A stretch of DNA of 64,000 bases from Xanthostigma xanthostigma (Eukaryota > Arthropoda > Insecta > Raphidioptera > Raphidiidae), in contig OY754469.1 in the NCBI GenBank assembly GCA_963575645.1, forward strand, positions 40,382,753 to 40,446,752. The letters run 5' to 3'. This document shows, one piece after another, positions 1 to 64,000 of the stretch. Position 1 is the stretch's first letter. Every line of letters begins with the position of its first letter. The notes beneath the pieces are model-generated. The model ran no database searches, was not told the DNA's origin, and saw only the letters and a list, made by a program, of their open reading frames with translations. The position numbers and the translations under genes are program-made.

Positions 1-100
1 CGCGCTCTCGCTTGCACGCTCAGGCTCAGGCGGAACGTGACACTTTTTCGTGCGTGCAGCCGGTGTTTCATCAATTTATAAGACGTTATCACGTCAAAAA
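1..100 (+). repeat. Interspersed repeat family A, fragment cut by window edge
   Basis: This stretch recurs at about 9343-9441 (same strand) and 19551-19640 (opposite strand). Shared landmarks are a GC-rich block around cgctctcgcttgcacgc and the end tag gttatcacgtcaaaa. The fuller copies carry inverted tags related to ACGTGATAACG, so this is probably a nonautonomous DNA element. The left part lies outside the window. Confidence 0.7.
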
Positions 101-397
101 ACACGTGTATTTTACACTGCATCCTACAGAAGGGAAACTTCTAGTTGGGTCGACTATAGACATGCACACACAATACGTATATGCTGCAGAGATGTCTTCC
201 AACCATCCAAGTCTAGCTTGTTAGTCTCGCAGAGGAGTTACGCCATGTTCAACCACACGAATACTCAAGGTCGATCAAATTTAAGGCTACACATGTTAGA
301 ACTTAAATTATGAGTATATGCGTGTGGTGGGGCGGAGGGTAGGTATTTGGACAGGTTATGTAATAAAAAATAATGTGTAAAAAAAGGTTCAAGGTAC
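101..397. other. Putative intron of the zinc-finger gene; no feature seen
   Basis: Non-repetitive AT-rich sequence lying beyond the splice donor of the zinc-finger exon (minus strand). I see no second exon here; the next exon is probably outside the window. Confidence 0.4.
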
Positions 398-733
398 CTT
401 TAGAGGAAACTGCATTCCACAAAAACCACAGAAGTGTTTGGAAACGTTATCGGGATGTTTTTTAAATTTATGCTGTATGGCAAGTGTAACGCTGTTGAAT
501 ATCATAGAACAAATGTCACAAGGTACGCTTTCGTTGTTTGTTTTCTTTTGCTTCGGATCGTTGTTCATAGCCGGTTGTACGGATTTCGACGGAGACTGCG
601 CTGGTATGTTTCCTTGTCCTTTACTGTCAATCTTTTTATTTGCATGTTCTCTGAAATGCTCTTGCAATGCTTCCTTGGAGTTTAACTCTGTGCTGCACAG
701 TACACACTGAAACTGCGGATTGGATTCCGACAT
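398..733 (-). CDS. C2H2 zinc-finger protein, 5' coding exon (partial gene)
   Basis: The exon encodes 112 residues from an ATG at 733. Finger 1 has C10, C13, H26, H30 (C-x2-C-x12-H-x3-H). Finger 2 has C72, C75, H88, H93 (C-x2-C-x12-H-x4-H). A third finger begins at C102 and C105 and is cut by the exon end. The frame runs into a clear donor, AAG|gtacct, at 398/397, so the third finger should be completed by a later exon outside the window. Just upstream is a good acceptor (pyrimidine-rich, ending ttcttgcag at 739), which places the ATG 5 nt into the exon. The frame is also open further upstream to 853, so a start there is possible but less likely. A basic, Lys/Ser/Gln-rich linker (residues 31-68) separates fingers 1 and 2. 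Paired C2H2 fingers imply a nuclear nucleic-acid-binding protein; no specific orthologue is recognised. It is one of only two host genes supported here. Confidence 0.72.
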
Positions 734-738
734 TCTCC

Positions 739-1738
739 CTGCAAGAATAATAAGCTGTACAGAAGCGCATTCCTCTCTCAAAAAACGAAAGAAACTTTGT
801 TTATAGTCGGCACTAATAAATTTATTATTCAAAATACATCGTTCTTCCGGCACGTTAATGCAATCATTTCCCGGAGAATAATGCAGACATGAGTTTTTTA
901 TGAAAATACTGTACCTATCACTAACATTTTAAACAAATACAACGACATTGAAATTCGTACTTTTATGTTAAATTTCGGAAGTGTAAACCGACAGCCAATA
1001 TAAGCTGTTTAGTGTAGGTACTTGAGATTATTTCATTATCTAGGTATATTTTACAAGTCTTCAAAACAGTACAACTCCTACCTGTATTTTCGTTGTTCAC
1101 CGTAGTGTCTCACAACTACTGGAATTGTTAATGAAATTCTGTAATCTGTATAAATTGCAGTCTAAAGAACGAATGAAGATTGAAGAGTGTGTTTATTTAT
1201 CGAACATATTAAATCAATCACGCCATATTAACATTTCAACCAATTTCAACTTCGCGCCATCTACTGAGAAAATAAACTCTTCAAAAACTAGATTTTGGAG
1301 TAGATAGTTTGAGTGCCCTTCTCTATGTTTGAATCAAAGAACAGATGTTTGTTGGTCAGTGACAAATAATTGTCGTTAAATGTGGGAATTTTGATTTTTT
1401 TTTATTGGATCGAACTTTTGAGAATCAAGATAGAAATCCTAAGTAAAGAAAATAGGTACAAGCAATGGAAATACTTTTCATATTCAAGAAAACGTATATT
1501 ATAAATATTGACTCAATACAAATTAATATTTTCACGTAGAGAAATGGTTTTAAGCATCAGTATTTACGATTATTAAATTTGTATTGTGCGAATAAAATCG
1601 AGTTAATTTTGACAGTCGACAGATAAAATTACATCACAAAATTCAACAATGCACGGCTTCGAACTACAAGTTTTTATGTAAATCCGCGTGATGTCACTAC
1701 TAAGACAACTGAACTTTGTTACAAAAAAAAACAGCAAC
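739..1738. other. Upstream/intronic sequence of the zinc-finger gene; nothing recognised
   Basis: AT-rich, mostly unique sequence between the zinc-finger acceptor and the transposon at 1743. Promoters or 5' noncoding exons of the minus-strand gene could lie here, but I see none I can defend. Confidence 0.35.
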
Positions 1739-1742
1739 ATAT

Positions 1743-4700
1743 CGTCGGTTGACAAGTAAAATTCATTAAGTGCGTTTACAGCTTATCAGAGATAATGAGG
1801 TTTTAATTATTATTTTATACTAAAATTCTATTTTATTAGCTACTGATGTGATTTCGTAGAATATTATAAAAAATATATTCCTCTAAAACCCAGTGCTTAA
1901 ATTTTCATCCACAATGCGTTATTTTTTAAGAAAAAATATAAAAAAGTAGTTAGTGAATTTTACCTGCCAGAATTGTAAACAGAGGAAGTACATAATGAAT
2001 AAAAACTTATTTAATATCAGCTATTACCTTTATTTTATAAAAAAAAAAAACAAACTATTTTATTCAAAAAAATAAAAATTTAAATATAGGAAGTACTTAA
2101 AAAAAGCTTTTTTAGTCATCCTCTAAATCTGTTTCATCAATAGATGGCTCTGGTAAGCGCTCTGTAAATAATTCGTTTTTAGTTGGTAAACTTTTGTACC
2201 ATGGGATAACTTCCTCTGGAATTAAACCAGCAGCACATAGTTTTATAATGTCATTTTTTTTTTCCTGCGAAATAGGTAACATATTCGAATATGCTGATTT
2301 CATTTCCACTGTTGTTGTTCTTCGGCGACCTCTTCCTGCAACATTTATTTGTTTGTAATCAGATGTATGGTCGTATCTGTAAAATAAAGTGTCGGGGAAA
2401 TTTTTTTCGAATTTAAGGCACTTTATTTTAAGCCACGACACTTTGTCACCACAATCATCTTTATTGCGATTTTTGATTGTGGTGGCTGCTAAATCCTGTA
2501 GATTGTAAAAGTCCGTGTACTTCAAAAGATGTACTTGATATTCCCCTTTGCTTTTTGCTCTTTTATCGGATCTAGCAGATTGAAAAATCCGCATCCAATC
2601 AGTCATCGTAAACGCATTTTTATTTTTTTTTGCTGACTCTATTGCAGAATGCATAGAGTCACATTCCATGTGGGAATGTCCTGACTCCAAAAACTTAAGC
2701 TCCACTCTGTTTAGATGGCTTAAGTTTTTTACAGCATACATCAATACAGCTGCCACTTGCTGGTTTCTGTTTTGACCACCACAAGTGTCACAGAAAAGTG
2801 AAACATCTGTTACAGTCAAGGGCAAAGATTTGAGGAATTTAAACAAAATTGAACCTATCTCATTGCTCCCTCGCTTACCATGTAATTCGTTCCAAGTATA
2901 GCAATGAGCAATCTCTCCGCTCCCTACATAGATTGTCAAATTGTAAACACACAATTTTCTAGAATAATAAAACAATGATACACTTGAATACGGCAACTGT
3001 AAGACACTTTGCAAATCAAAAGTGCAAGTAACGAATGTAGGATCATCTTTGCATCTCAGCTTATCATTAGCCTTGGCTTCATTGCACTGGCCTTTCCTTA
3101 TTAAATGCATTGAATATTCTGATTCCAGCTCTTTTTTATTCTCAGTAGAAGCTTGATCATATTTTGAGCATGTTGCACACAGGTCTTTTTTGGGTTTAAA
3201 AAACGAATAGTTGTAGTTATTACAGAATATCCTCCGGTAACATTTTTCGCTGACGAATTCAGTAATGTTTTTTTTCTGGCAGAAATCATTACGGTACAGA
3301 TCATACATTTTCCAGATAGATAAATTACTATCTAGATATAATTTCTTTGAGGACTTCCGAACATAGTGAGATTCCATAACTGGGAAGCTTTCTATGTGTT
3401 CTTTGACTAAAGCAATTAATAATTCACTAGTTTTGTTGCCAGGCGTCTTTCGTCCTCTTTTATCCCCACCAGTAAATGATCCAAAATGTTCCCCTTTAAT
3501 GGCTGTATTAATAGGCCCATTTGATATACATAGAGTCTTTTCAAAAAATTTTGCACATACTCGATGCCTTCCAGTATTGTTTTCTAAAAAATATGTCTTA
3601 GACACATCGCGTGCTTTAGCACTATTGACATCTACTTTTCTGCGTTTTGGTAGTTCTGTTTGAACACATTTTAATATAAAATCCTTTTGTCTATTATAAT
3701 CAGAAAATCCCCAATAAGATTTACAAATTTCTTGTCTGTCCTCTTCTGTAATGTGACTTGTACATTTAAATCTACAGTTAGAACAATCAATAGGTTTTGG
3801 AGCTTTAGCAGGATGGCTTTTTTTTTTGCTTGTATAAGGCAGACATTTTGCTCGGTGAGATTTCGTAATATTGGCTTTCCAGTTTTCTGGGTGACTTGTT
3901 CTACATCGTGTCAATATTTTGTCACTTTCATCCATATTATAGTCTGAAAAATCAGAAATTTCTGAATCGTCTCTAGCACGAGACGATTCAGGCTGGAAAG
4001 TAGGGTCATCATTGGAATCTGTACTAATGTCGTTCTCCTCATCACTATTGCAATCATAGGCAACAAGCCGCAGTGAGTTGTTTTGCACCTGCAAAATGTC
4101 AAAGAAAATTTAAGATTATAATGATATTGTCAAAATCAATATTATTTAATATAATATTGTATTATTAATATAATTGAAAATTGTACAAGTAGAAACTAAC
4201 ATTGTTTTGATTTAAATTTAATTCACATCTTTGAACAAAAAATATTATAACATACACGTATTGTAAAGCTGATGTCAAAATAATAAAGATATACTTACGT
4301 CGTTTTGTGGTAGCTCACAAGGGCCAGCAGATTTATCATCATAGAAATCTTTTTGGGCACGCAGTATGGACTTATGATTCTATAACAAAGACTCCATTAT
4401 TAGTATCTATCCTAAATTTTAAATAGAAACATATAAAAAACGCGACAAGATACGTTAATACTTACGAGATTATCAATATTTTCTTTGTCCTTTTCTTTTT
4501 TAATTGCCAATTGGACCAAATATTTGCCTCGTGAATTATTCATAATAATAACACTTATCTCAGTCCAATGCACACAATATACTTTTATACACAAAAAAAA
4601 AGAGAAACCACGAACCGCTGATAACGAACTATTAAAAAAACATGTGGTTTTCAGAGAAAACATACATGTGGTCCTATCTAATGTCGAACTGACAATGAAT

Positions 4701-5008
4701 CTGTAACTGACTGTTCGAACTGAAAAATGTCTCTGCCGAAAAATTCATTAAGTGCATCTATGGTGTACACATTCAGTGCTGTCAACTACCAAGTAAAATT
4801 CATTAAGTACGTTAATGATTTTTACCTGCCGTAACAATCTAAAAGACTGCAGTTGATGAAATTTGACATCCCCAAACACGTGTTTTGGATCGTTTAATGG
4901 GCATAGTGAGTTTTTCTTGCGATAGATTGTTCAAAAATATAGAACTTAGTGACATAAAGTCATTTTACTATAAATCTGCACTTAGTGAGTTTTACCTGTC
5001 AACCGACG
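1743..5008 (-). mobile_element. Complete DNA transposon with 31-bp TIRs, superfamily not assigned
   Basis: The ends are inverted repeats: CGTCGGTTGACAAGTAAAAT... at 1743-1773 and, reverse complemented, CGTCGGTTGACAGGTAAAAC... at 4978-5008, 28 of 31 positions identical. Both ends are flanked by ATAT (1739-1742 and 5009-5012), a possible 4-bp target duplication; because ATAT is palindromic it could instead be the outer edge of the TIR. Extra copies of the subterminal motif (G/A)GTAAAATTCATTAAGT(G/A)C, either orientation, occur near 1950, 4742, 4793, 4901 and 4980, as expected for transposase-binding sites. The 3266-bp body holds a single gene on the minus strand. Intact ends and an open gene suggest a young, possibly active copy. 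Confidence 0.85.
2112..4543 (-). CDS. Transposase-like protein (three exons, 711 aa) of the 1743-5008 transposon
   Basis: Exon 1 is 4543-4466 (26 codons, donor CTC|gtaagt), exon 2 is 4379-4299 (27 codons, donor GAC|gtaagt), exon 3 is 4088-2112 (658 codons, acceptor ttttgcag). All junctions are phase 0 and the frame is open throughout, giving 711 residues. Visible features: an acidic N-terminus (about 65-110), a Cys cluster C155/C158/C162, a second pair C357/C360 (CATC), then a region resembling an RNase H-like fold with FDLQ (D411), FCDTCGGQNRN (D487) and GHSHMxCD (D530) followed by HSAIE (E537). These three acidic positions are candidate DDE/D catalytic residues. The CGGQNRN plus GHSHM combination recalls widespread transposon-like insect and fungal proteins with the DUF7869 domain; that is from memory and unsearched. 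The placement inside TIRs is what makes a transposase role likely. A domesticated host gene is the less likely alternative. Confidence 0.8.
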
Positions 5009-5090
5009 ATATTATGATTTTAATATTTGCAATATATATCCGTATCTTTCCTTACGTTAATTAAAAAGTGAAAATACATAATATTTAATA

Positions 5091-6061
5091 GGTCATATGC
5101 ATGTATTTTTTTTATATTTTTAATAGATTATTTAGTCAACCATAATACGGAAAAAAATTGATAATCATTTAAAAATGTAATATTATCACAAGAAAAAAAA
5201 TATGAAATTTCTCATTCAAAAATAGACAGTTTAAACAATCGGCCATGTTGGCGGGCTTATGTGACGTCACGATATATGATGCATGTCAACTTTGGGGTGC
5301 GTTCCGATATGCACTGGGAGCACTGTACAGTGTGACGTCAATTCAGTATACTGTGAAGCCGTTCCTTTATAGCCAGTAATACTGGTTACTATTTAAAACG
5401 GAACGCACTCCAGTATACTGTCAGCATCGTTTTTTGACGCAGTTTTCAAATGAGCGTATTAAAGATTTCTAATTAAATAAGCTCAATTTTTGCAAATTTT
5501 CCATTATTTTCAGAAGTCCAAAATAATTTCAGAATTTTTAATGTCAACTGTTTAGCACTCAAGCGGCTTTGACTGATCACGTGATCAAAGTACTGGCGAG
5601 TACCTTACCTCGAAAACGCCAGTGCTCGCAGTAGAAATATATGGTTATTTATGACGTCATATATTTCCCTAGGGTACTGCGCCAGTATACTGGCGTTCAT
5701 AACGGAACGAATTTTTCTACAGTAAGAGCACTGGGCAGTGCTCCCAGTGTATATCGGAACGCACCCTTGATGTCAAATTGTCAATGTTCTAAATGAAGTT
5801 TATTTGTTGTTTTCTCTAAATACTGACGTAATCTTACTGTGAGACGACCCAGTCGCCATGGAAACTGTTATTGATATATACTCTGACGTCACGCTGCGTT
5901 TTGAAAATTCGAAAATAGCGCGTATTTTCTACGTTTCTATTTTATTATTTGTATTTTTTTCAGTGATTAGATTAATAAAATAACCATTACGATATGATCA
6001 GGAACTAAAATATATTTCAAAATAAAAATTTAAACTAATTTGGAGTCTCATGCATATGACC
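5091..6061. mobile_element. MITE, mariner-like, TIR GGTCATATGCATG, TA target duplication
   Basis: The ends are GGTCATATGCATG at 5091 and its reverse complement ending at 6061, each flanked by TA (5089-5090, 6062-6063). A second copy at 27901-28395 is about 495 bp; subtracting the nested element at 5295-5766 and its 3-bp duplication leaves 496 bp here. No coding capacity. TA duplication and TIR style fit a Tc1/mariner-mobilised MITE. Confidence 0.85.
5295..5766. mobile_element. Nested 472-bp MITE with GGGTGCGTTCCGATAT TIRs and TTG duplication
   Basis: It starts GGGTGCGTTCCGATATGCAC and ends with the matching inverted copy (one difference in about 30 bp). It is flanked by TTG at 5292-5294 and 5767-5769. 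The copy of the host MITE at 27901-28395 has a single TTG at this point, which is a natural empty site. Inside are several CAGTATACTG-type palindromes. The 3-bp duplication and GGG end suggest a PIF/Harbinger-like mobiliser, but that is tentative. Confidence 0.85.
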
Positions 6062-6092
6062 TATTTTGCAATGTGTAGAGACAGACCAAACA

Positions 6093-6174
6093 CCATGGTG
6101 GAAACATTACAAGGTGTGCTCATTTTTAGAAACAAACTGCTTAATGAGTACACCGTGCAATATTTCCACCATGG
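6093..6174. other. 82-nt hairpin, pre-miRNA-sized
   Basis: Arms 6093-6124 and 6143-6174 pair with only four mismatches in 32 bp and leave an 18-nt loop. The stem begins and ends with CCATGG. Size and shape fit a microRNA precursor, but a relic of a small palindromic MITE would look the same. No sign of transcription can be read from sequence. Confidence 0.4.
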
Positions 6175-6289
6175 ACTACAGTAATATAATATTTTCATAA
6201 AAGTTAAAATATATAGTGAGGGGGTCGTAATAGTCCAAGAGCTATCAAACATTTTTGTGTAAAACTTCTTTTGTAATGTCTGAACCATA

Positions 6290-6490
6290 GAGATATAAGT
6301 AACTAGAGTTCGCTAGTTCGTATGCTTGCCATAAGTGAAAGTGTACTCAGTTGAGAGAGAGAACACTGCAGAAAACCAGATATTTGTTTACTCCACATAA
6401 CTGTTCTGTGGTTTACTCAAATCAGCATTGTTTTGCATCATTAGTTACCATGGAGATAAGGAACTTTTCTGTCTCTGAATTGCAGACACC
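6290..6490 (+). repeat. Interspersed repeat family E, copy 1
   Basis: About 200 bp that matches 51051-51246 in inverted orientation with scattered substitutions. Shared landmarks are gagatataagtaactagag, the gagagagaacactgcag block, and aaatcagcattgttttg. It has no coding content. Element ends are not defined from two copies. Confidence 0.75.
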
Positions 6491-7388
6491 AAAGTCCGCA
6501 GCACACTTCAACTCAGTCCATATACGCTCTATCTCGTACTTCGATCTACCCGTAGCGTCTTACCCCCGCATTCTTATTTTTTTTATTTTATTAAATACTT
6601 TTAAAGGTACTAAAATTTCAAAATCTCTCAAGGATTTTAAGAACCTTTTTTATTACTTTGTAAATAATTAATATTACTCGCAGTAATTTGGATCACCTGT
6701 GTTTTAATCAGTCCGGATTATCGAGCCTGTACTGTATGAACAAAACTTTGTTTGGTTTTCTAAAGTACGGAACCCTCGGTGCGAGAGTTCGACTAGCACT
6801 TGGCCAGTTTTTTTTTTGTGTTTTATGGATCCACGGTTAGAAGATAATTAAGTACTTTTTCTGTTCTGAAAAAAGGCTTCAATTTATGAAGGCAAATAAT
6901 TTGAATTTAAGAGACTTTTTGATACTATGTTGACTATTTTAAAGTAAGTAGTAATTAAAATCAAATGGTCATTTTTTGCACTCACTGGCATCCCCTCGCC
7001 CCGGTGTCGTGTTTTTTTTATACTAATTATGGCATTCCTTGGCGCGAAAGGCGATTCACGTGCTTGTATTTATCTCTGTTTGTTATGTTGTGTTTTGTTT
7101 TACTAGGTACGAAATCGCACAAGTCTAGACTTGTTCAATGTTGTTCATCTATTATTAGTGAATCACGTAAACCACATTTGCGAAAGCACGGACTTTATGA
7201 CTCAACTAAAAAGTCAAGGTACGTTCGCGGATCTAGAGATAAATTAATATCGGTATGAACTTGTTCCAAAATAATTTTTACAGAAATAAGTATACACAAA
7301 ATTACGTACTTACAATCCTGATGGATGTGACAAATATAAAAAAAATAGTCTGTATATTTTGGAAGAAGTTATTGTGAACCATGGGAGG
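6491..7388. other. AT-rich spacer with one short dispersed repeat motif
   Basis: No gene seen. At 6766-6816 sits a block reading acggaaccctcggtgcgaga followed by gttcgactagcacttggcca and a T-run, which from memory is a motif often found in lepidopteran genomes at ends of dispersed repeats. Just before 7397 a 21-bp unit, gtgaaccatgggaggatccat, occurs and recurs directly after the hAT MITE. Confidence 0.4.
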
Positions 7389-7396
7389 ATCCATGT

Positions 7397-8220
7397 CAGC
7401 GTTGCCAGTTCCAAAATCCCGACTTGGCGAAAAAATCGTTAAGTCGGGATTTTGGAACTCTTTAAGTGAAAACAGCGGGATTCTTTCGTCGAAAGCGGGA
7501 CATAGTAAAAAAAACGTATATAATCAGAAGTTTTCAAATACCCATTTATCTTTTTATTTGAATTAAAATTACGTTTACGTGACAATACATAATATGTAGC
7601 AAAAATAGCCATAGAAAATGTATTTTATTAAAAATATAATATTTTAAATCAGATTTACCCTATCGTTAAATAGTTGAGTCTTATTCGTCTTCAGAATAAA
7701 AAAAAAAAAAAAAAACAGAAATCAAAATCTCAAAAATTGTAGTCATTAGAAAAATATGGCGTTTCAAACAATAGTCTGTGGAGTGAGTGTTACAAATTGC
7801 AACTTACAATAAGAGAATAATTATTTATAAGAATTACTTATTTATGATATTTCTGTGAAGATATATATTAGATATCGTGTCCATCGATAATAATTAATAA
7901 GAAAATTCGCAGGTTTGTGGACAATAGTTGTATTTATGATTGTACGACGTTTCATAATTATTGTTTTAAATAATTTTCAATTTGTACTTCAAAAAGTCTA
8001 AATTTATAGACGAAACGTCGTACAATCATAAATACAACTATTGTCCACAAACTTACGAATTTTCTTATTAATTTCTGTGAAGATTTAACTTCTTTTAAAG
8101 TTTTAAAGTTATCCCCGAGTTATCCCCGAAAAGCGGGACTGAGCCTGTCCCGCGCGGGACATTTAATTTTGATTTAAAAATCGGGACGTCCCGCCAAAAT
8201 CGGGACGTCTGGCAACGCTG
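7397..8220 (+). mobile_element. hAT-type MITE, copy 1, 8-bp target duplication
   Basis: The ends are CAGCGTTGCCAG and its inverted copy CTGGCAACGCTG. The flanking 8-mers are identical: ATCCATGT at 7389-7396 and 8221-8228, diagnostic of hAT. Subterminal regions carry repeated gggac/cgggat motifs. Two further copies, each with its own perfect 8-bp duplication, lie at 29752-30306 and 38319-38874. This copy is longer because of the insertion at 7863-8070. Noncoding. Confidence 0.95.
7863..8070. mobile_element. Foldback insertion nested in hAT MITE
   Basis: Absent from the two sister MITEs. Arms at about 7894-7954 and 8010-8072 are inverted and nearly identical (attaataagaaaattcg, then gtttgtggacaatagttg and a gtacgacgttt block). 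The 14-mer atttctgtgaagat occurs immediately before (7849-7862) and at the far end (8071-8084), while the sister copies have it once, so it is either a long target duplication or a microhomology scar. About 30 bp at the left edge lie outside the inverted arms. Confidence 0.75.
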
Positions 8221-8228
8221 ATCCATGT

Positions 8229-9110
8229 GAACCATGGGAGGATCCAGCCGATTTTCAAGAGTGGGATGGGGCTCTGTTCTACTCCGGTCCCCGGAAGAGG
8301 AAGGTTGGAAGTAGGGTTGCCAGGCCCTACAATACAAAAACTGGACTTGGCGCTAAAGAAAAAAAAAATCGTTTCACATAAAATTCAACATAGACTGGGC
8401 GCCCAAACGAGGTTCGTATGCATTTTAGATGGAACGATTTTCTGTACGTCAAAATCAATATTAAAACGAGCGAAGCCTCGAGTGAAACCAAAAATGTAAA
8501 AATTAACAAATGTCATCGTTTCAGCATCATTCAATTTTTTAGACAAACGCGTTGACAACCTTTAAAAAAAATTGACGGGGCACGCGATCAAACGATCGCA
8601 TGGCATCTGCGGGTCATTAATATGAATTTGCGTCCACACAAAATCATTAAGGAATGAAGGGGTGACTTTATTTGTAGTCATATAGTAAGGGTTGGACTAT
8701 ATATTAAACCTAATTGAAAACAGGCGAGTTTTGTACACAATGCAATATTTGTATCAATTGAAGTTAAATTTAATTCCAGTTTGGTGGGTCGCCACTCGAC
8801 TAAACTCTCAAATGAAGGAATTTTGACGCTGGAGGTATATATCTATGGCCACAAGTCAAAACCATTGAAGTCATTTTTAAAAATATTTTTCTATTCATGT
8901 TCACATACAGTATTTTTACTTTCATTTGCGATGCATTGCTCATACGGATTTAAATGATAACTGATAGTACTATTGGATTGGTAAATACTCATATCTTTTG
9001 TTTTGCGTTACGCACAAGTGAAAATGGGTCATTTTACTACCGCTATACAAGCATTAAACGCAGATATTTTATTTTATGCAATCCTTGCTTTAAAAGTTGT
9101 ATATTTTTTA
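8229..9110. other. Spacer; no gene recognised
   Basis: Starts with a second copy of the gtgaaccatgggaggatcc unit. The short block agggttgccaggccct near 8313 resembles a hAT-type end but has no partner. The rest is AT-rich sequence with no ORF of interest. Confidence 0.35.
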
Positions 9111-9250
9111 TTATCGCACAGGGTATAGTAATGAAATATTATTCAACGATGTATAAGTACTTTCATTTCACTGTGTTATAAGATAATACTTTATATTATC
9201 GCACAGGGTGTAATAATGAAATATTATTCAACGATGTATACCTACTTTCG
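9111..9250 (+). repeat. Local tandem duplication, 85-bp spacing
   Basis: The stretch ttatcgcacagggt through taatgaaatattattcaacg and gatgtata is present at 9111-9165 and again at 9196-9250 with four or five differences. A small, fairly recent local duplication next to a family A repeat. Confidence 0.8.
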
Positions 9251-9259
9251 AAAAAAAAT

Positions 9260-9441
9260 TGCTTGTCTGTAAAGTCGGTTTACGGACGATAGTTTTACGT
9301 GATAACGTATTCCGCTCGAATATCATATTTAATAATACATTACTGCGCTCTCGCTTGCACGCACAGGGTCAGGCGGAACGTTACACTTTTTCGTGCGTGC
9401 AGCTGGTGTTTCATCAATTTATAAGACGTTATCACGTCAAA
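9260..9441 (+). repeat. Interspersed repeat family A, copy 2
   Basis: Runs from gtctgtaaagtcggtttacg and gttttacgtgataacg at the left to cgttatcacgtcaaaa at the right, so the outer tags are inverted. The interior is the gcgctctcgcttgcac block shared with 1-100 and 19551-19783. Probably a small nonautonomous DNA element. Confidence 0.75.
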
Positions 9442-10504
9442 ATGATTATTTAATAAAATTAATAAAAATTCTGCAGATTATATACTGGATTTTTTTGCTG
9501 TAGTAAATGACTAAAAGTAAGCTTTCAAAGTAAGGATTGCGTTGTATCACAGGAGAATATGTCGGCTCGTTGTATAACTACCCCATGCCATAATTCATCA
9601 CTTTCCCGACTTGTAGCATAAATAGCTATTATTTTATTGTCGTTCAAAAAAGTTTTTAAAGTTATTTTCAAAGTGTTTTTAAACCATGTACATTTTATAA
9701 AAACTAAATCAATTATTTTTTTCAGCCTATTCAGTTCCATAAACTTCTCGAAAACATAAACATTACGTACAATAATTAATTCACGTCAGGGTCGAACTGG
9801 GCCGGAAGGGTCCGGTGCCCGAAACTGGATAATGGTAGATGCAGGGATGCTATCTTAGCTACCGCCTGGCTTGCGGCAAGCCTCGCGAGCCAGGCCCGAT
9901 TATATGGCCAGTCCAAGCTGGTTCATGTTGCAGACACTCTACTGTATATCAAAAATTCAACATAAACGATTTTGTCTGTTAACCATATAATATATTTGTC
10001 AATAATAACTCCAACGGTTAAATTTTATACAATTAACCACTAATTGTCCGTCCAACTTTCACATTTTATCCGTCATACTAAGGAATCGCAGCTGGTGAAA
10101 CGGCATTTAAAAAATTAACCAGGTGTACTTACAGTGATTATAGTTCGTCTTTTTTTATTTGGATGGGATACCGGGATACGGCAGTCGGCATGTCATTTAA
10201 ATATTCGCGGGTAGCCAATGCTAGTACCTTCTGATACTCAAGAGTCAGAAGATGTTTTATGATTAGTTTTATTCTGAATTTATTTGATTTTAAATTACCT
10301 ATACATATCACAACATTACGCTTATACTGTATGTCCCAGGATTTAGTTAAAAAAAAAAAACAAAACACAAACAATTAGGTACATCATTGAAACTATACTA
10401 CTTCAATTTTGACGTTGTCGAAAAACAAATAACACAGTAATAATAAACATTAAAATACTTAACATTTACACGCTACAATCCAGTATTTTAATCTATATAG
10501 GTAT
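9442..10504. other. Spacer with one GC-rich island
   Basis: Mostly AT-rich and unique. Between about 9785 and 9925 there is an unusually GC-rich patch (ggtcgaactgggccggaagg onward, then cctggcttgcggcaagcctc) that looks like the remains of an older repeat. No gene seen. Confidence 0.35.
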
Positions 10505-10757
10505 TTTATACCAAATATTATAAAGAGGTAAAGTTCGTAAGTTTGAATGTACAAGAAAATCTCCGAAACTACTCATCCGATTTCAAAAATTTTTTCACCA
10601 ATATTTAGAATGGGCTTTTAGGATGGACATAGGAATTAGGAATTAGGATATATATTATCGCATTAAAATAAAAGCGCTTTTCGTGGAGACTTGCAATGTT
10701 GCAACGTAAGTCTACGAAAAAACGGTGGCAATCTACAAATTCGGACAAAGCCGCTAG
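10505..10757 (+). mobile_element. Helitron-like nonautonomous repeat, type 1, copy 1
   Basis: Homologous to 13052-13296: both have aatattataaag, then ggaaatctccgaaactactc-like and aaaagcgcttttcgtggaga blocks, and finish in gCCGCTAGT-type 3' ends. The terminal CTAG preceded by GC-rich hairpin-capable sequence and the TC-rich start suggest a Helitron derivative, but without replicase sequence this is inference. Confidence 0.55.
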
Positions 10758-10872
10758 TTGCACTAAAATTTGCTGGTTTGTGTTGGTTCATGCTGGTCTA
10801 GTGTGCGACATCGTGCAGGTTTGTGCTGTGCAGGTTTATGTATCACAAGTATGCGCGCGGTCTTTAATTAAT
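10758..10872 (-). repeat. MITE family C fragment
   Basis: Contains gcactaaaatttgctggttt and gtgctgtgcaggttt, ending in a gcgcgcggtcttta tag. The same blocks form the right end of the element at 32582-33397. Only one end is present here, abutting the Helitron-like copy. Confidence 0.6.
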
Positions 10873-11538
10873 ATGTTATCATAAAAATAATAATTATAGG
10901 AATTATTGTTTAAGAAGAATGAATATTTTAAGTTTGACAGGTTAACTCCTACTAACTGGCAGTTACATTCGAATTATTGCTGTACATTAAATCTGATCAT
11001 CCAATGCAAGTCTTTGGTACAAACCATATTATTGAGCATAGGAATAAAATCGCAATCGAACCATTAGGGTGCAAACATATACTTCTGTCTTTTTTTACGC
11101 CGTAAGCACTGGCGTATCCGGGAGGGCAAAACAAGCGCGGAAGACCCGGCTTAAGAAATTTCTAATTTGCTCCGTCCTGGACCAAAAGCTGGGTACGCCC
11201 ATGTTAACGTCATAGAAAAAGACAAAGTTTTTGAAACAGAGATACTTTATTCAGATTGAATACAAGTACCTACATCAACCAATCCTATCATCGGAGAAAT
11301 CAGGCAATTACATTGAAAAAAGAGACGCAGATATATTTTCGATACGCTTTGTTGCCTTCGCTCACCGCACATTGAGTAGATAGACAATGATTCATACTCG
11401 TATAGTAAATTATTAAATATATGGTACAAACAAATCGATATTGTAAAATTGATTCGTGATAAAGCACGAATACATTTTATTGAATATCGCAAATGTCCAT
11501 TTCTTGCACGTACGGTTGTCATATTTCAACAATAGACT
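10873..11538. other. Spacer with a possible small TIR element at 11107-11202
   Basis: Blocks GGCGTATCCGGG (about 11107) and the inverted relative CTGGGTACGCC (about 11192) bracket roughly 95 bp that look like a deleted MITE. Otherwise AT-rich, no gene seen. Confidence 0.35.
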
Positions 11539-11540
11539 TA

Positions 11541-12208
11541 GCCGCTGGTCTGCAATAAACGCCGTAGGTCGCATACAGCGTCACGCCATACGCCGCGTCT
11601 GTATGCTTACTATGGAAATGTATACATACGGTCTCTTTTTCACGTTAAACGCAGCGTCCAAATGCCATCCGTCGTACCTAAATGTTGTAGGCAGCGTCTT
11701 TAGTTATTTTCGAGCATTGTAGCGTCACGGACGCTGTGAAATACGCCGCGCAATGAGTAGATTTGATAAAGACAAGGACGAGTTGTACCTATTGATATGT
11801 CATTTTTAACTAGTTTCAACACGCTCATGAACTGTTCCCTTGACAAACGAAGATATTCCACAAACTTGATATTATTGTTATTTGTGTTTCAGCAACATGT
11901 TAAAACACCCTTCAGTATCCCTCCTCACAAATAATTCGTGTTTTCTTCGTCTCTTTTTGGGCAGTGCCATTCTTAGGAGGTCATCGTCATCTTCCTCGAG
12001 TAAAAGAAGCGTTAAAATTGTTTTAGCATCCATTTTTTAACAAAACTAGTTGAAAGATCGAACTATACCTACTGACGACGAGCGATCTCCACGCATGACG
12101 TTCTCTTTTTATAGTGACCACTTAAGTCGCGAGTGACGTACTAACGTTGTACGCTACGTCAGCGAACGCTGGACGCAGCGCATGGCGTAAAAATTGCAGA
12201 CCAGCGGC
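11541..12208 (-). mobile_element. PIF/Harbinger-derived nonautonomous element
   Basis: The ends are GCCGCTGGTCTGCAA and its inverted copy; immediate flanks are TA on both sides (TTA left, TAA right), so the duplication is either TA or a mutated 3-bp TWA. The interior contains tandem-like cgcagcgtc/acgccgcgt motifs and the 5' part of a Harbinger-type transposase gene on the minus strand (11790-12033). The remainder of the transposase gene is deleted. About 668 bp. Confidence 0.75.
11790..12033 (-). pseudogene. 5' fragment of PIF/Harbinger nuclease transposase, frameshifted
   Basis: From an ATG at 12033 the frame encodes 51 residues with an acidic run (EEDDDDLL at 13-20) and a basic patch (KKRRRKHE at 26-33), stopping at 11878. 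In another frame the translation resumes with a FVEYLRLSREQFMSVLK-like stretch, which resembles the Harbinger motif in which a Y/F-R-hydrophobic-S pattern precedes a F..L..V helix. So the ORF has a frameshift and the catalytic DDE part is missing. This is a dead remnant that records which autonomous family mobilised the element. Confidence 0.65.
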
Positions 12209-12210
12209 TA

Positions 12211-13051
12211 ACGAATTATAACGCGCGACAAGGGGTGAATGGTGATCTTATAAGTGCATTATTTATGTTATAACAATAGACTATCATGAACAATGGGTTC
12301 ATCAATGATTCACGCGTACAGTAGACTTCCAAAAAACGGCGCCTACGGGGCTCACCGTTGTTAAAAGGCTAAGGGGTTTTAATAAAAAATAAAACATGAA
12401 TACGCGTAACCTTTACTCGCGGTTCAGTTAAAATTTATTTTAATTTGTTTTTAACACTCTCACTTTTTGGAAAATATTCACTTACAAATTAAATCACTCG
12501 TATATTAAATTGTACGTTGGCTATGCTTATTGGTTTGCGTCCGTAGCTATGTTTCCTATACTGATGCGTTCCGATGACGCCATCTGTCAGTCGATGTCTT
12601 TAAATAGCGGAAACTGCGTAAACAAGTTGCTTCCGTCCAAAAAACGATCTGAATTCTCAAATCCTGTCTAAAGAAGTTTTATTTAAAAAACATCGAAGAC
12701 GCGACTAAGACAAATAGCGGGTGATGTATTCCATTAAAATTAAGCAAAATGTACTGGTTATGACGTATATTAGTAAACGTTTTAGGGTTTTAGACGAACG
12801 ACGATAAGAAGCAAAAACCTATGAACGGATAATCCAGTGTCAGTAAAACATTCAGACTGTTAAAAATGACAGTTATTTACATTTTTTGTTTTAAAAATGA
12901 CTGAGTAAGGCGCCAGCTATAATTACAATTGAGATTACAGGTGTCTCCTACGCACTACCTAAATAAGAAGTTGATGGTAGGTATTCTTGAGTGCTGCATA
13001 TTACGTGCCATGTTAACATACGGAGTGTTCTGTGCGCTTATTATTAATAAT
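12211..13051. other. Spacer; no feature recognised
   Basis: AT-rich, apparently unique sequence. I see no ORF, inverted repeat or tRNA-like signal that I can defend. Confidence 0.35.
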
Positions 13052-13296
13052 TCTATACTAATATTATAAAGTGGTAAAGTTTGTAAGTTTGGATGCAGGA
13101 GGAAATCTCCGAAACTACTCGTCCGATTTCAAAAATTTTTTCATCAATATTTAAAATGGGCCTTCTGGGTGGATATAGGTTATATAGTATCGCGTTAAAA
13201 TAAAAGCGCTTTTCGTGGAGACCAACTTTGCAACGTAAGTCGACGAAACAACGGAGGGAATCTGAAATTCCGAATGAAGCCGGACCGGACCGCTAG
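13052..13296 (+). mobile_element. Helitron-like nonautonomous repeat, type 1, copy 2
   Basis: Begins tctatactaatattataaag and ends ccggaccggaccgCTAG. The sister copy is at 10505-10757. The Helitron label rests on the CTAG end, the GC-rich subterminal region and absence of TIRs. Confidence 0.6.
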
Positions 13297-14509
13297 TGGA
13301 TAATAAATTGATTGACGAGAAATGTTAACACTGCATATTTTACAGACATAAGAGAAACATAATGATTAATTCTGCAAATATGCCATAAATTTGGAAAATT
13401 TCAGATGAAAATGAGAAGAAACCCTCTCCAAAAAAATTTACTTTATTTCGCATAATACTGATTACTGGTGCTTTCAAAGTTTTTGTCCAATAATATTAGG
13501 ATCACATCTTTCATACAAATTTATTTTTGAAGTGAAACTTCTTTAGGCACGGTTAGGCAAATTGGCCTGGATCAGACGAAAAATGGAACGCTTCAGTGTC
13601 TCCCACTTCAACTGGCAGTTGAAAGGAGAGTTGGAGACTCGTTTCTATACTCTCTGTGTCAAATCCAGTGCCGGATTAACCTATAAGCAAAGTAAGCAAT
13701 TGCTTAGGGCATCACGTCTCCAAGAAGCACAATTCAGAAATGAAAAGTACCTCACTAAACCGTGACAACAATTTTTTTTCTTTTTGTCATGTTCTCAAAA
13801 AATTGATCTATACTGATATGTCTTTAGAAGCATAAAAATCTATTCTTCTTAACTTTTTTCTATCAATTTGATTTTTTTTATAAACTGAACATAGTTCAAC
13901 TTCCACCAATGGAAGAGGAGGTCCAAATTTAGACAAAAAACTTCCCGTCTAGGTATCATGATTACCAAATACAAAAAAAGAGAGAAAAATGTTTTTTAGT
14001 TTCACTGGAAACAAATGAAAATATAATTTTGTTACAATTTATATTACAATGTGAGTATACAACATATAGATAACAAATTAATTGATACACACTATTATTT
14101 ATGAATGAATTACGAATAAATGAATGAAGGCAAATAGAAGAGCGGCGACCGTAGCCTACTCAAACCACAGAGCCTGTGGGTTTGATGAGGGCATATATGG
14201 TCAGTTGTCCTGCGACGGGTTTGTTTTATGGGCTGCTCTAAGGTACTTCTGCGATTTTCTACAAACATGTGGGCATTGGTTAACTAATTTGGAAATCGAA
14301 AGGTTATTCGCATTTCATTTATACAAAAATTCGCCCCCACGTAGCTAGTTTTAACAAACAAACAAAAACACTGTATTTCAAAACTTGACAAGACGATTAA
14401 AAGAACAAAACTATCATCTGCGTAATCTTAAGAGTATTCGTCCCTGCAAATGCCCCCTGCACCCTTCATCTCAAATCTTTTCCCCTCGCCTAAAAACGGT
14501 TCGCGCTCT
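13297..14509. other. Spacer; no gene recognised
   Basis: Mostly AT-rich sequence. Short frames at 13562-13765 and 14124-14348 show no family resemblance and are treated as chance. Confidence 0.35.
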
Positions 14510-14771
14510 CCCGACGCTATTTTTAAAGCTAGAGGGTTCTGGTAAACGCCAAATGAAAGACAAAGAATCAGACTACAGATCCTTCAGGCGAATTTTTCGA
14601 AAAACAGTTTCGCCTACGTGTGAAATATTACGTAACTTATTATTTTTTTCAAAAGGTTGTAAGTTTTTTCAGGAATTTTTTTTCAAAAAATTCGCCTGAA
14701 GGCTGTAGTCTGATGCTTTGTCTTTCATTTGGCGTTTACCAGAACCATCTAGCTTTAAAAATAGCGTCGGG
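14510..14771. mobile_element. Foldback (long inverted repeat) element, 262 bp
   Basis: Left arm starts CCCGACGCTATTTTTAAAGC and the right arm ends with its inverted copy. Arms of about 90 bp pair with a few differences and include a shared tgaaagacaaag block and gattcaggcgaattttt-like ends. The centre is AT-rich, about 80 bp. Noncoding MITE or foldback element. Confidence 0.8.
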
Positions 14772-15611
14772 TGACGTAGAAACTAAAATTGGGGAAGATA
14801 TACCTATTAGTGACGTAACGCATGTCAAATTTTAGAGTTTAGACATTCGCGAATGCGAATATTCAGTTTTCAAATCTGGCGTCATTTGTCCAAGGTTAAA
14901 ATGTGACAGCTGATTGGCCCGCTCTCGCACGCGCACATTTGTAGTAGTTCTGGGTACTAGTTGATTATTAATATTAAAGTCTAAAGCTTTATTATCTATA
15001 TAATAAAGCAGAGACTGATAAAAGATAGAATAGCAAGGTTCTCTTAGCGAAAAAAATGTAATTGTTTTTTAAAAAAAGGTGTAAGAAAAATATTTTTCTC
15101 TTAAAAATGCTAAGAAATTAATATTTTTTGTCGTCAATATTATTTTCACATTGAAAGAAATACCTATACGATTTTTTTCTGATAATCGCATGCATTTTGC
15201 GAATGCGAACGTCAAAAAATATGCGAATGTACATGCAAATATTAGTTATATCACTAAGTACCTATACCTATTTTTTTGTCTACGAAGGTTCCTGGACAGA
15301 GAAAAAATGTAATCACTTAAAATATCCTGAAAATCAAATAAATGTATTCTTTGATAAATATCTTGTGCTCACAACCACAGTGGCAGTGGCGGATATACCA
15401 GCAGACTGAGTAGACTTGAGCTTAGAGCGGTAGGATTTTAGGAGCGGCAAATAAAGATAGTTGGCAAAACCAAAAGTGCACATCCCGCAAGTTTTCCACT
15501 GTACATATTATAGGTAATGAAAAAAAATTGAGAAAATAGATTTAAAAAAACCAATTAAAAATAGAAAAAAAATTAAAAACAAAATGGAATAGAAAAAACA
15601 ATATTACTTGT
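14772..15611. other. Spacer; no gene recognised
   Basis: AT-rich with poly-A and poly-T runs, particularly 15480-15600, which could be the 3' tail of the tRNA-like repeat that follows on the minus strand. Confidence 0.35.
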
Positions 15612-15682
15612 ATCAGCGGGAATCGAACTCGGCACCTTGCTATGGACCAACGCTTTTAACCGCTCGGCCATTCCGATATCGT
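15612..15682 (-). repeat. tRNA-derived SINE head or tRNA pseudogene
   Basis: On the minus strand TGGCCGAGCGGTTAA matches an A box and AGTTCGATTCCCG matches a B box, spaced as in a pol III gene. The 7-bp acceptor stem does not close (gatatcg against ctgatac) and no clear anticodon arm or long variable arm forms, so a functional tRNA is unlikely. An A-rich/T-rich stretch lies on the 3' side, as in a SINE. Confidence 0.6.
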
Positions 15683-16137
15683 AGCTTGTGTTGTTATTGT
15701 GGTATAGCAGTGTAGCGGGTATTTTTTTGTTTTTTTAAGGTTTTTTATTTTAACTATTAGCTGTCAAAAATAATAAAATAAAACTGTTTATAAAAATTAA
15801 ACTACTGAACACATTTATGTGAATTTGCATATGGTTCTGGTCTGATACTAAACAAAGTGAATAAAATATAACCCAAGGCAATCCGACCAAAATTGCGATC
15901 TGTAGAGTCGTGACGTACATACGTACAGACCAACCGACAACTGCTGTTTGTAATTTTAACAATTACAATTTTAATAGTATTTATGAACTCGAATTGATTT
16001 AAAAATGGTTCTGTTTAACAGATTAGAATCTCCTCTTTTCAAAAAGCTTCAATTTGAATGGATTTCGTGTGAAATTAACTTAGATATAACTTCTTATATG
16101 AACGAAAGTCAGCTCTGACGCAAAAAGCGACAATAAA

Positions 16138-16166
16138 GCACATACCGCTAGTTTAGCGGTATGTGC
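16138..16166. repeat. Short perfect hairpin
   Basis: 13-bp arms (GCACATACCGCTA and its complement) around a 3-nt loop. Function unknown; most likely a relic of a small palindromic element. Confidence 0.6.
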
Positions 16167-16274
16167 AATAATTTAATTATGTTTACCGAATGTACATTAT
16201 TGTGTAAGTAGCCTGCCTTATTAGTCGTGCGTAACTAAGCTTTGATTAGCTCAGAAATATACCCAAAAACTATA

Positions 16275-16673
16275 GGGTATATGCATGTAACTTATATTTA
16301 GTTTAAATGTTAATTTTTGTAATCTTTATTGCAATTGATTAAACTCTAAATAGTTTTTTCTTTTTAAATTTTTGCTAAATAATAAATATTAATTAAACAA
16401 AAATGCAATAAATACGCGCGAAATATAAAATATCAAAACGCAATGCTATTGATTCGACCGTACTGTGACGTCAAAAAACACGTTAACATAATATGTTTGA
16501 ATTCTCCCGCGCAATAATGACGCGTTTAAATAATCAAAATGGCTTGCCCAAAAAGAATATTTACCTATTTTTTAATTCATTAAGAATGTTTTAATGAATG
16601 ATTTCATGTGTTTGATAACTTTTAATATGAAAATAATTGATTTTAAATATTTTCAAAAATTGTGCATATACCC
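16275..16673. mobile_element. MITE, TIR GGGTATATGCA, TA target duplication
   Basis: Starts GGGTATATGCATG and ends TGCATATACCC, flanked by TA (16273-16274, 16674-16675), 399 bp. Interior layout (tgacgtca palindrome and a cgcgc block near the centre) resembles the 495-bp family at 5091 and 27901, so the two are probably distant relatives. Confidence 0.7.
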
Positions 16674-16675
16674 TA

Positions 16676-17346
16676 TTGCAACTACATTGTTGGATTGTAA
16701 AAATAATCTAGGAACTAATAAGGGCGGCAAAAATTTAAAAGCTTATACTAGGGACATGTGTAAATCCTCTACCGCTCATAGGACATGCTAAAACAGAATT
16801 TACTTTATCTGAAATAAAGCCAGGAGTAGTGTGGGAGATAGGATTTGAGTACTTCATATAACCTTCTTGTTTTAAAGGCTGTTTAAATAAAAACAAGTAC
16901 ATTTATGCTTGATATAATTTTATTTACTATATAGTATATAAATATTTACATATTTTGAAGTGAATAATATTACAATTCGTCGGTTTGTAATTTAATAAAC
17001 AAACTGAATTTGAACAAACCGCAATGAGTCTTAAAAACAAAGGCAAGAACAATATTATTATTGACGATCATCTAAATAACATAGCCTTGAATCTGTTTAT
17101 TTTTGATATTCACTAATTATTTTATGACAAATAGTAATAAAGAAAGGGACTAGAACGATTAGTACAAAATTACATAATTAATAACTAATTAATAATAAAT
17201 ATGAGAAAAAAAATACAGTAGATCCCGTTATAACACCAATCGCTCCCATAACCTGATCAATTATGAATATTGACCATCGGTTTTCAAAATCTACAAATCT
17301 TTGCAACCAAAAGTTTTCAGTGCGTACAGGATCTACAGTATTTACA
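16676..17346. other. Spacer; no gene recognised
   Basis: AT-rich unique sequence; nothing supported. Confidence 0.35.
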
Positions 17347-17716
17347 GATCGCTGCACACGAGGCTGGTTTTGCCGCTAGATTCCTTGCTAGATTTGGCTG
17401 CTAGGTTTCAAGCTTGCTGTGGTGCTGAGTTTCGTGCTGGCCTTTGTGTGTTCGCTTCACAAGATGCGTTCACAGTGACTGTTCGAATGTCAACAAAACT
17501 GAACGTTTATTGTCTCTAAACAAAACACACACTATGACGTCATGTTTGTTTGTGGGCGTTTGCACGTGACAAGATACAATTTTCTGATTGGTTCTTGCTC
17601 AAAACAAGCACGAAAAATAGTGCCGGGTCTAATTTTGAAATTCATCGAGTGACATCGCAGTGATATTGCAGCCAGCGCAAGTTCCAACAGCAAAACCAGC
17701 ATCGTGTGCAGCGACC
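17347..17716. mobile_element. MITE family D, copy with both ends
   Basis: The left end TCGCTGCACACGAGGCTGGT is repeated inverted at the right end, with one difference in the first 13 bp. Partial copies occur at 31617-31913 (longest match, including a tgtctctgaacagaacacac-like block) and 58801-58892. Target duplication not clear. Noncoding. Confidence 0.75.
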
Positions 17717-18010
17717 TTAATATTAGAATATAAAAATCAGTCTCACTGCTGGATAAGTGTGCGCGATTTTTTATCCATATATTATCTATGTTACAGGCTA
17801 TTCCAAATTGATGCAAATAGCCAATAACAATTAATTCATATTCCGATATAATAAAATTTGACATCAGACTGATTTGAAATGCATTATAAATATATTATTT
17901 TATTATGTCGGCAATTTTGATTATTTATAAATTTTTTAATAATACATAATGTAATTATACGGAAAGAAATAGTAAATTTATAATAATTGATCTAAATTTA
18001 TGTATGTATA

Positions 18011-18606
18011 GGGGAGGGAGGGGGAATGGCGCTCACTGGGTAATGGCGCTCACCTCTGTAACTCTGTCAAAAAGGAACGTAGCAACACGTCACGTCGCGT
18101 GAAGCGCGAGGGGAGGGGGCCTCTAATAGACAGCGATGCAAACGGACAGTCAGCTCGCGTCATGCGAAAAGCGTTTCTTTGTTTGCGGCCGCGCTGATCT
18201 AATTTTTAATTAGGTGCTGAACAAGTTAAGTTGCTAACTTGCTGGGCTCGCTATACTATGGACTCAGTGTTGCAGATTTGCGTAAACTTGTTTATAAATT
18301 TGCTGAGCGCAACAATATCAAAAACAATTATGATCAAAGCAGTAAAACAGCCGGATTGGATTGGGGACACTACTTTATGAGACCCTGAGCGGCATTACCC
18401 AAAGTCAGGGGCAATGCCGCTCAAACATGTTTTTTTAATAATGTTTTCCTACTACTAGTAGGTGAAAGTTATATGCTTTTGTTGTTAAATTGTTGATTAC
18501 TCGATAATTAAAGACTTTGTTACTCTTCTTAATTTTGATTTATAATAAATAATTTAAAAAATACACCATGTTTTCCTTAAGTGAACGCCATTCCCCCGTC
18601 CTACCC
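18011..18606. mobile_element. MITE, TIR GGGGAGGGAGGGGGAATGGCG, TA target duplication
   Basis: The left end has GGGGGAATGGCGCTCAC and the right end its inverted relative, GTGAACGCCATTCCCCC. TA flanks both sides (18009-18010, 18607-18608). 596 bp, no transposase. Subterminal GGCGCTCAC units repeat at the left. Tc1/mariner-type mobilisation is inferred from TA. Confidence 0.8.
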
Positions 18607-18608
18607 TA

Positions 18609-19483
18609 CATTTATTTTGCAACGATATAGTTTGTCCTCGAATCATCATTAAATTTACATTTTTAGTTCTTACAAAAGACTATTAGGTTGCTTAAAAAAT
18701 ATACTATATTTCTTGCACTACCTTTAAAATAACTGCCCTTCACCTAAATTCCAGTATATTTTCAATTTTTTTTATATTTCATTTGTGCAACAAACTTCAC
18801 TCCTTCCTAATAGTAATTTGTACTGACGCGCGGCATAACATTAAATAATTTACTATGGACTTGGTATGGCGCGACTACTTTTGTTTCACTTCACGCACTA
18901 GTGTGAAATGTGTCATTTTACATGTTATTTTATAAAGGCGGTAGTGAAAAAAGTTATGAAGATATTTTTTCAAGTTTAAAAATTCGATGACAAACTATAG
19001 TGTATTTGTTAATTGACTGAGCTCTAAAAATTATTTTAAATTGAACAAGCAGAAATCATGTTAGAAAATTAACAAACACATTCATTTAATTGTTTATAAT
19101 TTGTAGGTATCCATTTACAAAGCAGGTTTTTTACAATAAAATGTTTTGCGTTTTCCACTCACCGAATGTGACCGTTATGAATCATTGCATAAAAATTATA
19201 CACGCGATCAGTGATTATTGAATTGTAACTGCTTTATAAAATGGTACAAAGTATAAAAACACTAACAGCTGGATTTCGCAAAACGTCAAAAATGTGTGCT
19301 GGCAATTTTAGATTTTAGCATCTACTGATTAACTTTATAACGGACCAATCAAACTCGATTAATTATTATCAAATTAAATTAAAAATCGGTTCAGTACCAA
19401 AGCAAAAAGCTGACAAGCATGCTTTGGTTATGTGTAACCATAATTATGAAACCATGCTAACGGATAACAAATATAATATTTAA
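18609..19483. other. Spacer; no gene recognised
   Basis: AT-rich. The short palindrome cacgcactagtgtg lies near 18893. Nothing else stands out. Confidence 0.35.
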
Positions 19484-19880
19484 TTGGAAGATTAAAGGAT
19501 GAAACCTGGTGGCATAGGATCAATGAACTACGCAAATACTGAAGGTTTTTGACGTGATAAATTGATGAAACACCGGCTGCACGCACGAAAAAGTGTCACG
19601 TTCCGCCTGAGCGTGAGCGTGCAAGCGAGAGCGCAGTATAAGCGATAGAGAGGCACGATCGGCCCAAGCGTCGGCTTGTACGCATTTCTCTCTCTTCTCG
19701 CGTGACGTCAGAGAGTTCATCAATGTTTCTTTATGACGTTATCACGTAAAACTATCGTCTGTAAACCGACTTTACAGACAACCAATTTTTTTATTGCATT
19801 TTATTGTCTGAAAAAAAACCTTCAGTATTTGCTTACTTCATTGATCCCATGCCACCAGGTTTCATCCTTTAATCTTCCAA
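19484..19880. repeat. Inverted-repeat arms enclosing a family A copy
   Basis: 19484-19550 and 19813-19880 are inverted copies of each other (ttggaagattaaaggatgaa, cctggtggcat, gcaaatactgaaggtttttt) with only a few differences. The 260 bp between them is the family A repeat. Either family A carries these long arms as true ends in this copy, or the flank was copied in inverted orientation during insertion. Confidence 0.75.
19551..19783 (-). repeat. Interspersed repeat family A, copy 3
   Basis: Reverse orientation relative to 1-100 and 9260-9441, with the same gcacgctcacgctcagg-type GC block and the outer tag gtaaaactatcgtctgtaaa. This copy has an extra segment (about 19640-19735, cgatcggcccaagcgtcggc) absent from copy 2. 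Confidence 0.75.
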
Positions 19881-19883
19881 TAT

Positions 19884-20893
19884 TTAAACAGGATCATCAT
19901 CACTCTAAATTATTAGAGTTACCCACATCACCGCACTCGTTAACTGATTTTTTTCCTTATTGTAATATACGTCACATGTCAATATTTTTTAAGTTGGAAT
20001 GGTCATGTCGCCCAATTGGCTGCAGGAATTTGTGCATTTTAGTAATACTCAGCCACAATTAGCCAATAGCCACAAAATATAATATGTCGTCTACGCCGGC
20101 CCTGCGTTCTAGCTGTGATATTCTGTTTTTGACATTATAATTTTCTAAATTAAAAGCTTTTTGACTTTTTGGTAAATCCAGTATTTATTTGATATTTCCC
20201 GATGACTAGAATTATATTATATTTTTAATACACAAATAAATATCTACAGTCTGCTAACATCAGGAAACATTCATAATATTGTTGAAGTTGCAATACAATA
20301 TAAGAAAAATTCTAATATCCAAACAATATCACGGGACTCTGCTATAGATATTTATGTGTGTTTTTATAAAACCGTACGTTCTTATTTCGCAAAGAAACTA
20401 TAAAGTTTTAATGTTACATAGTTATAATAATTTCATATATACTTATAGGTAATATATAAAGAGAAAATATCGAAAAAAATATATGCACACCTTGCAAAAA
20501 TAACTCGGCAGGTGTATTTGCAAAAGAATAAAAAATCGACTTTGTTAATACGGCAGTTATTAAGACTAAATCGCTATTGAACACAGTGGGGCGTTGTGTT
20601 TATGGGACCCAAAGCGAAAAAAAATTTGGATGCCCTATCTTTCAAGATAACCATATAGCAAATCAGAATTCTTGGCCTCGTCTTTCAAAGAATGTAAGAC
20701 AAAACAGAATTTGAGTGGGATTTTTATAATGAAAAACAGATTCTGATAAAATAGGGCACCGTTTTCGATTGCTTCATGCTGTATTAACGAAATCAAGTAT
20801 TTTCGTTTCATAATTTTTTTAAAAGAAATATTGCGTAAACTCTATATAGCGAAATTGAAGGGACCGGGTATTTTATTACGGTATAAACAGTTT
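19884..20893. other. Spacer; no gene recognised
   Basis: AT-rich, apparently unique; no defended feature. Confidence 0.35.
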
Positions 20894-20966
20894 TCTTCAA
20901 TAAATACAATTATCGACCAATTTTTCAGACAAATATATTAACAAAAAAATATAATTAATACATTAA

Positions 20967-20996
20967 CGTTTCGATCCGGATTTGGATCTTCATCAG
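20967..20996 (-). ncRNA. Hammerhead-like ribozyme core (Penelope family 2)
   Basis: Minus strand reads CTGATGA, one extra A, stem GATCC/GGATC around a loop, then GAAAC. CUGANGA...GAAA is the hammerhead core known to occur in Penelope-like termini. The extra A before stem II departs from the strict consensus, and stems I and III are not resolved, so activity is uncertain. Confidence 0.5.
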
Positions 20997-21112
20997 AACT
21001 GATCTAAAAATATAAAATGTAATTAATATTTATTTTTAATAAAATTCGTGAAAGATTATTAAAAATAAATAGAAACTAAATATTAATTACTCTTTATATT
21101 TTTAGATCAGTT

Positions 21113-21143
21113 CTGATGAAAATCCAAATCTGGATCGAAACGT
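21113..21143 (+). ncRNA. Hammerhead-like ribozyme core, second arm
   Basis: CTGATGA, then stem AATCC/GGATC (one mismatch at its base), then GAAAC. It is the inverted partner of the motif at 20967-20996, slightly decayed. Confidence 0.45.
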
Positions 21144-21213
21144 TGATGTATTAATTATAATTTTTTGTTAATATATGTCTAAAAAATTGGTCGATAATTT
21201 CATTTATTGAAGA

Positions 21214-22130
21214 GTTCTATAATCAAACGTTAATCAAAGATTGAATAAACAGTTTTCGTTAAACGGAGAGTAAAAGAAAACAATATAATTCTACGAATAC
21301 GTGGTTTTAATTTTGATTAAATTAAAGTGAAAAAATTTACATAACTAAATTATAATTTGTTAACTTTAATTGTAGTTTTTTACCATGCCAATATTTTGTA
21401 TCTTTCGTTATATTTTTTCACATCTTGGGATATAGTGGGATCATCTTCGTTAAATAAAAATAATTTTTCTTTACAACAAAACAAATGAACACATTTCAAA
21501 AAATCGCATTGTTAGGGGTTAAATAATGACGTATTGTTTCGCTACTGAGAGTGGTTGTTATAGAAACACTATTATATAGTGTTTCAATATATGGATAATA
21601 ATGTAAACCAAACAAACCTTAGCAATTTCTACGTTTTAAGGAGTTTTCCGTTAAATAGAAGTTCGCTATATAGAGTTTACACTGTATATTTAAATTCAGC
21701 CACAAACATTTTTCATAATAAATATATATGAATTTAGATTAGGTATATACAGATTATGTACAGGTGGACGAAAAAAAAATAATTTCAGGGCAAACATCAG
21801 TGAGATAATAAAATATACACAATAGATAGCTTTCGTAAACTCAATCAGTTAACTATTGCAGTTTTTAATTATCGACTTAAAAAAATATAAATGTTTCGGA
21901 CGCCCATGGCAAGATCAGATTTCGCAAATTTTGTTGGTTAAAAACAATTATAATCGTATTGCCATATGATTGCGCCCTATACCGGGGGTTGCGCTCCTGA
22001 CGCTGCTTTGGGCATTAAAAAAATGTTCAGTTGTCGAGCGTCTATAATATACTAAAGGCATATATCGCTATCAAAAATTGTCTACCGGTATACATGGTTA
22101 ACAATAAGAATTATACTGTTCCTCAAAAAT
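21214..22130. other. Spacer; no gene recognised
   Basis: AT-rich sequence left of the Penelope complex. Nothing supported. Confidence 0.35.
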
Positions 22131-22211
22131 AGTACATTTATTTATATTAATAATATCAGGAATGTGGACTAGATAAGATGGTAAATAATAATCACTTTAT
22201 TATTTCTGCAA

Positions 22212-22240
22212 CGTTTCGGTCTTTATTAGACCTTCCTCAG
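22212..22240 (-). ncRNA. Hammerhead-like ribozyme core near Penelope 3' end (left copy)
   Basis: Exact inverted copy of 26945-26973. Confidence 0.55.
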
Positions 22241-22656
22241 GCATCTGAAAAAATTACATATGTACTTACTTAACCACTACATTGGCACAATAATTATTAC
22301 AATTCAATATTTACCATAATACGAATTAAAATAATCACCATCCCATAATGCACAGTCGTCCAAGTCATACATCTTTTTACAACATTAACAAAACTGATAA
22401 ATTAGTTAAAATTAATACCAGAAATAAATATAGAAATAAAATACATAAAATACACCATGTGGAATTTGTGTCTCATGGTAAACAGTAAACCCATCTTTCA
22501 AACCTTCGGCTCTCTATACTCTACTTTATTACATACAAACATTAGTCCTACGTTGTTAGCGCCATCTAGTCCAACATTAATCAAACATTGATACTGTCAT
22601 ATTCAAATTAATCATTCTTAATAACAAAAATATTAGGAGCACTGTGGTTTGAATCT

Positions 22657-22849
22657 AATAACAAATAGAGAATAGTTACTTCTCACCACAACAAGCCTAC
22701 CAGCGGATGCACACCCCGAGAGCCACGCTCCCATCCTCAGCAATACACTAAAGTTTAGTGTATTGCTGAAGATGAGAGCATAGCCCCCGAAACGCACACC
22801 CACCAACAAACCCGCCGCGGCAAGAAGCAACCATTCTCTATTTGTTATT
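22657..22849 (-). ncRNA. Same 3'UTR hairpin in the left Penelope copy
   Basis: Mirror image of 26336-26528 with the same sequence, so the G.U pattern predates the duplication of the two copies. Confidence 0.88.
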
Positions 22850-22870
22850 CTTAATAAACTAATTTTTAAA

Positions 22871-24612
22871 TTATTTCCTCTTATTACGTTTATAGTCTAA
22901 CAAAATGTCATTATATAAAATACTTAGATTATTGGTGTCCGTCCTTTTATTCATAGTGTCATTAATTTTTATGTAGATCATCTCACTAACATTACGTTTC
23001 CACCAATTTTTTTCTTTATCTAAAATTGTCACATTGTCAAACATAAAATTATGATGTTGTTCAAAGTAGTGAGATGCTAACGCTGTCTTATTCTCTTTCA
23101 TTATGTTAATATTCTTACAATCATAAATATGTTGTTTAACTCTATTTTCTAAATATTGCTTAGTTTGCCCTATATAACACAGTCCACAACTACAAGGTAT
23201 TTTATAAACTAATCCTGATTGCTGCTGTTTATTAACTGGATCTTTTAACCTGGAATACACAGAATTTACTCTTAAGATGTTATAAAATGCTAATCTTACA
23301 TTAGTTCCTATGAAACACCTATCTACTCTATGTGATAATTCTGCTATATACGGAAACCTGCAATATTTTATATTATTAATTCTATTGGCATCTACAATTA
23401 TATTCTCCTTCCAGTTCCCTTTAAATCTATTTATAATATTATTAACAAAAGATAAATCATAATTATTGTTCAGCAACATATTTCTGATCTTCTTAAAATT
23501 AGCTTCATGGAATTCACTACTACTCAGCCTAACCATTCTATTTAGCAGGCCTTTAATCATACCAATTTTTTGCGATCTCGGGTGGTTAGATTTCCAATTC
23601 AATAATCTACCCGAACTTATTGGTTTTACGTACCAATCTGTAACTAATTTACTATCTGATCTTTTCACTAGAACGTCCAAGAAGGACAAACTATTTTCTT
23701 TCTCCTTCTCCATAGTAAACTGAATGTTGTTATCAAAACTATTAAATGAATCTAATATATTATCTACTTCGCCTGCTGGTATCGCCGCAATAGTGTCATC
23801 CACATATAATTTCAAGAAATGAACATCAAACGGTAACACTGAGAGAATTTGACTAATGACGTAATTCATAACTAAATTAGCTATGACTGGACTCGCTGGA
23901 TTGCCCATGCTGCTGCCTTCAACCTGCGCGTAAAACTTCCCTTGGTACACAAAATAACTTGAGTCATAACAGAATATGATAAGTTCTATTAAAACTTCTT
24001 TTGGAATCTTCATCAGATGTTCAAAATTATCCCAGGTTTCTTCTATTACTCTCAGTACCAAATCTCGTTTTACATTTGTGAACAACGACACCACGTCTAA
24101 TGAAATTAATACATAATCTTCTGGTAGGGTAACTGTTTTACTAAATTCCACGAAGTCAAAAGAATTTTTTACATTATATCGGAAAGTTTCTATTACTGGA
24201 GAAAGTATTTCATGTAGTAATCTTGCTAAATTGTAGCTCGGGGAATTAACACAACTGACTACCGGACGCAAGTTACAATTTTGTTTATGTGTTTTTCTCA
24301 ATCCATATATCCTAGGCGCCACGGTGTTATTCGCCTTTAGCTGCTTTTCTTGATGTTCTTCCACGATTCCATCTGCTACCAACCTTTCCACTAGACTATT
24401 AGCAACCTTTTGCCATTTACTTGTCGGGTCTTTTTTCAGTAACTTATACGTCGAGCTGTCATCAATCATTTTTTGCATCTCTCTATCATATTCTTCTTTC
24501 AACATGACCACCGTTGTGTTCCCCTTGTCAGCTCGTGCAACTATTATTTCCGGTCTTTCCTTAAGGAACTTCCTAGTAATATGTAAGTTATCGATGAAAA
24601 CCTTTTGACTCA
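22871..24612 (-). CDS. Penelope-like RT / GIY-YIG endonuclease, 5'-truncated (left copy)
   Basis: Encodes about 580 residues of the single Penelope polyprotein, starting mid-protein at the copy junction (SQKVFIDNLHIT precedes the part shared with the right copy). It is open to its natural stop. The domains match the right copy: a segment with ADKGN, reverse transcriptase motifs A (SLDVVSLFTN), B (GSSMGNPASP) and C (YVDD), then a GIY-YIG nuclease. The frame stays open across the junction to 24712 only because it reads the antisense of the right copy; that extension is an artefact and no start codon is left. The true N-terminus is missing, so the copy is probably nonautonomous although RT and nuclease look intact. 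Confidence 0.85.
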
Positions 24613-26314
24613 GAAGTTCCTTAAGGAAAGACCGGAAATAATAGTTGCACGAGCTGACAAGGGGAACACAACGGTGGTCATGTTGAAAGAAGAATATGAT
24701 AGAGAGATGCAAAAAATGATTGATGACAGCTCGACGTATAAGTTACTGAAAAAAGACCCGACAAGTAAATGGCAAAAGGTTGCTAATAGTCTAGTGGAAA
24801 GGTTGGTAGCAGATGGAATCGTGGAAGAACATCAAGAAAAGCAGCTAAAGGCGAATAACACCGTGGCGCCTAGGATATATGGATTGAGAAAAACACATAA
24901 ACAAAATTGTAACTTGCGTCCGGTAGTCAGTTGTGTTAATTCCCCGAGCTACAATTTAGCAAGATTACTACATGAAATACTTTCTCCAGTAATAGAAACT
25001 TTCCGATATAATGTAAAAAATTCTTTTGACTTCGTGGAATTTAGTAAAACAGTTACCCTACCAGAAGATTATGTATTAATTTCATTAGACGTGGTGTCGT
25101 TGTTCACAAATGTAAAACGAGATTTGGTACTGAGAGTAATAGAAGAAACCTGGGATAATTTTGAACATCTGATGAAGATTCCAAAAGAAGTTTTAATAGA
25201 ACTTATCATATTCTGTTATGACTCAAGTTATTTTGTGTACCAAGGGAAGTTTTACGCGCAGGTTGAAGGCAGCAGCATGGGCAATCCAGCGAGTCCAGTC
25301 ATAGCTAATTTAGTTATGAATTACGTCATTAGTCAAATTCTCTCAGTGTTACCGTTTGATGTTCATTTCTTGAAATTATATGTGGATGACACTATTGCGG
25401 CGATACCAGCAGGCGAAGTAGATAATATATTAGATTCATTTAATAGTTTTGATAACAACATTCAGTTTACTATGGAGAAGGAGAAAGAAAATAGTTTGTC
25501 CTTCTTGGACGTTCTAGTGAAAAGATCAGATAGTAAATTAGTTACAGATTGGTACGTAAAACCAATAAGTTCGGGTAGATTATTGAATTGGAAATCTAAC
25601 CACCCGAGATCGCAAAAAATTGGTATGATTAAAGGCCTGCTAAATAGAATGGTTAGGCTGAGTAGTAGTGAATTCCATGAAGCTAATTTTAAGAAGATCA
25701 GAAATATGTTGCTGAACAATAATTATGATTTATCTTTTGTTAATAATATTATAAATAGATTTAAAGGGAACTGGAAGGAGAATATAATTGTAGATGCCAA
25801 TAGAATTAATAATATAAAATATTGCAGGTTTCCGTATATAGCAGAATTATCACATAGAGTAGATAGGTGTTTCATAGGAACTAATGTAAGATTAGCATTT
25901 TATAACATCTTAAGAGTAAATTCTGTGTATTCCAGGTTAAAAGATCCAGTTAATAAACAGCAGCAATCAGGATTAGTTTATAAAATACCTTGTAGTTGTG
26001 GACTGTGTTATATAGGGCAAACTAAGCAATATTTAGAAAATAGAGTTAAACAACATATTTATGATTGTAAGAATATTAACATAATGAAAGAGAATAAGAC
26101 AGCGTTAGCATCTCACTACTTTGAACAACATCATAATTTTATGTTTGACAATGTGACAATTTTAGATAAAGAAAAAAATTGGTGGAAACGTAATGTTAGT
26201 GAGATGATCTACATAAAAATTAATGACACTATGAATAAAAGGACGGACACCAATAATCTAAGTATTTTATATAATGACATTTTGTTAGACTATAAACGTA
26301 ATAAGAGGAAATAA
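24613..26314 (+). CDS. Penelope-like RT / GIY-YIG endonuclease, 5'-truncated (right copy)
   Basis: About 566 codons in frame from the junction to the stop at 26312-26314. Numbering from the nearby in-frame TTG at 24605, ADKGN lies at 17-21; RT motif A D162 (LISLDVVSLF); motif B about 222-231 (GSSMGNPASP); motif C YVDD 259-262, the metal-binding aspartates. The GIY-YIG domain starts near 457 (VYKIPC..C...YIGQT), with R480, H504 and E533 as likely catalytic or structural residues and Cys 463/465/468/488 as the Cys cluster typical of the Penelope nuclease. No stops or frameshifts, and it is identical in translation to the left copy, so both derive from one recent event. The N-terminal part found in full-length elements is absent. 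Confidence 0.9.
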
Positions 26315-26335
26315 TTTAAAAATTAGTTTATTAAG

Positions 26336-26528
26336 AATAACAAATAGAGAATGGTTGCTTCTTGCCGCGGCGGGTTTGTTGGTGGGTGTGCGTTTCGGGG
26401 GCTATGCTCTCATCTTCAGCAATACACTAAACTTTAGTGTATTGCTGAGGATGGGAGCGTGGCTCTCGGGGTGTGCATCCGCTGGTAGGCTTGTTGTGGT
26501 GAGAAGTAACTATTCTCTATTTGTTATT
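26336..26528 (+). ncRNA. 95-bp 3'UTR hairpin, all irregular pairs are G.U
   Basis: Positions 26336-26430 pair with 26434-26528 (i pairs with 52864-i) with no bulge and no mismatch on the sense strand. I count 66 Watson-Crick and 29 G.U pairs; 15 of the G residues are on the 5' arm and 14 on the 3' arm. It starts 22 nt after the RT stop codon. On the antisense strand the same 29 positions would be A.C mismatches, so the structure acts in the sense transcript. See finding. Confidence 0.9.
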
Positions 26529-26944
26529 AGATTCAAACCACAGTGCTCCTAATATTTTTGTTATTAAGAATGATTAATTTGAATATGACAGTATCAATGT
26601 TTGATTAATGTTGGACTAGATGGCGCTAACAACGTAGGACTAATGTTTGTATGTAATAAAGTAGAGTATAGAGAGCCGAAGGTTTGAAAGATGGGTTTAC
26701 TGTTTACCATGAGACACAAATTCCACATGGTGTATTTTATGTATTTTATTTCTATATTTATTTCTGGTATTAATTTTAACTAATTTATCAGTTTTGTTAA
26801 TGTTGTAAAAAGATGTATGACTTGGACGACTGTGCATTATGGGATGGTGATTATTTTAATTCGTATTATGGTAAATATTGAATTGTAATAATTATTGTGC
26901 CAATGTAGTGGTTAAGTAAGTACATATGTAATTTTTTCAGATGC

Positions 26945-26973
26945 CTGAGGAAGGTCTAATAAAGACCGAAACG
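26945..26973 (+). ncRNA. Hammerhead-like ribozyme core near Penelope 3' end (right copy)
   Basis: CTGAGGA, one extra A, stem GGTCT/AGACC with loop aataa, then GAAACG. Compared with the family 2 motif (GATCC/GGATC) two base pairs of the stem have changed on both sides, i.e. compensatory change, which supports a real RNA stem. Cleavage site and stem I are not resolved. Confidence 0.55.
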
Positions 26974-27088
26974 TTGCAGAAATAATAAAGTGATTATTAT
27001 TTACCATCTTATCTAGTCCACATTCCTGATATTATTAATATATATTTATAATTATGGATGATAATAACAACAACAAGTACATTTATTT

Positions 27089-27900
27089 TCAAGTCACTGG
27101 TGTTTGCCCTCAATTAATAATATAAAGCGGACATTACGTGGTATTCGGCCACGGCACATATCCAGCGTCGTAACAACATTACGCACTAGTTATATATAGT
27201 GTTTTTTGGCCTGCACCCTATAAAATGGCTACCTTTCACTTCATTCGAAAAAATTTGTCAGTTCACATTTGAGCAAGCGTTATTTCTAATAGCTTATAAA
27301 AAATGCAACTTGGCAGACGGTGATTAACTATAGGAAATTGGTATAGTGCGATCAATTTTGTTTTACTTTACCGTCCTAGTGCGTAATGAATCACGTTACG
27401 TGCCGGTATAAATGCATTGTAGCTAGGGGAGGAGGACAAAAAACAATAAACAAACTGATCTGTAATTGTTTCGAAGTTTAGTTGAAAGCACGAAGTCTTT
27501 AACCAGGAGAAGTAGCTTCGTATGCTCGCCGTGTTTCGAGACGGACCGTTTTCTGGCGCACGCGAGATGGCGCTGTTATCACTACCTGGGAAAACTTCGG
27601 TTCTTTTCACCTGTTTTCGCCATAGTAACCAAAGTTGTTTAACTTCACAGACACTACACGCATGTAAGCCATGAACGTAAACGTTAACCAGTAGCTGATG
27701 CTAATATTGGTTCATGTCATGGAACAGATATCGGTCCATCGCTACGCTCGAGCTGGTTCTCCTGATTATGACTTCGTGGTTGAAAGATTTTACTGCTGCA
27801 ACCTTTTGTTTTTCAAAAATAAATACATTTAACTTACGACGATTACAATAATTTGAGAAGCAAAGCAATATAATCTACCTAAATTTTTAATGTAGTAATA
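27089..27900. other. Downstream flank of Penelope pair; contains repeat family F at 27499-27615
   Basis: The block from about 27499 to 27615 (cgtgtttcgagacggaccgt, then tctggcgcacgcgagatgg and ttatcactacctg) recurs at 53217-53332 in the same orientation. The rest is unique. A tataaaatgg box near 27220 is not tied to any gene. Confidence 0.6.
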
Positions 27901-28395
27901 GGTCATATGCATGATTTTTTTTTATATTTTTAATAGATTATTTAGTCAACCATAATACGGAAAAAAATTGATAATCATTTAAAAATGTAATATTATCATA
28001 AGAAAAAAAATATTAAATTCCACATTCAAAAATAGACAGTTTAAACAATCGGCCATGTTCGCGGGCTTATGTGATGTCATGATATACGATGCATGCCAAC
28101 CTTGATGTCAAATTGTCAATGTTCTAAATGAAGTTTATTTGTTGTTTTCTCTAAATACTGACATAATCTTACTGTGAGACGACACAGTCGTCATGAAAAC
28201 TGTTGTTGATATATACTCTGACGTCACGATGCGTTTTGAAAATTCGAAAGTAGCGCTTATTTTCTACATTTCTTTTTTATTATTTGTATTTTTTCAGTGA
28301 TTAGATTAATAAAATAACCATTACGTTATGATCAAGAACTAAAATATATTTCGAAATAAAAATTTTAACCAATTTGGAGTTTTATGCATATGACC
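27901..28395. mobile_element. MITE, mariner-like, second copy (495 bp), empty-site reference
   Basis: Same TIR (GGTCATATGCATGA) and interior as 5091-6061, flanked by TA at 27899-27900 and 28396-28397. It lacks the GGG-ended insertion, so it shows the pre-insertion sequence with a single TTG. Confidence 0.88.
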
Positions 28396-28669
28396 TATTA
28401 CTCATTAAATGACATAATCCAGAAATAGGGCAAAAAATACATTTGTCAGTGTCGGGCTTTATATTTTTCTTGAATCGGCTGTACACAATACGTGCAAAAC
28501 CAAAGATCAAACAACGTCAAACATTCTGAAATTAAATAAATTAGCTACAACGTCTTTGGACAATTCGCTGCATGTTAGTATTCTAACGATTAGACTATTT
28601 GTTAATTTAAGCATTTATAAATAGATATACCATAATAAGGTTATTTAAATAAGTAAATCTTTATGTACA

Positions 28670-28675
28670 TTTATT
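28670..28675 (-). promoter_or_regulatory. AATAAA polyadenylation signal of the CDK-inhibitor gene
   Basis: Canonical AATAAA on the minus strand about 30 nt after the stop codon at 28706-28708. Position fits a very short 3'UTR; more distal sites cannot be excluded. Confidence 0.55.
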
Positions 28676-28705
28676 ATAATATCTATGTAGGAATATTGAG
28701 TATCA

Positions 28706-28824
28706 TCATTTTACCGATTTCTTAGTTCGTTTTTGATTTGGTGACTTTTTTAGCGGCGATGATTTCATCGTTTTTGAAGAGGCCGGCTTTTCTATTCTAA
28801 CGAATTTGCTCACTTTCCAAAAAT
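28706..28824 (-). CDS. dap: Dacapo/p21-like CDK inhibitor, terminal exon
   Basis: The acceptor tttttttgtttcag precedes 28824. The first two bases (AT) complete the codon left open by exon 1 (G|AT, Asp133), and 38 further codons follow to a TGA. The joined sequence reads QLQITDFW then KVSK, i.e. Q128-x-x-I131-T132-D133-F134-W135 with K139 at the +4 position. This is a PCNA-binding PIP box with the TD motif and basic +4 residue that define a CRL4-Cdt2 degron. Trp in place of the usual second Phe/Tyr is unusual. The tail has SPLKK and SPNQK (possible CDK sites) and a basic end, KRTKK, as a nuclear localisation candidate. Drosophila Dacapo is known to be degraded through such a degron in S phase. 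The exact in-phase rebuilding of the motif is strong evidence that these two exons belong together. Confidence 0.82.
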
Positions 28825-29274
28825 CTGAAACAAAAAAATCAAAATTAATTTTTGCAACAACTAGACAATTATTTTATTATATCAATACCAAAATAAGATT
28901 TCAAAAAGCTGAGTATCTTTTTCAGTACAATCACCGGATATTCGAATCAACTATACAAACAACAACTTGAATTGCGCAGATCATGACAAATTACTTAAAC
29001 TCAATTAGAAGCCCAAATATTTCTAGAACTTCGTCAAATAAACTGAAAACTATTAAACAAAAATATTTTTGGAACTTTATACAGGTAATATTTTTAATAA
29101 AAAAATGTGGGCGCGTATACTTAAGCACGCGTGTTAAAAGCTAGAAGTTATACATATCTTTGGAATGTAAATATAGGTATATCTTTTTGTAATGGAATAA
29201 AAAATCACTTGACATCTGTCGTATTCAGGATTGTACATTTTCGATCACTATAAACAGGCTTAATATCACAATCT
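28825..29274. other. 3' end of the 20-kb intron; no element recognised
   Basis: Unique AT-rich sequence next to the terminal exon. A pyrimidine tract directly precedes the acceptor. No alternative exon seen. Confidence 0.4.
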
Positions 29275-29645
29275 ATACATATAAAATTCTCGTGTCACAA
29301 TTTTGGCCGCGCTAATCTCCGAAACCACTGAACCGATTTTAATGAAACTTTGTAAATGTGTCTTGCTTGGTGCAACTTACGCTATAGGATAGTTTTTATT
29401 AAATATTTTGTACAAAATTACGGTGTTTTCTCAAAAAAAAAACTAATTTAGTATCATGTAGCGACATCTGACAGAATTTTCTCAAAGCTATTAGTTCAGA
29501 AGCAAACAAAAAAAACTGTTTATAGTACCAAGTAGCGACATCTGTTAGAATTCGTTCAAAGCGATTAATTCAGAAGCAAATCTGATAGAATTTGCTCAAA
29601 GCTATTAGTTCAGATGCCGGGTTGCAAACGAAATACATTTTGCGG
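29275..29645 (+). mobile_element. Helitron-like repeat, type 2, truncated copy
   Basis: Shares gcgctaatctccgaaaccac, gcaacttacgctataggata and tattttgtacaaaattacgg with 38883-39560 and, inverted, 45419-45775. The segment around gcgacatctgayagaattt-ctcaaagct is itself repeated two or three times inside the copy. The CTAG end seen at 45419 is missing here. Confidence 0.65.
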
Positions 29646-29751
29646 AATTATTATAGATAGTTAGATAGATATTTATTTAGTCAGTCGAGATTTACAAAAT
29701 CTATTTGAACTGTCATAAACACAAAATAAAACATTTAAAATACAATCAGAT

Positions 29752-30306
29752 CAGCGTTGCCAGACGTCCCGATTTTGGCGGGACGTCCCGATTTTTAAAT
29801 CAAAATTAAATATCCCGCGCGGGACAGGCTCAGTCCCGCTTTTCGGGGATAACTTTAAAAGAAGTTAAATCTTCACAGAAATATCATGAATAAGTAATTC
29901 TTATAAATAATTATTCTCTTATTGTAAGTTGCAATTTGTAACACTCACTCCACAGACTATTGTTTGAAACGCCATATTTTTCTGATGAATAAAACTTTTT
30001 TTGATTTTGATTTTTGTTTTTGTTTTTTTTTTTTTTTATTCTGAAGACGAATAAGACTCAACTATTAAACGATAAATCTGATTTAAAATATTAGGTATAT
30101 TTTTATTAAAATACATTTTCTATGGCTATTTTTGCTATCTATTGTCACGTAAACGTAATTTTAATTCAAATAAAAAGATAAACATTTGAAAACTTCTGAT
30201 TATATACGTTTTTTTACTATGTCCCGCTTTCGACGAAAGAATCCCGCTGTTTTCACTCAAAGAGTTCTAAAATCCCGACTTGGCAAAAAAAAAACTGGCA
30301 ACGCTG
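29752..30306 (-). mobile_element. hAT-type MITE, copy 2, 8-bp target duplication
   Basis: Ends CAGCGTTGCCAG (left) and CTGGCAACGCTG (right). The flanking AATCAGAT is duplicated at 29744-29751 and 30307-30314. 555 bp, inverted relative to copies 1 and 3, without the foldback insert of copy 1. Confidence 0.95.
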
Positions 30307-30314
30307 AATCAGAT

Positions 30315-31616
30315 ACACATTAAAATTTAATAAAATGTCCAACCTAGCAGCCAAATCTAGCCTCGTGTGCATCGAGCTTTACCAACAGGACATAATAAGT
30401 AAATAATCCTATACTTTAGTTCACAAAAAATGATAAGAATAAGACAAAGGGATTAACCATGAAACATTAGGAACCCGGACAAACACACTTGGATTAAAAC
30501 AGCTCCTATTTCTAAATTAATCCGTTAGACTAAACATAACCCATTGGGGTTGAACTCTTCAAAGTCTTCCTGTATGTCAAAACACGAAGGGTTTCCGAAT
30601 GACAAAATGCCCATATACCACATGTCGTGTGTTTCATCTAATATGTGCATCACGATAGGTAAAAGTACTGGCTAATTGAATATTGAAACGAAGGTAAGTA
30701 ATACATTGTATTACCTAATGTAGCGTTTATAATAAATGCAATTAGCTGGATAAATGCGGGCATATTTACGTCATAAGAATCATCTCATGAGTCATGAATG
30801 CATGTAAAATCATCAACATCTGGTCATTAAACATCAAAGAAAGCCCACAGTGCACACTAGATACCTGTATACGTATATATTCAGCTAATATATAAAAAAA
30901 AATGAACCAGAGTACTTGTACTTGAATTTTTTAAATTATATGTAGAACGAAAATGCACGTCAATTTGAGCAAATCTCAATCTGAGAAACATTGAACGATT
31001 CATTGAAGCGCACTAATTTACTAACGTTGAAAAATGGAGGGAACTTTGATAATAATCAATACAATATCTCTTTCTTTATCTATCCAAAAGATTGTCGGTA
31101 ATAACACAATATAAAAAGTATGTTTATATTTGCATAAAACATAATGAATCTCGTATACCTATATGCATACTGATAAAACTGATAATTATTTCAAGGATAT
31201 GATATTACAATTTAAACGGCCTTGAAATGTTTAATTGCCCTCTTAGAACAATTACACAAGTTATTGTTTATATACTTTTTTTTACGTATTGGAACTAATT
31301 TGGGAGAGGAAATATAGATTGTTTGTTTTTGAATTCGCAGAACTGCGAATATTTTAAATTATATACAAAGCTTTAATGTCAATATTTAATTTCATAAAAA
31401 TGAATGTCCTTCAAACGGTTTCTTAACACTATTATAGTACATATTCTTTGAACTCACTGCCTGATTTCTTCATCATCCGCGGACTGCTATTAAAGACATA
31501 GTACCCTAGTTTCATTTTTCAAGTAATATAATTACAAGACTTATTTGGGTCTAGAAAACCCAGAAAACATTTGCGCATTCCTATATCGTTTCAATTCTAT
31601 TTTTACCCGACTAAAG
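30315..31616. other. Intron sequence; no gene recognised
   Basis: A short fragment near 30345-30375 (cagccaaatctagcctcgtg) resembles the end of MITE family D. Otherwise AT-rich and unique. Confidence 0.4.
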
Positions 31617-31913
31617 GCCGCTACATACAACGCTGGTTTTGCCGATAGATTCCTTGCTCGATTTGGATGCTAGGTTTCTAGCGTGCTATGACGATGGATT
31701 TCGTGATGACTTTTGATGTATTCACGTCACACGAGGCGTGGGTTTGGTGCGTGAGCTGTGACGGTTCGAATGTTAACAAAAGTGGACGTTTATTGTCTCT
31801 GAACAGAACACACACTATATATGACGCGATGTTTGTTTGAAGGCGTTTGCCCGTATCTCCCACGTGACAAAAATTCTGTTTCCTGATTGGTTTGTGCTCA
31901 AAACTAGCGGATT
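31617..31913 (+). mobile_element. MITE family D, partial copy
   Basis: Homologous to the left and central parts of 17347-17716 (ctggttttgccgatagattc, aacaaaagtggacgtttatt, cctgattggtttgtgctcaa). The right inverted end is missing. Confidence 0.7.
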
Positions 31914-32581
31914 AAAGCAAAAAAGTCAATATTTTTTTAAGTTTTATTAATATCACACAAGAATACTCACGAAGGGTGTCAAGCAAAATATTAATTCCCA
32001 AACCAATTTTACAATTTTTTTTCAATAAGTATTTCTAAATTTTATTTTTTAACCAGGTATTCGTATTATTTTCAGTGTTATTTTTTAATTATTATGATCC
32101 TGCGGAGTATTTGCCCCCTTTACCCCCCTATCTACACCACTGTACGATAATCCTGGCAGTTGGTGACTTTAAATAAATTAAAAAATTGTTCGTAAGTACG
32201 GGAATATGAGATGATTGGAATTAATGTTCTATTCGAAAATACGTTAAAGAAGTTATTTCCCGCCAACTTTGTATCTTTCTATTTTATAAGTAGACAAAAC
32301 ATCAGCTGTTCATCTTTTTTACGCACATGTAAGTGGTCTTCCTGATCTTCCACTGCATAATAGTAGTGCGTTTGTAATTTTCTTTACCTTCTTTAGATTG
32401 TTCTGTTTGCAGATGAACAGGTGAGAATTCACCTTTGCCAATCGTTCTATATGCCACCCTACACATAGCATGTGCTCGGTTTTTCTTAATGCATTGTTGC
32501 AGCAAGACAAAATGGTTCATGTCCAATTAAAAAAAAAATACCCCGCTAGTCGATTAAAAAGACAGTTCAATTTTTGTGACA
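31914..32581. other. Intron sequence; no gene recognised
   Basis: AT-rich with a C-run near 32110-32130. Small antisense frames at 32302-32526 show no family signal. Confidence 0.35.
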
Positions 32582-33397
32582 CTAAAAGACCGCGCACACC
32601 TGTCAAGCATGAACCTCCACGACCTGCACAGCACGGAACAAAAAAGCCTGTTCCTGAAGGAATAGCACATAAGACCAGCAGCCAGCAACGACCTCAATGG
32701 GTCAACTGCAATTTCTGTACTGTTGGATTTTTAAAAGAAGACCGGTCTATGGAATGTAGTTCTATGACCTTATTGCAGAAGAGCGCACATGTATTTTATA
32801 TTAGTAAAAGGTAATGATCCTGGAACCGCTTCTATGCAATAAGGGAGTCCAGTCGACCAAACGTGTCGCAATTGTCGTATCGCGATAATTGTACTATTGC
32901 CATAGCTGTACGACTACACAGCGACACTTGCTAACAGTACAAAAAAATCATACACCAGACAGTACATAGGTGTGCGTACACGGACTAAGTTGAGGGGTGT
33001 TGTCTGAATATCATCAAAATGGAAAGTAAAAAGGGAAAAACAGTTAGAAGTGGCGCTAGGGAGCTCATAGCGAATGTAATTAAAATGTGCGAGTTAGAGG
33101 CTCAAAATAATGCCTTAAAATTTAAAGCTATACATTGTTTGCATGCCTTGCTATGCCCCGCCTATGAATTCCGATAATTTGGGAACACATCAACGACTTC
33201 TTGCCCTTTCCCCACCGGTCTTCTTTCGCCGATCGCACAGTATATCCGTGCTGGACCGATCTGCTCTGTTAGCGATGTGTCGTTTTCATTCATCAATTTA
33301 CATAGATAAAATTATCTGAAAACTGCAAAATGTCTACTGCACTAAAATTTGCTAGTTTGTGCTGTGTAGGTCGTGCTTGACAGGTGTGCGTTGTCTT
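32582..33397. mobile_element. MITE family C, Tc1/IS630-like deletion derivative
   Basis: Left end aaaagaccgcgcacacctgt with acgacctgcacagcac; right end holds the inverted versions (gtgctgtgtaggtcgtgctt, gacaggtgtgcgttgtcttt). A one-ended relative is at 10758-10872. The interior holds the start of a transposase gene (33019-33177). About 816 bp; target duplication not determined. Confidence 0.7.
33019..33177 (+). pseudogene. N-terminal transposase fragment in MITE family C
   Basis: 52 codons from an ATG at 33019. The opening (KTVRSGARELIANV then CELEAQNNAL) resembles the N-terminal helix-turn-helix entry of IS630/Tc1-like transposases of insects, where a (S/R)RE-I-NV pattern is common. The last 17 codons have no such resemblance and probably lie beyond a deletion junction. 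No catalytic region remains. Confidence 0.45.
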
Positions 33398-33773
33398 TTA
33401 TTTTACTAAAAATTTCTGGCATACGCCACTTTAGCGTGTGGGCAGATATATAAAGAGTGCATGCGATGCAAGTAGTAAACATCTGATTTAAAAATCAGCT
33501 GTTCGATGTAGGAACAGACCATACTAGGTAGGTAATAGGTATATAATTTAGTTTGAGAATGTAAAAATCTATAAAAATAGATCACCCTCCGATAATATTT
33601 ACGGAGTAAAGACACAGCTGTAATGTTCCGTTAGCATACTCACGTAACTCTCATGGCTGGTATTTGCTTAGCATACTCTATACACAACTAAGTGATTGAG
33701 AATAGTATTTAAGTATTTCCATATTCTATTCTATTTTTAACTATTTGTTATCGGATTAATTATTTTAATATGT
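33398..33773. other. Intron sequence; nothing recognised
   Basis: AT-rich unique sequence between MITE family C and the hAT element. Confidence 0.35.
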
Positions 33774-33781
33774 TTTACTTT

Positions 33782-34625
33782 CAGAGCTGGGCGGTACTGA
33801 GTACAAGTACTTGGAAAAAGTACTTTAAGTACATATTTTTGTACTTTGTACTTTGTATTCCGAGTACTTTTAAAAATTGTACTTGGTACTTGTACTTGTA
33901 ACGATCTGTTGAATGTACTTTGTACTTTCAGCTTGTTTCTAAGTACAAGTACATTAAAATACACTTTTATGAAGAAAGAAGTCTTGTGTAGAAGTTTTAA
34001 AAATTAAGCGTTTTTTTTAGTTTGCGATTTTTCCGTAAAGAATCGCTACTTTCTTGTGAACATTTCTGGGTAACTACCCTGTTTGTTCCAAGCAGCCAGC
34101 AAACGGTAACGAAACTGTCAACCGCATGCGCAGTAGCTAAAAAGATACTGGAACACGTTTTAGCTATCTGCGCATCATGGTGACGGTTTTGTTACCGTTT
34201 GCTGGCTGCTTGGAACAAACCTATTAATGCAGGGTTTCTTGAAACATTGCTTTTTGTCTTTATTTAGTTGTTTATTTTTCTATTTTCAGTATTTTCAATT
34301 TTTTGTTTTTGTATTAATTCACATTTAATATAAATAAAATATAATTCATAAAAACATTTTGTGCGTACGTCACTCTCTGTGTATTTTAATTTCATAAATA
34401 ATCGAGCTCGTAGGGTTTGTTTGTAGTTTGTACCACAAAGGTGTACTGAGGCTGGGTGTGCCACATTGTGTCCAATGTACTTGTAAAAAGTACTCGTAAA
34501 ATCCAAGTACTTGTACTCAGTACTTAGTCAAGTACTTTGTATACTTTGTACTTATTAGACGAAAATGGAAAGTACTTTGTACTTGGTACTCCAAGTACAT
34601 TTTCATTGTACTTGGCCCAGCTCTG
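33782..34625. mobile_element. hAT-type MITE, TIR CAGAGCTGGGC, 8-bp duplication
   Basis: Ends CAGAGCTGGGC and its inverted copy. TTTACTTT is duplicated at 33774-33781 and 34626-34633. The subterminal regions on both sides are packed with AGTACTTGTACT/AGTACTTTGTACTT repeats, candidate transposase-binding arrays. 844 bp including the nested palindrome at 34079-34219. Confidence 0.93.
34079..34219. mobile_element. Small palindromic MITE nested in the hAT element
   Basis: Arms of about 40 bp (GTTTGTTCCAAGCAGCCAGC, then AAACGGTAACGAAAC) are inverted around a 60-bp centre. A nearly perfect stem; duplication at most 2 bp (CT). Confidence 0.75.
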
Positions 34626-34662
34626 TTTACTTTTAACTTTGTACCTACTGACGTTTTGTATC

Positions 34663-34802
34663 TGTCGCCGGGATATTGTCAAACCCGTGATATTATAATT
34701 TCACTAAGTGAAATTATAATATCATGAATCTTTGTCAATCGTGATATTGTAATTTCACTAGTGAAATTACAAAATCACGGATTTGACAATATCCCGGCGA
34801 CA
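34663..34802. mobile_element. 140-bp MITE with double internal palindrome, TATC duplication
   Basis: 21-bp TIRs TGTCGCCGGGATATTGTCAA(A) at both ends, flanked by TATC (34659-34662, 34803-34806). Inside are two consecutive palindromes (aatttcactaagtgaaatt and atttcactagtgaaat). Tiny yet complete. Confidence 0.85.
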
Positions 34803-34838
34803 TATCCATTTTATATAATGGCGCAACAAATAAACGAT

Positions 34839-34865
34839 CATTATTATTATTATTATGATTATTAT
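34839..34865 (+). repeat. (ATT)n microsatellite
   Basis: Nine or so ATT units with one interruption. Confidence 0.85.
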
Positions 34866-35043
34866 ACGTTGGTTCTTTATTTGATTTACTATTTCAAATA
34901 CTTTTACCATTACCGAGATGAATGTTGTGTCCTTTCATAATGAAACTATTTCTTTGTACAATTTTCACTTCGGAACAACATGTTTCTTCGCATTTCGATT
35001 AAAATTTAGTTTCAAAAGCGATGTTTTTCTATGTATACAATTT

Positions 35044-35397
35044 ACTAGCGGACCTGCCCGGTTTCACCCGGATGCAAAAAAAACGTATGGGGGGAGGGAC
35101 ATGAGTACGCACGTTCATTTTAGTTTACCGAGATGAATGTTGTGTCCAAATTTCATGATGATCGGAGTTATCATTCAAAAGTTTTTTTTGGATGAACAAA
35201 TTTTGAGTTACATTTTGCACATTATTCATTGATGCTCCGCTCCTATTGGTCGCAGCGTGATATTATATAGCCTACAGCCTTCCTCGATAAATGGGCTATC
35301 CAACAAAAAAAATTTCAATTCGAAAACCAGTAGTTCCTGAGATTAGCGCGTTCAACCAAACAAACAGACAAACTCTTCAGCTTTATATTTAGTATAG
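35044..35397 (-). mobile_element. Helitron-like repeat, type 3, copy 1
   Basis: On the minus strand it ends in CTAG after a GC-rich hairpin region (ccgggtgaaaccgggc type). Shares agattagcgcgttcaaccaa, gcgtgatattatatagccta and tttcatgatgatcggagtta with 47318-47657 and 53337-53651. It lacks TIRs, as expected for Helitron derivatives. Confidence 0.7.
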
Positions 35398-35639
35398 ATA
35401 ATTTAAAAAGTGGAAAAAGCATGTGGTAAATTATACTTTTATTTGTAAGATCAGCTCATAAAATGTGTGGTTTAAGGTTTTCAAGATTGCACTGCAATTG
35501 TACGCAGTTATTCGAGCAGAACAATATTTAAAAATACTAATAATATGCCGCAAATTATTATTCTTTTTAGAGAATTAAAATCACTCGTGCATTTCTACTT
35601 TTTGTAAAAATCGTAATACCTGGTTTTTTGGGATCTCAA

Positions 35640-36030
35640 GGGACCAAGAAATATGTACCAATTATTGAGGGTTTCCAATAATCCAGTTTTCCAATTAAGC
35701 AGGTTTAAAATTATAGTTGTCTCATTTACAGAGGCCCCCGCTTACAGAGGTCGAAATGTGCCGTTATACCATTTTTAGAGGTAAACGAACATGTCAATAC
35801 GTGTTAAAACCTGATTAATTTGTCTCACTTATACAGGTAATTGAGCTACAGAGTTTCAATTATAGAGGTTAACATCGAAAAAGTCTTAGAATTCAAATCA
35901 CATTTAACCAGGTTCAAAAAGTCCCATTAACAGAGGTAATTTAACGAAAAAGAACCGGCACCTCATTGCAACTCTCAATAATAGAGGTTTCTCACTTATC
36001 CAGGTCCCACTTAACCAGGTTTCACTGTAA
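35640..36030 (-). repeat. pogo/Tigger-like MITE relic with periodic motif
   Basis: On the minus strand the right edge reads CAGTGAAACCTGGTTAAGTG, a pogo-type end, and the body has about ten degenerate units of the type (C/A)TTA-(T/C)(A/C)-AGAGGT or AAGCAGGT. A related stretch is at 51906-52700. No coding content; left end unclear. Confidence 0.5.
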
Positions 36031-37027
36031 ATGATATCGGATAAAATTGTATTTTAAAATATACCTGTAAAAGTTCTATGACAAGACTCAGTCTTTAAAA
36101 AACCCATCGGGATATGTTTAAATGGACAAAACGGCTTGTAAAAATATCACATGGCCGGCGCACGCTTTATAAGGGCACACGTCGGTCGATTCGACCTTGA
36201 GAATCAACTACCCCCACGTATCAAACACCTACGAAGATGACGTCAATATTATACAAACAATTACACAAAAACAAAGATTAACTCGTATCAAACGAATCCA
36301 AACAGACCGCACAACTGAAGGGTCCTCGATTTTTTTAAGTAAAACTTCTTTACGCACGCTTGACTTGGGGAGCAAGCTGGTGAATGTCTGACGAGAGATT
36401 TACGGAAGTGTGATCGGGCGAGGCGAACGGAAGTTAAGAGCGAGATATAAGTTAGTGAAGATAGAAAGAGGATGGACAAATACTTTATTTTTAAATTCCG
36501 AAGAACATATAATAGCGTCAGTGTAAGATAAAATTACTAAGAGATAAAATCATTTAAATTATAAAAACAATTTTGAATTAAATAATGCCTCAAGGACACT
36601 TTAAATTCTCTAGTGGCGCCATCAGGTGGCCGAAACAAATACTTCACTGGCTAGTGGCGTCTTCAGATGGCCGACAATATAAATAGAATGACACACACTT
36701 CACTTTCCAGTGACGCTATCGGGCGACAGAAAAAAGTTTTGTAAACCTACTTTAAATAATTTTTCATAAAGATTTACGCTTAAAATCCAACGAGAGCTAA
36801 GTAATTGCAATGTATTACTTTTGTTTTCATTATCTTTATGTATATATTTCTTTCTTCTTACATTAGACTGTTCATTTCGTTCTTGAACAATTTTATAAAT
36901 TAATATTTTGTTCAATACATTAAATATTCTACGTTTAAAGTGAATAAAATAGTAGAATCATTTTAAAGTTCATATTTTGTGAATTTTCGGGTGAATAATA
37001 ACAAATTATGACAGGAGGAAGTTTTAC
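36031..37027. other. Intron sequence; no gene recognised
   Basis: Contains a TATA-like box (tttataag) near 36169 and the palindrome ggtcgattcgacc near 36186, but no ORF with family resemblance follows. Short ggcgccatc/ggcgtcttc motifs recur between 36610 and 36720. Confidence 0.35.
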
Positions 37028-37098
37028 TTTAGCCGTGTGGTCTAAAGCACAGCTGAACCACAGTCAGCACTTGGCACGTCTATGTGGGGTCTAATCGG
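37028..37098 (+). repeat. tRNA-derived SINE head, diverged
   Basis: TAGCCGTGTGGTCTAAAGC matches an A box and ggggtctaatcggcc a decayed B box. The sequence resembles 57290-57372 on the other strand. No folded functional tRNA. Confidence 0.5.
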
Positions 37099-38310
37099 CC
37101 CTATCACAAGGAGGTTAAATTTGTACATCAAAAATGACATTTTTAAGTGACTACTATAAATTCATTTTTTCGTGATTTTTTAAGGTTTGCAATATTTAAG
37201 CCTAACACTTGCAGGGAAGTTTTTCTTTATGGACCTGCATGAGCAGTCATTTTACTGTTTCGTTGTAGGCCCCACATACGATGGTTTCCGATTCAAACGC
37301 CAGATGTCAGCCACTTTGCTATTGCAAAAATGTGATTGATTACTGATGTTTACACGTAAAAAATGTTCAAGCTGAATAAAGAGACCCATATTCATCGAAC
37401 GTAAGTAGTTATTTATTCGGTTCATTTGTTCTTCAGGTAATTATTCCTCGGAATAAATAGCGATAACTCAATTCACCAACCATAACTATGTTTACTGCAT
37501 GTATAAATCTATGTAATACTTTTTTTACGTTTAAACTAACGCCATCGGACGGATTTTTGGGTGAACGTCAAAATATTCAACAAAAAGAGCAAGGAGTATA
37601 GTGCTGTGTATATTTATTCTTTAACTAACTTTTCTACCTGACAATTTGCTTGGTGAATTAAAAGTAAATGTTATTCTAACGAATAAAGTTCCAAGATTAG
37701 TAACTTCTATCTTTAACAGTGTTCGGTGAATATGGGCATCGATAATAGTATAGAACACATAACTATTTCGTTTTAAATGTCGAAAAAAACTAAAGAGCGC
37801 TGTAATACAGAAAAAAGATATCGCATTTCACACAATACTAAACGCAATAAAGAGCTTCTGAATTTCTTTATTTCTGCAGAACACGAAAAACAATTTAATA
37901 TTACCGACATGTTTACTCAAACGTCGGCAAAATAAATCTCTGGCCGGTTCGGTTTCATTGAGAAGAATGGTGCACACGATAAAAGAACAATGACACATTT
38001 TCACGGTACGCATTTTGTGCGTCATAATCAGCAAGGGGTCCGAGGACCAATCAATACAAATGTCTATTCGCACTTGTTTCTCTATTCACCCACAGCATGC
38101 TGCGTTTCCCGCCAAAATCATCCGACAGAAATACGCAACTCACATATATAAATGTGTTTACCTGAATCAAATTGTAACCGTCATTTTCATATGTAGTGCA
38201 ATATACGTATATATTGTGTTTGGATGTGTTTGTGCGCAGCCTTCAGCCTTCGTTCACAAAACAGCTGCTAGATGAGAACCGTGACCAGGACCGGTTTTAC
38301 ATCAATATTT
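37099..38310. other. Intron sequence; no gene recognised
   Basis: AT-rich unique sequence; no defended feature. Confidence 0.35.
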
Positions 38311-38318
38311 GTATATGT

Positions 38319-38874
38319 CAGCGTTGCCAGTTTTTTTTTGCCAAGTCGGGATTTTGGAACTCTTTGAGTGAAAACAGCGGGATTATTTCATCGAAAGCGG
38401 GACATAGTAAAAAAACGTATATAATCAGAAGTTTTTAAATACCTATTTATCTTTTTATTTGAATTAAAATTACGTTTACGTGACAATAGATAGCAACAAT
38501 AGCCATAGAAAATGTATTTTAATAAAAATATAATATTTTAAATCAGATTTACCCTATCGTTAAATAGTTGAGTCTTATTCGTCTTCAGAATAAAAAAAAA
38601 AACAGAAATCAAAATCAAAAAAGTTTTATTAATTAGAAAAATATGGCGTTTCAAACAATAGTCTGTGGAGTGAGTGTTATAAATTGCAATTTACAATAAG
38701 AGAATAATTATTTATAAGAATTACTTTCATGACATTTCTGTGAAGATTTAACTTCTTTTAAAGTTATCCCCGAGTTATCCCTGAAAAGCGGGACTGAGCC
38801 TGTCCCGCGCGGGACATTTAATTTTGATTAAAAATCGGGACGTCCCGCCAAAATCGGGACGTCTGGCAACGCTG
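38319..38874 (+). mobile_element. hAT-type MITE, copy 3, 8-bp target duplication
   Basis: Ends CAGCGTTGCCAG and CTGGCAACGCTG. GTATATGT is duplicated at 38311-38318 and 38875-38882. 556 bp, almost the same length as copy 2. Confidence 0.95.
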
Positions 38875-38882
38875 GTATATGT

Positions 38883-39560
38883 ATATAAAAATCTCGTGTC
38901 ACGATGTTCGTCCGCGCTAATCTCCGAAACCACTGAAGCGATTTTTTAATGAAACTTTGTAAATGTCTCATGCTTGGTTCAACTTACGCTATATAGTCCA
39001 AGAACGATCTTCGGGAAATACCTAAAATCTCAAACGGCTAAAAATTTGAGTGATCGTTCTTGGGGTTACAAGAAACTATTCTGACTATTGCAGATAGGGG
39101 TAAGAGGGTAGAACACGTTTTTAGAGCAAATATAAAAATCTACAACTTTTTATCGAAACCTTTTTTCATATACTTATATCTCATAGTTTGTGAGATAACT
39201 AGGAAACAAAATTTAAAGGGGTGGTTTCTACCCTAACTGCAAATCTTAGCACACTTTTTCATAGTCAGAATAGTTTCTTGTAACCCCAAGAACGATCACT
39301 CAAATTTTTAGCCGTTTGAGATTTTAGGTATCTATTTCACGAAGATCGTTCTTGGACTACATAGGATTGTTTTTATTAAATATTTTGTACAAAATTACAG
39401 TGTTTTGTTAAAAAAAAAAAAAAAAAACAATTTTAGTAACATGTAGTGACATCTGATAGAATTTACTCAAAGCTATTAGTTCAGAAGCAAACAAAAAAAT
39501 TCTTTTTAGTACCGAGTAGCGACATCTGATAGAAATCGCTCAAAGCTATCAGGAGGTAGC
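38883..39560 (+). mobile_element. Helitron-like repeat, type 2, with nested element
   Basis: Same family as 29275-29645 (gcgctaatctccgaaaccac; tattttgtacaaaattacag; gcgacatctgatagaa). It is split by the TIR element at 38994-39359. Lies directly after the hAT MITE. Confidence 0.7.
38994..39359. mobile_element. 366-bp long-TIR MITE nested in Helitron-like repeat
   Basis: TIRs of about 90 bp start TAGTCCAAGAACGATCTTCG and are nearly identical at both ends. Flanks are TATA (38990-38993) and CATA (39360-39363), consistent with a 4-bp duplication with one mutation. The related sequence at 29275-29645 has gctataggat, i.e. an empty site with one TATA. Confidence 0.85.
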
Positions 39561-40037
39561 GTAAAAAAAGTACGAAACTAAACTTTAATTTGGCATGAAA
39601 TATTTCAATTCAAAGTTAATTTAGAACAGCAGCGTTACATGTCAAATTAAAATTTTAATTGCAAGGATTGTTATGAATTTCCTAAAATTACGCAAGTGCG
39701 TCTCTGATACACAACATATAAGGTAATTTTGTATACATGAAGTACATAAATACATACTCCGTCCCACACATCTGTGTGTATCAATGTACAAGATGTTTTT
39801 TTTAATCGTACACGAAATGTTTTTTAAATGTATATTAAAAATTGAAAAAAAAATCGATCCAAAACGACTGCCTGATCACTTGATTAAAATTTATGAAATA
39901 ATTCAATATTTTTTATTCCTCTTATAAAAGTAGCTATGATAATAAACACGTTGGAGACATTTTACAGTAGTTAGTATTTAAATAGTTGTTTTTTTAATTT
40001 CCACCGACTAGTTTTGGAGAAATCAATGAAAACATAA
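39561..40037. other. Intron sequence; nothing recognised
   Basis: AT-rich unique spacer. Confidence 0.35.
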
Positions 40038-40374
40038 TACAGGGTGAGTCAGACCACCCGTATCAGTCGTTTTTTTCGAAAACGGTTAGTCGTAGAGAGT
40101 TGTGTCAAAAATCTGTATTATAAAAGCCCTAATGAAGAATCGAATGGTGATATTTTTTCCCCCCGGAAAGGTCGGCTTCCCTGTTAGTTTGCTCCGGAAT
40201 GTTCAGAACTCCGGAATGTTAAATGGCACGATAGGTCGAAAGTGGAATTGTTGAAAAGATCTTTAAAAAATAAGCAAGTTTTGTAGGACATTTTTTTTTG
40301 TTACTGCCACCCCTGTTAAGTAATATTCGTTTGAAATTATTAAATTAACATGTAAGAATAACAAACTTAATTTT

Positions 40375-40566
40375 AAAAGTTGGCATTTAAAATCTAGTTA
40401 CCTAATTAAACAATGTCACAAATGTTCAAACTGTCTTCAATTTACTTCTAAACACTGCAGAGATCTTCTAGATATGTTATGAGTACCTGGAAGTATTTTC
40501 CGACAAAAAAAAAAACAATTGCAATTATTGTTTAATTAGGTAACTAGATTTTAAATGCCGACTTTT
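40375..40566. repeat. Inverted repeat inside the 4.5-kb element
   Basis: Arms of about 35 bp (ggcatttaaaatctagttac, ctaattaaacaat) at 40380-40415 and 40528-40562 enclose about 110 bp. Probably a small MITE. Confidence 0.7.
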
Positions 40567-41269
40567 TTAGGCGCGAATAGCGTAAGCTAAAGCGCCTATA
40601 TGTACTCGCTTTGTCTGTACGTCTGTGAATCTGTGAATCTGTGAATCTGTACGTCCCACTTTTTTGTGTCACGCGTACAGCCTAAACGCCTTAACCGATT
40701 TTAAAAAACTTTTTTTTGATCGATTCGTCTCCGGGTAACTTAGATCCTAACGTCGCCCGATTTTTGAATTTTGGCCCCAGAGGGGAGAAATTTAGGAAAA
40801 ACGAAGTTTTTTGCTTATAGCTCGCTCATTTTAAATCGGATCGGCTCGAAACCTGTCTTAAACGAAAGAGGAGAAAATTTTACATAAGTTTCGTACAACA
40901 GAAAATGCCCAAACAGTTTTTTTATACACATTTATATAGAAATAAATTCAATTTGATATAACCGATGGCAAACATCTTTCGGTTATCTCTCTCTGTTGCA
41001 CGGCTTAACATGGCAATTTAAAAATTGCGTATGTTCTGTCTTCAAATAAAATTGGTCGATAATATTATTTATTACAATAATGAAATTAAAAGATAGCATT
41101 TGTTCAAAAACGGATGCCGTTTCGAATATATGTGAAATGCAACGCCTTCTGAGTTAATAATTTGAATAACTAATTATTAGAACATAATACTTTGACAATG
41201 CAAACGTCACTTTTGACATTTCTTACCATTCTGACACCACGGATGATCGGATTGAAACCAAATTTTGGG

Positions 41270-41760
41270 AGGATGTTTGATATGCAAATATGAAGTGGCC
41301 TATTGTCTTTGGGGAACATCGGCGCATGCGTAAAAGAATATATCTCTTATAATGTTGTTTTATATAATAATAATATAGTTTTTAAAACGATTTATTCTTC
41401 TATCTATTTTTACTAGAAATTTTTGTAAATTTTTTGGGGAAAATCGGCGCATGCGCAAGAGATATATGCCGTCGTCGTTGTTTTTTTTTTTTAATAATAG
41501 CTGTGTACTTTTAATAATAGTTTTTTATTCTATTTTACAAGAAAGTTTTGTAAAATGTTTTTTTTTTGAGGGAAAGTCGGCGCATGCGCAGAAGAGGTAT
41601 AAGTTATAAAGTCGTTTGTATATAAGAATGGTATACTTTTCATAACGGTTTTTTATTCGATCTATTTTTACAAGAGTTTTGTACAATTTTTGGGAAAAAT
41701 CGGCGCATGCGCAAAAGTGATACATGCCATAGTTGTTTTTTATAGGGGAATTATAAAACG
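41270..41760 (+). repeat. Degenerate tandem array, about 125-bp period
   Basis: The block TCGGCGCATGCG(C/T) recurs at about 41320, 41442, 41574 and 41699, each followed by related T-rich sequence (gttgtttttata, aacggttttttattc, tttttacaagaa). A further related stretch is at 43797-43890, so the newer arrays interrupt it. Confidence 0.75.
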
Positions 41761-41980
41761 ATCGAATAAAAAAAAACTTGGTGACTGATGATGAGAGACT
41801 GTTTTAATAACTTGAGATATTAAAATAATAGTTGGGTGGCTAAATTAATAAGTAAGCGACTGAATTACTAAGTGACTGACTAGAATGCCTTCGGTAATTT
41901 TGAAGCAGATATCTTCAACCGATTGAGATGAAAATTTGTATACACGTTTAGTTTGGATGACAATGCATGGTTAGCTGTGT

Positions 41981-43457
41981 GACGTCACTCTAAATCCAAT
42001 ATGGCGGACTTCTAAATATGGCGGACTAATTTTATTATGCTTTCCTACAATATGGGTATCAAATAAAAGGGCTTGCTGAGAATAAGTCGAAAAATAAAGT
42101 GACGTCACTCTAAATCCAATATGACGGACTTCTAAAGAAGGCGGACTAATTTTATTATGCTTTCCTACAATATGGGCATAAATGAAAGGGCTTGCTGAGA
42201 ACAACTCGAAAAATAAAGTGACGTCACTCTAAAACCAATATGGCGGACTTCTAAAGATGGCGGACTAAGTTTATTATGCTTTCCTACAATATGGGTATCA
42301 AATGAAAGGGCTTGCTGAGAATAACTCGAAAAATAAAGTGACGTCACTCTAAAACCAATATGGCGGACTTCCAAAGATGGCGGACTAAGTTTTTTATGCT
42401 TTCCTACAATATGGGTATCAAATGAAAGGGCTTACTGAAACTAACTCAAAAAATAAAGTGACGTCACTCTAAATCAAATATGGCGGACTTCTAAAGATGG
42501 CGGACTAATTTTATTATGCTTTCCTACAATATGGGTATCAAATGAAAGGGCTTGCTGAGAATAACTCGAAAAATAAAGTGACGTCACTTTAAAACCAATA
42601 TGGCGGACTTCTAAAGATGGCAGACTAAGTTTTTTATGCTTTCCTACAATATGGGTATCAAATGAAAGGGCTTACTGAAACTAACTCAAAAAATAAAGTG
42701 ACGTCACTCTAAATCAAATATGGCGGATTTCTAAAGATGGCGGACAAATTTTATTATGCTTTCCTACAATATGGGTATCAACTGAAAGGGCTTGCTGAGA
42801 ATAACTCGAAAAATAAAGTGACGTTACTCTAAATCCAATATGGCGGGCTTCTAAAGATGGCGGACTAATTTTATTATGCTTTCCTACAATATGGGTATAA
42901 ATGAAAGGGCTTGCTGAGAATAACTCGAAAAATAAAGTGACGTCAGTTTAAATCCAATATGGCGGACTTCTAAAGATGGCGGACTAAGTTTATTATGCTT
43001 TCCTACAATATGGGTATCAAATAAAAGGGCTTGCTGAGAATAACTCGAAAAATAAAATGACGTCAGTCTAAATCCAATATGGCGGACTTCTAAAGATGGC
43101 GGATTAAGTTTATTATGCTTTCCTACAATATGGGTATCAAATGATAGGGCTTGCTGAGAGTAACTCGAAAAATAAAGTGACGTCACTCTAAATCCAATAT
43201 GGCGGACTTCTAAAGATGACGGACTAAGTTTTTTATGCTTTCCTACAATATGGGTATCAAATAAAAGGGCTAACTGAAAACAACTCGAAATAAAAGTGAC
43301 GTTACTCTAAATTCAATATGGCGGACTAAGTTTTTTATGCTTTCCTACAATATGGGTATCAAATGAAAGGGCTTGCTGAGAACAACTCGAAAAATACGAT
43401 GACGTCATTCTAAATTCAATATGGCAGACTTCTAAAGATGGTGGACTTAGTTTTTTA
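41981..43457 (+). repeat. Satellite array, 119-120-bp unit, about 12.5 copies
   Basis: Units begin gacgtcactctaaatccaat at 41981, 42101, 42220, 42340, 42460, 42580, 42700, 42820, 42939, 43059, 43179, 43298 and 43401. Each carries atggcggacttctaaagatg and tttcctacaatatgggtatc. Because 120 is divisible by three, the minus strand stays open over parts of the array, giving a repeated 40-residue pattern, which I treat as a by-product. Confidence 0.95.
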
Positions 43458-43458
43458 C

Positions 43459-43790
43459 CCCGGAATTGTTTTTTTAAAAACTCCACATTTGCCCCTTCCC
43501 GTTTCACTGCGAGACAATTCGCATACCCCTTTATCGTTCAGCCCGGAATTGTGTTTTTAAAAACTCCACATTTGCCCCTTCCCGTTTCACTGCGAGACAA
43601 TTCGCATACCCGTTTATCGTTCACCCCGGAATTGTTTTTTTAAAAACTCCACATTTGCCCCTTCTCGTTTAAGTGCGAGTCAATTCGCATACCCCTTTAT
43701 CGTTCACCCCGGAATTACAATTCGCATACCCGTTTATCGTTCACCCCGGAATTATTTTTTTAAAAACTCCACCTCTGCCCTATCGCGTTT
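43459..43790 (+). repeat. Second tandem array, 83-bp unit, about 4 copies
   Basis: Units begin cccggaattg at 43459, 43542, 43625 and 43708; the last is cut and restarts at 43745. Each contains aaaaactccacatttgcccc and acaattcgcatacccc. It abuts the 120-bp array. Confidence 0.92.
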
Positions 43791-44554
43791 CACTGCATAT
43801 ATGCTATATAAAGTTGTTTTTATATAATAATTGGGTAGTTTTCATAACGGTTTATTTTTCTATCTGTTTTTACAAGAAAGTTATGAATTTTTTTTTCTAA
43901 ACTCATAATTTCAGAACTATTTTGAAAAAAAATCTGTTGTTTATTTGTTCTGAAGATGTTAGTTAGGTAGTTCTTTGTTTAATTTTTGCATGACATAATA
44001 ACATATTACATAGAGAACCATGAAATTATTAAAATTATTTTTTTCCTTTCTGTGTTTCATTATTTTCAACTGTTATTTTTTTCTTAGATTAAGTAAATTA
44101 AGTTATATATTAAGCTCCAAGTGTCGTTAAATATATACACCGATTTTCAAACAAAACACCGGGGTATATGCTGTAAAATTTCGCGCCTTGTAATTCTTGA
44201 ATTACTTGATCATATACTCCCACTGGTTGTTATTCTGACATGTTAATTTAATAATTTCACACGAATATTACTTAACAGGAGTGGCAGTAACAAAAAAAAA
44301 TGTCCTACAAAACTTGCTTATTTTTTAAAAGATCTTTTCAACAATACCACTTTCGACCTATCGTGCCATTTAACATTCCGGAGATCTGAACATTCCGGAG
44401 CAAACTAACAGGGAAGCCGACCTTTCCGGGGGGGAAAAATATCACCATTCGATTCTTCATTAGGGCTTTTATAATACAGATTTTTGAGACAACTCTCTAC
44501 GACTAACCGTTTTCGAAAAAAACGACTGATACGGGTGGTCTGACTCACCCTGTA

Positions 44555-45418
44555 TATCATCCATCTACCGAAATATAAAAAAAATCAAGCCTTTTATTTA
44601 AAGTTGCCTTGGTTATTTCGTGTTATGTTCGAGATCAAATGCTTGTTTATTTCTCATTGTTTAGAAATATGGTTCATGTTCAAAATTTATATAACTTAAA
44701 TCTTAATGTTGGAAGACTTAAAAAGTGGTTTCAAAATGCTCACTGTACGATACTTTTCAAAGCGTTTTAGTAAGTGCTCGATACCTTTAAACATTATTTA
44801 AAAAATAAAGTGCTTGTTGCGTGAATAAATCAAGTGAGTTCTCAATGCTCGGTCTTCAAGCGCTTACATTCGCTGCTTCATCCAGCTCTGTATCGAACAG
44901 AAATTTCAAAAAATTGATCGGTAACGAAAATAATGCTTAATGGTCACAATAATCGAACACACTGTATATTGAGTTTTTGATTTAACGGTCCTGCAGGCTG
45001 GCTGCATCATATGGTAAAGTGCTGCAGCGCAGCCAGTTGCCCGCATTACTCAGTGGCGTACGCTCAATTATTCATAACTGTAAATTTAATTCCGGCAGTA
45101 AGTTTATTCGATCATGACTAGTTAAAATATGAAATATGAATATGTTATTTTTCAAAATGTCGGTCATTGTATCGATGAAGTAGTGATACAACTCGCGCCA
45201 TGTTTCACTCGAGTGAATTTATATAAACTCAATACTCGAGTGAAAATAAAATTAAATTCTACTCGAGTCCGCGCACTGATCGAGTTACCGAGTCAACTCG
45301 GCGCACCTAGTAGATTCTTACATGGAAACTTAATTACCTATAATCTTAAGAAGTCGCATTATTTTTCTTTCTATAATTGAATAACTAAATGCAAAATAAA
45401 TGTTTGTATTTTATTTGA
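44555..45418. other. Intron sequence with clustered ACTCGAGT motifs
   Basis: No gene seen. Between about 45185 and 45320 there are several actcgagt/cgagt units; the series resumes at 45775 after the Helitron-like copy, so that copy inserted into it. Confidence 0.4.
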
Positions 45419-45775
45419 TACTAGCGATCCGTCCCGGTTTCACCCGGGTGCAATAGATACAATTCTGAAAAATGTATTTCGGTTACGGCCCGGCGTCTGA
45501 ACTATAATCGCTTTGCGCAAATTCTACCCGATTTGCTCCTGAACCAATAGCTTAGAGCGAATTCTAACAGATGTCACTACTTGGTACTAAAACAGTTTTT
45601 TTGTTTGCTTCCGAACTAACACCTTTGAGTAAATTTTATCAGGTGTCGTTACAGTTTTTTTAAGAAAACACCGTAATTTTGTACAACATATTTAATAAAA
45701 ACTATCCTACAGCGTAAAATCGGTACAGTGGTTTCGGAAATTAGCGCGGCCAAAATTGGGACACGCCGGGAGTAC
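45419..45775 (-). mobile_element. Helitron-like repeat, type 2, copy with CTAG end
   Basis: The minus strand ends with ...cgggtgaaaccgggacggat then CGCTAG. The interior matches 29275-29645 and 38883-39560 in inverted orientation. Confidence 0.7.
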
Positions 45776-46420
45776 AGCTCGAGTCACAAAATCCTACTCG
45801 AGTCGCATCTGTACGATGTAGTAATAATTTGAAACTAGAGAAGTCCTGATTCAACAATAAAGTGCGCCGCCACTGTTGCTGCATCCAATAATACAGCAGC
45901 ATTGGTTTCGGGCAACAAATGTGTTATTTTATTTCACACACACAGTCGCACAAACTGCCATTAGACACGGGTACTCCGGATAAAAGGGCAGTATGTGTGT
46001 ATAATTTTATGTGTGTTGGTACAGACGTCAAAAACATGCACAGGTGTTACTTCATCCTTTAACGGTCGTTTTTTAAAATTTTAGTTATTGTACGCATGCG
46101 TAGTTATTTGGATTTAAAAATAGAACGCACAACAGTAATGATGAAGCGATTAAATCATATGTTATGAAAACGCATTTTATTATTTTCGTATTATGTAATT
46201 CAATTTTCAATATAAACAAACGTTTCGTGGAGCGGTTCGATTAAGAAAAATTCCAGCCAATTGAATAACAGAGCCATTCCAATATTATTTGACATACAAA
46301 AACTAGCAGACGAGCAGACTTTTTCTAAAAATACTTTTCATGAAATGCCCTGCACTTTCATCAGATTCGTGGTTACACTAGAGATAATTGCAGCAAATAA
46401 ATTTGATTTGTATATGGAAT
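45776..46420. other. Intron sequence; no gene recognised
   Basis: Starts with the remainder of the ACTCGAGT cluster, then unique AT-rich sequence. Confidence 0.35.
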
Positions 46421-46683
46421 AATAATAATAATATATATTATATAGCCTTTTTCATCCTACTATTGGGCAAAGGCCTCCCCCAGGTCTGTCCCTGTCTTCC
46501 TGTTTTTAGCAGTACGATGCCACTGCTTTCCAGCTAACTTTTCTATATCATCTTTCCACCTTTTCTTCTGTCTTCCTTGCTTCATTTTATTATCGTCTTT
46601 TGGATACCATTCCGTTATTATCTTTGTCCATTTATTGCTATTCATTCTTGCTATATGCCCTGCCCAAGTCCATTTCATGTATT
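46421..46683 (-). mobile_element. LINE (non-LTR retrotransposon) 3' end, 5'-truncated
   Basis: Minus-strand frame 46678-46460 encodes 72 residues with WAGHIARM, a GR-KKRW-DDI pattern and LAGKQWHRTAKNR...LGEAF, the typical C-terminal end of endonuclease/RT polyproteins in insect non-LTR elements. After the stop come about 40 nt and an ATT-repeat tail, a normal LINE 3' end. All RT motifs are missing, so it is a dead, strongly truncated copy. Confidence 0.8.
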
Positions 46684-47317
46684 TTATTTTTTGCTTTACA
46701 TATTATTTTTGTTTTCTTTCTTATTAGAATTAATTTTATCTATTTATTAGGTACTTTTATGTTGAGCATTTTCCTTTTCATTGATCTTTGACAAGTTTGC
46801 AGTTTATTATACTGGTTTTCAGTTAAGGACCAGGTATATGGAATAAAAGTAGTCAAAAAAGTGCCTAACTTAAAAATCACAACAAATTGGGAATATACTT
46901 ATGAGTGCTTATAGCAAGACGTAAAGGATTACCGAATTATTAGTAAATTATTATTAAAAACGATAATTTCATTCGGAATCACTCCCACTTGCCGCACCTA
47001 ATGAAATTTCACTACAAAAAGTTCAAATTATTTTCTCAGAAATGAAGAAATAATTAGAACATCCACGTCGTAATATTATGACTTGTGAAGAACACAAAGT
47101 AAACATGATACAACCGAAATGAAACATTCATTTTACAGGCTGAAGAAGACGCAAAGTATTTAGGTAAAGATACGAAACTGCATACTAACTTAATCTGAAT
47201 TTATTTGTGTCCTCTACAAAATACTAAGCTGTTTATTGCTTAAAACAATAAATCTCTTTTCAAAGAGGTTAGTAACGAAATTATAAAATTAACATTCACA
47301 AAATGTGGCTTACCTAT
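46684..47317. other. Intron sequence; no gene recognised
   Basis: AT-rich unique sequence. Confidence 0.35.
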
Positions 47318-47657
47318 GTATATACTAATAAAGCTGAAGAGTTTGTTTGGTTGGTTGGTTGAACACGCTAATCTCAGGAACTGTACTGGTTCGAATTAAA
47401 ATGTTTTTGTTGGAAAGCCCATTTATCGAGGAAGGCTATAGGCTATATAATATCACGCTACGACCAATGGGTGCGGAGCATCAATGAAAAATGTAACTTA
47501 AAAGTCCGTCCAACAAAAAATTTTGAACGGTAACTTCGATCATCATGAAATTTGGACACAACAATTATCTCGGTAAGCTAAGATGAATGTGCGTACTCGT
47601 GTCCCTCCCCCCATTCGTTCTTTTGCACCCGGGTTAAACCGGGCGTGATCGCTAGTA
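47318..47657 (+). mobile_element. Helitron-like repeat, type 3, copy 2 (complete-looking)
   Basis: Begins atactaataaagctgaagag and ends with a gcacccgggttaaaccgggc hairpin region and gtgatcgCTAG followed by T. No TIRs. Sister copies at 35044-35397 and 53337-53651. Confidence 0.75.
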
Positions 47658-48826
47658 TAATATAATACTGTGAAGAATAGTTTAGAAAAAATAAATTATT
47701 TCTTCTTTACATCTAAATAATGTACAGAAATTTAATGAACTAAAAATTGAGTTCAGATATAATTCGAATACATTTTTAACAAGGTTTTTATTTTTTTAAA
47801 TCACAGAACTCAGTACTCACGGCCATTTTTACGAGCTTCAAACATTAAGACAGAAATCAAAAGAAATAATGTGTGCCAGTATTACAGTCAAGGGTTTTTT
47901 TCAAAAATGTGCGGGTAAAATTGTATAGTTTTTCTCGAATTTAATACACACTGGACTGACTGAGTAGGTAACCTAAACAAATCCCTGCAATTAAAGTAAA
48001 GAAATTGCCTACTAGAAATGAGTTATCTAATGACATTCTTGTTTATGACTGCCTTTTAGACAAAAGTACAAAATAGTTTAACAAAAGGAAAATACCTATT
48101 ACTTCACTATCAGTGAAATTTACTACATATTATGTGCATTAAAAATTATCGTTTTTGTAGATAAAAATTACTTCTTTCGAAAAGGTTATTTTCGAATAAT
48201 GCTGCCCTAATGAAGATAAGACATCGTTTTCAAATAGTTATATTTTACAAATAATTGTTATCAATTTATAAATAAAGATTAAACATTACCTACTACAAAC
48301 TGCAGCACTTGTTAGGAGAGTATAATAATAACTATTAATAAAAAATAGCACTTTTGCTATTGATGCGCTATGAATGAATCAAAACTCTGTTTTTTTTGCC
48401 TGTAGGTGATTTTTCCGGGGAAAACCAATATTTTCACATTGTAACAGAAGTGCAACATACAATGCATGTTCCTTAGATAAAAATCGCTATTACAGAGAAA
48501 GTTGAAATTTTCGATATTTTTTTAATTCGACCGGAACTACCCTTATGTGGAAAGGTGCAGGGTAAAAAATGAAATATGAGATAGATCAAATATGATCAAC
48601 GGGTAGGGGGGGGGGGCAATAAAAAAAATAATGGACGTCCCCCAACACTGCGTTTTATACCTTCGTACTATTTTAGAAACATTTTTTATTCAAAATTTTG
48701 GAGTGTCAAAATTGTTTAATTGCGTTTTCCACTAGTTGCACTTTTATGCTTAATATAATTCTATCAGGAGATGATGGCAAAGGACATATATTTAGAAATC
48801 TCAAATGAAAATTGATAATAATTTAC
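47658..48826. other. 5' end of the 20-kb intron; no gene recognised
   Basis: AT-rich unique sequence with a run of 11 G at about 48606-48616. The CDK-inhibitor donor lies at the right edge. Confidence 0.4.
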
Positions 48827-49223
48827 CTGTTATCTGAAGTTGACCATCACCACACTGCCTGCCGCATAGCTTCAGCGTGTTCGAATTTGTAAACAAATTT
48901 CTTTTCGCACGTTGCAATTTCCACGCAGTGATATCCTGTAGAGGTTTCCTTTCTTCTGTTTCCGGTACAATTTTCGAGTCTTTCACCTCTTTGTTTACTT
49001 CTAACATATCGATTTCAACAAATTTCGATTGAATTATATCAAAACCCCATCTTCTGATCATTCGTTCTTTATCGATCCTTTCTTGTTCTTCCAACAACTT
49101 CTGCGTTATTTTAGGATCCGGCGTTCCAAACAGATTTCTGCGGGCAGTTGACCGCATATTTTTAAACAAATCACTACGAACTTTCAAACCGCTTTTAACG
49201 AACAAATCACTGCTTGAAGCCAT
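48827..49223 (-). CDS. dap: Dacapo/p21-like CDK inhibitor, first coding exon (CDI domain)
   Basis: ATG at 49223; 132 codons plus one base to the donor ACAG|gtaaat at 48827/48826. The CDI domain spans about 26-75: RRNLFG at 28-33 is the cyclin-docking RxLF motif, followed by a helical linker (about 36-57) and RWGFD at 58-62, the CDK-contacting strand. A second docking-like motif, KRNLF, is at 107-111. The protein is predicted to bind and inhibit cyclin-CDK2 complexes in the nucleus. The exon ends at ...QLQIT plus G, and the terminal exon at 28824 supplies the rest of the PIP degron. Total 171 residues, close to p21 (164) and smaller than Drosophila Dacapo. The intron is 20,002 bp and filled with transposons, odd for such a small gene. 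Upstream noncoding exons are possible. Confidence 0.85.
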
Positions 49224-50130
49224 TATATTTTATTTTATTAATGTTTATTATTCGAACTGATAAGAATTATTGACAGATCAGGTGTAAAGTACAATAATTT
49301 TATCTCTCAGTTATGCAACTGTATAAACTACGTTTACGACAACTGATAAATTTACGTTAATTATTTTATTTCATTGATTAAAATAATAAATTTTTGATTT
49401 AAAGATATCACTGATAATATTATATCGCGACATTAAACTTAGTGGTAAGATACGAATTTTCTACCACAAATTATTTTGATTCAACTGTCAATTGCACACG
49501 AAAACTATTGCATCAACCCTATTTGTCTCGCAGTCAAAACGTATCTGACGAGCGCAAGCCAGACTGCAGAGGTGGTTAGGCTTTGTAATCGTTGGTCAAG
49601 TAGATGCATTTGTTCCCCCACCACAACAGTGTATTCTAGGAGTGGCAAACCTTTTTACAAATTAATCTTCGACAATATATCGTTGGTTCTGTAAAACCTC
49701 GTATTTGCAAAAAGTAAAATTTGCAGGAAAGGCCAAAAAGTGGTTATTTCAGCAATGGATGGTAAGAACTAGCAATTTCAGAGGTATATTACTAATTCAT
49801 ACTTATCTTCACTATACGTGTTTAATTAAGACGAAGTATTTTCTTAAAAAATATTTAACGTTAATTTCGGATTTATTGGCACATGGGAGGAATTATTTGA
49901 TACAACTTTTCACAAAAGAGTTACTTCCCCTTGTTGGTTACTGTAAAATTAATTTGGAGGTATTACTAGTGTATAGAACTCCGTTTCCTGAATCTTTTCA
50001 TCTAAAAAACGTAAAATCTGCCAATTATGCAGAACAAACGACGATATGCTAAAATCCAGAACGCATTATCAGCAATGACCTTAGATCACATTTATATTTA
50101 TACAGAAACGGTCTAATATTATAGAATGGA
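49224..50130. other. 5' flank of the CDK-inhibitor gene; no feature recognised
   Basis: Promoter and 5'UTR should lie here for the minus-strand gene, but I see no clear core elements. The open stretch at 49705-50052 has no family resemblance. Confidence 0.35.
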
Positions 50131-50303
50131 GAAACGTAATATAGATGGCAGCAGACACCTAAGTTATGATTGGTTTTTATAGGAAAACGTGCTTTTTCCC
50201 ATCTGATAGCATGAAACCACTTCTTTTTCAGTTCCAAATCCTTTGGAAACATAAAACATTTATAACTTGAACATTGATAAACACAACACATCGGCATTGG
50301 CAA
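50131..50303 (-). pseudogene. THAP-domain-like fragment
   Basis: The minus-strand frame from 50303 has CCVYQC, then FMFPKDLELKKKW and KTNHNLGVCCHLYY. The spacing C-x2-C ... FPKD ... KW ... C(x)H resembles a THAP zinc finger, but the final C-x2-H reads CCH and the segment between the W and the last Cys is short. The frame then loses resemblance. It could be a degenerate exon of a THAP gene or of a P-element-like transposon. Confidence 0.4.
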
Positions 50304-51050
50304 TAATTTATTATTTTAAATAAACTTATTTTGTACACAGTACTATCAATGATCCACAATACGAGGTGGTTATATAGCTGGCGCCTCTAGCGGTCAAGTT
50401 TGGCAGTGCCCATCCTCATTCATACTCGATTGTACTTACAGGAAAAGTAGAGGGAGTTAAGTGTAATGTTTACTGAGTCATATTGTTATTGAGGTTAAAG
50501 ACTCGTTTTTAGATCGGTCTGGAACCTCCCGAATTGGACTGATTCACGTTTCAAAAAAAGCGGATTCATTAAAGTTGTGTACTTCCCGTACTCAAATAAT
50601 AGCAGCACACGTTTATTGTTAAAAATACTAAGTACAAAACATAACATCATTTTTATGATTTTCTAATTGTCGCTAACGTGCATTGGGAATAAGCTAGTTT
50701 GTACAAAACTTTCTTTATAGTCTTTGGAGAGAACAATATTTTTGTATTATGGTTGATATTTTTGTTACTGGATAAACTTGATCTATTGCTGCCCAATCTG
50801 CACTAACTCGTCATAATAATGTTCTATGTCTAATGTCTATGCACGTTTAAAAAAATCAACTATCATCGAGAATCGATTCTAATGCATTCGATTCGAATCG
50901 AGTCGGAGATCGTTTTTCTTTCAGAATGAATCGACATGCCTGTGACGATATGGTTTTCTGACGCAAGGCAAAGTTTAGAGAAAAATGTGACGTACTATTT
51001 GAAGAGGGCGGGTTAACAAATAATAACAATATCACGAGTGAGCCGTGAAA
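50304..51050. other. Spacer; no gene recognised
   Basis: AT-rich sequence; a few gattcgaatcgagtcgg-type motifs near 50890. Confidence 0.35.
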
Positions 51051-51246
51051 GTGTCTGAAGTTCAGAGAGAGAACAGTTTCTTATCTCTATGAGTCTATAG
51101 TAACTAATGATACAAAAACAATGCTGATTTGAGTAAACATATATCTGGTTTTCTGGACCCGCTGCAGTGTTCTCTCTCTCAACTGAGGACACTTCCACTT
51201 ATGGCAAGCATACGAACTAACGATCTCTAGTTACTTATATCTCTAA
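51051..51246 (-). repeat. Interspersed repeat family E, copy 2
   Basis: Inverted match to 6290-6490 with scattered substitutions and one or two short gaps. Confidence 0.75.
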
Positions 51247-51589
51247 GTTCTAAACACATCGGTTTAGGCTGTGCGTTGTTTGTCAGTCAGTCAGTGACAG
51301 AGTTTTATTAAAACTAGATCTTAGTCTGTAACTTGTTTTGAATAACGTGCTTGTAAATTTTGGGTACACGTACTGAAGTTTTGCCACCGCTGGTTTTCCG
51401 CAGTTTGTATTTTGTAATGTATGTGCACATTCATTTTGGTATTGCGTTGCGTAGTACTAGTGACAGTACACCTCGTTGATAAGTAAAGTAGGCGAAAGTA
51501 ATTAGTAGGTACTAGGTTGCCCAACATACTAATAAATATAGTTTTAACGGAACTTTTGTCTGTAAATGCATTTTTCTTTCTATTATTCC
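51247..51589. other. Spacer; nothing recognised
   Basis: Unique sequence. Confidence 0.35.
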
Positions 51590-51905
51590 AAGTATCTCGT
51601 GATACCTAAACAGAAGAACGCGTGTTTGTACCGGCATCATTCGAAAACGACTGCGCCGATTTTGATCAAACTTGGCACATTGTTATAATTAATACAGAAC
51701 AAACCTAAAGTCGGATAAATTAGATGTTCACGTGAGTGAAAGCGCGGCCAAATTTAAGTACCTAACATAATAATAAAGTGTTTCGTGATTTCATTTTTTG
51801 CGGGTAGTTTTATTCCTCTAAAAATTAATTGTATGAAAATCCGTTCGGTACAGTTTTTGAGATTATCGCGTTCAGACAGACGTGGCGGGGGACTTTGTTT
51901 TATAT
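51590..51905 (-). mobile_element. Helitron-like repeat, type 4, inverted
   Basis: Shares cgcgttcagacagacgtggc-like and ggggactttgttttatat blocks, inverted, with 58080-58431. The text gactgcgccgattttgatca is the usual conserved interior of such repeats. Ends incomplete. Confidence 0.55.
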
Positions 51906-52700
51906 CAGTCGAACCTGGATAAGCAGGAGTGCACGGAACTGCGATCTCTTTTTCGTTAATGGAGGTTTCTCACTAACCCGGTTCTCGCTTATAGAGGTAC
52001 AGGAGTTCACTTATATAGAGCCAGAGGTCTATAAAAACTATACAAAAACAATGTTAGTTAGTTCAGCAATTTATGACTCATTCTTTTTCTTAGAACTAAA
52101 AGCTCTCACAGACCAAGGCGGCCGTGGTGGCGATGGCGATATAGCGGCCGCGGTGGTGATCGTGGTTGCGATCAGGTCCAGACACACCAAAGCGAATTTA
52201 CCGCCTGATCGCGCACATAGAAAAACGCAAAACAAATTAAAATAAAACGTATATGTATATCAATAACTTAAATGAGTTTAATAAATATGACTTAATTAAC
52301 TTAGCGAAGACAACGAAAAAGAAGAGTTTTTATTAAGTGTCTCAACTATTACGTAATAAAATGTATTTAATCTGCACAAATACAAGTAACAAATCATATA
52401 AAACTTTATGCATTTTAACAAGCTCAATCATTTTTTCGGTAATACTCGACATTTTAATTTTGTATTCAACTAACAACTAACACAGCTTTCATCGGCCAAA
52501 TACGACACGAAGCGTTTGGCCGCCACCGCATAGTGGCCGCTAGAATGAACGCTGCAAATTCCCGCCAAAATGACCGCGAACGCACTTCTGTCTGAACACG
52601 TACATTAAAACAACATGTTTTTTTTACCGCCACTGCGGCCGCCTTGGTCTGTGAGGGCCTTTAATACGACTATCGCTTATCGAGGTGTAGGCAAGTAGTA
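51906..52700 (+). repeat. pogo/Tigger-like relic interrupted by a MITE
   Basis: Pieces gaacctggataagcaggagt, aatggaggtttctcactaac and cgcttatagaggtacagg resemble the periodic motif of 35640-36030. The series resumes near 52670 (cgcttatcgaggtg) after the insertion at 52105-52655. Confidence 0.5.
52105..52655. mobile_element. MITE with TIR CTCACAGACCAAGGCGGCCG
   Basis: The 20-bp ends are perfect inverted copies. Subterminal GCGGCC/GGTGGCG units are repeated at both ends. 551 bp. I could not identify a clear target duplication. Confidence 0.75.
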
Positions 52701-53216
52701 GTCTCAGCTAGAACCAGTAGTTCCTGAGATTAGCGCGTTCAAACAATTAACTCTTCAGCTTTATATACCTATATATTAGTATAGATACGAGTATAATAAA
52801 TGAGAGGCCGAGATAACACTGACTTTAAAATTTTTAAAAATATTTAAATTTCTCCTATTTTGAAAGTTCGGAGTAAAAAGTCATTATGAATACAAATTAT
52901 AAAAAATGATGCGCGGCAAAGTAAACATAGATACTGAAACTAATTTGCATACAAAGATAACACATTTATATGTACAAGATAAATGGGGGAGATGGTCACG
53001 TAAAACAGGCGCGTGCGCATAGAACGTGACTTATTGAATAATAAATTCCCCGTATACATGCGGGTCAAATTAAAAGCGTCAGGACATATCTATGGCTGGG
53101 TCAAAAATAATAGGTATCACAAAAATGCATTTCGAAAAAAGTACACTAAGGCAAACTTATGGCACGCGTGCCACAGGTGGTCCGGCCTTGATTGAGGTAC
53201 AAACAAGAAGGCTGTA
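52701..53216. other. Spacer; one Helitron-type 3 scrap
   Basis: 52711-52790 (gaaccagtagttcctgagat, ctcttcagctttatata) is a short end fragment of the type 3 Helitron-like family. The rest is unique. Confidence 0.4.
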
Positions 53217-53332
53217 AACAGGAGACCTAGCTTCCTATGCTAGCCGTGTTTCGAGACAGACCGTTTTCTGGCGCACGCGAGATGGTGCTGTTATCACTAC
53301 CTGTGAAAACTTCGTTTCTTTCCACCTGTTTT
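53217..53332 (+). repeat. Repeat family F, copy 2
   Basis: Same-orientation match to 27499-27615 (gtgtttcgagacagaccgtt, tctggcgcacgcgagatgg, ttatcactacctg). Confidence 0.75.
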
Positions 53333-53336
53333 CCAC

Positions 53337-53651
53337 AGTTTCACCCGGGTACAAAAGAACGAATGTGGGGAGGACATAAGTACGCACGTTCATCTTCGTT
53401 TACCGAGATGAATGTTGTGTCCAAATTTCATGATGATCGGAGTTACCGCTTAAAAGTTTTTGTCGGACGGACAAATTTTGAGTTATATTTTGCAACATTT
53501 TTCATTGATGCTTCGCTCCTATTGGTCGTAGCGTGATATTATATAGCCTATAGCCTTCCTCGATAAATGGGCTATCAATTCGAACCAGTCGTTCCTGAGA
53601 TTAGCGCGTTCAACCAAACAAACAAACTCTTCAGCTTTGTATATTAGTATA
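53337..53651 (-). mobile_element. Helitron-like repeat, type 3, copy 3
   Basis: Matches 35044-35397 in the same orientation; the CTAG end is lost and the copy abuts family F directly at tttcacccgggtac. Confidence 0.65.
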
Positions 53652-54357
53652 CATAAATTTTACAGTAACGGAAGCTACATCCGTTAAATGCAGCGCCGTC
53701 TGTTGGACATTAAAACAACACACGCTATACTAAATATTTTACGGCGACGGGAGCGCCATCTGTTGAACGTAACGGCAACACTCGCAAATCAGACAGCCAC
53801 TGCAACGCGTGGCCGGGTACAGCTATTTTTTTAATTTTACCTATTACAACATGTTAACAAATTTATAGATCACTTCTATGATATTATGTTTAAATTAATA
53901 TAGTTAATAAAGGTATAGGTACTCCCCTATTGTTTTACATAGTGCAAGGCTAGCTGACAGTTTTGGATGCCATATGAATGATCATTTCATGATCATTATA
54001 TTTGATAGAACTGATGACATCGCGTTTGATGACACGTAATGTTTGTTGACGGCACTATCATTTGTTATTTCTGTAAATACTAAATATTTCGCGTATTTTT
54101 TAATAAAAACATTCAAATATACAGGATATCTAAGATCTAATTAACACTACTCAGCTTATTGCATAGGTACATGATCATCTTAGTTAGCTATTTTAAGTTG
54201 GGATAAAGACATTTTATGTTACATTACTGTTGTGAAGTTTAAACCAATCCGAGGCCTTGGACAATGGATCACATGATGGATTGCTTATGCATTTAGTGGG
54301 ACATCAACGCAAGATTTGACAACATTTTTTACATGAAATGTTTTTGTTAGGGTAATC
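53652..54357. other. Spacer; no gene recognised
   Basis: Two gcgccgtctgttg/gcgccatctgttg units about 75 bp apart (53693, 53768) look like a degraded duplication. Otherwise unique. Confidence 0.35.
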
Positions 54358-54838
54358 TAAATATATAAAAGGAAACCGTAACTGACTGACTGATCTACCA
54401 ACGCGCAGCTCAAACCACTGGACGGATTGTGCTGAAATTTGGTACACAGATAGCTATTATGATGTAGGCATCCGCCAAGAACGGATTTTTAAAAATTCAA
54501 CCCCTAAAAGGGTGTAACGGGGGTTCAAAATTTGCTTGGAGTAATCATATAAGATATAGATGTATTAATTCGAAAATGCGCTGGATTACTCCTGTCGCAA
54601 TAAATAATTAAACACGTGTTTCATTTCATTCTTTTTCAAAAATAACCCCTTCAGAGGATGAAAAGAGGTAAATAGGCGAAAAATCAACTTGGGTGTCATT
54701 TTCAAGGTTTGTCAGGACGTGAACGTCATCAATTTTGAAAATGAGCGGGGTCGAGAAAGGAGGAACTATGCCAAATAATGGAAATGAATTCGTGTTTCGT
54801 TTCAATCGCGTGCGAAGTTGCGGGTAACGGCTAGTATA
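54358..54838 (+). mobile_element. Helitron-like repeat, type 5
   Basis: Starts tctaaatatataaaagg and ends cgtgcgaagttgcgggtaac then gCTAG followed by T. The interior (ctgactgactgatctaccaa, aaatttggtacacagatagc) is, from memory, common in lepidopteran genomes. No TIRs; a TC...CTAG element of 481 bp. Confidence 0.7.
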
Positions 54839-55281
54839 TATACAGGAAGATTTAATAGCTCACTGACAAACTTTGACAGATTAAAGCGTGTTTAATTTTA
54901 CGAAAAAAAGTTGTAAAAGAACATACTATGAATTTTAATAATTTCAAAGCTAAATCCAGTTGCGGATGTTAAACCGCCGTAAAAACGATTTCCGAAGACA
55001 TTATATCCGTGATACTGATAACTAACTACATTTGTCAGTACACAGAATGGACTTGGGATATCGTATTTCACAGGCTGTAGTATAAGTCGTGTATTGTTCA
55101 CTGATCTCTAATATACTGGAGTGAGTCGAGTGCAAGAACAAGTGCTGGCACTTTATAATTTTCTGCTCGGTTATCGTTTATGAAAACTAAACCGGTTTTT
55201 AAAAAATCGTAAATCTCGGTTCTCACATTAAATTTTAACCGGCCGACCAGTCTTATTTTAAACTATTTAAATTTTTATAAA
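54839..55281. other. Spacer with an unassigned short frame
   Basis: The minus-strand frame 55101-54898 reads like plausible protein (tyrosine-rich) and has a weak acceptor (actacag) inside it, but there is no family match and no donor I trust. Left uncalled. Confidence 0.3.
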
Positions 55282-55850
55282 TTTTAAACCGTCATAATTT
55301 CTAAGCTAAACGAGATACGGACTTATGCATTGGTCTAATTAATTCAGCGTACTTTTTTCTATCAGACACTTTAGATACCTCTATATTTTTTCAAATATCA
55401 CAAATCTTTTCATAATTTCATGCGTTTATCAGATCTATATTTTTTTGACACTAAGCGCTTTTTGACCCTTTTAGTATTAACCGAACTTATAGAAAAAGAT
55501 AAGCTGAATCGATTCCAATAATCCGCAACTCTGTATGTCTTTTAGTTTTAGAGATATAGCCATTTACAACTATTTATAATGATTTTAAACCGTCATAACT
55601 TCTAAACTAACCGAGATATACAGTTGCTCTTTGGTCTAACCAATTCAGCGTATTTTTTTCTATCGGATACGTTAGTGTTAGGCATATCTCAGATATTTTT
55701 ATATTTTTCCAATTTTTTCATTTCATACGTTTTGCAAATCTGTAAATATTTATGACTCTAAACACTTTTTGGCCCGTTTGACATAAACCGAGCTTATAGA
55801 GAAAGTCGAGTTGAATCAATTCCGACCATCTGCACCCCAGGTACTAATAG
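55282..55850 (+). repeat. Diverged tandem duplication, about 301-bp unit
   Basis: ttttaaaccgtcataatttc at 55282 recurs at 55583, followed in both by ctaa-c-gagata, ggtctaa-aattcagcgtac and a ttttttctatc-ga block. About 80% similar by eye. Confidence 0.75.
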
Positions 55851-55853
55851 ACG

Positions 55854-56618
55854 GAGAGCTGGCTACGGAGAAAATGGGTGACTCGGTGCAGAGCTGAAAA
55901 TTTGCAGAATAATAGGAGATAGTATAAGTAAGTAGGGAAAAAATTGCCAGAAGGCTAGGCGGAAGATAAAGAGCCGCCAGAAGGCGCTAATGTTGCGAAA
56001 AATCAGTGCACTTCTGGCAATTTCTATACTTATTCTGTAATTCAAAGCTAGATTATATATTATATATATTATACATTATATAGTTATAAGAGCATACTGA
56101 AAATTCAAAGATGATATAATAATTACGTTCGACAAATATTCAAAATTATTATAATGACATTTTGATAGAAATAAAATTAAATAAATTAATAAAATTACGT
56201 TGCTATAACAAAGTAATTTTATTGATGAAAATATATGACGATTAATTTTATTTATACCAAAATTTCATTAATAATTTTGAATATTTGTCGAATGTAATTA
56301 TTATATCATGTTTGAATTTTTTTTTTCATTATTTTGATATAAATAATTTTGAAAGATTCTATAAAAAGCGAATTAGATTTTAAATATTAATTATTTTTAT
56401 ATTTTTTAGATCAATTCTGAAGAAGGTCCAAATCCGGATTGAAACGTTAATGTATTAATTTTATATTTTTTGTTAATATATTGTCTGAAAAATTGGTCGA
56501 TAATTTTATTTATTGAAGAGTTCTAATCAGACGTTAATCAAAGATTTGACTATCTTCTATTATTCTGCAAATTTTCAGCTCTGCACCGAGTCACCCATTT
56601 TCTCCGTTGCCAGCTCTC
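55854..56618. mobile_element. Composite foldback element with 70-bp TIRs and three nested inverted repeats
   Basis: Outer arms 55854-55924 and 56549-56618 (gagagctggctacggagaaa, atgggtgactcggtgcagag) are inverted with about three differences. Inside: a hairpin at about 55919-56036 (ttgccagaag arms), a 55-bp-arm palindrome at about 56098-56330 (attcaaagatgatataataa; tcgacaaatattcaaaatta), and a Penelope family 2 terminus (about 56395-56545). Confidence 0.75.
56417..56446 (+). ncRNA. Hammerhead-like core in Penelope family 2 fragment
   Basis: CTGAAGA, extra A, stem GGTCC/GGATT (two G.U pairs), GAAACG. Same arrangement as 20967-20996; the stem is retained through wobble pairs. Confidence 0.45.
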
Positions 56619-57056
56619 AGTCCATAACGCTTCAAGGTGCTTCATCCGATGCATAACGGACGGCCGACTTTCCGCATAATCCATTTAATTAGAGATCGGT
56701 GGTGTTAATATAATGCCCTGCAGAATGATTATTTTCCCATCGGTCATGATGAGATCACAGTACGCGGTGATGTGATATGTTGGCTGTTGTCGCACTTGAA
56801 TGCATTCAGCGGAAAGAAGATACACACACAAACACACCTTTAGTACACCACACCGGATGTGCAGTAGAACACCGTGTCTGACCCGGGCATTGATGTCACT
56901 GAACACTAAATACCTCTATCTGACTACAGTAAAATCTCTCTTATAACGCACAACTTCCATAGATAAGCGCCGTGAATTTTTTAAATGAACTGACCACACC
57001 ACTAGTTCATAAAGTAGATAATCGTTGGACGACGGGACCGTTCCAATTTTCAACTC
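56619..57056. other. Spacer; possible pogo-type end
   Basis: CAGTAAAATCTCTCTTATAACGC near 56927 resembles a pogo/Tigger end, but no right partner was found. No gene seen. Confidence 0.35.
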
Positions 57057-57220
57057 CAAAAATATAGTTTAAAAAAAACTAAAAAACACGCTTTATATCG
57101 AACTAAAAAGTAAAAAATATTTCTTTTAAAATAAGCTTAAAACAATAATGAATAAAAAATTATTTTTTACTTTTTAGTTCGATATAAAGCGTGTTTTTTA
57201 GTTTTTTTAAAACTATATTT
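57057..57220. repeat. Long inverted repeat, about 58-bp arms
   Basis: Arms (aaatatagtttaaaaaaaac, acacgctttatatcgaacta) at about 57057-57116 and 57160-57220 enclose a 44-bp centre. A third partial copy of the arm end (actttttagttcgattta) follows at 57227, continuing toward the SINE head. Confidence 0.8.
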
Positions 57221-57289
57221 ATTTTTCACTTTTTAGTTCGATTTATTGTCAAAAATTTGCCGAAAAAAAAAACAATTTTTTTTCTGCGT

Positions 57290-57372
57290 GGACGGGATTA
57301 GAACCCACGACCCGTGATTCCGAGAGTTGACGTCAGCGAAGACCCGTGCCTTAGACCGCACGGCTAGCCAGT
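57290..57372 (-). repeat. tRNA-derived SINE head
   Basis: On the minus strand TGGCTAGCCGTGCGGTCTAA fits an A box and GGGTTCTAATCC a B box, spaced as in a class II tRNA (long variable region). The 3' side is A/T-rich and merges into the palindrome at 57057-57240. A resemblance to 37028-37098 supports a SINE family rather than a single tRNA gene. Confidence 0.65.
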
Positions 57373-57542
57373 GTACTTACAGTGCTGGCATATTATACCA
57401 CTATATAAACCACTTGCTGTAGTCCAAACGAGTTTACAAACATACATACTTACATACATACAAACTTACAAGTGAAACTAATATAAAGAGTGTAAAAATA
57501 CTGACATTGATTGGCGTAATCTATACCTATACCGCATTTAAA

Positions 57543-57745
57543 GTCACTCGATATAACGACAAATTCCTTAAAACGTCAAAATTATTTAGCTCAAGAGTCT
57601 AGTTGGTTTACCCTGTTGCTCATATACAGTATAAACTTCATTTGACGTCACTCGATATAACGACGAACTCCTTAAAACGACAAAATTACTTAACTCTAGT
57701 TGGTTTACCTTATTGCTCATACAACGATACACTCTAAACAACGAC
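57543..57745 (+). repeat. Imperfect tandem duplication, 104-bp spacing
   Basis: gtcactcgatataacgac at 57543 recurs at 57647, each followed by ccttaaaacg, caaaattactta and tagttggttta. Scattered ctctaaayaacgac units follow to about 57770. Confidence 0.75.
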
Positions 57746-58079
57746 ACATCCACTCTAAATAACGACAACAATACGTCAAAATTAAGCAATAAACAGTACT
57801 TGTTTGTTATTTTGTTGCTTTGTTGTCGGTATCACGCGTATCAAAGATTTTAAGAAATTCGTTATTTTGTTTGTTGGAATTATCTTTCATATGTTTAGCT
57901 CAGCTGCTTATGGCTTATCGATGTTATCATATTCTTAGTTGCCCACAAACTTGCAAACTGTGAACATGGCGTCGAGTGAAAGAAAATCTTTGTGTATTGA
58001 CGAAAAATATTATTATCTCAGTTTACCGAGACAACTCTCAATAACGTCACAAAGTGCACAGTCCTTCGAGTGTCGCTAA
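57746..58079. other. Spacer; nothing recognised
   Basis: AT-rich unique sequence. Confidence 0.35.
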
Positions 58080-58431
58080 TTTACACCGTATATATAAAAC
58101 AAAGTCCCCCCGCCGTGTCTGAACGCGATAAACTCAAAAACTACCCAACTAATTTTAATACGGTTTTTACTAATAAAAAGAGCGATAAACGAGGAAGGCT
58201 TCTGTATATAATTTGTAAATATTTTGTACAAAATGGCTGAACTATGACGGTGTTTTGTAAAAAAAAAAATGTTTAACTGTTTTCGTATACGCTTACATGG
58301 CTAACGCTGGCCAAATCTTTAAAGATACAGCAAAACAATGTACTTTGATAGTTCTGCTGATGGGAAGGTCAATATATAATATTTCCAGAACAGTTTTGTA
58401 CCCGGGTGAAATCAGAACGGGCCGCGCTAGT
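58080..58431 (+). mobile_element. Helitron-like repeat, type 4
   Basis: Starts with tatataaaacaaagtccccc and ends gtacccgggtgaaatcagaa, cgggccgCGCTAG. Inverted relative to 51590-51905. No TIRs. Confidence 0.6.
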
Positions 58432-58800
58432 AATAAATGAAATAAAGTTTTTGAGATTCCAATGCAAACATTTTCGACTAAATTTTTGTATCCGGAAGAC
58501 GGATGGTCTGCTATTTTTGAGAAGTTACTAAAAATCATTGACATAGAAAACCGATTAATGCAGAGATTCAAAGTCAGACTAACGGTGTTCGCAGATATTG
58601 GCAGCCAGGCTGGCTGGCGCGCTGACTGCAAAAATAGAAATTAGGTTACTGTGAGTTCACGTACGTGATCACAAGATGGATTTCTAAATTTAGATTGGAT
58701 TAAGGTATCAAAATTCACAGGCGGCAAAAATTGAATAGCCTACAGGCGGCAATTCTGTAAATCCGCCATTGCTTCAAGCATGCATCGCGTGAAACCAACA
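58432..58800. other. Spacer; nothing recognised
   Basis: Unique sequence with two short aggcggcaa blocks (58720, 58743). Confidence 0.35.
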
Positions 58801-58892
58801 CATAAAAGTCATCGCAAAAACCTGCAGCGTTTGAAAACTAGCAGTCAAATCTAGCGGCAAAACCAGCCCCGTGGGCAGCGGCCATGCACACA
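58801..58892 (-). repeat. MITE family D, end fragment
   Basis: On the minus strand reads GGCCGCTGCCCACGGGGCTG then gttttgccgctagatttgac, the family D left end. Solo end. Confidence 0.65.
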
Positions 58893-59677
58893 TTCTCTTT
58901 GCTGATGATACAACACAACGGTGTTTGCGTACATTAAAAACAATTTGATGGTATATACCTACGCAATACGAACCGGCTATTAATGAATAATTCAATAATC
59001 GTGGGTTATTAGCATTTATGTTAATTTATCCACAAACTGTGCCATCATCATTGACGGGCAGATGTTTCGACCGCACGAGCGAGGGTGATCATCGTAATTA
59101 TCATTTATTATTAGCGGTATAGCACGCGTTCTTGTACGTGTCTTTCCGCTTGATGGCCGACAACCCTTAACAGAAAAAATGCCACATTTTTTAACACCCT
59201 TTTTTCGCTTGACCTGTATGTATGTGTATGTATCTATGTGACGGAATCTTTCAAATTAATTTAACCATTTTTGAAAATTATAGATACATCATATTATATA
59301 TATTATAGTCAAAGGAGTAAGCAGAAAAAAACAGCAAGAATTTGATTTTGGATGGGGTCTGGTCAACGCATTTTACAAAATATTATTTTCAAAAATAATA
59401 AATCACCTTATTTTTCATTCATATTTAAAATAATTTTAAATTTTCTTCCATGTCAATCATATAGTTTCGTTTATTATAATCAGAAATATTTTTTATAAAT
59501 ATGAGAAAATTATATACTTGCATACAATTAATATATTAATTATTGCTGGTTAGAAAATTTTTCTGGAAAACAGGAAACTGAACTTACAAACCGAAGTTAA
59601 TAATAAAATTGACAAACCTATCCAAACCGACGATATATTAAACAAACGATAATATCTCAAATTGTCAATATACGAAG
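58893..59677. other. Spacer; no gene recognised
   Basis: AT-rich unique sequence. Confidence 0.35.
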
Positions 59678-59679
59678 TA

Positions 59680-59994
59680 TAGTATGCGTCACGGATCTAA
59701 AAGGTTCGGAAGTTAGTCAAAACAGCGTCGCAAAGGCACATTTTAGAGCCGTTGATACTCCCACCACCTCCCAGCTACTTGCACGGAACGTGCGCTCGTC
59801 GGTGATTGGCCGTGATCGCTCTTTGCCTTTGTCGCTTTCCTGCTTTAAAGTACAGTCGAGTACGCTATTGTCAAATTGTTATTGCTATGTTAGTTTTGTT
59901 GAGTTGCGAGTTTGTATTTTTTCAACAGACTGTACAAGCTCAAGCCTGCATTCGCATCTAACTTCCGAGCCTTTTAGATTCGTGGCGCGTACTA
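59680..59994. mobile_element. MITE, TIR TAGTATGCGTCACGG, next to the Tc1 element
   Basis: Left end TAGTATGCGTCACGGATCTA continuing to aaaggttcggaagttag; right end is the inverted relative with about four differences in 37 bp. TA flanks both ends (59678-59679, 59995-59996). The adjoining TA at 59997-59998 is the Tc1 target, so the two elements are back to back. Confidence 0.8.
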
Positions 59995-59998
59995 TATA

Positions 59999-61694
59999 CG
60001 AGCCCCGTCCCGTTTCAATTGGCCCACTTACTGAAATTTCAATTTCTTTAAGATTTATTCAAAAAAGTGTTAAACTAACTGCCACTTTACATTTTTTTCT
60101 TGTAAATATTCATATTAAAAGCTGTTTTCATAACATTAAGTAAAATGTATTCAAATATATTTAATTTTTATCATAAAAACGAAATGGGTGTAAATAATGC
60201 GTTTTATGCGTCAACATAACAAATATTAGACTATGTAAGAAGTTAAGTGATATTAGAGGTGGCTATGTAAAAACACGATAAAACAATTGTTATTTATTGA
60301 TAGTAATTTGTCAAAAGTGTCAAAAAGTAATAGTATAATATTTTTTTAACTTAAAAATGGGTAGAGGCGCAGTTATTGACCAAAAACTTAGAGTAATCAT
60401 TATTAACTTGTGGAAAACCGGAAAATCAAATTCCGAAATCGGGAAATTGTTAAATTTATCAAAATATAGTGTTAGAAATATTGTGAGACTGTACAAAACA
60501 AATGGTTCAATCGCCTCAAAGCCCCGGTACGTGAAGAAAACCAAACTAACAGACGGTGATAAACGGGCATTGAAAAGAATAATTAAGGAAAACAGACGTG
60601 CTAACTACGGACAATTGAGCGTACTTTGGAGCAATACTGTGGGAAGACGTATTTCGAGATCTACATGTCATAGGGAAGCAAAGAAGTTAGGATTTGGAAC
60701 GTACAAGGTATTACTCATATTTTTAATCCGCTGTCTTAAATTTAAATTTGCAAAAAACTAACATACGTAATTTGTTTAGGCTAAGGAAAAGCCATTGTTG
60801 ACACAGAAACAAAAGAAAAACAGATTGCAATGGGCAAAAGAACACAAAAATTGGAATTTTGAACAGTGGAACAGCATACATTGGAGTGATGAGTCTCGGT
60901 TTGAAGTTTGTGTAGGTGACAGTCGGAGCAGAGTTATTCGTCAAAAAAATGAAGCATACCATCCCGACTGTTTAAAAAGGAAAGTGAAATTTCCAGCATC
61001 TGTTATGGTATGGGGCTCAATGTCTGCAAGAGGTGTAGGAAAACTGCACTTTATTGATGGCATTGTTAATACAGACAAATATTTAAACATATTAGAAGAG
61101 TCTCTGCTGCCAACAATGGAAGAAGTTTTGGTCTCTGGAGAGAATTTTATTTTTCAGCAAGACGGAGCTGCCTGCCATACATCAAAAAAAGCTAAAAAAT
61201 GGTTCTCAGAGAACACTATTCCACTCTTAGAGTGGGTTTCCAGTAGCCCTGACTTGTCCCCAATTGAAACACTTTGGCATGAAATGAAAAAACGCTTACG
61301 TGTTACTCCCGCTAGATCGGTCTCAGATCTAAGACAAAAACTCAAAGAAATATGGGATAACTTTACTCCACAAGACTGCCAGAATTTAGTTAATACTATG
61401 CCTCGAAGAATAATGGCCGTTATAACCAATAAAGGTGATGTTACCCAATGGTAACTTTTGAAATACGTTTCGAGTTTTAGTTTGTCTGAATGCATATTTT
61501 ATTCGGTTTTCTATTTAATTTTTTATCTTAGTAAGAATATATTATCTAGTAGGCTTAGGTTGTGTAAAAAGTCTGTAAAATATTTGGTACAAAATAAAAA
61601 ATACCTATATTACGCTAGTGTTTCGATTTCTGTTAATTGAGGACTAATAATTGAGTTTTTTGTAAGTGGGCCAACTGAAGTGGGACGGGGCTCG
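59999..61694 (+). mobile_element. Complete Tc1-type transposon (1696 bp)
   Basis: 33-bp TIRs begin CGAGCCCCGTCCC; the two ends differ at three positions. TA is duplicated at 59997-59998 and 61695-61696. It contains one intact transposase gene. CGAGCCCC is not the CAGT start common in Tc1 elements, so this may be a separate lineage. All parts needed for mobility appear present. Confidence 0.93.
60357..61454 (+). CDS. Tc1-family DD34E transposase, two exons, 341 aa
   Basis: Exon 1 is 60357-60707 (117 codons) and exon 2 is 60780-61454. The 72-bp intron has donor AAG|gtatta and acceptor ttgtttag, phase 0; without splicing exon 1 runs into a stop, and the joined frame is fully open. The N-terminal paired-like helix-turn-helix covers about 10-60 (KSNSEIGKLLNLS), with a second HTH to about 115. 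The catalytic triad is D154 (HWSDESRF), D245 (FQQDGAACH) and E280 (DLSPIETLWHEMKKRL); 34 residues separate the last two, i.e. DD34E. The length is the usual one for Tc1. The protein should bind the CGAGCCCC ends and cut and paste at TA. No inactivating lesion is visible. The small intron is unusual in Tc1 transposases. Confidence 0.93.
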
Positions 61695-61696
61695 TA

Positions 61697-62356
61697 CATT
61701 GAATTTCATTTCAGCTTACAAACTAACATCTTTTATAGCCCTGCGCCCCCAGGAATTACAACTACGTACTTGTAACCTGGGAGAGAAATCACCGCCACCA
61801 AAAAGTACAAACACATGATATTATAATAGTCGGGATCGTTGCAAAGAAATGTGCGGGCAATGGGCTACGAACGAATGAAGTAATACTTAGATATTATTAA
61901 TTAACGGATTACGAAATCGAAACAAATATAAAAAGTCGATAATGTATAATTATTTTATTCAACTCATGCGCGTTATTCAGTTTTATCATGCCTAAAAACT
62001 GAACCCTAAATAGCCATTTACCGACTGGTGACAATTACTTGTCATAACTCAATGAAGATTCCTACTAGCTCGGCCATTGTGGAGTAATGAAAATAAACGT
62101 AACTATTTTCTGAGTCGTAACGAAATAGTAGGTAACAACAACTCCGTTGTTACCCATTGAGGCTAAAATTGCGAGAGGCCGAATGTTTTCGACATGGAGT
62201 TTATTCATAACCGGCTAACCTCAAACCAAAACATTGAATCGTGCTGTTTGGTGCTGTTAGTATTGACAGTTTTTTTTATAAAGAAATAAATAGATATTTA
62301 CAACACATCATTATAATTAAAACATGAATAACGCGCAATTGTTGAATAAAATTATG
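61697..62356. other. Unique sequence; no gene recognised
   Basis: A short hairpin (ggtaacaacaactccgttgttacc) lies near 62131-62154. Nothing else supported. Confidence 0.35.
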
Positions 62357-62422
62357 GGCGCAACTTGTAGGCTAAGTCATGACCTTTCAGCGCGATGAAT
62401 GACTTAGACTACTAGTTACGCC
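62357..62422. other. 66-nt hairpin, pre-miRNA-sized
   Basis: Arms 62357-62380 (ggcgcaacttgtaggctaag...) and 62399-62422 pair with three mismatches in 24 bp around an 18-nt loop. No repeat copies seen elsewhere in the window, which favours a structured RNA over a MITE, but expression cannot be judged. Confidence 0.4.
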
Positions 62423-63035
62423 AATAACTATTTTCACATCATGCGAGAGCCAATTTGTTTGAAAAAATTTATATAATTACTAACTGTAACTAAACTCATT
62501 TAAAAAAAAAACTAATAATTAATGCACCAGACAACGTCCCAAAATTACTGAATTTATCAGAGCTGCTGTGAAAGCAAAAAAAGAACCTTGTGTTTTACAT
62601 TGCTTTTATACACTTAAATATCTATAGAAAATTGATTTGCGCAGGGAATTTATGGGTTGATTTTATTACTGACTGATAAGCATATATTTTAAATTCAATT
62701 AAATTTTTTTTAAAAACGCGACGCGAACCGAAGGGGTGATCCCGACTCAGCGTATCGAGACAAGTACTAAAACAACGTTACAAACATTTAATTTTTAAAC
62801 AAAAATATGAAACAAAAGAGATTTCAAAAAGACGACTGTCCGTTGTTTTAGTTCATTCTGAAAACGCAGTTTACAAAAACATTAAAAATTCAAGTGTTCA
62901 CTGATTTTTTGAATGTCAAAAAATAAAATTAACATTAAATAATACCTATACTATCAAATATAACAAACTTATGTATATTTTTATCATTATTATTGATGTG
63001 AAACATCTATAGCCGCACGTAAAACAGATTTCTGG
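62423..63035. other. Unique sequence; no gene recognised
   Basis: AT-rich; nothing supported. Confidence 0.35.
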
Positions 63036-63055
63036 CGTGGCGACGCGTCGCCACG
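63036..63055. promoter_or_regulatory. 20-bp perfect GC-rich palindrome
   Basis: CGTGGCGACGCGTCGCCACG, a perfect palindrome in AT-rich surroundings. It could be a dimeric DNA-binding site or the centre of a lost element. Confidence 0.4.
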
Positions 63056-64000
63056 AAATCGACTGTGCGATACCTATAGTGTATACTCCACAGGGTATAC
63101 AGTGTTGTTTACTATTATAATTAAAGTGTGCATTCATCTGTGCATTAAGCACGCGTATATTTGGTGTGTTTGAAGCGCCAGTAAATGTAAAATCTACTCT
63201 CTTGGTAGATTAAATTATGTTTCACATCTGCCAGGCGTCCCACGACGGCTCACATTTTATATTATTCTTTAAAAAAATGACAAAGCGTATCAGTGATCAC
63301 TTTTCCACCGCTTGAGCTTAAAAACATCTCGAAACCCAAAACCCCTAGCCGGGTCAACTCTACAAAAGATATTATTTAAACTCGAAATTTCAACCGAGAG
63401 AAACAGCCATATATTTCAACAGCCAAGTTTCATAAACACGGAGGACATGAATTTGTTGACCCGAGCTCAGAACGGCAGACAATCTAAATAAATATTAAAA
63501 CACTTACCAATTGTTATGTCCACACGATGCCTGAAAACGAGATGTAAAAGCGCGCACTACTTTTGACACTTAATTTTAAACTTCATCCTTCGAGGTAATT
63601 ATATGAATAGTGAATAAATACGTGTTTAAAAGCGCGCACTATTATTATGGAATATTTTATTTTACAAATGTTTGAATCCAGTCTGCCATCAATTCAAAGG
63701 TTGGCAACCATTTTAACGTGTACGATATATTTCTACTGTATTTTTATTTGGTTTAATTATTTTATTTATAAAGTCACAAATCGCCTCCATCGAGTTTTGA
63801 TATGAACATCCGTCGTCTTAGCGAGACAAATTCAGCTCAGCCACAAGACTTACGCAAATATTTCAAAAAATTGCAACCTTCCCTTTGCGTCATAGCACCG
63901 TCTGGTTTCCAGGACACAGCAGTACCTCGCTGTTCAAATTACCCATTAAATTTCCCATCGTTTACTTTTAATTTTCATCTTGAATGAAAAGTTATCTATG
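63056..64000. other. Unique sequence to window end; no gene recognised
   Basis: taaaagcgcgcactac at 63545 and ttaaaagcgcgcactatt at 63626 form a short direct repeat. The open frame at 63802-63987 has no family resemblance. Confidence 0.35.

Follow-up and report, generated by a model that had tools for sequence, protein, structure and literature searches.

A nested palindrome in the 3' UTR of a Penelope-like element carries A-to-G changes that point to ADAR editing fixed by reverse transcription

The host element and its hairpin

The window analysed here, a stretch of 64,000 nucleotides from a 623-Mb genome of 28 contigs, contains an inverted pair of a Penelope-like element (PLE) with a long hairpin embedded in its 3' UTR. 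The features needed for what follows are:

22131-22142, + strand: left TSD of the PLE insertion, AGTACATTTATT, whose boundary with the element end is ambiguous by a few bases
22140-27075: head-to-head PLE twin insertion, with the 3' ends outward
22657-22849, - strand: second hairpin copy, identical, in the inverted PLE twin
24605-26314, + strand: 5'-truncated ORF of the host PLE, reverse transcriptase (RT)/GIY-YIG-like, including its stop codon
26328-26338, + strand: left TSD of the hairpin insertion, TTATTAAGAAT, overlapping the first 3 nt of the palindrome and defined by empty-site copies
26336-26528, + strand: hairpin of 96 pairs, 29 of them G.U, with a 1-nt loop at 26432
26353-26415, + strand: putatively edited zone of the 5' arm, with 15 A>G sites
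26449-26511, + strand: putatively edited zone of the 3' arm, with 14 A>G sites in the window copy
26529-26560, + strand: 32-nt tail of the inserted element, on one side only
26561-26571, + strand: right TSD of the hairpin insertion, TTATTAAGAAT, defined by empty-site copies
27046-27075, + strand: one-sided PLE tail containing ATGGATGATAATAACAACAACA, compared with PMC11167929
27076-27087, + strand: right TSD of the PLE insertion

The hairpin is surrounded by a Penelope-like retrotransposon, the ORF of which contains an RVT_1 domain (E 1.7e-9, 38.1 bits against a cut-off of 29.6 bits), with the best relatives found in Bombyx mori (77% identical) and Cotesia glomerata (73%), and no relatives were found in viral and prokaryote contigs. 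The GIY-YIG profile PF01541 gave no match on this 5'-truncated ORF at E 1e-3; full-length relatives such as P0005 and P0020 carry the domain, and the motif region VYKIPC..CYIGQT of the PLE aligns with them. The two arms of the twin (22140-24577 and 24608-27045) are complementary at 2435 of 2438 positions and are flanked by the direct repeat AGTACATTTATTT, with the ATGGATGATAATAACAACAACA tail at the right end and none at the left. Another four insertions of this PLE are each flanked by a separate 12-bp repeat; three further boundary pairs tested on contig C4 gave no direct repeat. The PLE insertions are head-to-head twins with a tailed and an untailed 3' end (five with a TSD of about 12 bp, namely 22140-27075 and L038-L041; in L040 the tailed side is reduced to a short tail piece), which suggests that the two cDNAs of one twin insertion are initiated from distinct RT start sites. 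A hammerhead-like core, CTGAGGAAGGTCTAATAAAGACCGAAAC, lies near the PLE 3' end (26945-26972); such core-like strings were recognized by pattern only and an Rfam search for a hammerhead ribozyme gave no match, lending no support to a hammerhead identity of the PLE ends.

In the register i + j = 52864, the hairpin comprises 36 A-U, 31 G-C and 29 G.U pairs with neither mismatch nor bulge. This recount of 67 Watson-Crick pairs in the sense strand, giving 96 pairs with the 29 G.U, confirms the original prediction of about 66 Watson-Crick and 29 G.U pairs, and its division of the changes between the arms (15 and 14) recurs in the zone counts above. All G.U pairs are confined to the inner 63 pairs (26353-26415 with 26449-26511), leaving an outer segment of 17 pairs and an apical one of 16 with Watson-Crick pairing throughout. 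Folding gave -143.6 kcal/mol (z -25) for the sense-strand RNA and only -68.6 kcal/mol (z -12.5) for its antisense, and 95 of the 96 pairs are retained on folding together with the surrounding UTR. Shifting the register by -14 to +15 yields at least 46 mismatches. A scan of the window for inverted pairs of at least 40 bp returned 18, including the hairpin and its second copy, which is present at 22657-22849 since the PLE occurs here as an inverted pair joined head to head; the remaining 16 contain 0-3 G.T and 0-3 A.C each, read on the + strand. The G.U-only pattern of the hairpin is not due to chance.

Elsewhere in the window, two related palindromic insertions (20894-21213 and 56100-56546) with hammerhead-like cores (CTGATGAAGATCCAAATCCGGATCGAAAC and variants) probably represent another twin-inserted family; Rfam gave no hammerhead match on 21090-21240. 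An ORF at 48801-49223 (- strand) has a cyclin-dependent kinase inhibitor domain match just under the Pfam cut-off (24.5 versus 25 bits) and no protein relatives at E 1e-3. Transposase-like pieces (HTH, DDE_3) and an ORF with DUF7869 occupy 60357-61454 and 2112-4094 (- strand).

The hairpin as a nested insertion from a second Penelope-like family

All 12 full-length PLE hairpins have the left junction TTATTAAGAATAAC and the TSD TTATTAAGAAT in common. PLE copies free of the insert contain a single TTTATTAAGAAT, with 26338 joined straight to 26561 (twice in L065), and the same unbroken TTTATTAAGAAT is present in L066 and L067, which align to the window PLE only from 26561 on. Given this one common TSD and the empty-site copies, the hairpin entered the host PLE once. 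The hairpin is a 3' piece of a second PLE that entered the 3' UTR of the host PLE in the form of a head-to-head twin. Its earlier description as a Penelope 3' UTR hairpin is corrected accordingly, as the hairpin is not native to this PLE.

One search, which yielded the free copies of the palindrome, scored 40 of 802 candidates, and another scored 40 of 694; copy numbers are therefore lower bounds. In the first of these searches, 12 places are 95-100% identical to the hairpin, and 28 full-length loci (L010-L037), which are those most similar to the hairpin rather than a random draw, have about 82-84% identity on both strands. An arm identity of 84-85% is expected if each G.U pair was once A-U, and thus the 82-84% loci fit a perfect palindrome. 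The free copies stand alone, as palindromes of 192-197 bp that carry a tail on one side (32 nt long in the PLE copy). Exact direct repeats of 10-15 bp bound 25 of the 28, each repeat differing from all the others, with 12 bp the commonest length (14 of 25; a few bases' slack was permitted at the ends in this search). The three without their own repeat (L028, L034 and L036) are nested copies. Pairing is entirely Watson-Crick in 10 free copies and has one or two exceptions in 15, the other three being out of register in the pair count after loss of a terminal base.

A genome search with a 38-base core of the free element gave 440 matches on one strand and 465 on the other (905 places), and none for the reversed control. 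Among the matches listed for contig C1, close core pairs run minus then plus, with 3' ends outward and variable spacing. Fifteen loop spellings are found among the 28 free copies, three of which may reflect later point changes. At each of 12 second-family loci examined (including L080-L087), at least one untailed and at least one tailed arm are present, and in L081 the palindrome arms flank RT and GIY-YIG-like reading-frame pieces of the second PLE. From these sequences we infer that head-to-head twin insertion of a 3' piece of about 130 nt from a second PLE family generated the palindromes, afresh at each insertion. A DNA-transposon MITE, which would move as a fixed unit with symmetric ends and an unvarying centre, was considered for the free palindromes and rejected in view of the varying central junctions, the tails on one side only and the fragments of PLE ORF in L081.

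Several side observations concern these palindromes. Free twins are found inserted in or beside each other or a PLE copy (L051 2070-2214, L028, L034 and L036), and L040 contains a diverged (71%) hairpin relative at 6049-6229; at positions where the PLE hairpin has a G and this relative does not, it has A in most cases. In the free copies, the arm equivalent to 26445-26471 includes a hammerhead-like core (CTGAAGA, stem, GAAA), a motif for which Rfam gave no match, and whose GAAA would have become GGGG in the PLE copy by editing (26468-26471). Rfam microRNA matches on the palindromes stayed under the gathering scores and were set aside as generic hairpin matches.

Polarity, distribution and stepwise gain of the A-to-G changes

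For polarity, the free copies were aligned in the orientation defined by the tail. At all 29 changed sites A is found in 27 of the 28 free copies, and at 28 sites in L030, which has G at one; one additional G of the PLE is A in L028. Between the window copy and the commonest free copy there are 31 differences, comprising 29 A>G changes and one A-T to C-G pair, with no C>U. This pair (6/188, numbered from the first base of the hairpin) is the only other difference in 26 of the 28 free copies when loop and single-copy changes are excluded, and its PLE state is already present in L010 and L020. When the G of each G.U pair is turned back to A, the deduced pre-edit hairpin and the commonest free copy are identical at 191 of 193 positions, and the two remaining mismatches constitute this one pair variant, found in two free copies. 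The copy alignment that had been proposed thus revealed polarised sense-strand A-to-G changes in both arms, consistent with a once perfect hairpin as predicted, and supports the second of two earlier explanations, A-to-I conversion fixed as A-to-G, as the free copies are perfect or nearly perfect palindromes with A. In the PLE context an unedited hairpin was sought among exact left-junction matches, all 12 of which have G at the first two sites, and the starting state is therefore taken from the free copies. Composition arguments alone favoured A>G over C>U and were poor at separating editing from wobble drift (a wobble-equilibrium model with a free rate came within 3 log units in the composition test); the genome copies made them secondary.

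Among the typed PLE copies, distinct A>G sites account for 33 of the 65 hairpin adenosines versus 1 of 155 in the flank (p = 5.6e-20). The flank control consisted of the 480 nt downstream (26561-27040) in the window and 14 loci, polarised by one empty-site copy, and comprised 14 distinct changes, one of them A>G. Within the hairpin, 33 of 40 inner adenosines are changed versus none of 25 in the outer 17 or apical 16 pairs, a contrast that is partly after the fact since it was the sites of lineage I, described below, that served to delimit the inner zone (18-80 pairs from the base). The four sites discovered after the zone had been defined, which are changed in the 3' arm of other copies (26502, 26505, 26508 and 26509), all lie inside it. 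The changed share of inner adenosines is a high fraction, though reached over several episodes. The spared ends fit an enzyme for which duplex is required to either side of its target, as is presumably the case for ADARs. Comparison of the flanks of lineages I and II gave four A/G differences outside the hairpin; on polarisation by the empty-site copy, two of these, 26615 and 26807, proved to be G>A changes of lineage I; earlier p values (8/193 versus 16/2270, gaps counted) predate this polarisation.

As for neighbouring bases, the relevant part of PMC5625713 describes depletion of G on the 5' side of ADAR-edited sites and a preference for A on the 3' side in invertebrates. In the hairpin, sites after a 5' G are changed in 5 of 8 cases versus 28 of 32 elsewhere (a non-significant trend, one-sided p = 0.13), and a 3' A preference is absent among the changed sites. 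The suggestion that surviving adenosines tend to follow G thus turned out weak (unchanged 3 of 8 versus 4 of 32); most candidate sites are changed, which leaves the neighbour test little power.

The hairpin copies in PLEs fall into two lineages, whose counts are by genome place as overlapping fetches (L042/L009 and L043/L041) duplicate some copies. Lineage I (five copies: both window copies, two on C8 and one on C2) has 29 A>G changes. Lineage II (seven copies: one on C6, two on C12 and four on C4) has 27, of which 25 are common with lineage I; it lacks those at 34, 51, 57 and 114 and has extra ones at 170 and 174, besides the non-A>G stem changes T45C (7 of 7 copies) and C155T (6 of 7). Seven partial 3' arms from six loci exhibit further A>G states: site 149 is still A in L063 and L064, site 174 is G in L050, L051, L052, L060 and L063 and A in L064, and L051 has two extra changes, A167G and A173G. 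The distributions of sites 149 and 174 fit no single simple order, and hence some sites may have been edited repeatedly, or templates may have recombined. In total, 33 distinct A>G sites are found versus five other stem substitutions (T45C, C155T, C155A, A142T and T185C), a count made without C97T in the loop, a 1-nt deletion next to the loop and a deletion of 4 nt, and in which C155A, situated at a twin junction, may not be a true substitution. No private A>G was found among the copies within lineage I (n=5) or lineage II (n=7), so editing is not seen in the latest insertions, and a hairpin with 27-29 A>G changes may be a poorer substrate. The edited lineages remained active, with five insertion sites that have their own TSD.

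Proposed mechanism, rival explanations and comparison with known systems

A PF02137 profile search of the genome returned two genes. Exons at C1:55.56 Mb have human ADAR2 as their best match among solved structures (E 1.4e-23 and 1.6e-37), and the genome thus encodes, as judged by homology, an ADAR2-like deaminase; the other gene, on C6, looks by eye like a tRNA deaminase, presumably ADAT1. ADAR has very probably edited PLE transcripts within the double-stranded RNA of the hairpin, with reverse transcription fixing the edits over several rounds. The proposed course begins with the single entry of a 3' piece of about 130 nt from the other PLE family into the PLE 3' UTR, a step visible in the junctions and empty sites, leaving a head-to-head 96-bp palindrome with a one-sided tail. 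The sense transcript of the PLE would then fold into a 96-bp double-stranded hairpin, in which ADAR would deaminate inner adenosines of both arms. Reverse transcriptase would read inosine as G, and so the edits would become sense-strand A>G changes in new genomic copies. The changes were gained in several steps, as shown by the overlapping yet different sets of A>G sites in the copies, and edit-bearing lineages continued to transpose.

Other explanations account less well for these observations. The original prediction had offered as its first explanation that selection keeps the transcript double-stranded. On this view the hairpin, needed for packaging, RT recognition or RNA stability, would drift only via wobble-compatible changes and without editing. 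Such selection would accommodate the absence of mismatches in 96 pairs, the lineage II changes T45C and C155T, which preserve pairing, and the continued activity of the edited lineages at their five TSD-bearing sites; however, C>U on a G-C pair is just as neutral for pairing, yet 29 A>G changes stand against no C>U, and A-U pairs of the outer and apical segments should have drifted too, yet none of 25 is changed. Moreover, hairpin-free PLE copies exist and hence the hairpin is not essential. Selection of this kind is not needed for the pattern and we regard it as very unlikely. Slightly less credible again is an error of the PLE reverse transcriptase, which would misread A as G on crossing a stable hairpin with no deaminase involved. 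With 33 A>G changes versus five other stem substitutions, and 0 of 25 outer or apical adenosines changed, such misreading conflicts with the expectation that other bases and the stem ends should be hit, although the changes are, as with editing, strand specific and limited to the hairpin of the copied RNA; we know of no reverse transcriptase with such A>G specificity. C-to-U change from a GC-rich perfect hairpin, which would likewise yield only G.U pairs, is refuted by the presence of A, not G, at all 29 sites in 27 of the 28 free copies and retains a negligible probability; its implied ancestor would have 82.5% GC in the inner stem, as computed here, in agreement with the value of over 80% put forward earlier.

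If ADAR editing is accepted, its consequence for the element is a separate matter. The nested palindrome would give perfectly double-stranded transcripts, an expected target of RNA interference and double-stranded RNA sensing, and once the element's own reverse transcriptase had copied the edits into DNA, a wobble-rich hairpin would be left, which as DNA would also be a weaker palindrome. The copies carrying the edits are the ones that kept spreading, and on this basis the editing could be regarded as heritable self-detoxification, by which a selfish element turned a modification acquired in its RNA into a heritable adaptation, a speculative idea that we think is rather unlikely to hold. The hairpin allows one to ask if edited retrotransposons benefit from editing. 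ADAR editing is usually regarded as non-heritable; here a temporary RNA change would be inherited as DNA. With the unedited source, the empty site and the edited stages in one genome, RNA editing becomes readable as a stepwise DNA mutational process, the hairpin series offers a means of counting editing episodes, and such genomic fossils may teach how germline ADAR behaves, for instance in sparing 16-17 bp at each end of the stem.

Among known systems, the Poseidon PLE of Anolis carolinensis (PMC11167929) resembles the host element in its RT protein, extension on both strands, an optional tail of 30-40 bp and an AC-rich region near the beginning of the ORF where RT starts. In Anolis this start lies 111-118 bp into the ORF; here the tail ends about 20 nt after an ATG. 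Unlike the Anolis element, the five TSD-bearing insertions described here have one end tailed and the other untailed, a TSD of about 12 bp and no Rfam hammerhead match. Deaminase scars fixed in genomic retroelements are also known from APOBEC DNA editing, and the portion of PMC2873906 considered here, a trace-archive survey of retrotransposon deaminase scars, stresses APOBEC G-to-A clusters; those arise after reverse transcription, whereas the A-to-G changes of the PLE are confined to an RNA hairpin. ADAR hyper-editing of transcript repeats, as presented in the same part of PMC5625713, similarly consists of clustered A-to-G in double-stranded RNA of mobile elements, but was seen in RNA reads, while the PLE change is in genomic DNA. 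In a literature search covering titles and the starts of abstracts, ADAR scars were not described for any Penelope-like element. The closest parallel is with retroviruses, in which nearly 50% of adenosines were converted to G, a proportion called characteristic of ADAR hyperediting in the section of PMC12925331 that summarises Felder 1994. In both cases an inverted-repeat retroelement RNA has about half of its adenosines changed to G (29 of 65 in the PLE). Going by that section, the PLE differs in being a host-genome retrotransposon whose palindrome is a nested insertion, and in having unedited free copies, empty sites and separable editing steps in one genome. The PLE hairpin thus extends known retroviral A-to-G scars to a host-genome retrotransposon with free copies, empty sites and intermediates.
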